Part shown: one piece after another, positions 1 through 53,163 of the stretch | How positions within the stretch are numbered: position 1 is the first letter of the stretch | Layout: the number at the start of each line of letters is the position of its first letter | DNA from: Acidilobaceae archaeon | GTDB taxonomy: Archaea > Thermoproteota > Thermoprotei_A > Sulfolobales > Acidilobaceae | Reading direction: 5' to 3' | Length of the DNA: 53,163 nucleotides | NCBI GenBank assembly: GCA_026413755.1 | Contig: JAOAKH010000010.1 | Coordinates: 1 to 53,163, forward strand | Made by a program: the position numbers and the translations under genes | The notes under the pieces: generated by a model | What the model was told of the DNA's origin: nothing | Databases searched by the model: none | Seen by the model: only the letters and a program-made list of their open reading frames with translations

Positions 1-19
1 AGATGTGTATAAGAGACAG
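1..19. other. Nextera/Tn5 mosaic-end adapter remnant
   Basis: Bases 1-19 read AGATGTGTATAAGAGACAG, which is exactly the Tn5 mosaic-end sequence used in Nextera libraries. It is not genomic. Genomic sequence starts at base 20, in the middle of the prefoldin alpha gene, so this end is a contig or read end left untrimmed. Confidence 0.97.
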
Positions 20-396
20 CTATCATAGAGCGCTGCCAGCTCCTCCACCCTCTTCCTGGTCTCCCCTATTGCCCTCTCTAGCCTCTCCCTCCTCTCCTCG
101 AGCACCTTCAGAGCATCCTCTGCGCTTAGCTTGGCGTAGACGTTAAGGCCCAGGAGGACCACCACCTTCTCTTCGCTCGCCTCAAACCTACCCGCCACGT
201 TAAGGTGTGGGTCTAGGTACACCAGAAGCTCCTTTTTCCCCCCTTTCAGCGCCTCTACCCCTCCTATGCCCCTCAGCACGCTGTCCCTCATCTGTAGGAG
301 CTGCTGCAGGTATGTCTGGAGCACGTCCATCTGCTCCTTTATAAGCTGGGCCTGCACAGCGAGGGCCCCTACGTCCACCTTTTGTTTGCCGCTCAC
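20..396 (-). CDS. pfdA: Prefoldin subunit alpha, 3' end missing
   Basis: Archaeal prefoldin is a hexameric jellyfish-shaped chaperone (two alpha, four beta) that captures unfolded proteins and passes them to the thermosome. About 125 codons are visible, from a GTG start at 396 to the adapter junction. The product begins [17 protein letters not shown], has an N-terminal helix, a beta-hairpin section around KKELLVYLDPHLNVAG, and a second helix rich in Glu and Arg, the usual coiled-coil/beta/coiled-coil plan. The family is usually near 140-150 residues, so roughly 20 are missing. The GTG overlaps the stop of the L18a gene by 4 bp, so translation is probably coupled at the end of the ribosomal operon. 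Confidence 0.85.
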
Positions 397-653
397 CTCA
401 CGATCCTCTCCAGGGAGAGAAGCTTCAGGACCCTTATGTCCTCCACCTCCTCCGGCCTCACTTCCTCTATGCTCTCCACCCTAATGTGGTTCCTCTTGAG
501 CTTGTGCCTGCTCCCCAGGAGCGAATAGACCTTCTCCAGAGCTGCCTCCGGCCTGCAGGACCTCACGTACAGCGCGAACTTCCTCCTCTCTGGCACTCTG
601 TCATGGGATATGAGCATGGTGCCCTTCACGAGATATATCTTCACCTCGCTCAT
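393..653 (-). CDS. rpl18a: Large-subunit ribosomal protein L18a (L20a/LX)
   Basis: An 86-residue basic protein beginning [11 protein letters not shown], with the motif [13 protein letters not shown] and a C-terminal half containing [17 protein letters not shown], as in archaeal LX (the eukaryotic L18a/eL20 family). It is a peripheral protein of the 50S subunit. Size matches the archaeal single-domain form. It overlaps both the upstream aIF6 gene and the downstream prefoldin gene by 4 bp, placing it near the 3' end of the operon. The L31e-aIF6-LX-prefoldin order is common in archaea and supports the assignment. Confidence 0.92.
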
Positions 654-1321
654 GCCCCACCACCCAGCGCAGCCTGAATCCTCGCTATCTCAGGCCCCGT
701 GGTCTCCTCCCCCACGAGGGCTCCCTTGGAGTTTGCCACTAGGCCAACCCTTATGAGCGATATGCCGAAGTTAACCGTTCCTTGCAGCACCGGCACTCCG
801 AAGGCCTCCTGCAGCGCCTTCACCTCCTCCTCGCTTGCCTCTGGGCAGACGAGGCCCCCTCTGTCTGTGACAACTATCAGAGAGCCCACTAAGCCTGAGC
901 CACAAACGCTCATCTTTATAGCCTCCACGCCTAGCGTGTCCTTTACCACCCTCAGCGCCTCCTCTCCCATTTGGGGGTATACCACGGCTGCCCTGCTGTT
1001 AGAGGCAATGAGGTTTCCGAGCGCGTTCTCCCTCGTCTCGAGCACCGCTATGTTCACGTCTCCTGCCGCCTCCTTGATCTTCTTCCTCTCCTCCTCTGTC
1101 ACAGTGTGAGGTAGAAGGAGGCCATTTTTGTTCCCCGCAAGGAGCACCCCTAACAGCCGCGTGGAGAAGACCGTGGCCTCTGCCACCCTCTCCACGCCCA
1201 AGACCTCTGCTATGAGTTCTTTTGACCTCTCCTCCGTGCCAGGGGGCACCAGGGCGAATTCGTCGGAGGCGTAGATGTAGGCCCCTATGTTAGGGTTCCC
1301 GTTAAGGCTGAGCTTGGCCAC
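650..1321 (-). CDS. eif6: Translation initiation factor aIF6
   Basis: A 223-residue protein made of repeated alpha-beta units forming the pentein fold of eIF6. Recognisable segments are [20 protein letters not shown] near the start, then [16 protein letters not shown] and [16 protein letters not shown]. aIF6 binds the large ribosomal subunit at L23/L14e and blocks premature joining to 30S. The start is GTG at 1321, placed inside a GAGGTG ribosome-binding-like stretch. Its position directly after L39e and L31e is the usual archaeal arrangement. Length is normal for the family (about 220). Confidence 0.94.
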
Positions 1322-1338
1322 CTCGAAGCGCCTTGCCC

Positions 1339-1662
1339 TCAGCTCCTAGCTCCCTCCAGCGCTCCCGGCTTAAACTTCTCTGCCGCGAGCCTAACTCTAG
1401 CCACCCTTACCTCCTTCTCCTCCCCCTCAGGCTTCTCAGTCCTTATGTCCACCACTACCCTGATCCTCCGCGGAGGCTTCTCTATGCTCCTACTCCATAT
1501 GAGCTCGTTCACCTCGTTCATGATCACGACCCTCTCTGCCTTCGTGTGCCTCTTCACGAGCTCCCTGAGGAACTTGACTGCCCTCGCTGCTCTGTTCACC
1601 CTCTTCCCAAAATATATCTTCCCCAGCGGGACCACGAAGACCCACTTGCCCCTCTCAGGCAT
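1339..1662 (-). CDS. rpl31e: Large-subunit ribosomal protein L31e
   Basis: 107 residues starting at ATG 1662. The region [19 protein letters not shown] followed by [10 protein letters not shown] and [18 protein letters not shown] is typical of L31e, which sits near the polypeptide exit tunnel. The last 20 or so residues ([12 protein letters not shown]) are a short extension past the conserved core. The gene lies 4 bp after the L39e stop and 17 bp before the aIF6 start, inside the same operon. Confidence 0.95.
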
Positions 1663-1666
1663 GGCC

Positions 1667-1822
1667 TCACACCTTCAGCTTGCTTATCCTCCAGTGCCTC
1701 CTGACAGGGCTGAACCTTACCCTCCTCATGGTCCTCGCTATGACCCAGGGAGGCAGAGGCCTCCTGCTCTTGTTGGCCCTTGCGAGCCTCAGCTTCCTAG
1801 CCAGCGGCTTGTGGCGCGCCAT
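1667..1822 (-). CDS. rpl39e: Large-subunit ribosomal protein L39e
   Basis: A 51-codon gene that I translated by hand: it starts ATG at 1822 with MARHKPLARKLRLARANKS and ends at a TGA at 1667. It carries the RPLPPWVIARTMRRV signature and the C-terminal RRHWRISKLKV of L39e, a tiny, very basic protein threaded through rRNA beside the exit tunnel. The length is exactly that expected for archaeal L39e. It starts 2 bp after the PDCD5-family gene and lies 4 bp before L31e; the L39e-L31e pair is conserved in archaea. Confidence 0.95.
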   Translation of the reverse strand: MARHKPLARKLRLARANKSRRPLPPWVIARTMRRVRFSPVRRHWRISKLKV

Positions 1823-1824
1823 CT

Positions 1825-2163
1825 TCACTTCCTCCTGAAAGTTATCTTGTAGTCCTTTCTGGTCTTCTCGTCCAGCTCGGCGAGCAGCCTCTTTACTACT
1901 TCCTCCCCCACCGGCGGCTTGAGTCTCCCTGCGCTCACAAGTTGGATTATGTAGTCCTCTATTGCTCTAGCGATCTCTGGCTTCACGAGGCCTATGTTAG
2001 TTAACCTGCTCCTCGCCTCGCTCGTGAGTATGCTCATCAGCAGGGCCTCCCTCTGGCTCTCGGCCTCTTTCTTTCTCCTCTCCTCCTCGAGCCTCTTCTG
2101 GAGCTCTGCAAGCTTCTTGCTCCTTATGGCCTCGAGCTCCTCGTCCACGTAGTCCTCCCTCAT
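1825..2163 (-). CDS. PDCD5-family DNA-binding protein
   Basis: 112 residues, start ATG 2163. It has a charged N-terminal helix (EELEAIRSKKLAELQKRLEE, roughly residues 8-27) followed by the three-helix core with SEARSRLTNIGLVKPEIA and a basic tail ending DYKITFRRK. This is the archaeal homologue of programmed cell death 5 (TFAR19/MTH1615 family). The archaeal role is unsettled; it has been described as DNA-binding and may act with chaperonin or the ribosome. It is placed between S19e and L39e, a common archaeal context. Confidence 0.9.
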   Translation of the reverse strand: MREDYVDEELEAIRSKKLAELQKRLEEERRKKEAESQREALLMSILTSEARSRLTNIGLVKPEIARAIEDYIIQLVSAGRLKPPVGEEVVKRLLAELDEKTRKDYKITFRRK

Positions 2164-2173
2164 TGTCCTCCCC

Positions 2174-2632
2174 TCACAGGTACTTTGCTAGCTCAGGTCT
2201 GACCTTAACCATCTCCTCCATGATCTCCTTTGCAGTGATATCGAGTAGACTCCTGCCCTTTGGCGACAGCGTCCTGCCTTTTCCTGGCACCTTCACCACG
2301 AGCCCTGCCGCCTCCAGCTGCTGCAATATCTCCCTGACAAGGCTGCCTGAGCCCTCCCTGAAGTGCGGCGGGGCGGAGCCTCTCCTCTTCCTGCCCCCGT
2401 ACACCACCCTCAGGGCCCCAACTCCCACTGGCTCTCCAGACTTGTAGAGTTTCCTCATTATCGAGGCAGCCCTCACGTACCACCACCCCTCCTCCCTCGG
2501 CGGGTACTCCTTGAAGCAGCCGGTCTTAGCATAAAAAGCCCAGCGCGGAGGTCGGATCTCCTTGTGCTCCTTGAGCTTCTCCGCTACTCTCTTCAGCAGC
2601 TCCCCTGCTGGCACCTGCAGGGCGTTCACCAA
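2174..2632 (-). CDS. rps19e: Small-subunit ribosomal protein S19e
   Basis: 152 residues. The segments EIRPPRWAFYAKTGCFKEYPP, WWYVRAASIMRKLY and VYGGRKRRGSAPPHFREGSG are diagnostic of S19e, a winged-helix ribosomal protein needed for 30S maturation. The C-terminus has the typical PKGRSLLDITAKEI. The gene is 3 bp downstream of the YhbY gene and 10 bp upstream of PDCD5, so it is fully within the operon. Length fits archaeal S19e. Confidence 0.95.
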   Translation of the reverse strand: MVNALQVPAGELLKRVAEKLKEHKEIRPPRWAFYAKTGCFKEYPPREEGWWYVRAASIMRKLYKSGEPVGVGALRVVYGGRKRRGSAPPHFREGSGSLVREILQQLEAAGLVVKVPGKGRTLSPKGRSLLDITAKEIMEEMVKVRPELAKYL

Positions 2633-2635
2633 CTC

Positions 2636-2923
2636 CTACACCCCAGACTTGCTCCCATGAGCGGAGCTGGGGCTTTTAGGCTTATATAGCACAAAGGTCC
2701 TCCCCCTAACTGTCACCAGCTTGGCTCCTAGCTCCCTTGCCACCCTTTCCGCTATCTCCCTCCTGTCCTCGCTCTCCAGCTCCGGCGCAGTGCGCAGCAC
2801 CTTCACCTTCACCACCTCGTGAACTTTCAGCCTCTCCCTTATCTCCCCGAGTGCCCCCGCTAGTCCCCTCTTGCCCACTATTACGTCGGCTCTCCCCGCT
2901 ACCTTCTCCCTCGCCCTCTTCAT
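2636..2923 (-). CDS. YhbY/CRM-domain RNA-binding protein
   Basis: 95 residues from ATG 2923. The motif VIVGKRGLAGALGEIRERL followed by VVKVKVLRT matches the CRM/YhbY domain, whose GxxG-type loop contacts RNA; bacterial YhbY associates with pre-50S particles. The domain fills nearly the whole protein; the last 15 residues are a low-complexity tail. In this sequence the upstream RNase P gene reads through 218 bp of it in another frame, which is probably an artefact (see findings). Function in archaea is inferred as ribosome or RNase P related. Confidence 0.85.
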   Translation of the reverse strand: MKRAREKVAGRADVIVGKRGLAGALGEIRERLKVHEVVKVKVLRTAPELESEDRREIAERVARELGAKLVTVRGRTFVLYKPKSPSSAHGSKSGV

Positions 2924-3251
2924 GACCTTTCCCCTTCTTGTAAGGGTACCTATGGATATATCCGCAGCCGAGGCACCTTATTACAACATATGAGAACCTC
3001 CCCTGGCTCCTAGTTCTTACGCTCGCCGTAAGCCCAGGGAGTAGGGGGAGTCTACAATTCCTACAGATCCTCCTCTTGAGCTCCCTCGGGGGCCTCACGC
3101 GGGTCCTGCGAGAGAGCTCTAGCAGGTACTCGCAGGCCCTGCGGGCCCTCTCTACGTTCCCCCTCCTAAGCTCCTGCAGGGCGAAGCTGAATATGACCTC
3201 CTGCCTTTGCGTAACTAGGTCGCTCAGCCTACGCCTGCTCCCCTTCCTCAA
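2706..3251 (-). CDS. rnp4: RNase P protein component 4 (Rpp21/Rpr2), abnormal C-terminal run-on
   Basis: Residues 1-110 are a standard archaeal Rpp21: helical N-terminus with RRGNVERARRACEYLLELSRR, then a zinc ribbon CRNC ... CLGCG followed by HRYPY. It is a protein subunit of RNase P, which matures tRNA 5' ends. The start is TTG at 3251, overlapping the ligase gene by 23 bp. After YKKGKG the frame continues for about 70 Gly/Glu/Ser/Arg-rich residues antiphase to the YhbY gene. One additional C in the CCCC run at 2931-2934 would end the protein at a TGA overlapping the yhbY ATG, so the tail is probably not real. Confidence 0.85.
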   Translation of the reverse strand: MRKGSRRRLSDLVTQRQEVIFSFALQELRRGNVERARRACEYLLELSRRTRVRPPRELKRRICRNCRLPLLPGLTASVRTRSQGRFSYVVIRCLGCGYIHRYPYKKGKGHEEGEGEGSGESRRNSGQEGTSGGTRGDKGEAESSRGGEGEGAAHCAGAGERGQEGDSGKGGKGARSQAGDS

Positions 3252-5025
3252 TCTTCTTCAGCTGCCTCCTGTACATATCAACTATCTCCTCCTCACTAGT
3301 GGCGTCCTCGGGCCTCTTGTCGTCCCTCCATCTTATGAAGCGCGGGAACCTTATGGAGATGCCGACCCCCTCCTTTACTGCCCCCTGCCCGCACGTGTGG
3401 ATGGGCGAGAGCGTTAGCTCGGCCCCCAGCACCTCTGCCACGTAGTACGGCTCCACCCAGACGTCTGGCTTCATGCGGGAAATTACCCTTAAGGGCTTCT
3501 GGCTAACCACTTTCTCCCTCAACATTTCGTTCATTCTCTCGAGCTCCTCGTCCGTGAAGCCTGTGGCCATTTTGCACACCGTCTTGAATGCGTCCTCCTT
3601 TGGGTCGTACGCAGCCATCAGGAGGCTGCTGAGCTTTCCTCCCCTCTTCCCTGTGCCGTAGAAGGCCCCCACCACCACGAGATCAACGGTGTCTATCATT
3701 TCGCTCCTGTAGTCCCTTTTGTACTTCACCCACAGCCACCCCCTGGCGCCGGCGGTGTAAACGCTCCTGTCGTGGATAGCCTTCACCATGATCCCCTCTG
3801 CGCCCTCCTCCACGGCCTGGAGGAAGAACTTGTCCACCTCCTCGCTGCTCTCCACGTGGACGTACCTTGCTATCTCCCACCTCTCGAGGGGTATCACTAT
3901 GGCCTCCAGCGCCCTCCTCCTCTCGGCCAGCGGCTTCACTGTAAGGTCCTGGCCGTCTGTGTAGAGGGCATCGAAGAGGAAGACCTTCACGGGAACCTCC
4001 TTTGCTGCCCTCTCTATTTCGTGCTTCCTCTTCCGGTGCATGAGCTCCTGGAAGGGCCTCATGTCCTCTGTCTCAGGATCTATCGCCACTATCTCCCCCT
4101 CCACTATGGCCCTCTCTGCCCTTATTCCCCTCCTGGCCATCTCAGCCACGTCGGGGTACCTGTGAGTTATGTTCTCTAGCTTCCTAGAGAAGATGGTTAC
4201 CTTGTCCCCGTCCTTGTGTATCTGCGCCCTCTCGCCGTCGTACTTGAACTCCGCTATTGCCCTCCAGCCCACCTTCTCCATTATCTCCCTCGCGTCCTTC
4301 CCCCTCTCTGCCAACATGGGCCTTATAGGTATCCCCACCTGCGGCTCCACGTTCTCCAGCCCCCCTACTCCCTGGGTGGCAACGATCTTTGCTACCTCGC
4401 CGAGGTCCGCCCTGAGGTTGTAAGCCCTCTCCACCCGCGGCCTGACTTCCACTGAGCCGCCGAAGGCTATGGCCAGGGCGTCCAGTATGGTGGCATCCCC
4501 TACCCCCACCCTCAGCCTCCCCTCTGTGAGCCTCACTATGTACTTCGCCTCTGCGGGCTTCGCGTCCGTTAGAAGGCCTGCCAGCGTCCTGATCTTTATG
4601 TCCCTGCTCCCCTCTCCCGTAGCGTAGGCTATCTTCAGCAGTGCCTCGTATACTCGGGTGACAGATAGCTCCCTCTTCTCCTCCCCCAGGAAGCCCGCCA
4701 GGCCCCTCTTGGCCCTGCTGGCAAACCTCTCGGCAACTTCCCCAAGGTCTCCCGTGGCCTTGAAGGACTTGTTGACTACGTCCTCGCTCACTCCATATGC
4801 TATGCTTATGGCCTTCACAATGTACTTCTCTCCTACCCCCAGCTCCGGGATCTCTTTCCACTCAGGCCCGAGCCTCCCCTGCACTAGGTAGACCACCTTG
4901 TCTATGACTTCTGGGGGCGTTTGACGAAGGAGGTTCACTAGAGTCATGGTGATCTGAGTCCTCGCCGATATGGCCTCCAGCGCCTGCAGAGCCTTAGCCA
5001 CAGACTCGAACGGCAGGTCCCTCAT
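3229..5025 (-). CDS. lig: ATP-dependent DNA ligase
   Basis: 598 residues, the usual size for the archaeal replicative ligase that seals Okazaki fragments. The all-alpha DNA-binding domain spans about 1-200, the adenylation domain about 210-440 with catalytic Lys261 in EFKYDGERAQIH (motif I), and the OB-fold domain follows with WVKYKRDY (motif V). The C-terminus has IRFPRFIRWRDDKRPEDAT, typical of crenarchaeal ligases that bind PCNA. Start is ATG 5025; a weak TATA-like CTTAAA lies about 35 bp upstream. It is the first gene of the minus-strand operon. Confidence 0.96.
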   Translation of the reverse strand: MRDLPFESVAKALQALEAISARTQITMTLVNLLRQTPPEVIDKVVYLVQGRLGPEWKEIPELGVGEKYIVKAISIAYGVSEDVVNKSFKATGDLGEVAERFASRAKRGLAGFLGEEKRELSVTRVYEALLKIAYATGEGSRDIKIRTLAGLLTDAKPAEAKYIVRLTEGRLRVGVGDATILDALAIAFGGSVEVRPRVERAYNLRADLGEVAKIVATQGVGGLENVEPQVGIPIRPMLAERGKDAREIMEKVGWRAIAEFKYDGERAQIHKDGDKVTIFSRKLENITHRYPDVAEMARRGIRAERAIVEGEIVAIDPETEDMRPFQELMHRKRKHEIERAAKEVPVKVFLFDALYTDGQDLTVKPLAERRRALEAIVIPLERWEIARYVHVESSEEVDKFFLQAVEEGAEGIMVKAIHDRSVYTAGARGWLWVKYKRDYRSEMIDTVDLVVVGAFYGTGKRGGKLSSLLMAAYDPKEDAFKTVCKMATGFTDEELERMNEMLREKVVSQKPLRVISRMKPDVWVEPYYVAEVLGAELTLSPIHTCGQGAVKEGVGISIRFPRFIRWRDDKRPEDATSEEEIVDMYRRQLKKIEEGEQA

Positions 5026-5124
5026 GCTCCCCCCCAGACATTAAGGTCGCGGAGAGTTTAAGAGAGGAGGGCAATGAGAGGGCGCCAAGGCTGAGGGGTG
5101 ATGGAGGGTGCAAACTTCGAGCCC

Positions 5125-5133
5125 CTATATAAG
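5125..5133. promoter_or_regulatory. TATA element CTATATAAG
   Basis: An isolated TATA box in the 193-bp gap between ligase and the 97-residue membrane gene. On the plus strand it lies about 28 bp before the C box of a candidate C/D sRNA at 5158. Read on the minus strand (CTTATATAG) it could also serve the ligase operon, with a leader of about 75 nt. Confidence 0.45.
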
Positions 5134-5155
5134 CTCTTCCCGGCTCTTCTACTTG

Positions 5156-5228
5156 GGATGATTTGGCCGACATAGGCCGAGGCGCCTCGCCGCTGAGGAG
5201 GGGTCAATGATATGACCGCTAGCTGAGC
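5156..5228 (+). ncRNA. Candidate box C/D-like sRNA, irregular
   Basis: Downstream of the TATA element are a C-like box ATGATTT (5158-5164), CCGA (5177-5180) after a 12-nt guide-sized segment, a second C-like box ATGATAT (5207-5213) and a CTGA D box (5223-5226) after 9 nt. The spacing between the inner boxes (26 nt, containing the palindrome GAGGCGCCTC and another CTGA at 5193) is longer than usual. The 3' end overlaps the last codons of the minus-strand gene at 5219. The TATA spacing is the main support. Confidence 0.3.
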
Positions 5229-5512
5229 AAATTGTATGCTGCAGCCCACGCAGAGAAAAAGAGGAGGAGCTGCGCGAGGAGGGCTTCCAGCAGGGTCCCC
5301 CTGTCAGGGAACTCCTCCGGCAAGGCCTTGCTGATAGCCGCCAGCGCGGCGGCGTTGAGGGCTACCCCCCAGAGCGTGGATATGAGCGCCTCCTGCCTAT
5401 TGGGCTGAATGAAGAGGGAGGCCAGGGCAAAGAGGACGCCTAAGGTGAGCCCCGCGGCCCCCGCAAGCAGCACATGCTTCCTATATAAGAAAGCATACTT
5501 CTTCAGGCTCAC
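5219..5512 (-). CDS. Small membrane protein, unknown function
   Basis: 97 residues that I do not recognise. It begins MSLKKYAFLYRKHV and has about three hydrophobic segments: roughly residues 14-34 (LLAGAAGLTLGVLFALASLF), 43-62 (ALISTLWGVALNAAALAAIS) and 75-95 (LEALLAQLLLFFSAWAAAYN), so it is probably an integral membrane protein with a short basic N-terminus inside. Its start overlaps the end of nob1 by 4 bp, so it is translated with nob1 and nadK. No catalytic motif is visible. Confidence 0.65.
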   Translation of the reverse strand: MSLKKYAFLYRKHVLLAGAAGLTLGVLFALASLFIQPNRQEALISTLWGVALNAAALAAISKALPEEFPDRGTLLEALLAQLLLFFSAWAAAYNLLS

Positions 5513-5880
5513 CTGGCCTCCCTCGCCTTCCTGTAACGGATCCCGAAGACCTGGAAGCCGGCCCTGGCTAACGTCGCTTGGAGCTTTCGGTCGTCGGTGG
5601 CAACCTTTACCTTGCAGCGCCTGGAGAGCTCTAGGGCGAGCGCTACTATCGACATATCTGCCTCGCTGAGGCCCTGCACGCCTGCCCTCCTCGCCAGCTC
5701 CCTCGCCCTGCTCACGCTATCTCTGCTGGGCGCCTCTATAGTTAGCTTCCCAGAGGCTAGCGCCCTCTCTAATATCTCCCTGCTCTCCTCGTCCTTGATT
5801 TCCTCCAGCACCTGAGGCGTAGTATAGCAGCTAACGGAGAGAGGGAGGCCGGAGAAGATGGCCCCCGCGTCCGCTATCAC
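5509..5880 (-). CDS. nob1: Nob1-type PIN-domain endoribonuclease
   Basis: A PIN domain with the acidic residues of the active site: ADAGAIFSG near the N-terminus, then TTPQVLEEI, LSEADMSIVALAL and VATDDRKLQ. Nob1 trims the 3' end of pre-16S rRNA during 30S maturation. I prefer the GTG at 5880 (123 residues, VIADAG) because a GGTGAGG sequence precedes it; an ATG at 5922 would add 14 unrelated residues inside nadK. The C-terminal zinc ribbon found in many Nob1 proteins is absent, so a VapC-like toxin cannot be fully excluded, but no antitoxin gene is adjacent. Confidence 0.8.
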   Translation of the reverse strand: MIADAGAIFSGLPLSVSCYTTPQVLEEIKDEESREILERALASGKLTIEAPSRDSVSRARELARRAGVQGLSEADMSIVALALELSRRCKVKVATDDRKLQATLARAGFQVFGIRYRKAREAR

Positions 5881-5884
5881 TGCC

Positions 5885-6724
5885 TCACCAGTATGTGAGC
5901 ACCCTTGTGTATAGCTTCTCATAGAAGTTCTCCCCCCTCCTGAACCTTGCCATCCTCACCCCATGGGCACAAGGTCCTATGGCTACTGTGCTCCCGGGCC
6001 CTAGCTCGCTCGTTATCTGCCCATCAAGGCTGAGGTATGCCTCGTTGCTGTTGGCCGTGAGGGATATCTCTACGTAAGAGTCGCTGGGGATCACTATGGG
6101 CCTTAGGTGAAGCTGGACAGGATTTAGGGGGACTACGACGTTCACCCTTAGCCTAGGGTCTATAACAGGCCCTCCGGCGCTGAGCGCATGTGCCGTGCTG
6201 CCTATGGTGGTGGAGACTATTATGCCGTCGCCGTCTACCCTCATAGCCACGTGGCCGTCTACCGAGGCTATCAGCCTCACCATCTTGCCCATTTTAGCCG
6301 TGAGCACGGCATCGTTTGTAACGCACGGGAGGGGCTCGTTGTTAGCATATATTGCAAGCCTGGGGTACTCAACGATCTTGTACCTACCTTCCACGAAGTC
6401 CTTAACCCTCTCCTCCACCTCGTATCTATCTACTTCTAGCAGGAAGCCCCTCTTGCCGGCCCTGACCCCTAGAATCAGAGGGCTCTCCCGCTGTATCAAG
6501 AGCAGGGTGTGCAGCAATGTGCCGTCGCCGCCCACTACTATCAGCTTCTCCGGCAGCTCCCCCTTGAGGCTGAACTTCTTGTAATCCGCCATCTCAGGGT
6601 AATCCACGCTCTCCTCCACCACGAAGTCTACGCCGAGCGATCGGAGCGTCGAGGCGACTCTCTTGGCCACTTCCTGGGCAAGGTTGCTCTGCCTTTTCAC
6701 CACCAGGCCTATGGAAGGCCTCAA
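5885..6724 (-). CDS. nadK: NAD kinase
   Basis: 279 residues. The GGDGT motif at residues 65-69 (VVGGDGTLLHT) and the later NDAVLTA, DGDGIIVSTTIGSTAHALSAGGP and PIVIPSDS segments identify an ATP- or polyphosphate-dependent NAD kinase, which makes NADP from NAD. Length is normal. It is followed immediately by nob1, whose start overlaps its 3' end, and preceded by the DUF371 gene 23 bp upstream. NadM, another NAD-pathway enzyme, is encoded at 13343. Confidence 0.95.
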   Translation of the reverse strand: MRPSIGLVVKRQSNLAQEVAKRVASTLRSLGVDFVVEESVDYPEMADYKKFSLKGELPEKLIVVGGDGTLLHTLLLIQRESPLILGVRAGKRGFLLEVDRYEVEERVKDFVEGRYKIVEYPRLAIYANNEPLPCVTNDAVLTAKMGKMVRLIASVDGHVAMRVDGDGIIVSTTIGSTAHALSAGGPVIDPRLRVNVVVPLNPVQLHLRPIVIPSDSYVEISLTANSNEAYLSLDGQITSELGPGSTVAIGPCAHGVRMARFRRGENFYEKLYTRVLTYW

Positions 6725-6747
6725 GCTCCCCCCCTCCTTGGCCTCTT

Positions 6748-7215
6748 CTAAGGGCTATAAGCCAGGGGAAGGACTATGAGGGTGACAGTCAGCTCCTCCC
6801 CTCTAGAGAGGAGGTCTATTAGCTCCCTTTTGAGGTCCTTCGCTGCCTTGTCAGCCCCTATCATAACGGTCTCAGGGCCTACGTATGAGGACTTCCTGAA
6901 CACCATCTTCCTCTCGTCGCTCAGCTCAAGCCTGGGGGACCCCCTCCCCGTCACCACGTCGCATATGTTCCTCACGCATAGCACAGCTATGATCAGCGCC
7001 TCTCCCGCCATAGCCTCCTTCAGCTCCCTCGGGAGATCTGCGGGGGAGAGCTCTGCGCTAACGCCCACTATGCAGTCTCCCTTTGGGGTGAGGTGCTCCT
7101 CCTTCGTTATCTCCAGCGTGCTCCTGTGAGTGGCCCTAACGTTAGGGTGCCCCCTCGCCTTGAAAGTAATTGCCCTAAGCTCCAGCAGTCTCAAGCGCCT
7201 CCCTCCGCTTAACAT
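6748..7215 (-). CDS. DUF371 family protein
   Basis: A conserved archaeal protein of unknown function (COG2090). The signature is ARGHPNVRATHRSTLEITKE followed by HLTPKGDCIVGVSA, and a C-terminal part with VSGPETV-like VGPETVMIGADKAA. The ATG at 7215 gives 155 residues; a longer reading from 7281 would overlap the divergent FKBP gene. A TATA-like TTTAATAT at 7216-7223 would instead fit a leaderless TTG at 7194. It is the first gene of the DUF371-nadK-nob1 cluster. No function is proposed beyond the family. Confidence 0.8.
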   Translation of the reverse strand: MLSGGRRLRLLELRAITFKARGHPNVRATHRSTLEITKEEHLTPKGDCIVGVSAELSPADLPRELKEAMAGEALIIAVLCVRNICDVVTGRGSPRLELSDERKMVFRKSSYVGPETVMIGADKAAKDLKRELIDLLSRGEELTVTLIVLPLAYSP

Positions 7216-7252
7216 ATTAAAGGCCTTTACTAGCCTTTCCTGGTGCCTAACT

Positions 7253-7984
7253 TTGAGCGAGAGGAGTATAGCACTCATCAACTACACGGTGAAGGTAGTA
7301 GAGGGGGACAAGGAGCGGGTTATAGATACGACAAAGGAGTCCGTGGCCAAGGAGGCGGGCATATACGACCCTAACAGGATCTACGGCGAGATAGTCGTGG
7401 TGACGGGGAGGGGAGCTCTGCTGCCGGCGGTGGAGGAGGTGATACCCCAAATGGGAGAAGGGGAGAGAAGGGAGGTAGTGGCGCCGCCCGAGAAAGCATA
7501 TGGGCAGTACAGCGAGGAGCTGCTCATGAGGGTGCCCATAAAGCAGCTCCAGCGCTACGGCATAAGGCCTGTCGTGGGCGAGGAGGTAGAGGTAGGGGGC
7601 AGGAGAGGGAGAATAACGAAGGTCACAGAGAGGTTCGCCTTCATCGACTTCAACCATCCGCTTGCGGGTAAGACGCTGAAAATAGAGGTGGAGCTCGTGA
7701 AGAAGCCCCAGAACGCAAAGGAGAAGCTGGCACTCCTCGCTGCAAGGATGCTCAGGCTCTCCCCCTCTGTAATAGTCGCGGATTACGAGGAGAGCGAAGG
7801 GACGGCGAGGCTAACTCTCCCCGCGGGCGTCCTAGGGCTATCCGATCTGGAGGCTAGGCTCATGCAGATAGCTTCCGACGCATATGACGCGTTGAAGCCG
7901 AAGAGGCTGATCATGGCGATAGAGGTGATCTACCCAGAGGAGAGCAGGGGAGCAGCTACTTCTCCCAGTACTCCCTCGTCGTGA
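7253..7984 (+). CDS. FKBP-type peptidyl-prolyl isomerase, long archaeal form
   Basis: Catalyses cis-trans isomerisation of proline bonds and acts as a folding helper. The FKBP core has INYTVKVVEG, IYGEIVVVTGRGALLPAVEE and GERREVVAPPEKAYG; an inserted SlyD-like flap with VEVGGRRGRITKV is followed by FIDFNHPLAGKTL. A further domain of about 90 residues (from AKEKLALLAARML) makes it the long archaeal type. No ATG is available near the conserved start; TTG at 7253 fits best, with an AT-rich box near 7213-7221. Its 3' end overlaps the convergent lhr gene by 29 bp. Confidence 0.88.
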   Translation: MSERSIALINYTVKVVEGDKERVIDTTKESVAKEAGIYDPNRIYGEIVVVTGRGALLPAVEEVIPQMGEGERREVVAPPEKAYGQYSEELLMRVPIKQLQRYGIRPVVGEEVEVGGRRGRITKVTERFAFIDFNHPLAGKTLKIEVELVKKPQNAKEKLALLAARMLRLSPSVIVADYEESEGTARLTLPAGVLGLSDLEARLMQIASDAYDALKPKRLIMAIEVIYPEESRGAATSPSTPSS

Positions 7985-10718
7985 TGTACCTCTCCTCCAG
8001 CTCTAGCAGAGCCTCTATAAAGGCCCTCTCCCCTCCGCTCATGAGGGCGCTCATTGCCTTCTTCGCCCACTCCGGCCCCACGCCCCTCGTCATCAGCGCC
8101 ATGACTAAGTACTTGCTGTACATGTAGTAGCTAGCGTGAAGCTCAGCCGTCTCCTTTGCCTTGTGCCTCTTCAGGAGCTCCTCGTCCTCTTTCGTAAGGA
8201 CGGCCTTGCCCTCCCTGCTCTTTGCCCTTCTCCATATTGCCTCGGCTACCCTTGCGCCCTCTTCGCCTGCAAGGAGGGGGACTATGAATATAGAGCGGCA
8301 GTAGGGGCAGCGGTACTCCCCTATCTCCGAGACGGTTAGCTCCCTCTTCCTGCCGCAGTTGTAGCAGACCATGAGGACCCTCTTGTTCAGCAGGGCCCTC
8401 TTCTTGCTCTCCACCAACAGGTCAAGGGCTATCTGGCGCGCGTGCGCTACTACGTCCCTCCTCACATATGGGTTTTTCAGCACCTCCTCCGCGAGGGGCG
8501 AGGGGCCGCTAACTACCTCTACCCTCCTCAGCTCCTCGAAGAACCTATTCAATACATGGAGGTCCAGCTTCTCATGTAGAAGCTCCCTCATAGTCTCCTC
8601 CTCTACCACGCTCCCAGCATAGTTGTCGGCTAGGTTCTTCAGCGATATTGGTGCACGCGCGCCCGGCTCTATGGCTCCCATCCTTACCGCCACGTGGTAG
8701 AAGCGGTAACGGAAGGCCTTCGTGGACCTCACCGCTTCCAGCACTACGCCCGCCCTCTCCACGTCGCTGAGCTTCCTCGCTTTCTCCAACGCGCTCGCTA
8801 TCTCCTCTGCGGGGGCATCGAAGACTATCGCGTATGGCATGGAGATATGCCCCACTGCCCCGAGGTCGGTAAGAGAGCTGAGCAGAAGGGCTAGGGCGAG
8901 GTTACCGCGGGAGCCGAGGCAAACGTAAAGAATAGAGCCCACGCCCAGCCTCTCCACCACTACCTCTCTATGCGAGATCGCCCTCTTCCACATCTTCGCC
9001 GTCTCCCTTAATGCCTCGAGGGCTCTCTTGCTCACCCTCCCTATCTCCCCTCCTCCCCTCCCCCTCATGGCCTCCGACAGCATATCGCAAACTTCCTGCG
9101 CAACCTCAGAGCTAACGGGAATGAGCTCCCCTAGCCAGTAAGGTATCGGGCCCTCGACGCTTGCAGTCGGCTTTGCGAGCACCCTCTCGCCCTCCACGTC
9201 CACCTCCAGGGCCTCCCATACCTTGCCTGCCAGCACGAACAGGGGCCTCCTCCCTCGCGGAGTATTCATGAGCTCCCACTCCACGTAGACGTCGCTCAGC
9301 TCCCCTACCTTCCGCTCAGAAACTATGTCTATTACTGAGTATAGCCTCTCGTCAGGTATCATGGTCACAGAGTAGAGATAGCTGTGGGTCCTCTTCGTCT
9401 TCCTGAGGGAGCCGTCCTGCCGGAGCCTCAACGCCCCCACTTTATCCAGGTGTTCCGCTACTTTCTTCATCTCCTCTATGCTCAGGTCCCTGAAGGGGTG
9501 GGACGCCCTCACGATCTTGTATGCGTCCTCCAGCGTCGTGGCGCTCCCCTCTACCACCATCGCCGCCAGCTGGTGCGCTAGCACGTCGTAGGGCTTCCTG
9601 TGGCTCTCCACGTCCTCGAGCAGTCCCCTCTCTGCCCTTGCTGCTATCACAAGGGACTCGGCTATTTCGAAGACGTTGTCTATCGTCAGCACCGCCGCCC
9701 TACTCACTGCCCCTCTCCTGTGGCCTGCCCTCCCCACCCTCTGCACCAGCCTCACCACCTGCCTAGGGGAGAGGACCTGGATCACGAGGCCTATGCTCCC
9801 TATGTCTATTCCCAGCTCCATGCTGGAAGTGGCCACCAGAGCCCTCAGCTTGCCCTCCCTGAAGGCCTTCTCCGCCTCCTCCCTTACCCTCCTCTCCAGG
9901 CTCCCATGGTGGACGGAGGCGTTGAGCTCCCCGAGCCTTACCCCCACCTCTTCGGCCAGAGAGCGCGTGTTAGTGAATATGAGGGTTTGATCCCTCTCTA
10001 TTATCTCCTTCATCCTTTCCAGCAGGCCCTCCCACTCAACCGCCTCTATCCTGAGATCGTAGAGCTTTGCCTCCGGATCTAGAACAACCTTTGCCCTCTC
10101 GCGGGGAGAGAGGAACCTCTGCGCCTCCCCTATGCTCCAGGGCGAGAGGGTTGCAGAGAGGCCCACCCTCTGCACCCTCCTCCGGGACGCTTTCTCAAGC
10201 CTCTCGAGCGTCACCGCTAGCTCTGCCCCCCTCTCGCTCTCCAGCATCTCCTGCAGTTCGTCTACTATAACCCAGCCCACCTCGCTCCAGATCTCCCTGT
10301 GGTCCCTCAGCGTGAGCAGGAAGGTCAAGGACTCAGGCGTAGTTATCGCTATGTCGGGAGGGTCCTTAAGGAACTCCCGCCTCTCCTTCTGCCCCGTGTC
10401 GCCGTGCCTTACGGCGACCCTGAGGCCTACCGCCTCCGCTATCCTCTTTACCCTCAGCTCCAGGTCCCTGTTCAGAGCCCTGAGGGGCGTGACGTACACG
10501 ACGCGCACCCCTCCTCTGCTCCGCTCCTGTAACAGAAGGAAGACCACTGGCAGGAGGGCGGCCTCCGTTTTCCCGCTCCCCGTGGGCGCAACTATGAGGA
10601 CGTGATGACCCCCAAGAATGGCTTCTGCTGCCCTCTTCTGGGCCTCGTATAGCTCCTTTATTCCCAGAGCCGGTAGTACGGCCTTAAGCCACTCATGAAA
10701 CTTCTCTATAACTCCCAC
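7956..10718 (-). CDS. lhr: Lhr-type superfamily 2 helicase
   Basis: 920 residues. Helicase motifs run in order: Walker A APTGSGKTEAALLP (about residue 45), YVTPLRALNRD (Ia), TTPESLTFLL (Ib), VIVDELQEML (II), GLSATLSP (III), SSMELGIDIGS (V) and QRVGRAGHRRG (VI). The Lhr-specific winged-helix and central beta domains follow. Near residue 785 is a zinc-ribbon CYNCG ... CPYC. Archaeal Lhr proteins unwind RNA-DNA and forked DNA and are linked to repair. Motif II is DELQ, not the common DE(V/I)H. Start is GTG 10718. Confidence 0.92.
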   Translation of the reverse strand: MGVIEKFHEWLKAVLPALGIKELYEAQKRAAEAILGGHHVLIVAPTGSGKTEAALLPVVFLLLQERSRGGVRVVYVTPLRALNRDLELRVKRIAEAVGLRVAVRHGDTGQKERREFLKDPPDIAITTPESLTFLLTLRDHREIWSEVGWVIVDELQEMLESERGAELAVTLERLEKASRRRVQRVGLSATLSPWSIGEAQRFLSPRERAKVVLDPEAKLYDLRIEAVEWEGLLERMKEIIERDQTLIFTNTRSLAEEVGVRLGELNASVHHGSLERRVREEAEKAFREGKLRALVATSSMELGIDIGSIGLVIQVLSPRQVVRLVQRVGRAGHRRGAVSRAAVLTIDNVFEIAESLVIAARAERGLLEDVESHRKPYDVLAHQLAAMVVEGSATTLEDAYKIVRASHPFRDLSIEEMKKVAEHLDKVGALRLRQDGSLRKTKRTHSYLYSVTMIPDERLYSVIDIVSERKVGELSDVYVEWELMNTPRGRRPLFVLAGKVWEALEVDVEGERVLAKPTASVEGPIPYWLGELIPVSSEVAQEVCDMLSEAMRGRGGGEIGRVSKRALEALRETAKMWKRAISHREVVVERLGVGSILYVCLGSRGNLALALLLSSLTDLGAVGHISMPYAIVFDAPAEEIASALEKARKLSDVERAGVVLEAVRSTKAFRYRFYHVAVRMGAIEPGARAPISLKNLADNYAGSVVEEETMRELLHEKLDLHVLNRFFEELRRVEVVSGPSPLAEEVLKNPYVRRDVVAHARQIALDLLVESKKRALLNKRVLMVCYNCGRKRELTVSEIGEYRCPYCRSIFIVPLLAGEEGARVAEAIWRRAKSREGKAVLTKEDEELLKRHKAKETAELHASYYMYSKYLVMALMTRGVGPEWAKKAMSALMSGGERAFIEALLELEERYITTREYWEK

Positions 10719-10735
10719 GAGGGGCTCCCAAACGC

Positions 10736-10771
10736 TTAGGGGCTTCGCCCCTAATTTGCTTGTCCAAGCAA
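10736..10771. repeat. Two tandem short hairpins between divergent lhr and membrane-protein genes
   Basis: TTAGGGGC (10736-10743) and GCCCCTAA (10747-10754) form a perfect 8-bp stem with a TTC loop. Immediately after it TTGCTTG (10756-10762) and CAAGCAA (10765-10771) form a second stem of 6-7 bp. The TTG start proposed for the plus-strand gene lies inside the second hairpin. The pair could act in mRNA or mark an operator between divergent promoters. Confidence 0.6.
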
Positions 10772-12039
10772 GTACCCGAAGGGCAGGGTTGGGCTGCTGG
10801 CGCCTCTGGACAGGCCTAGCGGTAGGGCTAGGGATATACGGCCTTGAGCTCCTCGCCTCTTACTACATCTCCTCCTCCCCTGCCCTTCCCTCCTTCTTAG
10901 TCCCCCTCGCGCCCTTCGAGTCCCTCTTTCTCGCTGCCCTTGCTCTCTTCTTCTCAACGCTCCTCTCCCTCTTCACCAGGAGCGCCCTGATCTCCCTCTC
11001 CTCGGTAGCCAGCGTCCCCGCCTTCCTCCACATAGTAGGGGAGAAGGCAGTGCTGGAGGCTGCCTTCCTGCCTGCTGGGGCAGCCGCAGGGGCCCTTGCC
11101 CTCGCAGCGCTCTTCTTCCGCAGGATAGGGGAACCTATAGTGGACCTCTTCTCCGACCCGAGGGGCTGGTCCCCCACGGCCCTTGCTTCCGCCGCCGTCT
11201 CGCTCTATGCGATCGACTCTTTCCTTGGAGCTCCCTGCGAGCTAGGCGCGATCTTCTACGCCTCTTCCCTTCTCAGCGCACTCCTCAGCTCCATCATGGC
11301 AAGGGGGGTCGCGGAGGCCTTAGTGCTGGGAGCCGTTTCGGGCTTAGGGCCGCTGGGGCTAACGCTGGTCCTCCTCTACTCCTCCTTCAGGCCCCTCCCG
11401 ACGAGGAAGTGCGCCGGGGTGGACGTGGGGGAGCTGGTAGGCTACAGGAGCCATGCCTGCGTTAACAGGAGCATGTTTAGCACAAAAGACGATGCCTGGA
11501 GGCAGGAGGTTATGGCGTGCTCGCAGCGCGGGAGGGCCCTCCTGGAGCTTCAGGAGCCCTGGATCCTTTGGGTATACGGCAAGTCCTCGCGGAGCGTGGC
11601 AGAGGCCATAGCCAGGAGGCTGGGGGGCTTCAAGATAGTCTCCGAGAGGGACTCCTCGCTCAAGCCAAGGGCCCTCCGCCTTGCAGAACTACAAGCGGAG
11701 GCCTCCTCCGTCGATGGGGACGTGTGGCTGGACCTCCCAGGGGACTTGCAGCCAGAGGAGATCCAGGCCCTAGCCTTCGACGTTGCAAGAAGAGCTAGAA
11801 GGGTCATAGTAACCGTTCCGGAAGTGCCCTGGAAGGAGGGCCTCATGCCCAGGGGGCCTGCGAGGGGCGTGGGGGTCATACTGGCGGGGCTGGAGGACCC
11901 AGCGCAGGCAGAGAGGGCGGCACAGGTTCTCCTGCCCGGCAGCGAGGGGGCGAGGGAGAAAATGGTCGAGGGCTCCCTGCTCTTCGGCTTTCCTGGCTGC
12001 GGCAGCACGCTACTAGCGTTCAAAGAGGATAACCTGTAG
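10756..12039 (+). CDS. Polytopic membrane protein with C-terminal cytoplasmic domain, unknown
   Basis: 427 residues that I do not recognise. The first 210 residues contain about six or seven hydrophobic segments (for example LWTGLAVGLGIYGLELLA, SLFLAALALFFSTLL, LPAGAAAGALALAALFF, LVLGAVSGLGPLGLTLVLL). The rest is soluble, begins with CAGVDVGELVGYRSHAC and contains WILWVYGKSSRSVAEAIARR, VWLDLPGDLQPEEIQALAF and VIVTVPEVPW. That layout recalls a P-loop ATPase (strand-GKS-helix, later hydrophobic strand ending D), but the first glycines of Walker A are missing. TTG 10756 or TTG 10789 could be the start. It overlaps the convergent glycerate kinase gene by 27 bp. Confidence 0.6.
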   Translation: MLVQASTRRAGLGCWRLWTGLAVGLGIYGLELLASYYISSSPALPSFLVPLAPFESLFLAALALFFSTLLSLFTRSALISLSSVASVPAFLHIVGEKAVLEAAFLPAGAAAGALALAALFFRRIGEPIVDLFSDPRGWSPTALASAAVSLYAIDSFLGAPCELGAIFYASSLLSALLSSIMARGVAEALVLGAVSGLGPLGLTLVLLYSSFRPLPTRKCAGVDVGELVGYRSHACVNRSMFSTKDDAWRQEVMACSQRGRALLELQEPWILWVYGKSSRSVAEAIARRLGGFKIVSERDSSLKPRALRLAELQAEASSVDGDVWLDLPGDLQPEEIQALAFDVARRARRVIVTVPEVPWKEGLMPRGPARGVGVILAGLEDPAQAERAAQVLLPGSEGAREKMVEGSLLFGFPGCGSTLLAFKEDNL

Positions 12040-13284
12040 GCTGTTCAGGTTAGAGCCCGTGGGGCCCGTCCTCACTAGTCCCCCTACTCTCTCGAAAAAG
12101 GAATACGAGTCGTTATCTTCTAGGTGCCTCTGAGGGTCTAAACCCATCGCTATGGCCCTCTCCACGCTCTCCCCCGAAGCTATCGCGCCGGCTGCATCTG
12201 TGAACCCATCTATGCCGTCGGTGTCCATGGACAGCATAAAGGCGTTCTTCAGGCTGCCCCACCTCCTCATCGCTATAGCCCAGGAGAGCGCCAGCTCCAT
12301 ATTCCTCCCTCCCTTCCCCTTGCCCCTCACTCTCACAGTCGTCTCCCCTCCTGCTAGTATGGCGCCCGGGGAGGCCACGGGCACCCCTCTGTTCATGGCC
12401 TCAAGCGTTACGGAAGCCAGAGCCCTCCCGACCTCCCTCGCCTCGCCCTCTAGCCTGGAGGTCAGGATTATGGCGTTGAAGCCCCTCCCCCTGAGCCTCC
12501 CCTCAAGTCCCCTGAGCACATCCATGTTACTGGCCACAAGCTCGTTAGATGTCCTTGAGAGCTCAGGCGAGCCCGGCTTGGGGGTCTCCTCCCTCAGGCC
12601 GGCTGCTCCCTCCCTTATGAATCTGACTACCGCCTCCGGCAGCAGCCTTGTCAGCCCATAGCGCTCTAGTACAGCCTCCGCGTCCTTGAAGGTAGTGGGG
12701 TCCCCTACGGTGGGCCCGGAACCTATGGTGTCCATGTTGTCCCCCGGCACGTCGCTGGCATAAAGGCCGGCGACGGGCGCAGGATATGCTAGGGCAGCCA
12801 GCCTGCCGCCCTTTGTGGCAGAGAGGTGCTTCCTCACGGCGTTTATTTCTTGTATCGTGGCACCCGAGGCTAAGAGGTGCCTCGTGGTCTCTCGCAAGTC
12901 CTCTATGGTCAAGGGCTCGAGGGGCTTCTCCACGAGAGCAGAAGCGCCGCCGGAAACGAGCACCACCAAGCTGCTGCCCCTAGCGCCCCTTGCCCACTCT
13001 ACGACGGCCTCCCCTGCCCTAAGGCTGGACTCGTCGGGGAGGGGGTGAGAGGACTCTATTAGCTCCAGGCCGCCCACCCTCTGCCCAGCTCCCTTGCCAG
13101 TTACAACGACTCCCCCCTCGGCCTCAAAGGACTCCAGGAGGCCTCGTGCCATCTGCACTGAGCCCTTTCCCATGGCTATGACTATTCCTCTCCCCCTAGG
13201 GGCTCTGGAGCTCACTCTTGCATCTAGCCGGGAGAGCTCGACTATTTCTGCCACTAGCCCTTCTAGCACGTCCGCCAGCTCCAA
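12013..13284 (-). CDS. gck: Glycerate 2-kinase (MOFRL/DUF4147 family)
   Basis: 423 residues, start TTG 13284. GIVIAMGKGSVQMARG at about 33-48, SSHPLPDE, LVVLVSGGASALVEKP, INAVRKHLSATKGGRLA, SDVPGDNMDTIGSGPTVGDP and the C-terminal MOFRL region with GGRNMELALSW and DTDGIDGFTDAAG identify a GckA-type kinase. It phosphorylates D-glycerate to 2-phosphoglycerate, linking the branched Entner-Doudoroff route or serine degradation to lower glycolysis. The 3' end overlaps the convergent membrane-protein gene by 27 bp. It is divergent from nadM. Confidence 0.93.
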   Translation of the reverse strand: MELADVLEGLVAEIVELSRLDARVSSRAPRGRGIVIAMGKGSVQMARGLLESFEAEGGVVVTGKGAGQRVGGLELIESSHPLPDESSLRAGEAVVEWARGARGSSLVVLVSGGASALVEKPLEPLTIEDLRETTRHLLASGATIQEINAVRKHLSATKGGRLAALAYPAPVAGLYASDVPGDNMDTIGSGPTVGDPTTFKDAEAVLERYGLTRLLPEAVVRFIREGAAGLREETPKPGSPELSRTSNELVASNMDVLRGLEGRLRGRGFNAIILTSRLEGEAREVGRALASVTLEAMNRGVPVASPGAILAGGETTVRVRGKGKGGRNMELALSWAIAMRRWGSLKNAFMLSMDTDGIDGFTDAAGAIASGESVERAIAMGLDPQRHLEDNDSYSFFERVGGLVRTGPTGSNLNSLQVILFER

Positions 13285-13314
13285 GGCCCTCTCCGCGGAG
13301 CTCTACGCTGCTAA

Positions 13315-13326
13315 CTATATTATAAC
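13315..13326. promoter_or_regulatory. Divergent AT-rich promoter for glycerate kinase and nadM
   Basis: CTATATTATAAC lies 17-28 bp before the nadM ATG (13343) and about 35 bp before the glycerate kinase TTG (13284) on the other strand. The spacing fits a near-leaderless nadM transcript and a short leader for glycerate kinase. Confidence 0.6.
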
Positions 13327-13342
13327 AGAACTATCTTTTCCC

Positions 13343-13882
13343 ATGCTGGGGGAACAGTTGAGGTACGAGAGGCTAGTGGTGCCCGGCAGGTTCCAGCCCC
13401 CGCACATGGGGCACCTTCACTCCATAAAGTTTGCCCTGGAGCACGCGCGAGAGGTCATAGTCGTCATAGGCTCAGCGCAGGAGTCCTTCACGCTCCGTAA
13501 CCCTCTCACTGCGGGCGAGAGGATGCTGCTCCTCAAGAAGCTGATCCTAGGGGAGATGAGGGAGAGCCTCGAGAGGCTATATTTGGTGCCGGTAATGGAC
13601 ATACAGATGCACAAAGTCTGGGTTCAGTACCTCAAGATGCTCCTCCCTCCTTTCGACGGCGTGGTCTCCGGCAATGAGCTGGTTCTCATGCTCTTCGAGG
13701 ACATGGGGCTAGCTGCCATCAGGCCCCCGATGTACGAGCCGCATAAGTGCAACGGCACCGTCATAAGGAACCTGATAGCAGAGGGCAGAGAGTGGCAGGA
13801 CTGCGTGCCGGCATCTATAAGGGGAGAGCTGGAGAGGATGGGGTTCGCGGAGAGGGTTAGAAGGCTAGTGAGGGCGAGATGA
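13343..13882 (+). CDS. nadM: Nicotinamide-nucleotide adenylyltransferase, archaeal type
   Basis: 179 residues. The nucleotidyltransferase motif [10 protein letters not shown] occurs near the N-terminus, followed by [17 protein letters not shown] and, near the C-terminus, [12 protein letters not shown], the archaeal equivalent of ISGTxxR. The enzyme joins NMN and ATP to give NAD. Starting at ATG 13343 gives a normal length. The stop overlaps the rtcA start as ATGA, so the two are co-transcribed. With nadK at 5885 it supplies NAD and NADP. Confidence 0.94.
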
Positions 13883-14931
13883 TGATAGAAGTAGACGGCT
13901 CCATGGGAGAGGGCGGCGGTCAGGTGCTTAGGACGACCATAGCGGTCTCTGCTATAACTGGGAAGCCCGTGAGGGTAAAGAACATAAGGGCAAAGAGGGA
14001 CAACCCGGGGCTCAGGCCCCAGCACCTCATTGCAGTCAAGGCCATAGCGGCCCTCAGCGGCGGGAAGCTAGTGGGGGCAGAAATAGGGAGCACAACGCTA
14101 GAGTTCTACCCTGGGAGGATAAAGGGGGGTAGCTACTTCTTTGACGTAGGCACCGCGGGCAGCGTCTCGCTGGTCCTACAGGCCCTCCTCCCTGTCATGG
14201 CCTTTGCAGAGTCGCCCGTGGAGGTGAAGATAGTCGGAGGGACTGACGTGCCCAAGGCGCCCACCGTTGACTACATGAGAGAGGTCCTGTCGCGCCTCAC
14301 CTCATCTATGGGCTTCAGCTTCCAGATCTTCCTAGAGAGGAGGGGCCATTACCCGAGAGGGGGAGGTGCAGTGAGGGTTAGGGTGGACTCCCCGCCGAGG
14401 GCCTTCAAGGCGAGGGACTTCGTTGAGAGGGGGAACTTGCTTAGGGTGGCCGTGAGGAGCCACGCAGTGAGGCTACCAAGACATGTGGCGGAGAGGCAGG
14501 CGCAGACAGCAAAGGACCTGCTGAGGAGGGAGTTGGGGGCGGAGCCGGAGGTGCAGCTGGAGCATTCAGAGGACGCACTGGGCCCCGGGAGCGGCGTCCT
14601 AGCCTGGGCCGTGTTTGAGAGCACGACCATTGGCGCAGACAGCCTAGGCGCTCCCGGCAAGAGGGCCGAAAGGGTGGGGGAGGAGGCGGCAAGGGTCCTC
14701 CTAGAGGACCTCTCTACGGGAGCATGTCTCGACAGGCACGCCTCAGACATGGTACCGCTCTACGCAGCCCTCTCGAGGGGCACCTCCGTCATCACGGGCG
14801 CTGCCCTCACGAGTCATGCCGAGACTACGCTGGAGCTCCTGAACCTACTGCTAGAGGGCTACTCGTACGAGCTCGAGGGTTCCTCTGGCAGGCCCTTCAG
14901 GGCTATCATAAAGGGCGCCGGAGTAGGTTAG
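13879..14931 (+). CDS. rtcA: RNA 3'-terminal phosphate cyclase
   Basis: 350 residues with the RtcA signatures: [50 protein letters not shown] and, near residue 289, [14 protein letters not shown], whose histidine is adenylylated in the family. The enzyme converts RNA 3'-phosphates to 2',3'-cyclic phosphates with ATP. An insert domain lies around residues 180-270. It overlaps nadM by 4 bp at its start and the convergent GTPase gene by 26 bp at its end. Confidence 0.95.
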
Positions 14932-15886
14932 AAACTATCTCTGCAGCCACTCGCGAAGCCTCCTCCTCTTTGATGGCAGCAAGGGTGTAAACCTTAAGCG
15001 CTAGTCCCCTCTTCACTGCCTCTTCAGCCCTCCTATATGCCTCCTCGAGTTGCTCCGCCGAAGCTATGTCCGCTTTGTTCACGCCTACGTATAGCTGCTT
15101 ACCCCTCAGGAGGCCAGCTACGCCCTCTAGCACCTTCAGCTGCCTCTCCACGCTCATGTAGGAGGAAGTGGGGTCTATGAGGAAAAGGACCGCGCCGTTT
15201 AGCTCCTTCAGCGCCGCTACGGCCCTCCTCTCGATGACGTTCATATCCTCCACTGGCCTGTCGAGAAGACCCGGCGTGTCTATCACTTGGACCTTTACTC
15301 CCTCATGATCCATGTGCCCCACAACTATCTGCTTCGTGGTGAAGGGGTAGTCCGCCACCTCTGGCCTGCCGCTGGAGACGCTCCTCACGAAGGTAGACTT
15401 GCCCACATTTGGGGGACCCGCAAGTATGAGGGTAGGCGCGTTTGGATCCACTGAGGGGAGTCTTTGTAGGAAGATCACGAGGTTCTTGAGCACCACCAGC
15501 CCCTTCCTGCACCTCTTGAAGAGCGAGACTATCCTTCCCCTCCCCTCCACGTAAGCCCTCCTCGCCTCCTCCCTCTCCAAAATAGTCAGGAGGCGCCTGT
15601 ACTTCCTCCAGAGCCTTCTTGCCAGCGCTCTAGCTTTCGCGACGCAGCTGAGCCCCCTCTCGACCTCCTCCCTGCTGAACTCTATCTCAATGAGCCTCCA
15701 GTAAAAGGGGCGTAACCCCCTTAGCAGTCTCCTCAGCTCAACTGCCCCCTCGGTGCTGGAGATGAGCACGTCATGAACCATCTGCAGCCCAGAGAGCCTG
15801 TCCTTTACCCCCTTCTCGTACCTCTTCTTTATCTTTTCTAGCATCTCTTCATAAGTAGCAATGTATATTTCCTTAGCGTCTTTCAC
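14906..15886 (-). CDS. NOG1-family GTPase
   Basis: 326 residues. An N-terminal helical region (about 1-140, many Arg/Lys/Glu, typical of Nog1) precedes a GTPase domain: P-loop GPPNVGKST at 157-165, [13 protein letters not shown] (switch I region), DTPGLLDRP (G3) and NKAD (G4). Nog1 and related Obg-class GTPases act in 60S/50S assembly. Archaeal members are shorter than yeast Nog1, as here. The start lies 14 bp inside the antiporter gene, so it is likely co-transcribed with it. Its 3' end overlaps rtcA. Confidence 0.9.
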
Positions 15887-17477
15887 CCCTTCTCCCTCTC
15901 AGGAACGCTGAGATCAGCTTGTACTGCAGCTTGAGAACCCTCACGATGACATCTGCTAGGAGCACTACAAGGAGCACGGACGTCACCAGAAAGGCGCCCA
16001 GCAGCAGCAGCGGCGAACCCTCAGTAACCTCCAGCAGCGTGTGGGAAGATATGCTGAAAACGGCGATCGCGGCGATGCCCCTCAGGAGCAGTTTGGGTAG
16101 CTCGCCTGCAGCAGATATCTCCTCCATGATCTTCCTGTACTCTTTGTAAACGAAAGCGGCCACGAGTATAATGAGAGGCGCCACTATGGCTATATTGAGC
16201 AACATGTCAAGGCCAAGCCTTTCCAGGAGAAAGAGGGCCAAGGGCACTGCTAGCAGCGCTCCGCTCATTTTGGCAGAGGACACCGCCACATCCCTCCCCA
16301 GCTCGTAGAGCTCGCTCGATATGAGGGGGCGTACTTTCTGCGTGAGCCCCCTCCTCACCATGAAGCCCTCCGCCGCAAAGGCAATCCCTCTCCAGTGCCT
16401 GCTCGCCAGGCTCGAGACCGCTATGGTCGCGAGTGGGAGGAGCACGAGGGGCACGGCTATGGCGTCCTTTACGAGGCCTGCGGAGTACGCTGAGAGGGCT
16501 ATAAGGGGGGAGAGCTCGCTGATGCTAGCCATATGCATGCTAAGGACGAGGGCATAGTAGGTGCTGCCCAGCGTTATGAGGGCAGCGAGGAAAACAGAGA
16601 TCACCCTTACGGCTACTGCTAGGGCCACTAGAGCGAGGAGCACAAATATCTCGGAGCCGAGGGCAGAGATGGGGGTGGAGACCCCTGCGGAGACTAAGTA
16701 GAGCATGGCTATTATGTCAACCAGAGGCCCCAGCACCCCCTTGCCCCCCAGAGACCTACCAAAGACGTAGCCTGCCACGAAAGCTCCCAGGTGGGGGCTT
16801 GCGTAGTACTGAGCAACGCTCGCGAAGGCAAGAGTCAGGGAGAGGGCTATGAGGGCCCTGTACTCCTCCGTCGTCTGGATGTACCTGAACACGAGGTGGA
16901 AGAGCGGGGCAGCTACGAGGGCAAAGAGCACAGTTAGGACGAACACCGCGAGCGGGTCTCCCCTACCGGAGATCAAGCCGAGGGCGGCAAGGAGCGCTAG
17001 GTCCTCCGCGGCAGTCATTGTTAGGGCTACCTTCTTTGCCTCCTCGCTGCCCAAAACGCCTATGAGCCTGTAGACGGTGACGGTGCTAGAGGAGAGGAAT
17101 GCGAGGGCTATGACGAGCCCCTCCACCGTAGAGAGCCCCGCTACCCTAGTCGCGGCAAGCGTCATGCCGATTATGGCTGCTGCCTCCAGGCCGACGAGGT
17201 ATGCGGCCCTGATCTCGAAACCCACGGAGCCTAGCTCTCTCCCCACCTCGAACGCTATTAGGATGCTGCTGAAGAGGAGAAGCACCGAGCTTATCTCGTA
17301 GATCGCCTGCTGCTCGACCCCAAAAAACGCAGGGAGCCCCGCAGACTCGGAGAGCCAACGAATGAGGAGGCCAGCCATGAGGAAGCCGGGAAAAGGGCTC
17401 AGGCCAAGCCTATCGCTAACAAAGCCCAAGATCACGGCTAGGGCTACTGAGGCAGAGGCGAGCTCCAGTATGCCCAC
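15873..17477 (-). CDS. CPA2-type cation/proton antiporter (Kef/NapA-like)
   Basis: 534 residues, strongly hydrophobic with about 12-14 transmembrane segments. LGFVSDRLGLSPFPGFLMAG opens the sodium/proton exchanger domain; ALAFLSSSTVTVYRLIGVLG and AAEDLALLAALGLISG are consistent with the crossed helices carrying the conserved acidic residue (AED). No C-terminal RCK domain is present; the last 30 residues are basic. It probably exchanges Na+ or K+ for protons. The start is GTG 17477, directly attached to a 9-bp GC hairpin (17478-17502), so no free ribosome-binding site is available upstream. Confidence 0.85.
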   Translation of the reverse strand: MGILELASASVALAVILGFVSDRLGLSPFPGFLMAGLLIRWLSESAGLPAFFGVEQQAIYEISSVLLLFSSILIAFEVGRELGSVGFEIRAAYLVGLEAAAIIGMTLAATRVAGLSTVEGLVIALAFLSSSTVTVYRLIGVLGSEEAKKVALTMTAAEDLALLAALGLISGRGDPLAVFVLTVLFALVAAPLFHLVFRYIQTTEEYRALIALSLTLAFASVAQYYASPHLGAFVAGYVFGRSLGGKGVLGPLVDIIAMLYLVSAGVSTPISALGSEIFVLLALVALAVAVRVISVFLAALITLGSTYYALVLSMHMASISELSPLIALSAYSAGLVKDAIAVPLVLLPLATIAVSSLASRHWRGIAFAAEGFMVRRGLTQKVRPLISSELYELGRDVAVSSAKMSGALLAVPLALFLLERLGLDMLLNIAIVAPLIILVAAFVYKEYRKIMEEISAAGELPKLLLRGIAAIAVFSISSHTLLEVTEGSPLLLLGAFLVTSVLLVVLLADVIVRVLKLQYKLISAFLRGRRGERR

Positions 17478-17502
17478 GGGGCCCCCCGTAAGAGGGGGCC
17501 CC
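17478..17502 (-). promoter_or_regulatory. Strong GC hairpin immediately before the antiporter start
   Basis: GGGGCCCCC (17478-17486) and GGGGGCCCC (17494-17502) pair perfectly over 9 bp around a 7-nt loop. It lies in the 30-bp gap between the trm5 stop and the antiporter GTG, and its arm touches the start codon. It may control translation of the antiporter or end part of the trm5 transcripts. Confidence 0.65.
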
Positions 17503-17507
17503 TGCCC

Positions 17508-18515
17508 CTAATAGCCTATTACGCTCAGCTCCACGCAGTACACTGAGTGAGAGGGGCTGTACTCGAGGACCTCTCGGCACGACTCCACGCTAGCCCTCCT
17601 GCAACTCTTGCTGAAGCCGTCGGCGGCCTCCTCTGATGCCTCCCTACAGGAAACGGACAAGACGTAGTAGTGCACGCGTGCTTCCCCGGCGGCAAGGGCG
17701 CAGGCCTCCCCAACAAAGCGGCGAGAAGCGGTGGGGTGATCCATGATGATCCGGTCAAACGAGGGCCTGAGATAATATGGTAGCAGGGACGCGTCGGCCC
17801 TTACAGCGATCACCTCCCCCTTCAGCCTTTTCCTGTTCAACCTTACATTCTCTGCTAAGAGCTTAACCGCTTCTATGTTAAGGTCCGTGGCCAACACCTT
17901 AGATCTCGCTAGGCTAGCTATGTGGAGGGCGAAGCCGCCCACGCCTGCAAACATGTCCAGCACCCTCTCCCCCTCTCTGACCTCCTCTGCCACCCTCCTG
18001 TGCTCCCCCGCCAGCCTCGGGTTGAAGTAGGCCTTAGCCAGGTCCACCACAAAGCTGAGGCCGTACTCTTTGTGCACTGTCCTCGTCCTCTGCTCCCCTG
18101 CCAAGTGCTCCACCCTCTGGGCTCTCAACTCTCCCCAAGTCTCAGCCTTCAGCAGCGCCACCTTCACGCGCGGCATCTCCCTCATGAGGGCCTCCGCCGT
18201 CTGCACATATGCTTCCCTCGACACCTCCCTCTTCCAGTTAAAGACAGCTATGTCCCCCACGAAGACCGGCCTGGGGACCTCGGGGGAGAGGTCCCTCCAG
18301 GAGCTCCTTCGAGGGGCCTCCGGGAGCTCCAGCTCAGAGGGTTCAGCAAGGACCCCCTTAGAGGCCAGCAGCTCGAAGGCCTCCTCGCTCGCGATAGGAA
18401 GGCACACCTTGTCCCCTACCTTGAGGGGCTTGTGGAGGGGGGAGAGGAGCCCAGAGGCCTTAAGGGCCCTTATTGCCAGCTCCGCGTCCCTCCTATTAAC
18501 GCAGGCCGCCCTCAC
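17508..18515 (-). CDS. trm5: Trm5-family tRNA (guanine-37-N1)-methyltransferase
   Basis: 335 residues. Residues 1-85 form the D1-like domain, VFVGDIAVFNW marks the D2 start, and the catalytic Rossmann domain has VHKEYGLSFVVDLAKAYFNPRL, VLDMFAGVGGFALHIA (SAM motif I), ATDLNIEAVKLLAENVRLN and DRIIMDHPTAS. Trm5 methylates G37 next to the anticodon and prevents frameshifting. The motif usually written N-L/P-P is D-H-P here, which raises the possibility of a Trm5a/Taw22-like variant. Its start overlaps the M28 peptidase stop by 4 bp. Confidence 0.87.
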   Translation of the reverse strand: MRAACVNRRDAELAIRALKASGLLSPLHKPLKVGDKVCLPIASEEAFELLASKGVLAEPSELELPEAPRRSSWRDLSPEVPRPVFVGDIAVFNWKREVSREAYVQTAEALMREMPRVKVALLKAETWGELRAQRVEHLAGEQRTRTVHKEYGLSFVVDLAKAYFNPRLAGEHRRVAEEVREGERVLDMFAGVGGFALHIASLARSKVLATDLNIEAVKLLAENVRLNRKRLKGEVIAVRADASLLPYYLRPSFDRIIMDHPTASRRFVGEACALAAGEARVHYYVLSVSCREASEEAADGFSKSCRRASVESCREVLEYSPSHSVYCVELSVIGY

Positions 18516-20017
18516 TTCAGGAGCTCCCTCCCGACCCTCTCTAACTCCTCCCCTAGTCTCTCCATATTAGCCCTTAGCTGATACCTTAGGCTTACATCAC
18601 CTCCCTTTCCAAGCGCGTACAGCAGCCTTTCCTCTCCCAAGACCCACACCTCCCTGGGGGCCCTGCCCATCTCCACGTCCTCCCTCAGCCTAAGGTACGT
18701 CGTTACCTCCGGGAACCAAAGGGCCTCGAGCCTTGAGCTCTCCCAGAGGAGGGAGCCGTAGTGAACGGGCTTGAGGAAGGACTTGGCAAGCTCAGGGTAT
18801 ACTGCTTCCCAGCCGACCCTCTTCGAGAGCGACTCAACGTAGTGTAAGGCGGCCCTTGCCTCCAGGGGCCCTCTGCCAAGGAGAGACCTGAGGAAGCCCT
18901 CGAAGGCCTCCCAGCGAGGGCCTCGCAGCACAGATGAGAGGGCCCGGGAAACGGCTTCCGCGGCCACCTCGATGCTGCTGGCGCTAGGCAGATCCAGCGG
19001 AGTGTGGTATATCCTTTTTACCTCCTCGCTCCAAAAGCTGTGGAAGCCGAGGGTCTGTATGCCGTTAGATGCAAAGGAAAAGCTGTCGCACTCAGGGCAC
19101 TCGCAGCACCTCTCCCTTCCCCCCGGCGAGAGCTGCGGGCTACCAGAAAACGTTAGATCCCCTATGGATGCCATGTCGAAGTTGACGTATATGACGCCTC
19201 CCTCCGCCCCGACCGCGCTTATGCCCTTCGCGTAGAGCCTGCTGCCCCAGGCCCAATACCATGAGGCGTAGCCTAGCGCCCCGTGTTCCTCTGCGCTGAA
19301 AGAGACAAAGCGCGTCTCCACTCCCCTCTTCATCAGGAGCTCCGCAGTCACTAAGGCCTGCGAGAGCCCCACCGTATTGTCTGCAAAGCCCGAGAACCAC
19401 TTGTCGTGATGAGCCCCCACTATGACGAGCTTCTCTGCTTTGCCCAGGGCGCCCGCCTCCACTGTGTATCCGTAGCTCTCCCTTACCCTTGACTCCAAAG
19501 CTATGCTCACCCTGCCTCCCAGCCTCGCGCTATAGCCCTCTTCCACAATCACTACGGGGATGGGCGTGGGAGAGCCGATCGAGTAGCTGAAGCCCCAGTG
19601 CCCGTTTGTCACTATAATCCTCGGCGCGCTGGGAGACTCAACTATTAGCCCTACTGCCCCCTTGTGCGCTGCGACCAGCGCAAGATGCTTTATGTCGTCG
19701 GGGTCGGGCGGCTCCTTCGCGACGGCTACCTTCCCCTCCAGCGAAGGCTCCTCTATCATAGCCCACGGCGCGTCAACGAAAGAGCTCTCCACATAGGGAG
19801 CTACAGCAGCGCTACGGGGCCTGGGGCTCACCTCCAGGCCCCTGAGCTCCCAGGAGAGCACAGGGATCTTTATGAGCCTCGAAGAACCGAGCCTCTCCTC
19901 TGCTATGGCTCTAACCTTCTCTGCCCTCTCCTTCTCGCCCTCGCTCCCTGCAACCACTGAGCCCTCGCAATGAAGCTCCGCTGTGAGCCTTCTCAGCTCC
20001 TCCGCGATCGCCTTCAA
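18512..20017 (-). CDS. M28-family zinc aminopeptidase-like protein with PA domain
   Basis: 501 residues. The metal-binding pattern of M28 peptidases is visible: VIVGAHHDKWFSGFADNTVG (His and Asp ligands), FVSFSAEEHGALGY (catalytic Glu pair), VNFDMASIGD and RIYHTPLDLP (final His). An inserted protease-associated region lies at about 90-190. No signal peptide is seen, so it is probably cytoplasmic. Cysteines cluster at ERCCECPEC (around 310), which is unusual. The start is TTG 20017, 28 bp from a TATA element at 20038-20053. It heads the M28-trm5-antiporter-GTPase run. Confidence 0.82.
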   Translation of the reverse strand: MKAIAEELRRLTAELHCEGSVVAGSEGEKERAEKVRAIAEERLGSSRLIKIPVLSWELRGLEVSPRPRSAAVAPYVESSFVDAPWAMIEEPSLEGKVAVAKEPPDPDDIKHLALVAAHKGAVGLIVESPSAPRIIVTNGHWGFSYSIGSPTPIPVVIVEEGYSARLGGRVSIALESRVRESYGYTVEAGALGKAEKLVIVGAHHDKWFSGFADNTVGLSQALVTAELLMKRGVETRFVSFSAEEHGALGYASWYWAWGSRLYAKGISAVGAEGGVIYVNFDMASIGDLTFSGSPQLSPGGRERCCECPECDSFSFASNGIQTLGFHSFWSEEVKRIYHTPLDLPSASSIEVAAEAVSRALSSVLRGPRWEAFEGFLRSLLGRGPLEARAALHYVESLSKRVGWEAVYPELAKSFLKPVHYGSLLWESSRLEALWFPEVTTYLRLREDVEMGRAPREVWVLGEERLLYALGKGGDVSLRYQLRANMERLGEELERVGRELLK

Positions 20018-20037
20018 GGCCCCCTGCTCTGTTTACT

Positions 20038-20053
20038 CTATAATAATATATTC
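20038..20053. promoter_or_regulatory. Divergent promoter for M28 peptidase and pcm
   Basis: CTATAATAATATATTC lies between the minus TTG at 20017 and the plus ATG at 20064. The centre is 28 bp from the minus start and about 20 bp from the plus start, so both transcripts may be nearly leaderless. Confidence 0.6.
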
Positions 20054-20063
20054 TTCTTCCTTT

Positions 20064-20741
20064 ATGGGGAGAGGGAGCTTGGGTCTTGAGGAGAGGAGGA
20101 GAGCCCTGGTCGCGTCTCTGATGGAGCAGGGCTATCTGAGGAGCCGGAGGGTAGCAGAGGCCATGATGAAGGTGCCACGGGAGCTGTTCGTGCCAGAGGA
20201 CCAGAGAGAGTGGACCTACGACGACAGGCCTCTCCCAATAGGCTTCGACCAGACCATAAGCGCCCCCAGCATAGTGGCATACATGACGGAGCTCCTTAAT
20301 CCTCTGCCGGGAGACAAGGTATTGGAAGTGGGCACGGGCTCCGGCTATCAGGCCGCCATCCTTGCTGAGCTCGTCTCGCCCGGAGGCTTTGTTTGGACCA
20401 TAGAGAGGATAGCGCAGTTGGCAGAGAGCGCTCGTAGGAGACTGGAGAGCTTGGGTTATGGCGATAGAGTAAAGGTGGTGGTGGGAGACGGATCGCTGGG
20501 CTATCCTGAGGCGGCCCCGTACGATAAGATAATGGTCACGGCTGCAGCTCCTTCCGTGCCTCCTCCCCTCGTGGAGCAGCTTAAGCCAGGAGGAGTCCTA
20601 GTGATCCCCGTGGGTCCCCCTTACATGCAACACCTATATGTGGTGAGGAAGGGGGAGAGAGGGGTAGAGATGTGGAGGGACATATCAGTAGTGTTCGTGC
20701 CCCTACTAGGGAAGTATGGCTGGGGGGAGCAGGACAGGTAA
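20064..20741 (+). CDS. pcm: Protein-L-isoaspartate O-methyltransferase
   Basis: 225 residues from ATG 20064. RPLPIGFDQTISAPSIVAYM, LEVGTGSGYQAAILAEL (SAM motif I), VVVGDGSLGYPEAAPYD and VTAAAPSVPPPLVEQLKPGG are the standard Pcm motifs. The enzyme methylates damaged isoaspartyl residues to start their repair, useful at high temperature. A possible in-frame extension upstream to 19983 runs through the promoter and into the divergent gene and is rejected. Confidence 0.95.
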   Translation: MGRGSLGLEERRRALVASLMEQGYLRSRRVAEAMMKVPRELFVPEDQREWTYDDRPLPIGFDQTISAPSIVAYMTELLNPLPGDKVLEVGTGSGYQAAILAELVSPGGFVWTIERIAQLAESARRRLESLGYGDRVKVVVGDGSLGYPEAAPYDKIMVTAAAPSVPPPLVEQLKPGGVLVIPVGPPYMQHLYVVRKGERGVEMWRDISVVFVPLLGKYGWGEQDR

Positions 20742-20770
20742 TTAGGCTTGGCAAGGAACACATAACTGAG

Positions 20771-20823
20771 ATGAGGAGTGTGGTGGACGCTGAGCGCCGC
20801 GATGAGGACTAGGAGCCCTCCGA
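20771..20823 (+). ncRNA. Candidate box C/D sRNA
   Basis: In the pcm-DHH gap: C-like ATGAGGA (20771-20777), 12-nt guide, D' CTGA (20790-20793), 5-nt spacer, C' GCGATGA (20799-20805), 14-nt guide, D-like CCGA (20820-20823). The order and spacings match archaeal C/D guide RNAs of about 50-60 nt, but C, C' and D each deviate at one base and the TATA-like TAATTA near 20738-20745 is weak. No clear terminal stem. Confidence 0.38.
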
Positions 20824-20881
20824 TTTCAATATAAGGATCGAAGCGCAGTGCAAATCAGTGGACGCTTCTGAGGGGGGAGAC

Positions 20882-21907
20882 ATGAGCGTAGCGGTGATAG
20901 GAGATTGGGACGCTGACGGCATAGTTGCCGCTGCTCAGTTCGTCTATACCCAAGAGACTCTCGGTGCCTTCCCCCTCAGGGGTAGAGTGCACGTAGACCT
21001 AATCCCCTCAGGGCCTAGGGGCTTCAGGGACAAGGTGCTGGGCAGGTGCTGGGAGCACCTCATAATCGTGGATATCCCTTTCACCGCAGACGTTCAGGCG
21101 GGACTCGAGGACCTTGAATCAAGGTGCAAGTTCGACCTATACTATTTCGATCACCACGACACGACGGCGAGGAACAAAGGCCTCTTGGAGGGCAAGTTTA
21201 AGGCCCTTGTGATAGTGGGCCCCCACTCTACCTCCCACCTCGTGAGGAGCTTCCTGGAGAAGATGGGCATAAAGCTCACGCCGCGGCTCAGGCAGTTCAT
21301 AGAGGCAGTAGACTACATAGAGGGAGGGCCTCGGTTACATAATAATAGCGAGGGAGCCATCAAGATAGTTGTCTCTATGTCTAAGCGCCTTAACATAACA
21401 AAGAGTCAGGAGGAATGGCAGAAGTTCGTGAGATGGCTTGCGAGCCCCATACCCTTCGACGAACTCGAGCTAGCCTTGGGGAGAGACGCCCCGGAGATCA
21501 TAACGGAGAGCCTAAGGACGTCTAAGGAGGCTGACGAGGAGCTGAGAGAGATAGCTATGAATTTTGCGATATCTGCTAAGAGGGTCGGCTTTGTAAGGCT
21601 TGTGGACGCTAGGGGCAAGTGGGCCGGTAGGGGGGCCTCTGCCCTTGCTTCTGCAATACATAAGACGGTGAAGGAACCCGTAGTGCTCCTAGTTAGCAAG
21701 GACGATGGGACCACTCTCGTGATTGTTAGGTCATCTCGGGGCGAGGCAGAAAGAATAGTGCGACATCTCTTCGACAGTGGGGTAGTGGAGGACAAGGGAG
21801 GCCACCAGAACATTGCTATAGCGCGCCTCTCAAAGGGGGTCAGCGTGGCCGAGCTAGAGAAGGTGCTACTCAGGGCCTCTCTCCTCATGAACAGAGATAA
21901 CTTATAG
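20882..21907 (+). CDS. DHH/DHHA1-family phosphoesterase
   Basis: A RecJ-like fold: IGDWDADGIVAAA at the N-terminus, VDIPFTADVQ, YYFDHHDTTARN (DHH motif) and the C-terminal DHHA1 domain with GRGASALASAIHK and DKGGHQNIAIARL. Family members are exonucleases or nanoRNA/cyclic-dinucleotide phosphodiesterases; some archaeal ones bind GINS (GAN/RecJ-like). I chose ATG 20882 (341 residues) because GGGGGGAG precedes it; GTG 20858 is in frame and sits 27 bp after a TATA-like CAATATAAGG at 20826-20835, so a leaderless start is equally possible. Confidence 0.85.
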   Translation: MSVAVIGDWDADGIVAAAQFVYTQETLGAFPLRGRVHVDLIPSGPRGFRDKVLGRCWEHLIIVDIPFTADVQAGLEDLESRCKFDLYYFDHHDTTARNKGLLEGKFKALVIVGPHSTSHLVRSFLEKMGIKLTPRLRQFIEAVDYIEGGPRLHNNSEGAIKIVVSMSKRLNITKSQEEWQKFVRWLASPIPFDELELALGRDAPEIITESLRTSKEADEELREIAMNFAISAKRVGFVRLVDARGKWAGRGASALASAIHKTVKEPVVLLVSKDDGTTLVIVRSSRGEAERIVRHLFDSGVVEDKGGHQNIAIARLSKGVSVAELEKVLLRASLLMNRDNL

Positions 21908-21949
21908 CCTTCCACGAGCTCCTCCGTTAGCCCCCCTCTCTATGGAAGG
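21908..21949 (+). repeat. Inverted repeat after the DHH gene
   Basis: CCTTCCA (21908-21914) and TGGAAGG (21943-21949) are perfect 7-bp arms around 28 nt, starting one base after the DHH stop codon. It may fold at the transcript end; no T-tract follows. Confidence 0.35.
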
Positions 21950-22005
21950 TCCGCACTCATTAGCAGATAGCTAAGGCAGAAATGTTCCCTTCTCGGGGGA
22001 AGCAG

Positions 22006-22482
22006 ATGATATGTAGGTACTGCGGCTCCGATAACATAGTGTGGGACCACGCCAGCGGCTTCGTGGTGTGCGCCTCCTGTGGCTCAGTGCTCCAGGTAAT
22101 GATGGAGCACCAGGCCTCCGGCAGCGAGCCGTCCAGAAAGCGCTATGGGAGGCCCCAGGAGAGAGAAGTACCAAGAGAGGCATGGGGGATGGACGAGGTC
22201 GTCAACAGGAGGGCCATGAACGCCCTCAAGGTAAAAGAGGTCAGAGAGCTCCTAGAGCTGATTAACAAGAACCCCCTTCTGAAGGCTAGGACCTTCAGGG
22301 TAAAAGTGGCCATAGCTGCATACCTCTACTATAGGGCCCTTGGGCTATCCAAGAGGAAGTCCATGAAGAAGGCCTCCGAAATGGCTGGCGTGCCACAGAG
22401 GACTATAGACAAGGTAAAGGCTAGGCACGGAAGCCTCCTGGCTGCCGCAGAGCTCAGGGCGAGGGCGCTGCTAGGCAGCTAG
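22006..22482 (+). CDS. Short TFB-like protein: zinc ribbon plus single helical domain
   Basis: 158 residues from ATG 22006 (ATG 21982 would add eight). The N-terminus is a TFIIB-type zinc ribbon, CRYCGSDNIVWDHASGFVVC followed by CGSVL. The C-terminal half is helical and contains KVAIAAYLYYRALGLSKRK and AGVPQRTIDKVKARHG, like one cyclin-fold repeat with a helix-turn-helix. Full TFB is about 300 residues with two cyclin repeats, so this is a mini-TFB or TFB-derived regulator. It converges with tfs (4-bp overlap). Confidence 0.72.
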   Translation: MICRYCGSDNIVWDHASGFVVCASCGSVLQVMMEHQASGSEPSRKRYGRPQEREVPREAWGMDEVVNRRAMNALKVKEVRELLELINKNPLLKARTFRVKVAIAAYLYYRALGLSKRKSMKKASEMAGVPQRTIDKVKARHGSLLAAAELRARALLGS

Positions 22483-22814
22483 GCGTACTCTCTCCACGTG
22501 TGCCCGCACTTAGCACACCTATAGAACCTAGTGGGGGGCTCGTCTGCTGCCCTAGTTTGCATCATCCAGAAGAAGGCCTCGTCGTGACCGCACTTAGGGC
22601 ACGATATGCCCTTGACTTTCTCCATAGTAGAGGGGGCTTGCTTCGTTATCACGTTAGTCTTATCCCTCGGGCTCCTCACTATCTCAACTCTCGTCGGCTG
22701 AGCTATTGCAAGAGAGGTCGCATAGCCGCACTTGGGACAGTACATCTCCCTTCTGCCCTCCACTGCCCTCGGCTGCATGACGCTGCCGCACCTGGGGCAA
22801 AAGTTCACCAGCAT
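22479..22814 (-). CDS. tfs: Transcript cleavage factor TFS (RpoM/TFIIS-like)
   Basis: 111 residues with two zinc ribbons: FCPRCGSVM ... YCPKCG at the N-terminus and ISCPKCGHDEAFFWMMQTRAADEP ... YRCAKCGHTWREY at the C-terminus. In the C-terminal ribbon an acidic pair normally enters the polymerase active site and stimulates cleavage of backtracked RNA; ADEP is in that position here. The size is normal. It is downstream of rpoL and a small cysteine-rich gene. Confidence 0.95.
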   Translation of the reverse strand: MLVNFCPRCGSVMQPRAVEGRREMYCPKCGYATSLAIAQPTRVEIVRSPRDKTNVITKQAPSTMEKVKGISCPKCGHDEAFFWMMQTRAADEPPTRFYRCAKCGHTWREYA

Positions 22815-22822
22815 GAGACCAC

Positions 22823-23122
22823 CTAGCTATTAACAACGCTCTTCGCCTTATTAGCTATGAAGTTGCGCGCAGCCCTCGCTAAGTCCTCTAGGAAGGCAGA
22901 GAGGTCTACCTTAGGCTTCCTAGGGGGCGGCGGGAAGCCACAGGGGCAGTCGCCGAGGGAGTAGCGGAGCTCTTGAGCATATCCCTCCTCTCTGAGCCTC
23001 TCGCACAGCTCCTCACATCCGCGTGAGAGCATGAGGATGTCGAAGCCCACTCCCCTCATAACTGCTGCTGCACAAATGCTCTCTACGCAACGCGAGAGGA
23101 GCACCCTGACCTCCGGCTTCAA
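22823..23122 (-). CDS. Small cysteine-containing protein between rpoL and tfs, unknown
   Basis: 99 residues, not recognised. It begins MKPEVRVLLSRCVESICAAAVMRG and has six cysteines (C12, C17, C36, C40, and CPC near residue 60), a proline-rich FPPPPRKPK linker, and a C-terminal amphipathic helix. Its start overlaps the rpoL stop by 4 bp and it ends 8 bp before tfs, so it is embedded between two transcription genes and is very probably translated. A role with RNA polymerase is only suggested by position. Confidence 0.7.
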   Translation of the reverse strand: MKPEVRVLLSRCVESICAAAVMRGVGFDILMLSRGCEELCERLREEGYAQELRYSLGDCPCGFPPPPRKPKVDLSAFLEDLARAARNFIANKAKSVVNS

Positions 23123-23439
23123 CTCCTATGCCTTTCCTCCTCTATAACTACCCTTTTCGCCCTAGCCTCCTCAACGAGAAGGCGTCTGAACTGCTCATTT
23201 GTCCTCTCTATCCTCTCGAGGGCCTTCAGGAGCACTTCCTTCAGGTCCTTCTTCCCCTTTAGCTCCACGAAGAGGATTATCCTCTCCTCCAGTGGGTGAG
23301 GTTGCTCGTAGTAGGAGAACTTAACGCCTTTTATGGAGAGGAGCGTCCGTGCAAGGAGGTTGCCAAGGGAGTGGTCCTCGCCCTCAATAGTTATCATGTA
23401 CTTGTTCTCTCCTACCTTCTCTACTTTCACTCCGCTCAC
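23119..23439 (-). CDS. rpoL: DNA-directed RNA polymerase subunit L (Rpo11)
   Basis: 106 residues. TIEGEDHSLGNLLARTLLSIKGVKFSYYEQPHPLEE is the alpha-like dimerisation motif of Rpo11, which pairs with Rpo3 to start polymerase assembly. The C-terminal helix has ALERIERTNEQFRRL. Length is slightly above the family average owing to a basic tail. It follows csl4 by about 30 bp, an order also seen in other Crenarchaeota. Confidence 0.95.
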   Translation of the reverse strand: MSGVKVEKVGENKYMITIEGEDHSLGNLLARTLLSIKGVKFSYYEQPHPLEERIILFVELKGKKDLKEVLLKALERIERTNEQFRRLLVEEARAKRVVIEEERHRS

Positions 23440-23470
23440 CTCTTTCCCCTCCTCGCTTCTCTCTTAAATT

Positions 23471-24106
23471 TTACCACCTTTTTTGCGCCATGAGCCTCTT
23501 TAGCCCTATGTGTAGGGCGCGGGAGGAGGCAAGGTTCGAGACCTTCCGGGGCTCAACGTTACCGCAGACAGGGCACCTCATGCTCTTTGGGCTCAGGGGC
23601 TCCATGATTGAGAGGCACTTTGAGCAAAGGGCATAGACTACGCCATACTGAGGAGGCTTGGTGGTCAGGTGAAAGGGTACCGTGGAGCTGAGGGTCCTTG
23701 CTAACACCGCGTCCCCTACCCGGTAGAACTCATGAACGTCCTTCACGTACTCGTTAGCTATTTGCCATATGGCCAGGAGGCCAGTATAGGCAGATCGAAG
23801 CTCTGCCACCCAGTGGACCGTGGGGCTAAGGGAGACTATGCCATAGAGCTCTACCGTCACGAAGTCCGATCTTACAGAGGAAACTATGCCGAACAACGTG
23901 GAGCCTATGGGAGGCAGCCGGACTCTCTTCTTAGTGAGTACCTGGACTACCTTTGTTCTCTCGTCATAGCTGGGCAGTCCCACCGCGCTGGACCTGAGGT
24001 AGCCGCGCTTGTCCTCGTAGACGTTCTCTCCAGCCACGTACTCCTCCTCTACTGCCAGAGCCTCACCAGGCATGGCTAACCTTTTCTCCCCCACTGCCCT
24101 CCCCAT
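23471..24106 (-). CDS. csl4: Exosome subunit Csl4
   Basis: 211 residues. N-terminal domain with MPGEALAVEEEYVAGENVY, S1 domain with VRLPPIGSTLFGIVSSV and FYRVGDAVLARTLS, and a C-terminal zinc ribbon CSKC ... CPVCG. Csl4 caps the archaeal exosome and with DnaG recruits RNA for 3'-5' degradation or tailing. Length is a little above usual because of about 10 N-terminal residues before MPGEAL; the internal ATG at that point (24076) is the alternative start. Confidence 0.93.
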   Translation of the reverse strand: MGRAVGEKRLAMPGEALAVEEEYVAGENVYEDKRGYLRSSAVGLPSYDERTKVVQVLTKKRVRLPPIGSTLFGIVSSVRSDFVTVELYGIVSLSPTVHWVAELRSAYTGLLAIWQIANEYVKDVHEFYRVGDAVLARTLSSTVPFHLTTKPPQYGVVYALCSKCLSIMEPLSPKSMRCPVCGNVEPRKVSNLASSRALHIGLKRLMAQKRW

Positions 24107-24132
24107 GAGCTACTCCGATCTGGGCTTTTAGG

Positions 24133-25176
24133 TTACCAGGGGAACCTATATGGTTCCAGCTCGCCCCTCAGAGCCATTATAGTCTCCCCGGGGGTTAGCA
24201 CGGGCTTTACGTAGTCCCAATGATCGTCTATGGGTATCCTTGGACAGCTGGTTACTGTAAAGGCCTGGAACCACTCGTTGTCGACGGCCATGAGGTTCTG
24301 CAGCGAGAGGTTCTCTGAGGATATGAGGAAGTACTTCCTCCCTCTACTCTTCATTTCTTCTAGCAGCAGCTTCAGGAGCCAAGGCCTGTATTGGCCGCTC
24401 TTCACCCCCACGAACACCCCCCACCTCTCTAGCCCAAAGGACTCCGCTACCCTCATCAGCCTGATCCTGTACGTCTTTTCCCCCAGTGGGGTAACGTCTG
24501 AGGCCTTGTCCTCGTAGGGGTCCAACTTCACCACTGGCTTGAACGTGGAGAGGTATAGGCCCAGCGGGTGAAAGACCCCGCCGCCAAAGTAGAGGAAGGC
24601 CTTAGCCTTGATAGCCCTAGCTACCCTGTAGTCGCAGCCTATGATCTGGCCGTCAGAGAAGTAAGGGGGCAAGCCCCTCGGCACCACGGCCCTTAACCCC
24701 TCCTCCTCTAGCTCTCTCTGCACTTCCTTTACCATGTGTACATGCTGCGCCGTTGTTACTATGGAAACTTCCCTCACATCGTACGACCTCAGGATCTCTG
24801 CCGCACTCCTTATTGCCTCCCTGCTTGCCCTCAGCTTGCTTAGGGCGGGGACGTATAGCACCCTCGTCCCTTTAGGCTCCAGGCCTTCGTGTGCAAGCTC
24901 CACAGGGTACGGGCTATGGCCTATGTGAACTATTGCGTCGGGCTTTAGCGTGGCGAGCAGCTGTCCATACTGGAGGTCGCATGATCCGTATATGCTGTCT
25001 GCATGAACGTAAATTTCCACCTCTCCGAGGCTCTCCCTTAGGCACTCCGCTATAGCTACCCCATACTTCTTCAGCCCGTCGGGCAGCTGTATTACTACCC
25101 TCGAGACTTCTGTCTTCCTCAGGGACTCTGCCACCTGCCTCAGGTCAACCTCGTACGGTAAGTCCTCGCACCGCAA
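24133..25176 (-). CDS. dph2: Diphthamide synthase subunit Dph2 (radical ACP-transfer enzyme)
   Basis: 347 residues. It transfers the 3-amino-3-carboxypropyl group of SAM to a histidine of elongation factor 2. Three cysteines in DSIYGSCDL, QIIGCDYR and TVTSCPRIPIDDHW bind the [4Fe-4S] cluster. Other conserved pieces are IQLPDGLKKYG, IVHIGHSPYP and LAVDNEWFQAF-like MAVDNEWFQAF. Archaea use this homodimeric form. It is divergent from the PCNA gene. Confidence 0.94.
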   Translation of the reverse strand: MRCEDLPYEVDLRQVAESLRKTEVSRVVIQLPDGLKKYGVAIAECLRESLGEVEIYVHADSIYGSCDLQYGQLLATLKPDAIVHIGHSPYPVELAHEGLEPKGTRVLYVPALSKLRASREAIRSAAEILRSYDVREVSIVTTAQHVHMVKEVQRELEEEGLRAVVPRGLPPYFSDGQIIGCDYRVARAIKAKAFLYFGGGVFHPLGLYLSTFKPVVKLDPYEDKASDVTPLGEKTYRIRLMRVAESFGLERWGVFVGVKSGQYRPWLLKLLLEEMKSRGRKYFLISSENLSLQNLMAVDNEWFQAFTVTSCPRIPIDDHWDYVKPVLTPGETIMALRGELEPYRFPW

Positions 25177-25262
25177 GCCCTTCCCTCGGGAGAGAGGAGC
25201 ATAGAAGCAAAAAGGCGTGCCCTCTATATATGCAGTGGAAGCCAGAGCAAGGGGGAAAGATC

Positions 25263-26003
25263 TTGAGGCTACGTTTCAGAGAGCCAGGCATATGGCTGGG
25301 CATAGTGGAGAGTATAGAGAAGATGTTGGACGAGGGGGTGTTTCTGGCGGAGCCCTCAGGGATATACCTCAGGGCGCTCGACGTAAGCCATGTAACAATG
25401 GTGGACCTCTACTTCCCCAAGGAAGCTTTCCTGGAGTTCGAGGCGGAGAGCAGGGAGGAAATCCCTGTCTCCTTCGGCGTGCTCTCGAAGGTGTTGAGAA
25501 GGGCAGGCAGGAGGAGCGAGCTCATCATGGAGAGTAGTGAAGGATCTCTTACTGTGGAGTTTGTGGGAAGAGGGAGGAGGTCTTTCAAGATACCCCAGGC
25601 GGGGCTGACCTATGACAAGTTGCCGGAGCCCCGCATAAACTTCACCGTTAGGGCGAAGATGATGGGAGGGCCTTTTGTGGAGGTAGTTAAGGCCGTGGCG
25701 GCCGTCTCAGAGGTCATAGAGCTTAAGGCGAGCGAGGACAAGCTCATAGTCAGCGGTGAGGGCGACATAGTGAGGAAGGTCTCCGTGGAGCTGGTGCCGG
25801 GTACCCAGAGCTTGTTGGAGCTGGAGGCGGAGAGCAATGACAGGGCGAGGTACTCCACGGAGTACTTCACCTACATGGTGCCTGCGGCGCGTCATGCAGA
25901 GAGCGTAACGATTCAGTTTGCGGAGGACTCGCCCGTGAGAGTGGACTTCCTCCACGCCGGTGGTGGAAGGTTGACAATCTATGTATCGCCGAGGGCAGAA
26001 TAG
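25263..26003 (+). CDS. pcn: DNA polymerase sliding clamp (PCNA)
   Basis: Two-domain clamp: GVFLAEPSGIYLRALDVSHV near the N-terminus, DKLPEPRINF interdomain segment and ATRYSTEYFTYMV-like ARYSTEYFTYMVPAARHAE, SPVRVDFLHAGGGRLTIYVSPR at the end. I prefer TTG 25263 (246 residues, the usual crenarchaeal length) because CTATATATG at 25224-25232 looks like its TATA box; the ATG at 25230 lies inside that box. Crenarchaea often have three PCNAs; only one is here. It overlaps priS by 23 bp, forming a replication operon. Confidence 0.92.
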   Translation: MRLRFREPGIWLGIVESIEKMLDEGVFLAEPSGIYLRALDVSHVTMVDLYFPKEAFLEFEAESREEIPVSFGVLSKVLRRAGRRSELIMESSEGSLTVEFVGRGRRSFKIPQAGLTYDKLPEPRINFTVRAKMMGGPFVEVVKAVAAVSEVIELKASEDKLIVSGEGDIVRKVSVELVPGTQSLLELEAESNDRARYSTEYFTYMVPAARHAESVTIQFAEDSPVRVDFLHAGGGRLTIYVSPRAE

Positions 26004-26988
26004 CATTGAGTTCAAGAGATGGGACAGGAAGATCCTGAGGTCCCTTTTCGCCGCATACTACGGCCTCCGTCGCATAAGAGCTCCTAGAGAGGTAGCGAAG
26101 AGAGAGTTTGCGTTCCAACCGCTAGAGGCGGAGAGCTATGTGAGGCACATCCACTTCCCCTCTGCGGAGGCGCTAGCGGACTACCTCGTTAGGGAGCCTC
26201 CAAAGCACGCTTACTATTCCGTGAGCCTCTACCTTTTGCCGGAAGCGAGGAGCATGGAGGAGAAGGGATGGCTTGGCTCTGAGATCTTAGTGGACATAGA
26301 CGTAGACAAGCTAGAGGAGTGCAAGGCGGTGAAGCTGGAAGAAGGTGAGATATTGGACGACTCGTGTTTGAAGGACGGCTTCAGGCAAGCGCATAGAGCC
26401 AAGAGGATCTTGGAGAGGGACTTTGGGCTGGAGGTGATCATGTATTTCAGCGGTAGCAGGGGCTTCCACCTCGTGGCCTATGGGGAGAAGTACCTTAGGC
26501 TAGGAAGGGACGAGAGGGAGGAGATAGCGCGCTACATAGCCGCAAAAGGACTTAGGCCGGAGCTCCTCTTCCCCAAGGCCAGCCGTAAAAGTCGCCCGGC
26601 TCCACCCTCCTCCGCGGACCCTGGTTGGAGAGGCTGGATAGGGGAGGCTGGGCCTGAGCCTGGGAGGGCGGCAAAGCTAGGGGTGCCCATCGACGAGCAG
26701 GTAACAAGGGACCCCTCTAGGCTCGCTCGCATCTTGGGCAGCATTAACGGTAAATCGGGACTCTTGGTGACGGAGGTGGGGGACTCCTTCAGTCCAAACG
26801 AGTCGCTCGCCCCTTGGCGAGGGGAGCTTACGATAAGGGCAAAGGTCTCCTTTGGGGGCCTGAGGGTTCTGGGCGAGAGCATTAGCTTGAGGGCGGGGGA
26901 GAGCCTGAGCGCGAGTGCCCATATAGGGCTGCTGCTGTACTTGAAGGGAGCAGCGGAGATACTTTCAGGTGAGGTGCGCGTTGTCTGA
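25981..26988 (+). CDS. priS: DNA primase small (catalytic) subunit
   Basis: 335 residues. The catalytic LVDIDVD (DxD) occurs near residue 103, MYFSGSRGFHLVAYG near 150 is the second active-site segment, and IDEQVTRDPSRLARILGSINGKSG completes the archaeo-eukaryotic primase signature. It starts with ATG 25981 inside the PCNA gene and ends in the Gins15 gene. PriL is not in the window. The PCNA-PriS-Gins15 order matches Sulfolobus. Confidence 0.95.
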   Translation: MYRRGQNSIEFKRWDRKILRSLFAAYYGLRRIRAPREVAKREFAFQPLEAESYVRHIHFPSAEALADYLVREPPKHAYYSVSLYLLPEARSMEEKGWLGSEILVDIDVDKLEECKAVKLEEGEILDDSCLKDGFRQAHRAKRILERDFGLEVIMYFSGSRGFHLVAYGEKYLRLGRDEREEIARYIAAKGLRPELLFPKASRKSRPAPPSSADPGWRGWIGEAGPEPGRAAKLGVPIDEQVTRDPSRLARILGSINGKSGLLVTEVGDSFSPNESLAPWRGELTIRAKVSFGGLRVLGESISLRAGESLSASAHIGLLLYLKGAAEILSGEVRVV

Positions 26989-27412
26989 CAAGGCCCTCTC
27001 TCCTTTGGAGCCGCTGCTGGCAGATCACGTAAGAGAAGCGAGGAAGACCCTCTCGATATACTGTAGGACAAGGGAGGAGCTCTGTAGAGGGTACTTGGAG
27101 GTAGCCTCTAGGATAGGCAGGACCCTGGCTGCCGTGAGGCTCGCGGGGCTCCAGCGATCGAAGGAGTACTCTGGCATAGATGCGGGGCTCTTTGGGGCAC
27201 TAAGGGGCGTGGAGGATGTCTATGCCCTCTACCTTGCCGGCCTCCTCGTCACGTATGGGGAGAAGGTGCTTGTGAAAGTAAAGGGGTGCGTGGAGCTGGA
27301 GGGAGCGAGGTTAGAGAAGGGGGACCTCGCCGTTCTGAGCCTCGAGAGAGCTGCCCTATTGCTCTCCCTTGGCCTTGCAGAGCCACTACAGAGCCTTGCA
27401 GCAGAGCTCTAG
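26981..27412 (+). CDS. gins15: GINS complex subunit Gins15/Gins51-like
   Basis: About 143 residues from TTG 26981, which follows AGGTGAGGTG by 5 nt; GTG 26969 is the alternative. The N-terminal two thirds are helical (A domain). The C-terminal [39 protein letters not shown] resembles the small beta B domain. A-then-B order is the Sld5/Psf1 (Gins51) class. GINS links MCM helicase to primase; the position after priS, as in Sulfolobus, supports the call more than sequence alone does. Confidence 0.78.
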
Positions 27413-27627
27413 ACAAAGATCCTCTCCACTTTACCCAGTATCTCTGCCTTGCCTCCCCGAGGCCTAACGAGCTGGGTGCCACACGAGAGGCACCTAACCG
27501 GGAACGTGGCATGGCTGAAGATTACCTGCGAGTTACCGCAGCTGGGACACGTAACAAGTAAGAACCTGCTCCTCGGCTGCGGGATGAGGATCTTTCTGCG
27601 CTTGAACTCAAAGGCGGGGGAGCTCAC
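27409..27627 (-). CDS. rps27e: Small-subunit ribosomal protein S27e
   Basis: 72 residues with start GTG 27627, overlapping the L44e stop by one base (TAGTG). A C4 zinc finger [20 protein letters not shown] then CGTQL is diagnostic. The L44e-S27e pair is conserved across archaea. Convergent with gins15, overlapping by 4 bp. Confidence 0.95.
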
Positions 27628-27914
27628 TACTTGCCCACCTCTACCAGCTCCACCTTCTTGAGTCTCAGGTTAAGTATGTGACGCTTGTAGCCGCACTGCG
27701 AGCAGCTTATCTTCAGCGTTATCCTCTTGTTCACCTTAGCTAGCCTCTTCTGCTCTGGCTTCCTCTTGCTGCCATAGCCCTCCTGCTTCCTCAAGTACCT
27801 CCTCTGCCCCTCTGCAAGCGTCCTCCTCTGGCCATGCTTGTATATGGACACGGAATGCTCAGAGTGCGCTTTACACCTGGGACAGTATGTCCTTATCTTC
27901 TTCGGGAACTTCAT
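27627..27914 (-). CDS. rpl44e: Large-subunit ribosomal protein L44e
   Basis: 95 residues from ATG 27914 ([20 protein letters not shown]). It has two Cys pairs (CPRC and CSQC) for zinc and the basic [19 protein letters not shown] loop that touches the ribosomal E site. A longer reading from 27971 passes through the promoter and is rejected. The TATA element CTTATATTT at 27946-27954 is about 36 bp upstream. Confidence 0.95.
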
Positions 27915-27945
27915 CGTTCTCCCTAAGCGGAGGTCCTCGAAGATC

Positions 27946-27978
27946 CTTATATTTTTCCAGCTGCGGAGCAAATATAAG
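27946..27978. promoter_or_regulatory. Back-to-back TATA elements for rpl44e and atpK
   Basis: CTTATATTT (27946-27954) serves the minus-strand L44e-S27e pair (ATG at 27914). CAAATATAAG (27969-27978) is 28 bp from the GTG at 28002 proposed for atpK, consistent with a leaderless plus-strand transcript. Confidence 0.6.
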
Positions 27979-28001
27979 AGTCAGCTAGAGTGTGGCAGGC
28001 G

Positions 28002-28325
28002 GTGAAAAGCGTGAGGGTGCAAAACACGGGAATAATGGGTCCCCTGCTCTTGCTACTGGGCTTGCTCGTATCAGCAGGCAGCCTGATAGTCGTGGCTCAA
28101 GAGGCCGCCTCGGAAACTACGGCAAAGGCTATCGGGGCTGCCATAGCAGTGGGAGTGGCAGGCCTGGGCGCAGGCTTTTCAATAGGAGTGGCAGGCTCTG
28201 CAGTAGCGAGCGCGATCGTTGAGAGGAGAGAGGCAGCAGGCGTGCTCCTCCTAATCGTCATCCTTGGCGAAGGAATAGCAATATATGGACTCCTCGTAGC
28301 CCTTCTAATAGTGATCCTCCTCTAG
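28002..28325 (+). CDS. atpK: A/V-type ATP synthase proteolipid subunit K (c)
   Basis: 107 residues if started at GTG 28002; GTG 27990 and ATG 28035 are in frame. Three hydrophobic stretches are seen: a first one (LLLLLGLLVSAGSLIVV) that may be a cleaved or retained leader, then AIGAAIAVGVAGLGAGFSIGVAG and LLIVILGEGIAIYGLLVALLIV. The Glu in ILGEGIAIYGL is the ion-binding carboxylate, and IVERREAAG is the polar loop. One c-hairpin, as in crenarchaeal proteolipids. No other ATPase subunits are nearby. Confidence 0.9.
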   Translation: MKSVRVQNTGIMGPLLLLLGLLVSAGSLIVVAQEAASETTAKAIGAAIAVGVAGLGAGFSIGVAGSAVASAIVERREAAGVLLLIVILGEGIAIYGLLVALLIVILL

Positions 28326-29498
28326 ACGCCCTTGATGGCCGACTACCGCCAAAGCTTTGTCTAAAACAGTAATGAAGAACCCCTCGCTCTCGTGAACGTG
28401 AGGGAAAAGCCTGCAAGCCCTCACGTCGTATCTATCATAGCTACCAGCGCAGAGGGCTATCTCCGGCCTCCTGTCCTTAAGTCCTAGGCCTCTCGCGAAC
28501 AGAACTACCTCCTCCCCTTCCTCCGGCATGAGGGAGCAGGTGGCATATACTATCTTGTCCGTGTACTTTGATATGTTCTCCACAATCTCCTTCTGCACAG
28601 CACTATAATACTCTACCTTCCCAGGCCTTAGGGTCACCCTTAACCCCGGATCTTTCGAGAGCGCGCCCGTGTTGCTACAAGGGGCGTCCACCAGGGCCTT
28701 GTCGTGCTTCTCCAGCCTCACCCTTCTCGCGTCCGCTACTATGTACTCGATAACTCCATCCGGGACGCCTAGCCTCCTCATGAGGTGCTTCATAACGTTC
28801 ATCCTCCTAGCGCTGATGTCGATGGCTGTCACCCTCAGCCTCCCCTCCGTAAGCGCAACTATGAGCGACGTCTTTATGCCGGGGGCCGCGCAGGCATCTA
28901 TTATTTTCTCTCCCGGCGAAGGCTTCAGCGCCTCCACTACGGCAGCAGACGCGACGTCATGAGGGATGGCAAGGAACTCCTTCACGGCGCCGAGGGCTCT
29001 CACAGGTTTGGGAGTCTTCAGGATTTTGAACATATATGGGAACTGCTTGCTCTCCTCTAGCTCCACTCCCTCCCCCTCTAGCCTCCTCCTCACGGCCTCT
29101 ATGCTGCCCTTCAGCGTGTTGGCCCTGATCCACCAGACCCTCCTGCTCATGGCAGCTAGGGCCTGCAGAGCTTCTTCCCCCATGAGGTTATGCAACTTCT
29201 CGTAAAGCCATTTGGGCACTGAGAGCTCGCAGTGGGGCTCGCGAGGGACTGCGAGAGACCCAGAGAGCCATTTCCTGGCCAGCACCTTGGGCCTGGCTGG
29301 CTTTCCCAGCGAGCAGAGAAGCTTCACGTAGTCGCCCACGAAGGCCCTCGAGAGCTCGTACAGCCTCTCCCTCTCCTCCGAGCTCCTCGCGCACTTGCCC
29401 CCGCACACTCTCTTGAAGGCCACGTCTAGGGAGACCTTGTGCCTTAGTATTTCGTTCAGCACCCCTGCGAGCAGCTTCTCCTCCAAGGAGTTCCCCAA
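28305..29498 (-). CDS. NSUN/RsmB-family RNA (cytosine-5) methyltransferase
   Basis: 397 residues. N-terminal NusB-like helical region, then PUA-like RNA-binding part around 130-180, then the methyltransferase: FLAIPHDVASAAVVEAL, IIDACAAPGIKTSLI (SAM site), ALVDAPCSNTGALSKDP (motif IV, PC) and IVYATCSLMPEEGEEVV (motif VI, catalytic TC). Both catalytic cysteines are present. It makes m5C in tRNA or rRNA; the exact target cannot be read from sequence. The 3' end overlaps atpK by 21 bp on the opposite strand. Confidence 0.93.
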   Translation of the reverse strand: MGNSLEEKLLAGVLNEILRHKVSLDVAFKRVCGGKCARSSEERERLYELSRAFVGDYVKLLCSLGKPARPKVLARKWLSGSLAVPREPHCELSVPKWLYEKLHNLMGEEALQALAAMSRRVWWIRANTLKGSIEAVRRRLEGEGVELEESKQFPYMFKILKTPKPVRALGAVKEFLAIPHDVASAAVVEALKPSPGEKIIDACAAPGIKTSLIVALTEGRLRVTAIDISARRMNVMKHLMRRLGVPDGVIEYIVADARRVRLEKHDKALVDAPCSNTGALSKDPGLRVTLRPGKVEYYSAVQKEIVENISKYTDKIVYATCSLMPEEGEEVVLFARGLGLKDRRPEIALCAGSYDRYDVRACRLFPHVHESEGFFITVLDKALAVVGHQGRLEEDHY

Positions 29499-29528
29499 TG
29501 AGTAGAGTACGGGAGGACTAAAAGGGGC

Positions 29529-29583
29529 GGTCAGTGCTACAATGGGTCTTCACTCTTCCGGCTGCCCATCGGACATCATCCCA
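29529..29583 (-). ncRNA. Box C/D guide sRNA with predicted 16S rRNA target
   Basis: Reading the minus strand: C box ATGATGT (29579-29573), 12-nt guide, D' CGGA (29560-29557), AGA, C' GTGAAGA (29553-29547), 12-nt guide CCCATTGTAGCA, D box CTGA (29534-29531). Short GG/CC flanks can pair. A TATA box sits about 28 bp upstream at 29606-29612. The D guide is complementary to UGCUACAAUGGG, the universally conserved segment of 16S rRNA near E. coli 1232-1243; the fifth-nucleotide rule points to the A of GCUA. Guide RNAs of this kind direct fibrillarin 2'-O-methylation. Confidence 0.7.
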
Positions 29584-29605
29584 AACAAACTAGGCAAGTG
29601 GGGCG

Positions 29606-29612
29606 TTATATG
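29606..29612 (-). promoter_or_regulatory. TATA box of the 29531-29579 sRNA
   Basis: On the minus strand CATATAA, centred 26-30 bp upstream of the sRNA C box, as expected for independent transcription. It lies just before the end of the 158-residue gene, so it is embedded at a gene end. Confidence 0.6.
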
Positions 29613-30089
29613 TTAATCGTCCTGCGCCTCTATGGCCTCGTTCACCGTCCTGTTGAGGCTTGCCACAAAGGAGATCAGGATAGCGCTCGCTAACACCCTA
29701 GGGCTGAGCTCCTCTGGCTCCCTCGTCCACCCCAGCAGGTCTGCGTATATGCGCACTTCTGCCGGGGCATCGGCCCGCTCGCCCCTCAGCGTTTTCTCTG
29801 CATAACTCAGCACGGCCTCTAGACCCTCTGCGCCCATTGCCTCTACTAGCTCGTACACGTCAACGAGAGGGTACCCTAGAGCCTGAAGGGCCTCTACGTA
29901 TGAGGGGCTCATGTACTTGGCGACCGCCTCATCTACTACCTCGGCGACGGCGTCGAGAGCTTCCAGCCTCCCCCTAGACCCCAGTGGGCTAGAGGCCGCG
30001 AGGAGGTAAGCCACGAAGCCCAGCCTCTCCTCTCCGGGGGCCTCGTAGACTACACTCCCTCCCTCCGCCTCGAGCGCCAAATTCTGCAC
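29613..30089 (-). CDS. Unrecognised 158-residue protein
   Basis: Starts GTG 30089, with GTTATACTC 28 bp upstream (30112-30121), consistent with a leaderless transcript. The protein is acidic and mostly helical: AYLLAASSPLGSRGRLEALD, AEVVDEAVAKYMSPSYVEAL, YELVEAMGAEGLEAVLSYA, then a predicted C-terminal hydrophobic helix VLASAILISFVASLNRTV. No known family signature is visible. It stands alone between two sRNA candidates. Cytoplasmic or weakly membrane-attached; function unknown. Confidence 0.7.
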   Translation of the reverse strand: MQNLALEAEGGSVVYEAPGEERLGFVAYLLAASSPLGSRGRLEALDAVAEVVDEAVAKYMSPSYVEALQALGYPLVDVYELVEAMGAEGLEAVLSYAEKTLRGERADAPAEVRIYADLLGWTREPEELSPRVLASAILISFVASLNRTVNEAIEAQDD

Positions 30090-30155
30090 CGGCTTCCATT
30101 TGAGGGGAGAGAGTATAACGGGGGACGGCTAGAAATACCAGGCGGAGCCCTTATA

Positions 30156-30213
30156 TCAGATGGACTAGGACTCTTCATAGCACGGGCTCAGCAGTCCGGG
30201 CTCTACTCTTCAC
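30156..30213 (-). ncRNA. Candidate box C/D sRNA downstream of the M29 gene
   Basis: Minus-strand order: GTGAAGA (30213-30207), 15 nt, CTGA (30191-30188), 9 nt, ATGAAGA (30178-30172), 12-nt guide GTCCTAGTCCAT, CTGA (30159-30156). Both D boxes are perfect; both C boxes carry A at the normally U fifth position. Promoter support is weak (CTATTAG near 30240). The guide contains nine bases complementary to the second guide of the 20771 candidate. Confidence 0.38.
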
Positions 30214-30248
30214 CCCGAAAAAAGGAGGGCATAAGAGGGCTAATAGCT

Positions 30249-31361
30249 CTAAAGGACCTCCAATAGGAACTTGCCGTTCTCGTAGACTAGCTCGCCGTCG
30301 GCAAACACCTTTGCCCTCCTCATGTCCTTTATCATGTCCCAGTGTATTGCCGACACGTTCCTTCCGCCGGTCTTGGGATATGCTGCACCAAGCGCTAGGT
30401 GCATTGTGCCGCCTATCTTCTCGTCGAATAGGATCTGCTTAGTGTGCCTCTGAATGTCGTAGTTCAGCCCGAACGCGGCCTCGCCTAGCCTTCTAGCCCC
30501 CTCGTCTACCTCGAGCATCCTCTTCAGGAACTCCTCCCCCTTGGCAGCGCTCGCCTCAACTACTGCCCCGCGAGAGAAGCGGAGCCTGACGCCCTCCACC
30601 TCATAGCCCCTCCAGACCGCGGGGTATGTGAATGTCACGTGCCCCTCGGTGGCGTCCTCATGGGGCCCCGTAAAGACCTCGCCGCCGGGCATGTTCCTCT
30701 TGCCTTCGTCGTTTATCCAGATCCTGCCATCAACCCTGAGGAGGAGGTCCGTGTCCTCGTCCTTTACCCTCAGCTCAGATACCCTCGAGAGGAAGGATGC
30801 TATTCTCTCCTGGGACTTCGCTTGCTCCTGCCACGCTGCCACGGGGTCTTCGAGGTGAAGCTTGAGGGCCCTCGCTACGAACTCCTGATACTCTATTATC
30901 GACATGCCGGCCTCCTGCGCTAGGGCACGAGTAGGATACAGCGTCACAGTCCACCTGAGGCTACCCTCGCCGTCTCTCCTCATGAATATCTCCGTTAGGG
31001 GCCTCAGGGCATTGCTCCTGACCTTCACTCTCTCTGGGTCTATGCTCACGAGGGGCTTCACGTGAGTGGAGGAGATTATGGCAAAGGAGACCGTCACATT
31101 CTCCGCCAAAAACTTATCTATTGGAGAGAGGTACTCTAGCAGCTCACGTGGAGCGTGCCTGTAGAATATCTCAGTGAGCTCCTCGTCCTCCACCACCAGC
31201 CTAGGGTAGGCCCCCAGGTTCACGACGCTCCTGTAGATCTCCTTAACCAGCGGCATCGCCTCGAGGGAGGCCCTTATCTGCACCTCGTCGCCCTTCCTGA
31301 CCTCGCCGCAATAACGAACGAGGAGCTCTGCATGCTTTCTGACATCGATCACCTGAGGCAC
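30249..31361 (-). CDS. M29-family metallo-aminopeptidase
   Basis: 370 residues, typical length. The metal-binding region of thermophilic M29 aminopeptidases is seen in GEVFTGPHEDATEGHVTF (Glu and His ligands), EAAFGLNYDIQ, ILFDEKIGGTMHLALGAAYP and SAIHWDMIKDM. The N-terminal domain has LVRYCGEVRKGDEVQIRA and YPRLVVEDEEL. It removes N-terminal residues from peptides and is probably cytoplasmic since no leader is seen. It is divergent from the SQR gene across an AT-rich spacer. Confidence 0.93.
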   Translation of the reverse strand: MPQVIDVRKHAELLVRYCGEVRKGDEVQIRASLEAMPLVKEIYRSVVNLGAYPRLVVEDEELTEIFYRHAPRELLEYLSPIDKFLAENVTVSFAIISSTHVKPLVSIDPERVKVRSNALRPLTEIFMRRDGEGSLRWTVTLYPTRALAQEAGMSIIEYQEFVARALKLHLEDPVAAWQEQAKSQERIASFLSRVSELRVKDEDTDLLLRVDGRIWINDEGKRNMPGGEVFTGPHEDATEGHVTFTYPAVWRGYEVEGVRLRFSRGAVVEASAAKGEEFLKRMLEVDEGARRLGEAAFGLNYDIQRHTKQILFDEKIGGTMHLALGAAYPKTGGRNVSAIHWDMIKDMRRAKVFADGELVYENGKFLLEVL

Positions 31362-31411
31362 CGCCTAGAAGGGGCCTTGAGACTTAATATATGGCCTGCC
31401 GGAATTTTATG

Positions 31412-31431
31412 ATAAATTCTCTGAAATTTAT
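31412..31431. promoter_or_regulatory. Inverted repeat, possible operator between M29 and SQR genes
   Basis: ATAAATT (31412-31418) and AATTTAT (31425-31431) are perfect 7-bp arms around CTCTGA. It lies in the 150-bp AT-rich gap (31362-31512) that also holds TAATATATGG (31385-31394) and TATATATTATTC (about 31452-31463), likely TATA elements. The symmetry suggests a dimeric regulator site. Confidence 0.45.
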
Positions 31432-31512
31432 AGGGGGTTTCTGCGTGAAATGGTATATATTATTCGCATATTAGTTCCTCTCTATCCCTACTATGCTGAG
31501 CCGGTGGCACAC

Positions 31513-32661
31513 ATGAAGAGAGTCCTCGTGCTGGGCGGAGGCATTGGAGGGCTGGTGACGGCGTACAACGTGGCAAAGAAGCTCCGCCCTGACGAGGGAG
31601 AGGTAGTGATGGTAGATAGGACGGGCTACCACCTCTTCATGCCCAGCCTACCGTGGGTGGCCGTGGGAATAAGAGAGCCGAGCGACATAATGAGGCCCCT
31701 GAAGCTCCTCGAGAAGAAGAGGATCAAGGTGATTGTCGACGAGGTCAAGCTCATAAAGCCTGAGGAGAACCTAGTTGTTACAAACAACCACAAGCTCAAC
31801 TACGACTACCTTGTCGTCTCCCTTGGTAGCGTACCGCGGGAGGACCTAATACCGAGCAAGGACCCTAACGTTTGTACCCCCTGGACCACGGACGGGGCAA
31901 TGAACTGCAGGAGGCTCCTACGCAACTTCAAGAAGGGCACTGTGCTCATAACCCCTGTCTCTTGGCCTTATAAGTGCCCGCCAGCTCCCTTCGAGGTAGC
32001 GTTCCTCGTGAAGTACCTCATGGAGCAGAGGGGCGCCAACGACGTAAATGTCAAGATAGCTCACTTCTGGAAGGTTCCCATGGAGCCCTTCGGACCGGTT
32101 ATCCAGGAGGGTTTCAAGAATATGCTAGACCAGTACGGCATAGAGTTCGTGGGAGGAATCCAGGTGGAGAGGTTCGAGAACGGTACCCTTTACACAAAGG
32201 GAGGGGAGAAGATAAACTACGACATAGCTATAACGGTGCCGCCGCACCTGCCTCCAGAGCCGATACCCAACTCAGGGCTCTCCAACCCTCAGGCCTTCAA
32301 CTTCATGAAAATAGACAAGAGAACTCTGAAGCTCCCTGGCTACGATAACGTGTACGGCATTGGGGACGTCATAGCTCCCAGCATGAACCTAGGCATGGGA
32401 GGGGTCTTCGCCCACTTCCAGGGAGAGCACGTCGCTAGCGCGATAGTAGACGAAATCAGGGGTTCCTACGTTGGCGACGACTACAACAAGGGAGGTCTCT
32501 GCATAGCAGACCTTGGCTACATGGGCACAGTTGCATTCTGTGACTTCACGAAGCGTATATACCAGGGTACCTTCCCAGACTGCGTTATGATAGGAGGGAT
32601 GAAGGCCTTCAGAGCCCTCAAGTTCGCCTTTGAGAAGTTCTGGCTTACCAAGTGGTTCTGA
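31513..32661 (+). CDS. sqr: Sulfide:quinone oxidoreductase-type flavoprotein
   Basis: 382 residues from ATG 31513, which follows GGTG by 6 nt. The N-terminal RVLVLGGGIGGLVTAYNVAKK binds FAD, and VYGIGDVIAPSMNLGMGG is the second FAD motif. Cysteines at 121 (VCTPW), 155 (YKCPPAP) and 343 (AFCDF) match the three redox cysteines of SQR, which oxidises sulfide to polysulfide and reduces quinone at the inner face of the membrane. The C-terminal ALKFAFEKFWLTKWF helix may attach to the membrane. The next gene, DUF1641, commonly accompanies archaeal SQR. Confidence 0.82.
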   Translation: MKRVLVLGGGIGGLVTAYNVAKKLRPDEGEVVMVDRTGYHLFMPSLPWVAVGIREPSDIMRPLKLLEKKRIKVIVDEVKLIKPEENLVVTNNHKLNYDYLVVSLGSVPREDLIPSKDPNVCTPWTTDGAMNCRRLLRNFKKGTVLITPVSWPYKCPPAPFEVAFLVKYLMEQRGANDVNVKIAHFWKVPMEPFGPVIQEGFKNMLDQYGIEFVGGIQVERFENGTLYTKGGEKINYDIAITVPPHLPPEPIPNSGLSNPQAFNFMKIDKRTLKLPGYDNVYGIGDVIAPSMNLGMGGVFAHFQGEHVASAIVDEIRGSYVGDDYNKGGLCIADLGYMGTVAFCDFTKRIYQGTFPDCVMIGGMKAFRALKFAFEKFWLTKWF

Positions 32662-32672
32662 GGTGAGGAAAT

Positions 32673-33173
32673 GTGAGCAGACAGAAGTGGGAGGCCTTGC
32701 TTTCCCTTGCAGAGAACCTGAAGGAGGAAGACGCAGAGGAGGTGGAGAGGCTGCTAAGGGAGGTAGACCTGAAGTCCGTAGCCCTCTTGCTCAAGGAGCT
32801 CTCCGATAACGCGGAGGCGGTAGCCGATCTCATAAGGTTCGCAAGGGCATTGAGAGAGTCCGGCACTCTAGCCCTCCTGGAGTCGCTGGTAGAGGCTACT
32901 GACGAGAACTTCAATGCTCTCCTTAGGCCCGAGACCATGAGGGCTGTGGGCAACCTTATGGCTCTTTTCTACCTGCTCTCCAGCTTCAATAACTTAATGC
33001 TAATGAAGGCAGCGGAGATGACGCCGAAGTGCACAGAGAGGGCAGTAGCTGAGGCTTCCCAGAACATGAAGCCCCTAGGCATAATAGAGCTCATAAAGAT
33101 CCTGAGGAGCCCAGAGCTAGGCGCAGCAGTCAGGGGGCTTCACGCCTCCCTTAAGTGCTTTAGCGGCCGCTAG
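32673..33173 (+). CDS. DUF1641 protein, SQR partner
   Basis: 166 residues, start GTG 32673, 11 bp after sqr. An acidic, helical N-terminus (LSLAENLKEEDAEEVERLL) is followed by the DUF1641 core: LRPETMRAVGNLMALFYLLSS and IIELIKILRSPELGAAVRGL. This family is found beside SQR-like and formate dehydrogenase-like enzymes; function is unknown, perhaps as a membrane-side partner or assembly factor. The 3' end overlaps a convergent gene by 14 bp. Confidence 0.85.
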   Translation: MSRQKWEALLSLAENLKEEDAEEVERLLREVDLKSVALLLKELSDNAEAVADLIRFARALRESGTLALLESLVEATDENFNALLRPETMRAVGNLMALFYLLSSFNNLMLMKAAEMTPKCTERAVAEASQNMKPLGIIELIKILRSPELGAAVRGLHASLKCFSGR

Positions 33174-33642
33174 GCCTCTTGTGTCTCTTCAACAGCTCGT
33201 CGCACTTTTTTTCTGCCATCTCTTTAGCTATACAGCGGGCCTCTATGTGATCTTCCTCTACCACCAGCGCCCTCACTATGACCACTTCCCCTCTCTTGGT
33301 CTTAATGACGGGCCCGTAGATCGTCACATTGCTCCCCACTAGCTTCTCAGGCTCCTTGACGAAGGGAGGGAGGAAGGCCCTCGTCCTCCCGCCGTCCTCG
33401 ATCACTATCATGCTCATTCCATCTCTCTTCCTTACCTCCACCACCTTACCGCTCTTTGCCCCAGTGCCCTCGTACTTTGAGGCCGCTATCACGGACCTCA
33501 CGTATTGCGGCGAGGGAGGCAACTCTGAGGCGTTGACTGCGAGGACCTCCGTCTCTGAGGGCTCTACAGGGTAATAGGAAAAGGAGAGAAGGAAGACAGA
33601 GAGGGGAAAGAGAAGCAGGAGAGCAGCCTCAAGCTTGTCCAA
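33160..33642 (-). CDS. Membrane-anchored OB-fold-like protein
   Basis: 160 residues, start TTG 33642. A single N-terminal hydrophobic segment (AALLLLFPLSVFLLSFSYYP) serves as anchor or leader. The central part, SGKVVEVRKRDGMSMIVIED and VGSNVTIYGPVIKTKRGEVV, looks like the five-stranded OB fold of secreted nucleic-acid- or cofactor-binding proteins. The C-terminus is basic (CDELLKRHKRPSGR). The domain probably faces outside. Family identification is an inference from pattern only. Confidence 0.6.
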   Translation of the reverse strand: MDKLEAALLLLFPLSVFLLSFSYYPVEPSETEVLAVNASELPPSPQYVRSVIAASKYEGTGAKSGKVVEVRKRDGMSMIVIEDGGRTRAFLPPFVKEPEKLVGSNVTIYGPVIKTKRGEVVIVRALVVEEDHIEARCIAKEMAEKKCDELLKRHKRPSGR

Positions 33643-33692
33643 CGAGGCCCCGAAAAAAGGAAAGTTTAGGGAGCTTAAAAAGGGGGCTATGG

Positions 33693-34136
33693 TTATCCCC
33701 TCATGAAGTACCTCGGAGTCTGGTAAGTCTGGCCGTCCACCGTTATGGAGAGCGCTACGTAGATCCCTGCCCTTTTGTTCTCTGCTATTACTGCAGAGAC
33801 CTCCTCGCCTACCTGTATGTTCCTGTATATCCAGCCGCCAAACACTAGGGCGCCGTCGCTAACCCTTACGTATATCCTGTGGAGCCTGATCTCGTATCTC
33901 TTCCCATCCTGGGCCTCTACGGTGAAGGTCCTCTTTGTTGCATTAAGGGACACCACCTTGCCCTTGATCTCTACGAGGGTCACGTTGGCCTTCCTCTGAA
34001 CCTTAGCCTCCTTGGATATCCCCTTCTTGCCCTCGATCTCTCCGGCCATCTTCCAAGGCTTGGCGGCGGCAACTACTGTTCCGAGAGCTAGCAGCAGCAA
34101 GAGGGCCAGGCCGAGAGCTGCTAGGTACGTTCTCAC
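33693..34136 (-). CDS. Secreted protein with OB-like domain
   Basis: 147 residues, start GTG 34136 with CTTTTACGC about 26 bp upstream. A clear leader MRTYLAALGLALLLLLALG ends near VVAAAKP, suggesting signal peptidase cleavage. The mature part has IKGKVVSLNATKRTFTVEAQ and YIRNIQVGEEVSAVIAEN-like RNIQVGEEVSAVIAEN, alternating strands as in small exported OB proteins (DUF5666-like). It is next to a second anchored OB-like gene and a prepilin peptidase. Function unknown. Confidence 0.65.
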   Translation of the reverse strand: MRTYLAALGLALLLLLALGTVVAAAKPWKMAGEIEGKKGISKEAKVQRKANVTLVEIKGKVVSLNATKRTFTVEAQDGKRYEIRLHRIYVRVSDGALVFGGWIYRNIQVGEEVSAVIAENKRAGIYVALSITVDGQTYQTPRYFMRG

Positions 34137-34190
34137 CCCTCGTTCACCTCGTCGCGTAAAAGATGGGCCCTCCCCCTACTTAAGCTGAAC

Positions 34191-34871
34191 TCACAAAAAG
34201 TGAATACCTAGCTCCTCCAGCAGGAAGCGTATGGGCAAGTCTCCTAGGAGCAGCGTCGCGATCATTCCCACGGCTAGGTGAGCCACATAGGGATGGCCCG
34301 GCGAGGCCTCCAGCTGGAGGTTTAGCTCCCCTCCAGAAGCCCTGAGCACTATGTCCTCTTGACTCTCCTCTTTGCACGCCTCACCACTTACGACCCACCA
34401 GCGCAGCCGCGGGTCCTCTATCAGCCTCCTGGCCTCCACCTTGTGAGAGAATGCTAGAAGGCAGCGAGGCTTCAGGGAACCGCAGAACAGGTAGTTAGAA
34501 TATAGCTGATATGCAAGGACGGAGAGAGGAGAGTATAACACTGCAAGGAAGAGCGGAGGCAGGAGGAGGTGGCCGGCAGGAGCTATCAGGGCAATGAAAG
34601 CCATGGCTAGCACGTCTGCGCCGCCTATGAGGCAGAGCCTGTAGAGGGCATAAGCCAAGGTCACGAGGAGGAGGGAGGAGAGGAGGAAGAGCATGTGCTT
34701 CCAGACGTCGGCAAGGGCTGCAAGAGCAGAGAAGGGAGCACCTGCTAGCGTCGCAAGGATCCACACCTTTGTGTCCACTTCCCTCCTCTTCACGTCCTCG
34801 ATGGCAGCATATCCCATGACGAGGGTTGCATATAGTAGCACGAGCGAGCTCAGCTCCAACTTCTTCCCCAC
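34191..34871 (-). CDS. Archaeal prepilin/preflagellin peptidase (PibD/FlaK-like)
   Basis: 226 residues with about five or six membrane segments. The two catalytic aspartates of class III A24 peptidases are Asp26 (YAAIEDVKRREV) and Asp86 (LIGGADVLAM, the GxxD motif). The enzyme cleaves class III signal peptides of pilins, archaellins and sugar-binding proteins before assembly. No pilin gene is adjacent. Start GTG 34871; another GTG at 34841 would fit a leaderless transcript from GATATATTT. The soluble loop SHKVEARRLIEDPRLRWW is family-typical. Confidence 0.85.
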   Translation of the reverse strand: MGKKLELSSLVLLYATLVMGYAAIEDVKRREVDTKVWILATLAGAPFSALAALADVWKHMLFLLSSLLLVTLAYALYRLCLIGGADVLAMAFIALIAPAGHLLLPPLFLAVLYSPLSVLAYQLYSNYLFCGSLKPRCLLAFSHKVEARRLIEDPRLRWWVVSGEACKEESQEDIVLRASGGELNLQLEASPGHPYVAHLAVGMIATLLLGDLPIRFLLEELGIHFL

Positions 34872-34882
34872 AAATATATCTG

Positions 34883-34894
34883 TTCCTATAGGAA
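34883..34894. promoter_or_regulatory. 12-bp perfect palindrome upstream of prepilin peptidase
   Basis: TTCCTATAGGAA is a perfect palindrome 12 bp before the GTG at 34871 and 76 bp before the acidic mini-gene, in an AT-rich spacer with several TATA-like stretches (GATATATTT, CTATATAG, CTTTTTATAC). It could be an operator for either gene. Confidence 0.4.
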
Positions 34895-34969
34895 TAGCTG
34901 CCTAAATTACTATATAGCAGATAAACTTTTTATACGCCGGGCTTCCTACCTCACGCGAAGTGAAGCAAG

Positions 34970-35125
34970 ATGGCTAGAAGGAGGTTCGAAGAGGAGGAAG
35001 AAGAGGAAGAGTACGAAGAGGAGTTCGATGAGGAAGAGTACGAAGAGGAAGAGGAGTACGAGTACGAGGAGGAAGAGGAGGAAGAGTTCTGGGAGGAAGA
35101 GGAAGAGGAGGAAGAGGAAGAATAG
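34970..35125 (+). CDS. Hyperacidic 51-residue protein (37 Glu)
   Basis: ATG 34970 to TAG 35125. The protein starts MARRRF and then is almost all glutamate, with runs of 8, 3, 3, 5, 7 and 10 Glu separated by single Tyr, Phe, Asp or Phe-Trp; 37 of 51 residues are Glu. Codons alternate GAG and GAA and the aromatic residues recur regularly, so it is not simple slippage of one triplet. CTTTTTATAC at 34925-34934 is a TATA box about 40 bp upstream and a short GAAGTGA lies before the ATG. Function unknown; a DNA- or RNA-mimic that binds basic chromatin or ribosomal proteins is possible. Confidence 0.62.
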   Translation: MARRRFEEEEEEEEYEEEFDEEEYEEEEEYEYEEEEEEEFWEEEEEEEEEE

Positions 35126-35142
35126 CCATCTCGTGAGTCCTG

Positions 35143-36429
35143 CTATATAATACCCTTTATTGTTCCTCTCACGTCGAAGAACGTGTAGCTAGAGACCGTC
35201 ACCCTTACCCACTTCCCGTATTCGACAGGAGGGCTAACCACGACGGGCACGTAGTTCCTCATTCTTGCTGTTACGGTGCCCCTCCTGTGGCCTGCCTCTG
35301 TCACCAGGGCCTCTACCTCCCTCCCCATGTAGCTCCCCATTACCGAGAGCCCCACCTCCTCCACTACTTGAGCGAGCAGCTTGCTCCTCTCCTTCTTTAA
35401 GTTATCTGGCACTTGAGGCATGGCTGCCGCCTTTGTGTGCGGCCTAATGCTATACTGAGCCAGATGCACCTTCTCGAACCTTAGCTCCTTAACGAGCTTC
35501 ACAGTGTTCTCGAAGGCCTCCTTGTCCTCACCAGGGTGACCCACGATTATGTCGGTGGCTACCATTGCATCCGGATACCTTGCCTTCACCTTCTTGTGTA
35601 GCTCTCTGAACTCGTCCACAGTGTACTTTCTCTTCATGACCTTCAGCACCCTGTCGTCGCCGCTCTGCACGGGGAGGTGGAAGTACTTGTAGACCCTCTC
35701 GTCTCTGTACGCCTCCAGCAGCTCGTCTATCATCTCCAGGGCCAGGTCGGGCGTCATCATGCCTACCCTTAGCATGTAGTTACCCTCCACCTTTTCCAGT
35801 ATGCTCCAGAGGAGGTCAGGCAGCATGAACCTCTCGCCAAGGTCTCTCCCATAGGCTGCCACGTCCACGCCCGTCAGCCTTATCTCGACGGCGCCCTGCG
35901 AGACGAGGTCTCTAACGAGCTCCACGATCTGCCTCGGCGAGTAGCTCTTCAGCTGCCTTCTTGCTATCTTCGTTATGCAGAAGCTACAGTCCCCAAGGCA
36001 GCCCTCTTGGATCATTACGGAAGCCACTGCCTCCTTTGGAGATATGCGGGGGAGGAAAGAGGTGTCCCTGGAGCCCTCAAGCAGCACCACCCTCCCCTTG
36101 CTCTCCACGGCCTCCACCACCTTGCTCACGTTCTGGGGCGAGAGGAGGCTGGCGTGAGGAGCGGCCCTCATCACTAGCCCGGGCCTCGCTTTTGCAAGAC
36201 ACCCCATGACTATGAGCCTCTTCTCGGGGAACATTTCTGTTATCTCCCTTAGCCTCTCCGCTATCCTTTGCTCAGTGTCCAGTCTCACTGCACATGTGTT
36301 AACGAGAACGCAGTCTGCCTCTTCTATCGAAGAGGCCTTTGCGTATCCCCTGCTCCTCAACAGGCTCTCTGCAACTGCATTGTCGAACTCTGCCAGCGCA
36401 CAGCCGTAGGTCTCTATGTAGTACCTCAC
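35143..36429 (-). CDS. tRNA t6A37 methylthiotransferase (MtaB/CDKAL1-type)
   Basis: 428 residues from GTG 36429, preceded by GGGGAG; longer readings run through the divergent promoter. N-terminal UPF0004 domain with [23 protein letters not shown] and [10 protein letters not shown] (three Cys for one Fe-S cluster), radical-SAM motif [17 protein letters not shown], and a C-terminal TRAM domain with [28 protein letters not shown]. It makes ms2t6A at position 37 of ANN-decoding tRNAs. Archaeal members are of the e-MtaB class. Confidence 0.92.
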
Positions 36430-36459
36430 TTCTCCCCAGCTACGGAGTAGCGCTAGGAG

Positions 36460-36483
36460 TTTAAAGTCTCCTCCTAATATTTT
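36460..36483. promoter_or_regulatory. Divergent promoter for methylthiotransferase and pyrB
   Basis: TTTAAAG (36460-36466) is 34 bp from the minus GTG 36429; TAATATTTT (36475-36483) is about 22 bp from the plus TTG 36500. Both starts would have short or no leader. Confidence 0.45.
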
Positions 36484-36499
36484 CCCCCGGGGGTTCCGC

Positions 36500-37417
36500 T
36501 TGAGCTTCCGCGGCAGGGACGTACTCACTATACTGGACTTCGAGAGAGGGGAGCTAGAGGAGCTCTTCGAGGAGGCAGACGTGATTAGGAAGAGAGGAGT
36601 TTCGGGAAGACCTCTGGAGGGCAAGATCATGGCCTTGGCCTTCTTCGAGCCCTCCACGAGGACGAGGCTCAGCTTTGAGACCGCAATGAAGAGGTTGGGT
36701 GGGGAGGCCATAGGCTTCACCAGCGAGGAGGCAATAAGCGTGGCAAAGGGCGAAAGCTATGTGGACACGGTGAGGATGTTAGACGCCTACTCCGACGTCA
36801 TCGTGATCAGGCACAAGTACGATGGAGCTGCAAAGCTGGCCGCAGAGATAGCGAGGAACCCAGTAATAAATGCGGGCGATGGGAAGCAGCACCACCCCAC
36901 CCAGGCTATGATAGACCTTTATACCATAAGGACCCTCCTTGGAGGCGTGGACGGCCTTACCGTAGGAGTGCTGGGGGATCTAAAGTACGGCAGGGCGGCC
37001 TCTAGCTTCATATTAGGTCTCACTCATTACAAGCCGCGGCTCGTCTACCTGATATCTCCGCCCCAGCTAGCGGCGAGGAGAGAGGTATTGGATCAGGCGA
37101 GGGAGAGAGGGCTACCGTACAAGGAGGTAAACAGCCTAGAGGAGGTTATAGGTGAGCTAGACGTGCTCTATGTGACCAGGATACAAAAGGAGAGGTTCCC
37201 TGACCCGGAGGAGTACGAGAAGGTGAGGGGGGCTTACGTGGTGACCCTTGAGCTACTGCAGAGGAGGGCGAAGAGGGAGCTAAAGGTGCTCCACCCGCTG
37301 CCGAAAGTAGACGAAATAGAGCCGCGAGTGGACGAAAGTCGCTTTGCTTCCTACTACGAGCAGGCCAGGCTAGGAGTCCCTCTGAGACAGGCGCTACTCT
37401 TGAAGCTGTTGGGATGA
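36500..37417 (+). CDS. pyrB: Aspartate carbamoyltransferase catalytic subunit
   Basis: 305 residues, start TTG 36500. [13 protein letters not shown] (carbamoyl phosphate site), [43 protein letters not shown]-like [13 protein letters not shown] and HPLPKVDEI are standard. It commits carbamoyl phosphate and aspartate to pyrimidine synthesis. The regulatory partner pyrI is at 40963-41439 in another operon on the opposite strand, not directly downstream as in most archaea. Confidence 0.96.
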
Positions 37418-37490
37418 TAGCTATATTAGGCTGTATTATTGAGACTGCATACCTCTCTCATATACTTTTTTGAGTAGGTTAGGGGAAAAA

Positions 37491-37547
37491 CGCGCGGTGA
37501 ACGGAATGCGCGGAGGGCCAAGGGCAAGGCCCGGGGTACCCTTCCCC
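37491..37547. terminator. Cluster of three hairpins between convergent pyrB and regulator
   Basis: CGCGC/GCGCG (37491-37495, 37508-37512), GGGCC/GGCCC (37515-37519, 37528-37532) and GGGG/CCCC (37533-37536, 37544-37547) are consecutive stems. On the minus strand the first is followed by TTTTT (37490-37486), like an intrinsic terminator for the regulator gene ending at 37564. It is GC-rich within an AT-rich spacer and could instead be a small structured RNA. Confidence 0.5.
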
Positions 37548-37563
37548 GATCCTGTATAATGTT

Positions 37564-38754
37564 TTACTCGTTTTCCAGATCCCTCAGGTAGGCTTCTTTG
37601 GAGATCTCCATGACAAACTCGTCGTTAACTTGATATTTTGGCATATCTTTCCTCTGGAGCTCCAGCCGAGAGGCGTTCCAGAAGTCCCACTTTTTGAGGA
37701 GGTGGTCGTAGTTCCTTATTGGTAGTATTTGCCTTACCACAGTATCAGCGTGTAGCTGAGAGTACACCTTTATTTCGTCGAGAGCACACATACCCTTAAC
37801 TCTCGAGGTTACCTCTACTATGTATTTGAGTGGGAGCGAGAGAAGGAGCGCGTTAACCCCCTCCTTCCCTTTCATGATGCTAACCGTATAAAGGTAGGTG
37901 GAGAAGAAGCCATTTATGTAGCGAGAGCATTCTTCGCTCGTAGTGAAGATCAAGTACAACAAAGCGTTCTTCTCAGAAGAGTCATATATCATAGCCTTGG
38001 AGCCTCTCATGGCAGCGCCTATGTGTAAGACATGATGGAAAACCTTCCTCCTAGCCCTTTGAATGCCGTGAGCGGCAAGGGCTCCCCAGGTCTCCATGAG
38101 AGCGCTAACCGCGTCTATCTCGCCCCTCATTAATATATAGAGGTCCACAAAGTCCTTCACTATGTTCATCGTCTCGCCAAGATAGGGCCTTAGGTATCTC
38201 TGCTCCACTTTCGGGTGATCCTCATTGTCCTTAAAGGCCGTGAGAGGGTCCTGGTGGCTCCTTTCTGCAAAGTAATGGAGGAGGCTGGGCTTAGCCATCA
38301 CGTGATCCTCGAGTACAAACACGCGGTGGGGCTTTTCCGGCCTTTCCATAAGGAGCTCCAAGAGGTCTCCTACGTTCCCCTCCGGCACCCTATAGAAAAC
38401 TATGGTGCCCTGAAAGGTGTTGTTAACGGAAGAGACCCAATCCATGAGCGGCGCAACCTTTAGCCACACGCCCTCATATACGGCCGCTACCACCCTTAGC
38501 CCTATCATCCTGTGAATGAAGTCTAGCCTCATCCTCACGAGGGCCCTCTCCCTAAGCACAGAGAAGAACCTGGAGATGGAGGGCTGAGGGACTCCTATCT
38601 CCCTCTCCATCTCTGTCTGGAAGTATGGAGGGTTGTTATATTGTACGTAGTCTAAGAGCTCAGCGTACCTACTCTGAGGCTTCCCCTCGCTCCCGGAGAG
38701 CACGTTTATGAACTCCGGCAATATGCCTTCAAACTTCGATCCAGATCCCCGCAT
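37564..38754 (-). CDS. Helix-turn-helix regulator with large unknown C-terminal domain
   Basis: 396 residues. Residues about 28-75 form a winged helix with YVQYNNPPYFQTEMEREIGV and PQPSISRFFSVLRERALVR, the recognition helix being PSISRFF. The remaining 300 residues are not recognised: helical, with HHVLHIGAAMRGSKAMIYD, YINGFFSTYLYTVSIMKG and SRLELQRKDMPKY. A strong TATA box (38776-38786) gives a leaderless ATG at 38754. It lies between pyrB and the pyrI-C-D operon, so regulation of pyrimidine genes is possible but unproven. Confidence 0.7.
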   Translation of the reverse strand: MRGSGSKFEGILPEFINVLSGSEGKPQSRYAELLDYVQYNNPPYFQTEMEREIGVPQPSISRFFSVLRERALVRMRLDFIHRMIGLRVVAAVYEGVWLKVAPLMDWVSSVNNTFQGTIVFYRVPEGNVGDLLELLMERPEKPHRVFVLEDHVMAKPSLLHYFAERSHQDPLTAFKDNEDHPKVEQRYLRPYLGETMNIVKDFVDLYILMRGEIDAVSALMETWGALAAHGIQRARRKVFHHVLHIGAAMRGSKAMIYDSSEKNALLYLIFTTSEECSRYINGFFSTYLYTVSIMKGKEGVNALLLSLPLKYIVEVTSRVKGMCALDEIKVYSQLHADTVVRQILPIRNYDHLLKKWDFWNASRLELQRKDMPKYQVNDEFVMEISKEAYLRDLENE

Positions 38755-38775
38755 CTATGGTTATGCTAATACTGG

Positions 38776-38786
38776 TTTATATATAT
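38776..38786 (-). promoter_or_regulatory. Strong TATA box of the regulator gene
   Basis: On the minus strand ATATATATAAA preceded by an A-rich BRE-like stretch, centred about 27 bp before ATG 38754; the transcript should be leaderless. Confidence 0.65.
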
Positions 38787-38848
38787 CGTTAAATTTCTTC
38801 GGGGGTATCAGAAAGAGGCCTCATGCAGAGAGTATTACTAACGAGGAG

Positions 38849-39760
38849 CTAATCCCTGTGGGCCAGGCCTACCACTTCCTCCACGCTTTCGAAGCCCTCT
38901 GCCCAGAGGAACTTCTCCAGCCCCCTGAGTATTTCGCTGATCACTATCTCTCCCCTGTCCATTAGCGCAGAGCCCACCTGCACAGCCTTTGCGCCAGCAA
39001 GCATCAGCTCTAGGGCGCTCTCCCAGTCCCTAACTCCTCCCACGCCAAAGATATCCGCCCGGGTTTCCTTGTAGACGTCGTATATCACCCTCACAGCTAT
39101 AGGATGAATGGCCTCCCCTCCCAGCCCCCCGTACTTGTACCCCAACACAGGCTTCTTGCTATAAACGTCTATCTTCATTGACCTTATGGTGTTTATCAGC
39201 GACAGGGCCTTCGCCCCTCCCTCTAAAGACTTTACTGCCACTTCTACTACCTTATCCGATAAGCCTAGCTTGGCTATGACAGGCACCTTAACCACGGAGG
39301 CCACGCTATTAACTATCTCATATGACGTAGCCGGATCTTGGCCCATCTCTAGCCCCCCTCCCTTGAAATGTGGGCAGCTCAGGTTCAGCTCCAGCGCATC
39401 CGCGCCGCCCTCCTCCAGCTTTGCCGCCACTTCCACGAACTCCCGCACAGAGGTGCCTGCCACGCTGCCTATAACGGGCACCCCCCTTGCGGCCTTCTTG
39501 AGCTCCCCTACCATCCTACTGACCTGCTCAGCGCCAGGGTTAGCGAGGCCTACTGCAACTATCCATCCTCCCGGCACTTTGACTACCCGGGGCCTGTTGT
39601 AGCCAACTCTGTACTCCTTCGTTGTGGTCTTCAACACCACGGCCCCTGCGCCTGCACTCACCATTTTCTCTACTGCCTCGGCACTCCACTCTAGGACGCC
39701 GCTGGCATTAGCTAGGGGAGTCCTTAGGAGAAGTCCGCCCACGCTTATTTGCATCCTCAA
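38849..39760 (-). CDS. pyrD: Dihydroorotate dehydrogenase, class 1B-like catalytic subunit
   Basis: 303 residues. TPLANASGVLEWSAEA, VGLANPGAEQVSRMV, LELNLSCPHFKGGG (catalytic Cys of class 1), VIAKLGLSD, NTIRSMKIDVYSKKPVLGYKYGGLGG and GVGGVRDWESALELMLAGA show the FMN-binding barrel. It oxidises dihydroorotate to orotate. No pyrK gene is next to it, so its electron acceptor is unclear. The start (ATG 39760, or 39754) overlaps the pyrC end by about 50 bp. Confidence 0.95.
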   Translation of the reverse strand: MRMQISVGGLLLRTPLANASGVLEWSAEAVEKMVSAGAGAVVLKTTTKEYRVGYNRPRVVKVPGGWIVAVGLANPGAEQVSRMVGELKKAARGVPVIGSVAGTSVREFVEVAAKLEEGGADALELNLSCPHFKGGGLEMGQDPATSYEIVNSVASVVKVPVIAKLGLSDKVVEVAVKSLEGGAKALSLINTIRSMKIDVYSKKPVLGYKYGGLGGEAIHPIAVRVIYDVYKETRADIFGVGGVRDWESALELMLAGAKAVQVGSALMDRGEIVISEILRGLEKFLWAEGFESVEEVVGLAHRD

Positions 39761-40979
39761 ACATGTTCACCCCGAAGCCCTCCTCTAGCTCTCTATAGGT
39801 TAGCCGGCCTCTTATAACGGTTGCAAGGCACCGAGCTCTCCTCGTCCCAAAGTATGGAGTTATCTTTGCCTTTGAGAAGAGGCTGCCGGGAGACGCCTCG
39901 GGCTCAAGCGAGAAGACGCTTAGGGTGAAGCCCCGGCTTATCCCAAGGATTTTTTGAACATTAACCGAGGTGAGTTTCACAAACTCATCCAAAAGCCCCG
40001 CCGCGTTAAAGCTTAGCAGCAAGGCTCCCGGCCAGCTCTCGAGGCTGGAGAAGCCGGGAGAGCACTGGTCAGGCGGCGCCCAGGCCTTCTCTGCCGCTGC
40101 GTGAGGCGCGTGATCGCTGGCTATTGCGTCCACGTAGCCCTCCATGAGGAGCTTCCAAAGGCCCCACCTCTCCTCCGGCCTCCTCAGCGGCGGGTTGACT
40201 TTGGACTCGCAGAGGGGGTTCCAGAGGTGCCTGAAAGAGATCATATCGAACAGGAGGTGATGGGGGGTAACGTCCGTGGAGAAGCCCAGCTGCTTCGAGA
40301 GGATCAGGGTCTTCGGGCAGGAGACGTGGGTTATGTGAACCCTAGGCTTGGCACCGCACCTCTTCAGCAGCCTCCTCACCTCCTCTATCCCCAACATCTC
40401 CGCCGCGCAGCTCCTGTGGAGATCCCTTTCGTACCCATAGTCGGGAGCCCTGATCATTTCTGGGTGTTCTGAGTGAACTATTACGAGAAGTCCCCTCATC
40501 TCAGCGCTCCTCAGGACGCTACATATGAGCCCCTCGTCCTTCTCTAGGTCTTCAGGGTAGAACTTGAAGCCCGCTATAGGCGCCGAGGCCATCTCCTCCA
40601 CGTAGTCTGCGGATTCTGGCACTCCCGCATAGAGCCCATAGTCTACGCGGGACCTGGAGAGGGCCCTCAGCTTCTCCCTCAGCGCCCGCGGGTTCCTCAC
40701 GAAAGGCCTCGTGTTCGGCATGTCTACCACCGCAGTAACGCAGCCGGCGAGCGCTGCAAGGGTGCCGGAGGACTCGTCCTCCTTGTACGAGAGCTCGAGA
40801 CCTCTGAGGTGAACGTGCATGTCTATTATGCCAGGGAGAGCTATAGAGCGCGCTCCCCTAAGGTCCAGGCAGCCCTCTGCGCTAGTGAGACCTCCGGCTA
40901 GATCGATGCAGGCGTTGCTCCTCCAACCAGAGGGGCTCCATAGCAGGTCGACGCAGAGGCCTCTATAGGAGCCTTGCAA
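39708..40979 (-). CDS. pyrC: Dihydroorotase
   Basis: About 423 residues from TTG 40979, which follows GGTGAGG by 6 nt; ATG 41006 would overlap pyrI by 44 bp. Metal motifs: DMHVHLRGLE (HxH), VDMPNTRPF, GFKFYPED (position of the carboxylated Lys in the family), VIVHSEHPE, VHITHVSCP and AIASDHAPHA. It closes carbamoyl aspartate to dihydroorotate. Order pyrI-pyrC-pyrD forms a tight operon with overlaps. Confidence 0.93.
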   Translation of the reverse strand: MQGSYRGLCVDLLWSPSGWRSNACIDLAGGLTSAEGCLDLRGARSIALPGIIDMHVHLRGLELSYKEDESSGTLAALAGCVTAVVDMPNTRPFVRNPRALREKLRALSRSRVDYGLYAGVPESADYVEEMASAPIAGFKFYPEDLEKDEGLICSVLRSAEMRGLLVIVHSEHPEMIRAPDYGYERDLHRSCAAEMLGIEEVRRLLKRCGAKPRVHITHVSCPKTLILSKQLGFSTDVTPHHLLFDMISFRHLWNPLCESKVNPPLRRPEERWGLWKLLMEGYVDAIASDHAPHAAAEKAWAPPDQCSPGFSSLESWPGALLLSFNAAGLLDEFVKLTSVNVQKILGISRGFTLSVFSLEPEASPGSLFSKAKITPYFGTRRARCLATVIRGRLTYRELEEGFGVNMFEDANKRGRTSPKDSPS

Positions 40980-41439
40980 TTTCTGCCTCACCGACGTATG
41001 TGCCACAATATGCGCATTTGTACAACAGAGGGACGGTGGAGACTAGGATCATCCTCGGGACCACGTGCTCCCCCTTCTTCCTCGTTATGCATGAGGAGTT
41101 GGGGCAGGGCAGGATCTTCTCCACGATCTCGGGAGGTCTTACCTTCTGCTTTAGCACGACGTTCCCCTCTTTTATAATGTTGAGAGTTGCATTAGGCGCC
41201 ACCAAGCTTACTAGGTTTATCTGCTCGCTGGTGAGGAACAGGCCCTCTACCTTAACTATGTCCTTCTTTCCCAGCTTCTTGCTCTCCACGTTACTCACTA
41301 TAGCCATCCTGTAGCCCGAGTTCTCTAGGCCTAGAAGCCTCGCGACCTGAAGGCCTCTGCCAGCACTAATGTGATCTATAACGGTGCCCTCCCGGATCTT
41401 CCTGACTAGCAGCCCCTCTTCCCCGCTCAAGGGGACCAC
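40963..41439 (-). CDS. pyrI: Aspartate carbamoyltransferase regulatory subunit
   Basis: 158 residues. IREGTVIDHISAGRGLQVARLL and the allosteric domain are followed by a zinc domain with CPNSSC and CAYCG. It binds CTP/ATP and couples pyrB trimers. Start GTG 41439 lies 30 bp from CTTTTTAGG (near 41469), so probably leaderless; that box lies over the stop of the upstream molybdoenzyme gene. Distant from pyrB, which is unusual. Confidence 0.95.
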   Translation of the reverse strand: MVPLSGEEGLLVRKIREGTVIDHISAGRGLQVARLLGLENSGYRMAIVSNVESKKLGKKDIVKVEGLFLTSEQINLVSLVAPNATLNIIKEGNVVLKQKVRPPEIVEKILPCPNSSCITRKKGEHVVPRMILVSTVPLLYKCAYCGTYVGEAEIARLL

Positions 41440-41461
41440 GGAAGAGGACGAGCCTCCGAGC

Positions 41462-42505
41462 CTAAAAAGAGGGAGGCTTCTTGGGAGGGGACTTGCCCAA
41501 TCTGCCCTCCGCTACGAGAGGGTTCCTCACTTTGAACCTCTCCTCGGCCTCCGCAAGTCCCCTCTCGTGATAGGCCAAAGCCTCCCAGTAGCCGTCCACG
41601 TAGTCTCTAACGAAAAGGAGCTCCTTGAGCCACTTAGCTGACTTCCAACCATAGAGCTGCGGCACTATGAGCCTTGCAGGGAAACCTCCCTCGGCGGAGA
41701 GGGGCTTCCCGTTCAGCCCTATGGCGACTATTGAGCCCTCCTTCAGGGCTTCTTCTATGGGGATCACGGTGGAGTAGCCCCTCACGCTTTTAGCTATCAC
41801 CCACTTGGCTTCTCCGCTCGCTCCCGCCTTCTCTGCGAGCTCTTTCATGCGTACGCCCAACCAAGAGTTCCCCTTCACGCTCCAGCCGGTAACGCAGTGG
41901 AAGTCCCTTTCTGAGAAGAGAGAGGAGCTCCTCTTTAGCTCCTCGAGGCTGAACGAGACCTCCCTTTCCACCAGCCCAGATATCTTTAAGGACCAGCTGC
42001 CGGCCTCCACTGTCTGAACGCCCTCTGCGGCATATATCACGAACCTCTTTGCAACCTTCTGCCCGGCAGGCCAGGGGGCGCGCTGAGGCCTAAGGTAGGT
42101 TATCCCCATGTTCTGCCCCACGCTCAGCCTCTCCCCTGAAAGCAGCTCCTCGAGGACCCTCCTCGGTAGCACGCTCGCCGCTGCAGAGAAGAGCACCCCG
42201 GAGACGTTAACCATGACGTCTCCTGCCTCTACGACGCGCAAGTGAGCAAGGGGGACGCCGTCCCGGCGCAGGTCGAAAGCGTAGAGGTTAAAGCGCTCGC
42301 CGCTGTACTCCCAGTGAACTAGCTCGGGCTCCCCCAGCTCGGTGCCCAAGAGATCTTCTAGCACCTCCTTTGCGCCCAACGCGGCCTTCGTCGCGTCCGT
42401 TGCGTACACTACCTCCGCGTCTCCCGTACACTCTATGACGAAGGGCATGCCGACCTCGTTCAGCAAGCTGTTGTAGTACATCGAGCAGCCCCTTATGGAG
42501 CCCAT
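41462..42505 (-). CDS. Molybdopterin oxidoreductase (sulfite oxidase-like) with extra N-terminal domain
   Basis: 347 residues. The C-terminal 190 residues are a YedY/sulfite oxidase-type molybdopterin domain: SLKISGLVEREVSFSLEELK, DFHCVTGWSVKGNSWLGV (Cys ligand of Mo), GYSTVIPIEEAL, IAIGLNGKPLSAEGGFPARL and YGWKSAKWLKEL. The first 130 residues (FVIECTGDAEVVYATDATKA) are not usual for the family and look faintly PAS-like. No Tat leader, so cytoplasmic. Substrate unknown. CATATTAAC at 42533-42542 is a probable TATA box. Confidence 0.82.
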   Translation of the reverse strand: MGSIRGCSMYYNSLLNEVGMPFVIECTGDAEVVYATDATKAALGAKEVLEDLLGTELGEPELVHWEYSGERFNLYAFDLRRDGVPLAHLRVVEAGDVMVNVSGVLFSAAASVLPRRVLEELLSGERLSVGQNMGITYLRPQRAPWPAGQKVAKRFVIYAAEGVQTVEAGSWSLKISGLVEREVSFSLEELKRSSSLFSERDFHCVTGWSVKGNSWLGVRMKELAEKAGASGEAKWVIAKSVRGYSTVIPIEEALKEGSIVAIGLNGKPLSAEGGFPARLIVPQLYGWKSAKWLKELLFVRDYVDGYWEALAYHERGLAEAEERFKVRNPLVAEGRLGKSPPKKPPSF

Positions 42506-42549
42506 TTCTGCCCCCCGCAGGACCTCTCGAGGTTAATATGTGAGGGTAA

Positions 42550-43317
42550 TTACGGAAAGAGCCCCTCCCTAACTTCCTTAACGAACCTTTCCACGGCCTC
42601 CTTGCCTATGCTCATGAAGTCGACATACTTTTTAGCAAAGGGTGGGGCTTTTTCAGAGAGCCCGAGCACGTCGTGGATCACCAACACCTGCCCGTCACAC
42701 TCCTTGCCGCTACCTATGCAGATTGTGGGAATAGAGAGCCTCCTCGTCACCGCGCCTGCCACTTCGGGTGCTGTGAACTCGATGACCACCGCAAAGGCGC
42801 CGGCCTCCTGGACGGCCTCTGCATCGAGGAGCAGCTGCTTCTTATCCTCCTCGCTCGAGCCCCTCATCTTGTAGCCCCCTAGCTTTAGGTACCTCTGCGG
42901 CGTAAGGCCTATGTGGGCCATAACTGGTATGCCGGCCCTCGTTATAGCCCTAATCCTGTCCGCGTACTCGCTGCCCCCCTCCAGCTTAACGGCCTCTGCG
43001 CCAGCCCTAACAAAGGCTATCGCCGACCTCACCGCCGTGCCGTCGCTAGGTTCGTAGCTACCGAAGGGCATGTCCCCTACGACGAGGGCCTTCGGCCTGG
43101 CCCTCGCTACAGCTTCGGTGTGCCTCAACATGTCCCTGAGGGTGACCCCATGAGTGGAGGGCATGCCAAAAACTACCATGGCGAGGCTATCTCCAACTAA
43201 TATAGCGTCCACGCCTGCAGAGTCTGCGATCTTCGCCGTCGGGTAGTCGTAAGCCGTGATCATGACTATTTTTCTTTCCCCCTTCATCTTGACTATATCG
43301 AGAGCCCTGATCTTCAT
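42550..43317 (-). CDS. panB: 3-methyl-2-oxobutanoate hydroxymethyltransferase
   Basis: 255 residues. MITAYDYPTAKIADSAGVD, ILVGDSLAMVVFGMPSTHGVT, GDMPFGSYEPSDGTAVR, VKLEGGSEYADRI, PVMAHIGLTPQ and VIEFTAPEVAGAVTRRL are diagnostic. It adds a hydroxymethyl group from methylene-tetrahydropterin to ketoisovalerate, the first pantothenate step. It begins 5 bp after panE and ends the ridA-ilvA-panE-panB operon. Confidence 0.96.
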   Translation of the reverse strand: MKIRALDIVKMKGERKIVMITAYDYPTAKIADSAGVDAILVGDSLAMVVFGMPSTHGVTLRDMLRHTEAVARARPKALVVGDMPFGSYEPSDGTAVRSAIAFVRAGAEAVKLEGGSEYADRIRAITRAGIPVMAHIGLTPQRYLKLGGYKMRGSSEEDKKQLLLDAEAVQEAGAFAVVIEFTAPEVAGAVTRRLSIPTICIGSGKECDGQVLVIHDVLGLSEKAPPFAKKYVDFMSIGKEAVERFVKEVREGLFP

Positions 43318-43322
43318 TCTAC

Positions 43323-44228
43323 TTATCGTCTTAGAAGGCCTCGCGAGCCTTTAAGAGTCTCCTTTGCCTTAACGAGGTAGTATAGGGCTGCGTTACAATC
43401 TGTCCTTAGCCCTAACCTTGAAGCTGTCCTCAGCACATACCCGCTGAGCTCCTCTACCTCAGTTCTCCTTCCCTGCTGTATGTCAGCTAGCATGGAAGAG
43501 GTATTGTTCCTCGTGGCCTCTGCGACGCGGAGCACATACGAAACGGGGTCCTCTGGGAGGAGAAGGCCCAGCGCAGAGGCTATCATCCCCACTTCTCTGG
43601 CTGCGCACTCCACGAGGGGGCGTAGGGAGGGCTCCAGGACCACGCCGTTCTCCGCCTCCAGAAGGGCTGTTATGGGGTTTATCGTGGCGTTAGCCGCCAA
43701 CTTCAGCCAAGCCCAAGCAATCACGTCGCTCACTTCTTCCACTACGGCCCCTCCCCTCCTTAAGGCCTCTGCAAGGGGCCTCGGGTCTGCCCCCAAGCTA
43801 CCGATTACTATGCGCCCGAGGCCTCTGACCTCTACGTGAGAATCCCCCCTCCTCACCGCCCCGTACTCTACTATGCCCCCCACCGCCCGAGCTCCCACGC
43901 TCAGCGCCTCCTCCATAGCCACGAGGCCGTTAGAGAAGGTAGCTATGAACTCAGAGCGCGGCAGGGCAGCGGCTATGGCTGCCTTAGCGTCATATGCCTT
44001 GGTAGCTATGAGGGAGTAGAGGCAGCCCTCCTCCGGCGGGCTTGTGCCGGCCTCCGGAAAGTAGTGGCCCTCTATGAGCCCTGAAACTCTCATGCCCTCC
44101 TCTACAAGCCTCTCAGCATGCTCCCTCCTCCTCACAACGGCATACGCCTTCTCCCCTGCCCTCCAGAGGAAGAGGCCGAGGAGGCCTCCCACGGCCCCTA
44201 AGCCGAATATGCAAAAGCGCCTCTTCAC
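43323..44228 (-). CDS. panE: 2-dehydropantoate 2-reductase
   Basis: 301 residues. FCIFGLGAVGGLLGLFLWRAG binds NAD(P)H; LIATKAYDAKAAIAAALP, FSNGLVAMEEAL, WAWLKLAANATINPITALL (catalytic Lys in this helix) and SSMLADIQQGRRTEVEELSG (substrate-binding Ser and Glu) follow. It reduces ketopantoate to pantoate, in archaea under feedback by CoA. ATGA overlap with ilvA. Confidence 0.95.
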   Translation of the reverse strand: MKRRFCIFGLGAVGGLLGLFLWRAGEKAYAVVRRREHAERLVEEGMRVSGLIEGHYFPEAGTSPPEEGCLYSLIATKAYDAKAAIAAALPRSEFIATFSNGLVAMEEALSVGARAVGGIVEYGAVRRGDSHVEVRGLGRIVIGSLGADPRPLAEALRRGGAVVEEVSDVIAWAWLKLAANATINPITALLEAENGVVLEPSLRPLVECAAREVGMIASALGLLLPEDPVSYVLRVAEATRNNTSSMLADIQQGRRTEVEELSGYVLRTASRLGLRTDCNAALYYLVKAKETLKGSRGLLRR

Positions 44229-45454
44229 GGACGGGAACCTCTCTCCAGCGAGAAGCTATAGCCTTCTCTCGCCAGTTGCTCCACTATTTCCTCTGCAACA
44301 GATAGCGAGGGGACCTCTAGCAGTAACACCACCTTTGCGTGCCAGGGAGGTATAGACACGTCTACCCTGTCGTGAAGTATGTCCAACACGTTTGCCCTCT
44401 TAGAGGCCACTATCTCCAGCACTCTCTTCAGCTGCCCCGGGTAGTCCGGCACATAGCCGGAAAGCCTCACTATTCTCCCCACCTTCGAGAGCCCCCTCAT
44501 TAAGATCTTGTGGAGGAGCGTGAGGTCTATGTTGCCCCCGCTCAGTATTATGACTACCCTCTTCCCCTCGGTCCTGAGCTTTCCGGCTAACAGAGCGGCC
44601 ACGCCGGCAGCGCCCGCCCCCTCTGTGAGCGCCTTCTTCCTCTCGAGGAGGAAATATATGGCTTGTGAGAGTTCTTCCTCGTCAACGGTTACTATCTCGT
44701 CCACGAGGTGTGAGGCTATGGTAAACGTTAGCTCTCCTGGCCTCTTTGTGATGAGGCCGTCTGCCACGGAAGGCTTCGGCTCAACGCTTACGGGCTTACC
44801 TGCTCTGAGAGAAAGGAGCATTTTAGGCGCGGCTTCTGGCTCCACACCTATGACCTTCACGTCAGGCCTAAGGCGCTTCATGACCCCTGCAACCCCTGCT
44901 ATGAGACCTCCTCCCCCCACCGGCACCACCACCATGTCCGCTTCGGCCTGCTCCAGCAGCTCCCAACATATGGTGCCTTGGCCTGCTATGACGCTCACAT
45001 CGTCAAAGGCAGGTATGAACTCGTATCCTCTCTCCCTCGCTATCTCAAGCGCTTTTTCTAGCGCCTCATCGTATACCCTGCCGTGAAGCACCACCTCTGC
45101 GCCGTAGCTCCTCGTGGCCTCTATCTTTGATATGCTCGCCGTCTCGGGCATAACTATCACGGACTTCATGCCGAACACGGATGAGGCATAGGCAACCCCC
45201 TGGGCGTGGTTGCCCGCAGACGCGGCGACCACGCCGCTGACCTTGCCCCTCAGCTGGCTCACCTTGTAGAGGGCTCCCCTGACCTTGAAGCTCCCCGTCT
45301 TTTGCAGGTTCTCGTACTTAAGGATTACCTTGCCCCCCGCGATCCGAGAAAGTGTGGAGCTCAAGCCGACGGGGGTCCTGTGAGCGTATCTGCCCACTAC
45401 CTCCCTTGCTCTCTCGCTCTCCTCTACCACTGTCTGCCAGAGCCGATCAAACAC
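44225..45454 (-). CDS. ilvA: Threonine ammonia-lyase (dehydratase) with ACT domain
   Basis: 409 residues. [19 protein letters not shown] holds the PLP lysine, [14 protein letters not shown] and [14 protein letters not shown] bind the phosphate. A C-terminal ACT-like domain ([21 protein letters not shown]) suggests allosteric control. It turns threonine to 2-oxobutanoate for isoleucine. It lies between ridA and panE; ridA removes the reactive enamine intermediate of this reaction. Confidence 0.93.
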
Positions 45455-45854
45455 CTCGCGTCTCCTCGCAGAGATACGCTATCGCCTCTACCTCCAGCTC
45501 GGCGCCCCTCGGCAGATTAGAGACCTCCACGACGGCCCTGGCAGGGAGGCTCCCTGAGAAGTACTCAGAGTAGACCTCGTTGAACTCAGAGAAGAGCCTT
45601 ATGTCCTTTACGTATACTGTGACCTTTACGACCTTCTCTAGTGAGCCCCCAGCCGCCTCCACGATAGCCTTCAGGTTCTCAAGGGTCCTCCTCGCCTTGT
45701 CCCTGAAGCTACCTTCGACCATGGTTCCCGTTTGCGGATCCAACGGTATTTGTCCAGACACGAAAAGGAAGCACCCCGCTAGGACGCCCTGACTGTAAGG
45801 GCCTATGGGCTTGGGAGCACGCGGAGTGTATATGTACTTCACAACCTTCACCAC
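45447..45854 (-). CDS. ridA: RidA-family enamine/imine deaminase
   Basis: 135 residues. [66 protein letters not shown] (catalytic Arg) and ELEVEAIA (Glu) give the RidA trimer motifs. It hydrolyses 2-aminoacrylate or aminocrotonate released by threonine dehydratase. Start GTG 45854 overlaps nothing; its end overlaps ilvA by 8 bp. First gene of the operon. Confidence 0.95.
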
Positions 45855-45873
45855 ACTTTAGGAGCTCTGAAGG

Positions 45874-45895
45874 ATTATTACCTCTTAGTTATAAG
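45874..45895. promoter_or_regulatory. Divergent promoter region for ridA and aKMT
   Basis: GTTATAAG (45888-45895) is 23 bp from the aKMT ATG at 45914. TAATAAT on the minus strand (45880-45874) is 23 bp from the ridA GTG at 45854. Both transcripts may be leaderless or nearly so. Confidence 0.5.
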
Positions 45896-45913
45896 GGCGC
45901 AGGGGAGCCCTAT

Positions 45914-46450
45914 ATGGGGAGCCTAGAGAATGCAGAGTCCTGGTTGGGGTGGCTGGCCTTGACGGGGGCAGGAGGCCCTATGGTGCCCTTCGTACCCACG
46001 AGGAAGGAGGCTATGGACCTTCTCTTCAAAGTCCTGGACCTGAGGGAGGACGACGTCTTCTACGATCTGGGCTGCGGAGACGGCAGGGTCGTGATAGAGG
46101 TCCTGAAGAGGTTCCCTGTGAAGAGGGGGGTCTGCGTTGAGGTGAGAAGGGACCTCATAGAGGAGGCCCTCAGGAAGGCAAGGGCAGAGGGCGTGGAGGG
46201 GAGGTTCGTGGCAGTACACGGCGACTTCTTCGAGGTGCCGCTAAAGGACGCTACGGTGGTATACATGTATCTCCTAGGCAGCGTCAACGACGCCCTCAAG
46301 CCGAAGCTCATGAAGGAGCTGGCACCAGGGACTAGGGTGATCTCGTTGGACTTCCAGGTCCCTGGCTGGAAGCCCGTGAAGGTCGTAGGTAACAGGAGCG
46401 GCTGGCAGAGCACAGTTTACTACTACGTTATAGGAGAGAGCGACAGATGA
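45914..46450 (+). CDS. aKMT-type protein lysine methyltransferase
   Basis: 178 residues. PFVPTRKEAMDLLFKVLDL, FYDLGCGDGRVVIEVLKRFP (SAM motif I), HGDFFEVPLKDATVVYMYLL, VNDALKPKLMKELAPGTRVIS and FQVPGWKPVKVV match the archaeal lysine methyltransferase that modifies Cren7 and many other crenarchaeal proteins at surface lysines. About 20 extra residues precede the core (MGSLENAESWLGWLALTG), hydrophobic at the end. ATGA-type overlap with the next gene suggests an operon with the aldolase. Confidence 0.85.
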   Translation: MGSLENAESWLGWLALTGAGGPMVPFVPTRKEAMDLLFKVLDLREDDVFYDLGCGDGRVVIEVLKRFPVKRGVCVEVRRDLIEEALRKARAEGVEGRFVAVHGDFFEVPLKDATVVYMYLLGSVNDALKPKLMKELAPGTRVISLDFQVPGWKPVKVVGNRSGWQSTVYYYVIGESDR

Positions 46451-47058
46451 GAGATGTGAGGGAAGCCCTCGCAGACGTCATGAAGCTTCTCTACATGCGA
46501 GGGCTAGTGCAAGTAAAGGGTGGGAACGCCAGCGCACGGGTGGGAGAGCTCCTCTACATAACCCCTTCCCAGCTCCCGAAGCATCTGTTGAGGCCTGAGG
46601 ACATAGCCGTCATGGACCTGGCTGGCAGGGTAATAGAGGGCAGGCCTAGCTCCGAGTACAAGCTGCACCTGGAGGTATACAGAAGGGTGCCTAAAGCCAA
46701 GGCCGTTGTGCACGCTCATCCGCCCGTCCTCCTAGCCCTTGTTGAGAGGGGGGCGAGCGTTGGGGTAGAGCTCCTCATGGAGGCAAAGGCCAAGTTGAAG
46801 TGCGTGGCGGTAGTGCCCTCATATCCTCCTGGAAGCCTGGAGCTGGCGCTAGCCGCTGCAGAGGCCCTCTCCTCTTCCGGCTGTAATGCGGTAGCCCTCG
46901 CGAGACACGGGGCGGTTGCCATAGGGGAGGACCCATATGATGCTCTTGACGCTATGGAGGCTCTGGAGGACGCGGCGAAAATAACTCTGATGGCGGGCCC
47001 GCCGGGATTTGAACCCGGGACCTTCGGCTCCGCAGGCCGACGCTCTGATCCTGGCTGA
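46447..47058 (+). CDS. Class II aldolase/adducin-family protein, 3' end over a tRNA gene
   Basis: The first 180 residues are a class II aldolase fold: GLVQVKGGNASARVGELLYITPSQLPK, SSEYKLHLEVYRRVPKAKAVVHAHPP (zinc His pair) and VALARHGAVAIGEDPYDALDAME. Such enzymes cleave fuculose- or ribulose-type phosphates. The last 25 residues (GPPGFEPGTFGS region) are the antisense translation of the tRNA-Arg gene, and the stop lies within the tRNA. So the gene either really ends there or has lost its original stop. Confidence 0.8.
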   Translation: MRDVREALADVMKLLYMRGLVQVKGGNASARVGELLYITPSQLPKHLLRPEDIAVMDLAGRVIEGRPSSEYKLHLEVYRRVPKAKAVVHAHPPVLLALVERGASVGVELLMEAKAKLKCVAVVPSYPPGSLELALAAAEALSSSGCNAVALARHGAVAIGEDPYDALDAMEALEDAAKITLMAGPPGFEPGTFGSAGRRSDPG

Positions 47059-47069
47059 GCTACGGGCCC
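46991..47069 (-). tRNA. tRNA-Arg (anticodon GCG), CCA encoded
   Basis: Minus-strand cloverleaf: acceptor GGGCCCG (47069-47063) pairs with CGGGCCC (47001-46995), D-arm GCTC/GAGC, anticodon stem TCGGC/GCCGA with loop CTGCGGA (anticodon GCG, reads CGC), T-arm CCGGG-TTCAAAT-CCCGG, discriminator G and encoded CCA (46993-46991). No intron. A TATA-like ATCTATAAGG sits about 30 bp upstream. Confidence 0.95.
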
Positions 47070-47093
47070 GTCGAAATATACGGACTAAGTCGA

Positions 47094-47124
47094 CCTTATA
47101 GATTTAGGTGGTAGATTTAGGTGG
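47094..47124. promoter_or_regulatory. Shared TATA region with 13-bp tandem duplication at the thrC start
   Basis: CTTATAGA (47095-47102) is about 25 bp before GTG 47121 and, on the minus strand, about 30 bp before tRNA-Arg. TAGATTTAGGTGG occurs twice in direct tandem (47099-47111 and 47112-47124), the second copy containing the GTG start codon. Confidence 0.65.
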
Positions 47125-48122
47125 GAGCGGGCTTGGGCTGGCGCCTCCTCTGCCCCTCCTGTGGCTTTGCGGGGGAAGAGGAGTCCTACTACCCCTTCTG
47201 TCCCCGCTGCGGAGGTCCTCTCGAGGTCGAGGGCCAGTTGCCTCCCGCGCGCAGGGAGCTCGGCGAGGGGAGAACCCCACTCGTGGCCTCCGGAGGAGTA
47301 GCCTTCAAGCTGGAGTACCTTAACCCTTCCGGCAGCTTCAAGGACAGGGGAGTCTCATATAGCCTTCAGATCGCCAGGTCCTTAGGGTACAAATGCGTTG
47401 TCACAGACTCCAGCGGTAACGCCGCCCTCTCTACGGCTATTTACGCTAACAGGCTGGGGCTGGAGCCCATAGTAGTGGTGCCGAAGGGCGCCCACAGGGC
47501 TAAGCTCTCGCTAATAGGCGCTGCGGGCGCTCGCATAGTCTTCTCAGAGAGCAGAGAGGAGGCGCGGAAGAAGGCCTCCCTTTTGTCTCAGAAGTGCTTC
47601 TACCTGTCCCACCCCACGAGTCCCCTCTTCCTCGAAGGCATGAAGAGCCTAGGAGCGGAGCTGGCAGAATACTCAAAGAAGATCACCCTCATAGCGCCCG
47701 TCTCCAGCGGTAGCCTGCTTCTCGGAGCCTTCAGGGGCTTCTCACAGAGCGGGGGGAGTATGAGGCTGGTGGCGGTCCAGGCGGCGGAGAGGGCGTCGCT
47801 TGCCGGGCGCGTGAGCAGGGCTATCTCCATAGGGGGCGAGAGCTCCAGGCTGGCGGACGCACTAGTAATAGAGAGTCCCCCTAGGCTGGGGGAGATAGCT
47901 AGGGTCGTGGAGAGCAGCGGAGGGATATTGGTGAGGGTGGGCGATGAGGCCATAAAGGAGGCCCTTGGGGAGCTGATCCTCATGGGCTTCCTCGTGGAGC
48001 CCTCCTCTGCAGTAGCCTGGGCCGCGTACAAGGCCCTGAGGGAGGAGCTAAGAGGGGAGGACGTGGTGGTGGTCCTCACGGGCAGTGGGCTGAAGTACGG
48101 CGAAGAGCTAAGAATAAAATAG
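47121..48122 (+). CDS. thrC: Threonine synthase-like PLP enzyme
   Basis: 333 residues, leaderless GTG start 47121. A zinc ribbon (LCPSCGF ... FCPRCGG) leads, then FKLEYLNPSGSFKDRGVSYSL with the PLP Lys, VTDSSGNAALSTAIYANRLG, VVVPKGAHRAKLSLIGA and IAPVSSGSLLLGAFRG. This converts phosphohomoserine to threonine, feeding the ilvA reaction at 44225-45454. It lacks the N-terminal domain of bacterial ThrC, as usual in archaea. Cysteate synthase or another fold-II lyase is the alternative. Confidence 0.8.
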   Translation: MGAGLGWRLLCPSCGFAGEEESYYPFCPRCGGPLEVEGQLPPARRELGEGRTPLVASGGVAFKLEYLNPSGSFKDRGVSYSLQIARSLGYKCVVTDSSGNAALSTAIYANRLGLEPIVVVPKGAHRAKLSLIGAAGARIVFSESREEARKKASLLSQKCFYLSHPTSPLFLEGMKSLGAELAEYSKKITLIAPVSSGSLLLGAFRGFSQSGGSMRLVAVQAAERASLAGRVSRAISIGGESSRLADALVIESPPRLGEIARVVESSGGILVRVGDEAIKEALGELILMGFLVEPSSAVAWAAYKALREELRGEDVVVVLTGSGLKYGEELRIK

Positions 48123-48151
48123 CTCTCACCTTCTCCGCCGAGGGATAAAGG

Positions 48152-48574
48152 ATGGGGAGGATAGAGGTTAGCCTAAGGAACTTCAAGACGTACGTGCCTG
48201 AGGAGCTCCTCTACACCGAGGAGGACGAGTGGGTGAGGGTGGAGGGAGAGAGGGCTGTGGTGGGCATTACGGACTATGCTCAAAGGATGTTGAAGGACGT
48301 GGTAGGCATAGAGCTGCCAAAGGTGGGGGTTAAGCTCTCGCGGAAGGCCGTGGCCGCGATGCTCGAGTCAATAAAGGCTACTGCAGAGGTTTACGCGCCG
48401 CTCTCGGGGACTGTGGTGGAGGTTAACGAGAGGCTAAGGGGGGAGCCAGAGCTGCTGAATAAGGACCCCTACGGGGAGGGCTGGATCTTCGTGCTCAAGC
48501 TAGAGAACCCCGAAGAGTTGAAGGAGCTGCTGTCGCCCCAGGCCTATGCAACAAAGATCCAGAGGAAGAAGTAG
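48152..48574 (+). CDS. gcvH: Glycine cleavage system H protein (lipoyl carrier)
   Basis: 140 residues. YTEEDEWVRVEGERAVVGITDYAQRMLKDVVGIELPKVG and the lipoylated Lys75 in MLESIKATAEVYAPLSG are standard GcvH. It carries the aminomethyl group among P, T and L proteins; none of these is in the window, so it may also serve lipoate assembly. It starts about 30 bp after thrC. Confidence 0.95.
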   Translation: MGRIEVSLRNFKTYVPEELLYTEEDEWVRVEGERAVVGITDYAQRMLKDVVGIELPKVGVKLSRKAVAAMLESIKATAEVYAPLSGTVVEVNERLRGEPELLNKDPYGEGWIFVLKLENPEELKELLSPQAYATKIQRKK

Positions 48575-48625
48575 TTAATAACGTCCCCCTTTGCGTTTTC
48601 ATGGGGATGACTGGGGAAGTTTTCG

Positions 48626-49879
48626 TCAGAGAGGTGAAGAGGTGGCGGCTGGAGGACCTCCCTTTTTTATGAGCTCCTCTAGGGCAAAGGCCAGTCTGTC
48701 CACGTCCTCCCTACAATTGTATAGGTAAAAGCTGGCCCTCACGCTCCCCTGCCTCTCTCCTATCTCGTCGTGAAGCACGTGCGCGCAGTGAAGCCCGGCC
48801 CTCACCGCTACTCCGTGAGAGTCAAGCCAGAGGCCCACGAGGCTAGGCTCTATGCTCCCTACGTTAAAAGCTACAATGCCGAGCTTCCTCTGCAAGTCCT
48901 TTGGGCCTATGAGCCGAACGCCCTCAAGCGCTGAGAGTCTCCTCACTGCGTGCTCTGTGAGCTCTCTCTCCAGGGCCTCCACCTGCTCCATCCCTACCCT
49001 CCACAAGTACCTAATTGCCTCTGAGAGCCCCACAGCCTCTATTATGGGCGGCGTCCCCGCCTCGAACTTCCAAGGAGACCTGTGCCAGGCTATCCTAACC
49101 CTTCCCTCCTCTAGAAAAACCCTCTCCACGGTCCCTCCTCCTCCGAAGGGAGGCTCCAGCTCCTCCAAGATCTCCTGCTTTCCCCACAGCACTCCTATGC
49201 CGCTTGGCCCTAGCATCTTATGACCGCTGAAGGCAAGGAAGTCCGCTCCCATCTCCCTCACGTCGATCTTCATGTGTGGCACTGACTGCGCCCCGTCCAC
49301 TACGACTAGAGCGCCGCTCTCATGAGCCACCTTTGTTACCTCCTTCACGTCGCTCACGTATCCCGTTACGTTTGAAGCGTGGCCTATGGCTACTACTTTG
49401 GTCCTCTTGCTTATCATTTCCCCTAAGGCTTCCCACATAGGCACGCCCTCTTTGTTCACCGGAACTAGCTTCACTTTAGCTCCTACGGCCTCCGCTGCCC
49501 TAACCCAGGGGAGCAAGTTGCTATGATGCTCAGCCTTGCTGACGATTATCTCGTCCTCTTTATCTATGTAGCGGTTCCAGAGGAGGAGACCTGCTACTAG
49601 CTGTAACGCTTCTGTAGTGTTCTTAGTGAACACTATCTCCTCCCAGCTGCGGGCACCTATGAACTTAGCTGCCAGCTCATGTGCCTCCTCGTAGGCCCTG
49701 GAAGCCTCCATGCTTACCTTGTAGACGCCCCTATGGACGTTAGCATAGCTCAGCGCAGCAAATTCCTTCATGCTCTCTATAACCTGAACCGGCTTAAGGG
49801 AACTGGCGGCGCTGTCTAAATAAGCTATGTTCCGCTGTGTTATCTCCGGGAAGTCGGACCTCCACTTATTACAGCTCAA
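48626..49879 (-). CDS. sufS: Cysteine desulfurase, SufS type
   Basis: 417 residues. IAYLDSAASSLKPVQVIESM, VFTKNTTEALQLVA, SKAEHHSNLLPWVRAAE, VVVDGAQSVPHM and SGHKMLGPSGIGVLWG with PLP Lys221; the persulfide Cys365 in AGLHCAHVLHDEIG. Removes sulfur from cysteine for Fe-S cluster or thio-tRNA synthesis. The upstream TusA-like gene is a likely acceptor. Confidence 0.95.
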   Translation of the reverse strand: MSCNKWRSDFPEITQRNIAYLDSAASSLKPVQVIESMKEFAALSYANVHRGVYKVSMEASRAYEEAHELAAKFIGARSWEEIVFTKNTTEALQLVAGLLLWNRYIDKEDEIIVSKAEHHSNLLPWVRAAEAVGAKVKLVPVNKEGVPMWEALGEMISKRTKVVAIGHASNVTGYVSDVKEVTKVAHESGALVVVDGAQSVPHMKIDVREMGADFLAFSGHKMLGPSGIGVLWGKQEILEELEPPFGGGGTVERVFLEEGRVRIAWHRSPWKFEAGTPPIIEAVGLSEAIRYLWRVGMEQVEALERELTEHAVRRLSALEGVRLIGPKDLQRKLGIVAFNVGSIEPSLVGLWLDSHGVAVRAGLHCAHVLHDEIGERQGSVRASFYLYNCREDVDRLAFALEELIKKGGPPAATSSPL

Positions 49880-49888
49880 AGTACCACC

Positions 49889-50125
49889 TCATAGCTTCTG
49901 CAGGGTGAGTCTATACGTATATCCGTCGCTCTCGAAGCCCAGGACCTTCACGTTCCACCTGCTCACCAACCTCTCCACCATGTTGGAGGGAGCGAAGTCC
50001 TCTTCCCCCACTACTACTATCACATCCCCAGCGGAGGCCTCCTCCATAGTCATCATGAGCTTCACAGAAGGCTTATCCGTACAAGTCTTCCAGGCCTCCT
50101 TAGTCAGCTCTAGCCTTCTCTCCAA
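49889..50125 (-). CDS. TusA/SirA-like small sulfur-carrier protein
   Basis: 78 residues, 9 bp before sufS. LTKEAWKTCTDKPSVKLMMTMEEASAGDVIVVVGEEDF, then a helix SNMVERLVSRW and final strand GYTYRLTLQKL, match the beta-alpha-beta-alpha-beta-beta TusA fold. The Cys (CTDKP in place of the usual CPxP) would carry the persulfide. Position beside sufS supports a sulfur-relay role. Identification is moderate because similarity is low. Confidence 0.62.
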   Translation of the reverse strand: MERRLELTKEAWKTCTDKPSVKLMMTMEEASAGDVIVVVGEEDFAPSNMVERLVSRWNVKVLGFESDGYTYRLTLQKL

Positions 50126-50241
50126 GCAAGACCCCTACGTATAGCTCTCCGAAAACTTAATATTGATAATGAATATATGAGATTGCAGCAGCCTAATCTT
50201 TATTCGCTTCTTATTACCTTCTATATCAGAGGCTTCTCTCT

Positions 50242-50283
50242 TATGCTTTTACTTTATACTTTAAGCATAGACTTAACACTTAA
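50242..50283. promoter_or_regulatory. Inverted repeat and ACTTTA/ACTTAA direct repeats
   Basis: TATGCTT (50242-50248) and AAGCATA (50263-50269) are 7-bp inverted arms. Over the same place ACTTTA occurs at 50251 and 50258 and ACTTAA at 50271 and 50278, two pairs 20 bp apart. The whole lies in an AT-rich 185-bp gap (50126-50310) before a small gene, so it may be a regulator site. CTTAAAAC near 50279-50286 could also be the TATA box of the GTG at 50311. Confidence 0.45.
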
Positions 50284-50310
50284 AACCTTTAGCTGATCAT
50301 ATAGATCGGG

Positions 50311-50478
50311 GTGAGAGGAGTGAGCGTAACGGAGGCCCTGGGAAGGCGTGACTCAGAGGAGATCTACTTGCTCCCGAGCCCCTTGGCAAAGGAGCTGGAG
50401 AACATGACCGACCTCTGGCACTGCTGTGCTCGCAAAAAGGAAGAGAAAATATCGCTAGTCTACCTCCGTCAGCTCTAG
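50311..50478 (+). CDS. Small 55-residue ORF, unknown
   Basis: GTG 50311 (or GTG 50320) to TAG 50478. It encodes MRGVSVTEALGRRDSEEIYL, then LLPSPLAKELENMTDLWHCC and KKEEKISLVYLRQL. There is a CC pair and mixed charge; no family is recognised. AT-rich promoter-like sequence precedes it and GGGGTGAGAGGA overlaps the start. It converges with the nuclease gene by a 4-bp overlap. Plausible but unsupported by homology. Confidence 0.5.
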   Translation: MRGVSVTEALGRRDSEEIYLLPSPLAKELENMTDLWHCCARKKEEKISLVYLRQL

Positions 50479-51107
50479 CCTTTCCTACAAGAGCACACGG
50501 CGAGCAGAGCCCTAGCTATAAGGGAAAGGGACCTCCAGGGAGCCCCTCTCGGCAGTATCCCTTTTTCCGTTAGGCTGGCTATCATTTGCACCACCTCTCT
50601 CTCCTCCGCCCCTGCCCGCTTGGAGGCCTCCGCCAGCGAGCTAGAGCCTGCTACGACCCTTAGCTGTCTTAGCTCCTCTTCCGACAGCTGATCGCAGAGA
50701 GTCACGTAGTAGAGCACTTCGCTCATGGCAGAGTAGACCGCTTCATAAACTGCGTCGCGTAGCTCGTTAACAGAGACTGCAATCACGTCGGGCAGCAGGT
50801 TTAGCTCCACGCCTAGCTCCGCTGCGACCGCTCCCGCCTTCTCGTCTGCCAGCCCCCTGCCCACTATCATTGGTTTCATGTCTAGCAGCTTTGCATTAAC
50901 GTATGCTTGCCTCACAGCCTCCACGTCGACGCTTCCCGCCTTTACCTCCACTGCGTATAAAGAGCCCTCCCTCTCTGCGACTATGTCCACGTCGGAGACC
51001 TCTACCCCTCCAATCACGACCTTCCTGTGTAGATCCACGATCTTGTAGCCCTGCGACTCCAGGTAGCTGATCGCGAGGGCTTCGCTAGACTTGAGGGGCT
51101 TCCTCAC
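50475..51107 (-). CDS. RecB-family nuclease-like protein (crenarchaeal type)
   Basis: 210 residues. The PD-(D/E)XK core is VEVSDVDIVAEREGSLYAVEVKAG (Asp and E-x-K) at about residues 35-57, followed by VRQAYVNAKLLDMKPMIVG. Residues 130-200 form a helical C-terminal domain resembling a winged helix (LAEASKRAGAEEREVVQMIASL). Family members are annotated as RecB-type nucleases, often near repair genes; the substrate is unknown. Its start overlaps the small 68-residue gene by 23 bp. Confidence 0.75.
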   Translation of the reverse strand: MRKPLKSSEALAISYLESQGYKIVDLHRKVVIGGVEVSDVDIVAEREGSLYAVEVKAGSVDVEAVRQAYVNAKLLDMKPMIVGRGLADEKAGAVAAELGVELNLLPDVIAVSVNELRDAVYEAVYSAMSEVLYYVTLCDQLSEEELRQLRVVAGSSSLAEASKRAGAEEREVVQMIASLTEKGILPRGAPWRSLSLIARALLAVCSCRKG

Positions 51108-51291
51108 CTCTCTTCCCCGAACACTCTTCCTCCGCCTTTTTCCTCAACAAAGCTAGGGCATCGTACACTTGGTTAAGGCTGTCCAAGATGGAGTAAAGTC
51201 CTCCCTCGCTGCCCCTATAGGAAGATATTATTTGGCCCTCCATGAGCTCAAGCCTCGCATAGATTACGTCTATGAGCTCCCTTACGTTCAA
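51085..51291 (-). CDS. Small coiled-coil-like protein upstream of the nuclease
   Basis: 68 residues starting TTG 51291 (MNVRELIDVIYARLELMEGQ), helical with heptad-like leucines, then SYRGSEGGLYSILDSLNQVYDALALLRKKAEEEC. The annotated longer reading to 51486 overlaps the divergent speD gene and is spurious. GGAGGAGAGGG precedes the TTG, and the TATA element at 51314-51323 is 27 bp away. Likely translated and coupled to the nuclease; function unknown. Confidence 0.6.
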   Translation of the reverse strand: MNVRELIDVIYARLELMEGQIISSYRGSEGGLYSILDSLNQVYDALALLRKKAEEECSGKRGEEAPQV

Positions 51292-51313
51292 CCCTCTCCT
51301 CCCGGGGGGAAAA

Positions 51314-51323
51314 CTTATATTTG
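51314..51323. promoter_or_regulatory. One TATA element equidistant from two divergent leaderless starts
   Basis: CTTATATTTG (minus CAAATATAAG), centre 51318, is 27 bp from the minus TTG at 51291 and 27 bp from the plus GTG at 51345, suggesting a bidirectional promoter. A second box GGATATTTAAGG (51330-51340) is present for alternative plus starts. Confidence 0.6.
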
Positions 51324-51344
51324 TGGGGGGATATTTAAGGGAGG

Positions 51345-51728
51345 GTGAGGAAGATGATAAGGGCGGAGGCCAAGGAGAAGAAGCCGAGGGTCTACGGCTA
51401 CCACGTCTATGGAGACCTCTATGAGTGCGACGAGGAAGTATTAAAGGACGAGGAGAGGCTGAGGAAGATAGTGGAGGAGGCCGCAAAGAGAGGGAACATG
51501 ACGCTCCTCGACGTTAAGTCCTGGAAGATAGGGGAGGGGGTGAGCGTTGTGGGCATAGTGTTAGAGAGCCACATATCTATTCACACTTGGCCGGAGTACA
51601 GGTTTGCAACCGTTGACGCTTATACTTGCGGGGCCCACACAAAGCCCGGCGTCGCCTTCGACTACATAGTCTCCATGCTGGGGGCGAAGAGGGTAAGGAG
51701 GGGGGAGTTCGAGAGAACTCTGGAATAG
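51345..51728 (+). CDS. speD: S-adenosylmethionine/arginine decarboxylase proenzyme
   Basis: 127 residues (GTG 51345; ATG 51354 is the alternative). [25 protein letters not shown] contains the self-cleavage site Glu74-Ser75, the serine becoming the pyruvoyl cofactor; His and Cys of the maturation set are present. Crenarchaea have two paralogues, AdoMet decarboxylase and arginine decarboxylase; the sequence alone does not let me choose. Either way it feeds polyamine synthesis. Confidence 0.88.
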
Positions 51729-51734
51729 TAACTG

Positions 51735-51758
51735 CCCCAGGGACGCGCGTCCCTGGGG
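51735..51758. terminator. 24-bp perfect palindrome between convergent genes
   Basis: CCCCAGGGACGC joined directly to GCGTCCCTGGGG, 12-bp arms, no loop. It sits between speD (+) and the RNase Z-like gene (-) and is probably a bidirectional end-of-transcript hairpin. No T-run follows on either side. Confidence 0.6.
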
Positions 51759-51771
51759 GAAGAAGAGGTGC

Positions 51772-52509
51772 TCAGCATATTTTTATGATATCCCCGTCCC
51801 TCGGCACGAGAGCCTCAACCGCTTTCCCTGCCTCCTCCTCGCTCTCTGGCGATATGTGGTAGAGAACCCTGAGCGAAGCCCCCGCGGTCTGCTGTAGGGC
51901 CTCCCTCACTGTGCTATGCCCTGTCCTTAGCGCCTCTGCTGTCATTGTGCTCGGCAGCGTGGCCTCATGGATTGCTAGCTGAGCTCCCTGGGCCGCAGCC
52001 CTGAAGGACTCTGTGGGCCTAGTGTCGCCGCTAACCAGCACCCTTATGCCCTTGTACTCCGTCATTACCCCCACTGCCTCTACAGTGTGTAAGGCCTCCA
52101 ATATCCTAATCTTCAGGTCTGCCTTCCTTAGCTCGTCGCCTGTCTTCAGAGACCTAACCACGTACTCAACCCTCCACGCCTTTGCGGTAGAGGAGAGCAG
52201 GGCCTCCACGTCTGGGACTGCTGCAGGGGGCGCAATGACCCTCATAGCCTTACGAGCCGTGAAAGATCTCACGAAGGAGACCATGGGCAGGCCGCAGAGG
52301 TGATCATAGTGGCTGTGAGTCACTATAAACTGCGAGATCTCGTTCAAGTCGTAGCCAGCCCTAGCTATGTAATTAGGCGCACTGCAGCCCACGTCCACTA
52401 CCAGGAGCTCTCCTCCTAGGTCTAGCAGCACCGAGACCTGCCCCCTGCTTGGGTTCAGGGCAGATCCCGTGCCCGCAAACAGCACCTTTATGCAGCTCAT
52501 CTTCAGCAC
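51772..52509 (-). CDS. Metallo-beta-lactamase-fold hydrolase, RNase Z-like
   Basis: 245 residues, start GTG 52509 (ATG 52500 alternative). LFAGTGSALNPSRGQVSVLL, IVTHSHYDHLCGLP (HxHxDH), VLVSGDTRPT, IHEATLPS and GHSTVREALQ are the RNase Z order of motifs. tRNase Z cuts tRNA 3' trailers. The protein lacks the long exosite arm and is shorter than typical archaeal RNase Z (about 290-310), so it may be a related hydrolase. A TATA box at 52528-52540 lies 25 bp upstream. Confidence 0.78.
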   Translation of the reverse strand: MLKMSCIKVLFAGTGSALNPSRGQVSVLLDLGGELLVVDVGCSAPNYIARAGYDLNEISQFIVTHSHYDHLCGLPMVSFVRSFTARKAMRVIAPPAAVPDVEALLSSTAKAWRVEYVVRSLKTGDELRKADLKIRILEALHTVEAVGVMTEYKGIRVLVSGDTRPTESFRAAAQGAQLAIHEATLPSTMTAEALRTGHSTVREALQQTAGASLRVLYHISPESEEEAGKAVEALVPRDGDIIKIC

Positions 52510-52527
52510 CGCTGTATGTCAGGAGCT

Positions 52528-52540
52528 CTATATAATAACT
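52528..52540. promoter_or_regulatory. Divergent promoter for RNase Z-like and M20 genes
   Basis: CTATATAATAAC centred about 52534 fits a leaderless minus start at 52509 (25 bp) and a plus transcript starting near 52560 with a short leader before TTG 52572 or GTG 52590. Confidence 0.5.
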
Positions 52541-52589
52541 TCTGAAGCAGCTGGAGAGGTGGCGGTCTGTATTGTTCAGGGAGGGCTCC

Positions 52590-53163
52590 GTGGAGGAGTC
52601 CCTTAAATACACGGTGGACCTACTTACGAGGCTCATATCTATACCTACAGTGGCGCCCGGCGGAGAGCACTACGAGGAGGCCGCGGAGCTGCTAGCGAAG
52701 GAGCTCTCTACCTTGGGCCTGGAGGTGGAGGTAAAAAGGGTGCCCTCTGACTATCAGAGCTCCAAGTGTAAGGGAGCCAGCCCTAACCCTAGGTTCATAG
52801 TCTTTGCAAGGAGGCCCTCGCAGGGCCCTAGGCTCCACATTAATGGGCACTACGACGTGGTCCCGGGCGGCCCGGGCTGGACCGTGACGGACCCATTCAA
52901 GCCCCTCGTGAAGGATGGCGCCGTTTACGGCAGAGGGGCTTCGGACATGAAGGGAGGAGTGGCCGCAGCCATGGGAGCTCTGAAGCTGCTCTCCCTTCAC
53001 GGCTATGAGCCGAAGCTCTCCCTCGAGGTAGCCTTCGTGCCTGACGAAGAGATAGGAGGGCAGTGCGGTACAGGCTACCTGGTGGAGCACCTAGAGAGGG
53101 TGCCGGAGTATGTGATGCTACCAGAGCCGAGCGGTCTGGAGAGCCCCTGGCAAGGTCATAGGG
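52590..53163 (+). CDS. M20-family peptidase/deacylase, truncated by window end
   Basis: 191 codons visible. The zinc-site motifs are LHINGHYDVVPGG (HxD), VYGRGASDMKGGVAAAMGA and VPDEEIGGQCGT (catalytic Glu pair). The dimerisation domain and last ligands lie beyond the window. M20 enzymes include DapE, ArgE and LysK; the substrate cannot be decided here. GTG 52590 follows GGGAGGG; TTG 52572 is the alternative start. The first 80 residues have an SKCKGASPNP insertion before the first zinc motif. Confidence 0.85.
   Translation, partial: MEESLKYTVDLLTRLISIPTVAPGGEHYEEAAELLAKELSTLGLEVEVKRVPSDYQSSKCKGASPNPRFIVFARRPSQGPRLHINGHYDVVPGGPGWTVTDPFKPLVKDGAVYGRGASDMKGGVAAAMGALKLLSLHGYEPKLSLEVAFVPDEEIGGQCGTGYLVEHLERVPEYVMLPEPSGLESPWQGHR

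Follow-up and report, generated by a model that had tools for sequence, protein, structure and literature searches.

An E/W microprotein gene at the locus

The window, by which we mean the whole 53,163-nucleotide stretch of DNA that was analyzed, contains a short open reading frame (ORF) at positions 34970-35125 on the plus strand. Its translation, MARRRFEEEEEEEEYEEEFDEEEYEEEEEYEYEEEEEEEFWEEEEEEEEEE, is 51 amino acids long and includes 37 glutamates, one aspartate and eight aromatic residues, with no cysteine. The protein has a computed pI of 4.05 and a computed charge of about -35, and its glutamate fraction of 0.73 is followed by 0.24 for the runner-up among all window ORFs of at least 30 codons. 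The glutamate codons, 22 GAG and 15 GAA, occur in mixed order. An earlier note on this DNA, made from the sequence alone, had described a short gene with 37 Glu in 51 residues and mixed GAG/GAA codons, and the ORF confirms both points. We refer to it as the E/W gene.

The interval covered by that note (34883-35125) begins with 87 bases of upstream DNA that lie outside the gene. This upstream region contains a TATA-like promoter element, CTTTTTATA, at 34926-34934 on the plus strand, approximately 36-44 nt from the ATG, which is the usual archaeal distance with a short 5' leader. An AT-rich box resembling it is found at a comparable position in relatives, in agreement with the claim that the gene has its own TATA box. 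The upstream region also contains the 12-bp palindrome to which the note had drawn attention, TTCCTATAGGAA at 34883-34894. Although the palindrome exists, it is one of 23 perfect 12-bp palindromes in the window and was not found in the nearest relative; we therefore consider it not notable, probably a product of chance, and dropped the idea of a functional role.

Pfam reported no family at E-values up to 1 for five E/W members, including the window protein, and sequence searches of Pfam, NCBIfam and the PDB with E/W members produced no match. AlphaFold predicts a single straight helix for the window protein with a mean pLDDT of 95.5. Because such predictions favor helix for Glu-rich chains, this model discriminates nothing, and we gave it no weight.

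The E/W gene converges with a radical-SAM methylthiotransferase gene (UPF0004, Radical_SAM and TRAM domains) at 35143-36429 on the minus strand, which ends 17 bases past the E/W stop codon. The mechanical ORF for this enzyme (35143-36720, minus strand) starts about 97 codons too far out: orthologues align only from residue 95-99 or so, which places the true start near 36429. The surplus N-terminal part is antisense to an aspartate/ornithine carbamoyltransferase gene at 36500-37417 that is divergent from the methylthiotransferase, and this overlap explains why the surplus part has separate matches elsewhere in relatives. Upstream of the E/W gene and divergent from it, a gene at 34191-34871 on the minus strand encodes an A24-type leader peptidase, which lies outside the function proposed below.

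The E/W gene is conserved and selected for its protein product

The family of the window genome includes Aeropyrum and "Acidilobaceae" assemblies. A short ORF rich in Glu, with spaced aromatics, adjoins the same methylthiotransferase gene in each of the five other genomes from the genus, and members of three further genera also have such an ORF at this site; the product in one relative, for example, is MARRKFEEEEEYEEEFDEEELEEEEEEEEYWEEEEEEEYWEEEEEEEEE. The E/W gene occupies a different site in Aeropyrum and one further genus. The earlier note had proposed looking for small acidic ORFs at the same locus in related genomes, and these are present; within both the genus and the family, relatives keep the gene in place and in frame. 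One assembly (G035) has two methylthiotransferase genes, each with an E/W gene beside it (C7:30816 and C45:15086; L040 and L022), either because the locus is truly duplicated or because the assembly is mixed.

A protein search of the family with the window ORF recovered only the ORF itself and one insignificant relative, because low complexity defeats alignment statistics. For the same reason we relied instead on synteny and on a DNA pattern encoding EEExWEEEE, paired with a mirrored control pattern. Within the order, the pattern is present in 139 of 214 genomes, compared to five genomes for the mirrored control. Across the phylum Thermoproteota, 168 of the 397 genomes drawn contain the pattern and three contain the control. 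Our sampling of archaeal phyla covered the Thermoproteota and the phylum of one Woesearchaeota genome. The latter gave one match in 147 genomes; the matching ORF is of another kind and shares its DNA with a zinc-finger ORF read in a different frame. None of 195 genomes from the phylum of a Lactimicrobium genome matched the pattern.

Thermoproteota genomes usually have one matching locus, and it is nearly always a tiny ORF. The encoded proteins are approximately 20-70 residues long and consist of Glu runs broken by Trp, Phe or Tyr, as in MKIWLEEEWEEEWEEEWEEEEWEEEEWEEEEW, MIFEEEEEWEEEDWEEEEWEEEEW and MPIWYYREEEEWEEEEELWEEFEEEWEEEEEW. A relaxed pattern had no match in the sampled genomes of families f17, f49, f36, f45 and f6, in most f30 genomes or, within the window's family, in several genera; since this pattern requires a Trp between acidic runs, the lack of a match does not prove that the gene is missing.

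Codon changes between close relatives fall at the first, second and third positions 24, 15 and 164 times, respectively, which implies selection on the E/W protein. The predominance of third-position changes, the persistence of the aromatics and the retention of the locus in relatives also bear out the earlier argument against repeat slippage. The length of the ORF does differ among relatives and its sequence is nearly a two-letter one, as might be expected of a neutral repeat or a chance ORF. However, that explanation is scarcely credible in light of the codon-position bias, the near absence of the mirrored control pattern, the retention of the gene throughout the phylum and its linkage to the gene for ABCE1, described below. 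We conclude that the E/W ORF is a conserved, selected protein-coding gene. At this low complexity, alignment statistics cannot establish homology among the members. We take the window ORF to be a diverged member of an E/W microprotein family spanning the Thermoproteota.

E/W genes are linked to ABCE1 in much of the phylum

Clustering the neighbors of the sampled loci revealed one dominant partner, which occurs at 45 loci and lies within 800 bp at 38 of them. Its sequence and Pfam domains (Fer4_RLI, Fer4 and two ABC_tran stretches) identify it as ABCE1/Rli1, the Fe-S ATPase that splits ribosomes in archaea and eukaryotes. Of the 126 distinct E/W members, 59 have ABCE1 nearby: in 46 the E/W gene precedes it by less than 1 kb on the same strand, and in 13 the arrangement is different. 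By our count, at least 22 family-level groups have the E/W gene immediately ahead of ABCE1 and on its strand (f2, f3, f7, f10, f11, f13, f14, f16, f18, f19, f20, f24, f28, f31, f34, f37, f39, f40, f41, f42, f44 and f56), and ten further loci, in genomes that fail the strict pattern, have a slightly different E/W gene in this position. The distance to the downstream ABCE1 is often 20-130 nt. In some groups TFS lies between the two genes, making a transcription role possible, and the wider neighborhood often contains genes for CGI-121, Sua5, a THUMP protein and eS17. Thus, the earlier description of the gene as standalone is accurate for the window genome but not for much of the phylum, where the E/W gene adjoins ABCE1. 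We found no description of the family in the literature or in family libraries, within the limits of those libraries. Taken together, these results define a large, unannotated, ABCE1-associated microprotein family of which the window gene is one member.

The identity of the partner bears on a proposal in the earlier note, that the protein, as a polyanion, imitates nucleic acid in binding Cren7, Alba, Sul7-like or ribosomal proteins, or that it chelates cations. The charge of the 51-residue chain, about -35, is compatible with such a role, and the proposal has no support beyond that charge. The sampled neighbors show no link to chromatin genes and consist instead of ABCE1 and translation genes. 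Additionally, a simple polyanion needs neither conserved Trp positions nor a C-terminal Trp. The ABCE1 linkage points to a role in ribosome recycling rather than DNA mimicry, and we regard a mimic or chelator as decidedly unlikely, although E/W proteins may bind some basic protein or the ribosome.

Linked and unlinked members differ at their C-termini. A C-terminal Trp is found in 52 of the 59 distinct members with ABCE1 nearby, which typically end in E-E-W, even though Trp makes up only 12-19% of their composition. Under a 19% composition model, chance would produce this with a probability of about 3e-30, a figure that is too small given the relatedness of the members, though the conclusion holds. 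Among unlinked members, 30 of 67 end in Trp and many have Glu, Phe, Leu or Ile as the last residue; the window protein ends in E-E-E.

We also compared ABCE1 sequences from genomes with and without an E/W gene. Where the gene is present, positions 13 and 80 of ABCE1 are enriched in basic residues and position 434 in Trp (L179 numbering). We discounted this signature: the enriched residues are present in f6 and f38, where no E/W gene was found, f37 and f39 have an E/W gene and an ABCE1 with Gln80, many positions were compared and ancestry confounds the comparison. Separately, the ABCE1 of f21 (L293, L294 and L295; G224:C2, G245:C1 and G261:C15) is 919-922 residues long owing to an intein-like insert that interrupts its Fe-S domain (CGIC / LDPNTPV...VHN / CVKKC).

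The E/W gene persists away from ABCE1

A tiny ORF this close upstream of ABCE1 could act in cis as a leader peptide, whose translation would destabilize the ribosome, sense the state of splitting or recycling and thereby control ABCE1 expression. In bacteria and yeast, Glu runs close to the N-terminus cause intrinsic ribosome destabilization (PMC9718836), and E/W genes resemble leader peptides of this type in being tiny ORFs that lie ahead of another gene and encode acidic residues near the start of the chain. Unlike a leader peptide, the E/W gene has no fixed position upstream of ABCE1. The window's family is one of those in which it persists unlinked under its own promoter. In f9 it and ABCE1 are divergent, and in some other families it lies upstream of TFS. 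Because a cis element would be lost at unlinked, divergent or TFS sites, we consider leader-peptide control improbable.

Two uncharacterized neighbors were seen at such loci. In f9 (L126, L127, L128, L130, L131 and L132), a conserved gene for a protein of 161-175 residues with no Pfam match lies tail to tail with the E/W gene, 3-15 bp away. At L184 and L183 (G382 and G219; f23 and f16), the unlinked E/W gene adjoins a conserved gene for a protein of 250 residues, also with no Pfam match.

In the window genome, ABCE1 is on a separate contig and has no E/W gene beside it. The same is true of ABCE1 in Aeropyrum and two other members of the window's family, which supports the relocation of one ancestral gene. 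Compared to the ABCE1-linked kind, the E/W gene of the window lineage is longer, has its own promoter, lacks the C-terminal Trp and lies beside the methylthiotransferase, which is a conserved E/W neighbor in this family only. Based on composition, single copy, mutual exclusivity and taxonomy, the window gene probably descended from the ABCE1-linked genes, a descent that alignment cannot prove. The persistence of the E/W gene away from ABCE1 in this family indicates that it probably works in trans.

A candidate accessory factor for ABCE1

Few helpers of ABCE1 are known in archaea. The nearest functional model for the E/W protein is the eukaryotic factor eIF3j/Hcr1 (Hcr1 in yeast), which assists ABCE1 in recycling (PMC7196836). 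A hydrophobic pocket of eIF3b receives a Trp from the acidic domain of eIF3j (PMC2824034), and the eIF3j N-terminus contains three acidic Trp motifs, MSWDDEA, DSWDAEIGDDE and QSWDAEEEE, which we checked against PDB chain 7a1g_z. By eye, the SWDAEEEE of this chain resembles EEDWEEEDWEEE in an E/W protein. The factor offers a precedent for an acidic stretch with repeated Trp-centered motifs in a functional partner of ABCE1. The eIF3j N-terminus reportedly contacts ABCE1 in the ABCE1-43S structures of Kratzat et al. from 2021. The resemblance is limited in that eIF3j is much longer and has a folded C-terminal half, whereas E/W proteins are nearly all Glu and aromatics, and the eIF3j/Hcr1 family models matched none of five E/W members, including the window protein.

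Gene order and this motif resemblance suggest that the E/W protein works in trans and that its target is ABCE1 or the post-splitting complex of ABCE1 with the 30S subunit. A basic surface would attract the acidic chain, whose spaced Trp, Phe and Tyr residues would dock in hydrophobic pockets in the manner of the eIF3j/Hcr1 acidic Trp motifs. Such docking would modulate the binding of ABCE1, its ATPase activity or its release from the 30S subunit. The gene of the window lineage would presumably retain this function despite its relocation. Trans action is the best fit to the linkage of the gene and its survival away from ABCE1, as well as to the small size of the protein and the Trp anchors that it has retained. 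We tentatively propose that E/W proteins are ABCE1 accessory factors that use an acidic chain with Trp anchors. All functional evidence for this reading comes from gene order, and the window's own family, which has lost the ABCE1 linkage, counts against it.

The C-terminal Trp raises a different role, in which E/W proteins would be adaptors that deliver apo-ABCE1 to archaeal Fe-S assembly. ABCE1 is a 2x[4Fe-4S] protein, the neighbor of the E/W gene in the window's family, the methylthiotransferase, is another Fe-S enzyme, and the Trp endings are concentrated in the members near ABCE1 (52 of 59). Lto1, of the Yae1-Lto1 adaptor, also ends in a Trp that serves the same client, eukaryotic Rli1/ABCE1 (PMC4523923, PMC10623007). 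However, E/W proteins have no deca-GX3 motif and almost no Gly, and they have Glu at position -3, where the eukaryotic tripeptide [LIM]-[DES]-[WF], which is recognized in targeting by the CIA machinery, has Leu, Ile or Met. A survey that included one archaeon reports few Fe-S proteins with a Trp ending there (PMC10623007). Many unlinked members, the window's included, lack the C-terminal Trp, and the long Glu runs would be left unexplained. We know of no CIA targeting complex in archaea. An Fe-S maturation adaptor therefore seems unlikely to us.

If E/W proteins are ABCE1 accessory factors, as may quite possibly be the case, the Thermoproteota would have a phylum-wide ABCE1 cofactor built as an almost pure Glu/Trp chain, a minimal counterpart of the acidic Trp motifs of eIF3j or the C-terminal Trp of Lto1. 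A small partner gene beside ABCE1 would provide a handle on the control of archaeal recycling, re-initiation or ABCE1 Fe-S loading, as well as on the origin of the eukaryotic ABCE1 helpers. The family also illustrates how widely conserved proteins can be hidden by homology searches that discount low-complexity sequence.

Acidic C-terminal tails with Trp are also a feature of the LysW amino-group carrier proteins. Unlike LysW, the window protein and nearly all E/W members have neither a zinc ribbon nor a LysW-motif ending. At L187:5941-6198 (minus strand) in G325, a LysW-like zinc ribbon, scoring 27.1 bits against a cut-off of 27, is joined to a long E/W tail, and this protein may be a link between amino-group carrier proteins and E/W chains. 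A zinc-finger protein with CxxC motifs and an E/W tail is encoded at L185:5940-6179 (minus strand) in G501, and a comparable ORF, a zinc finger followed by an acidic tail, is present at L318:1605-1814 (minus strand).
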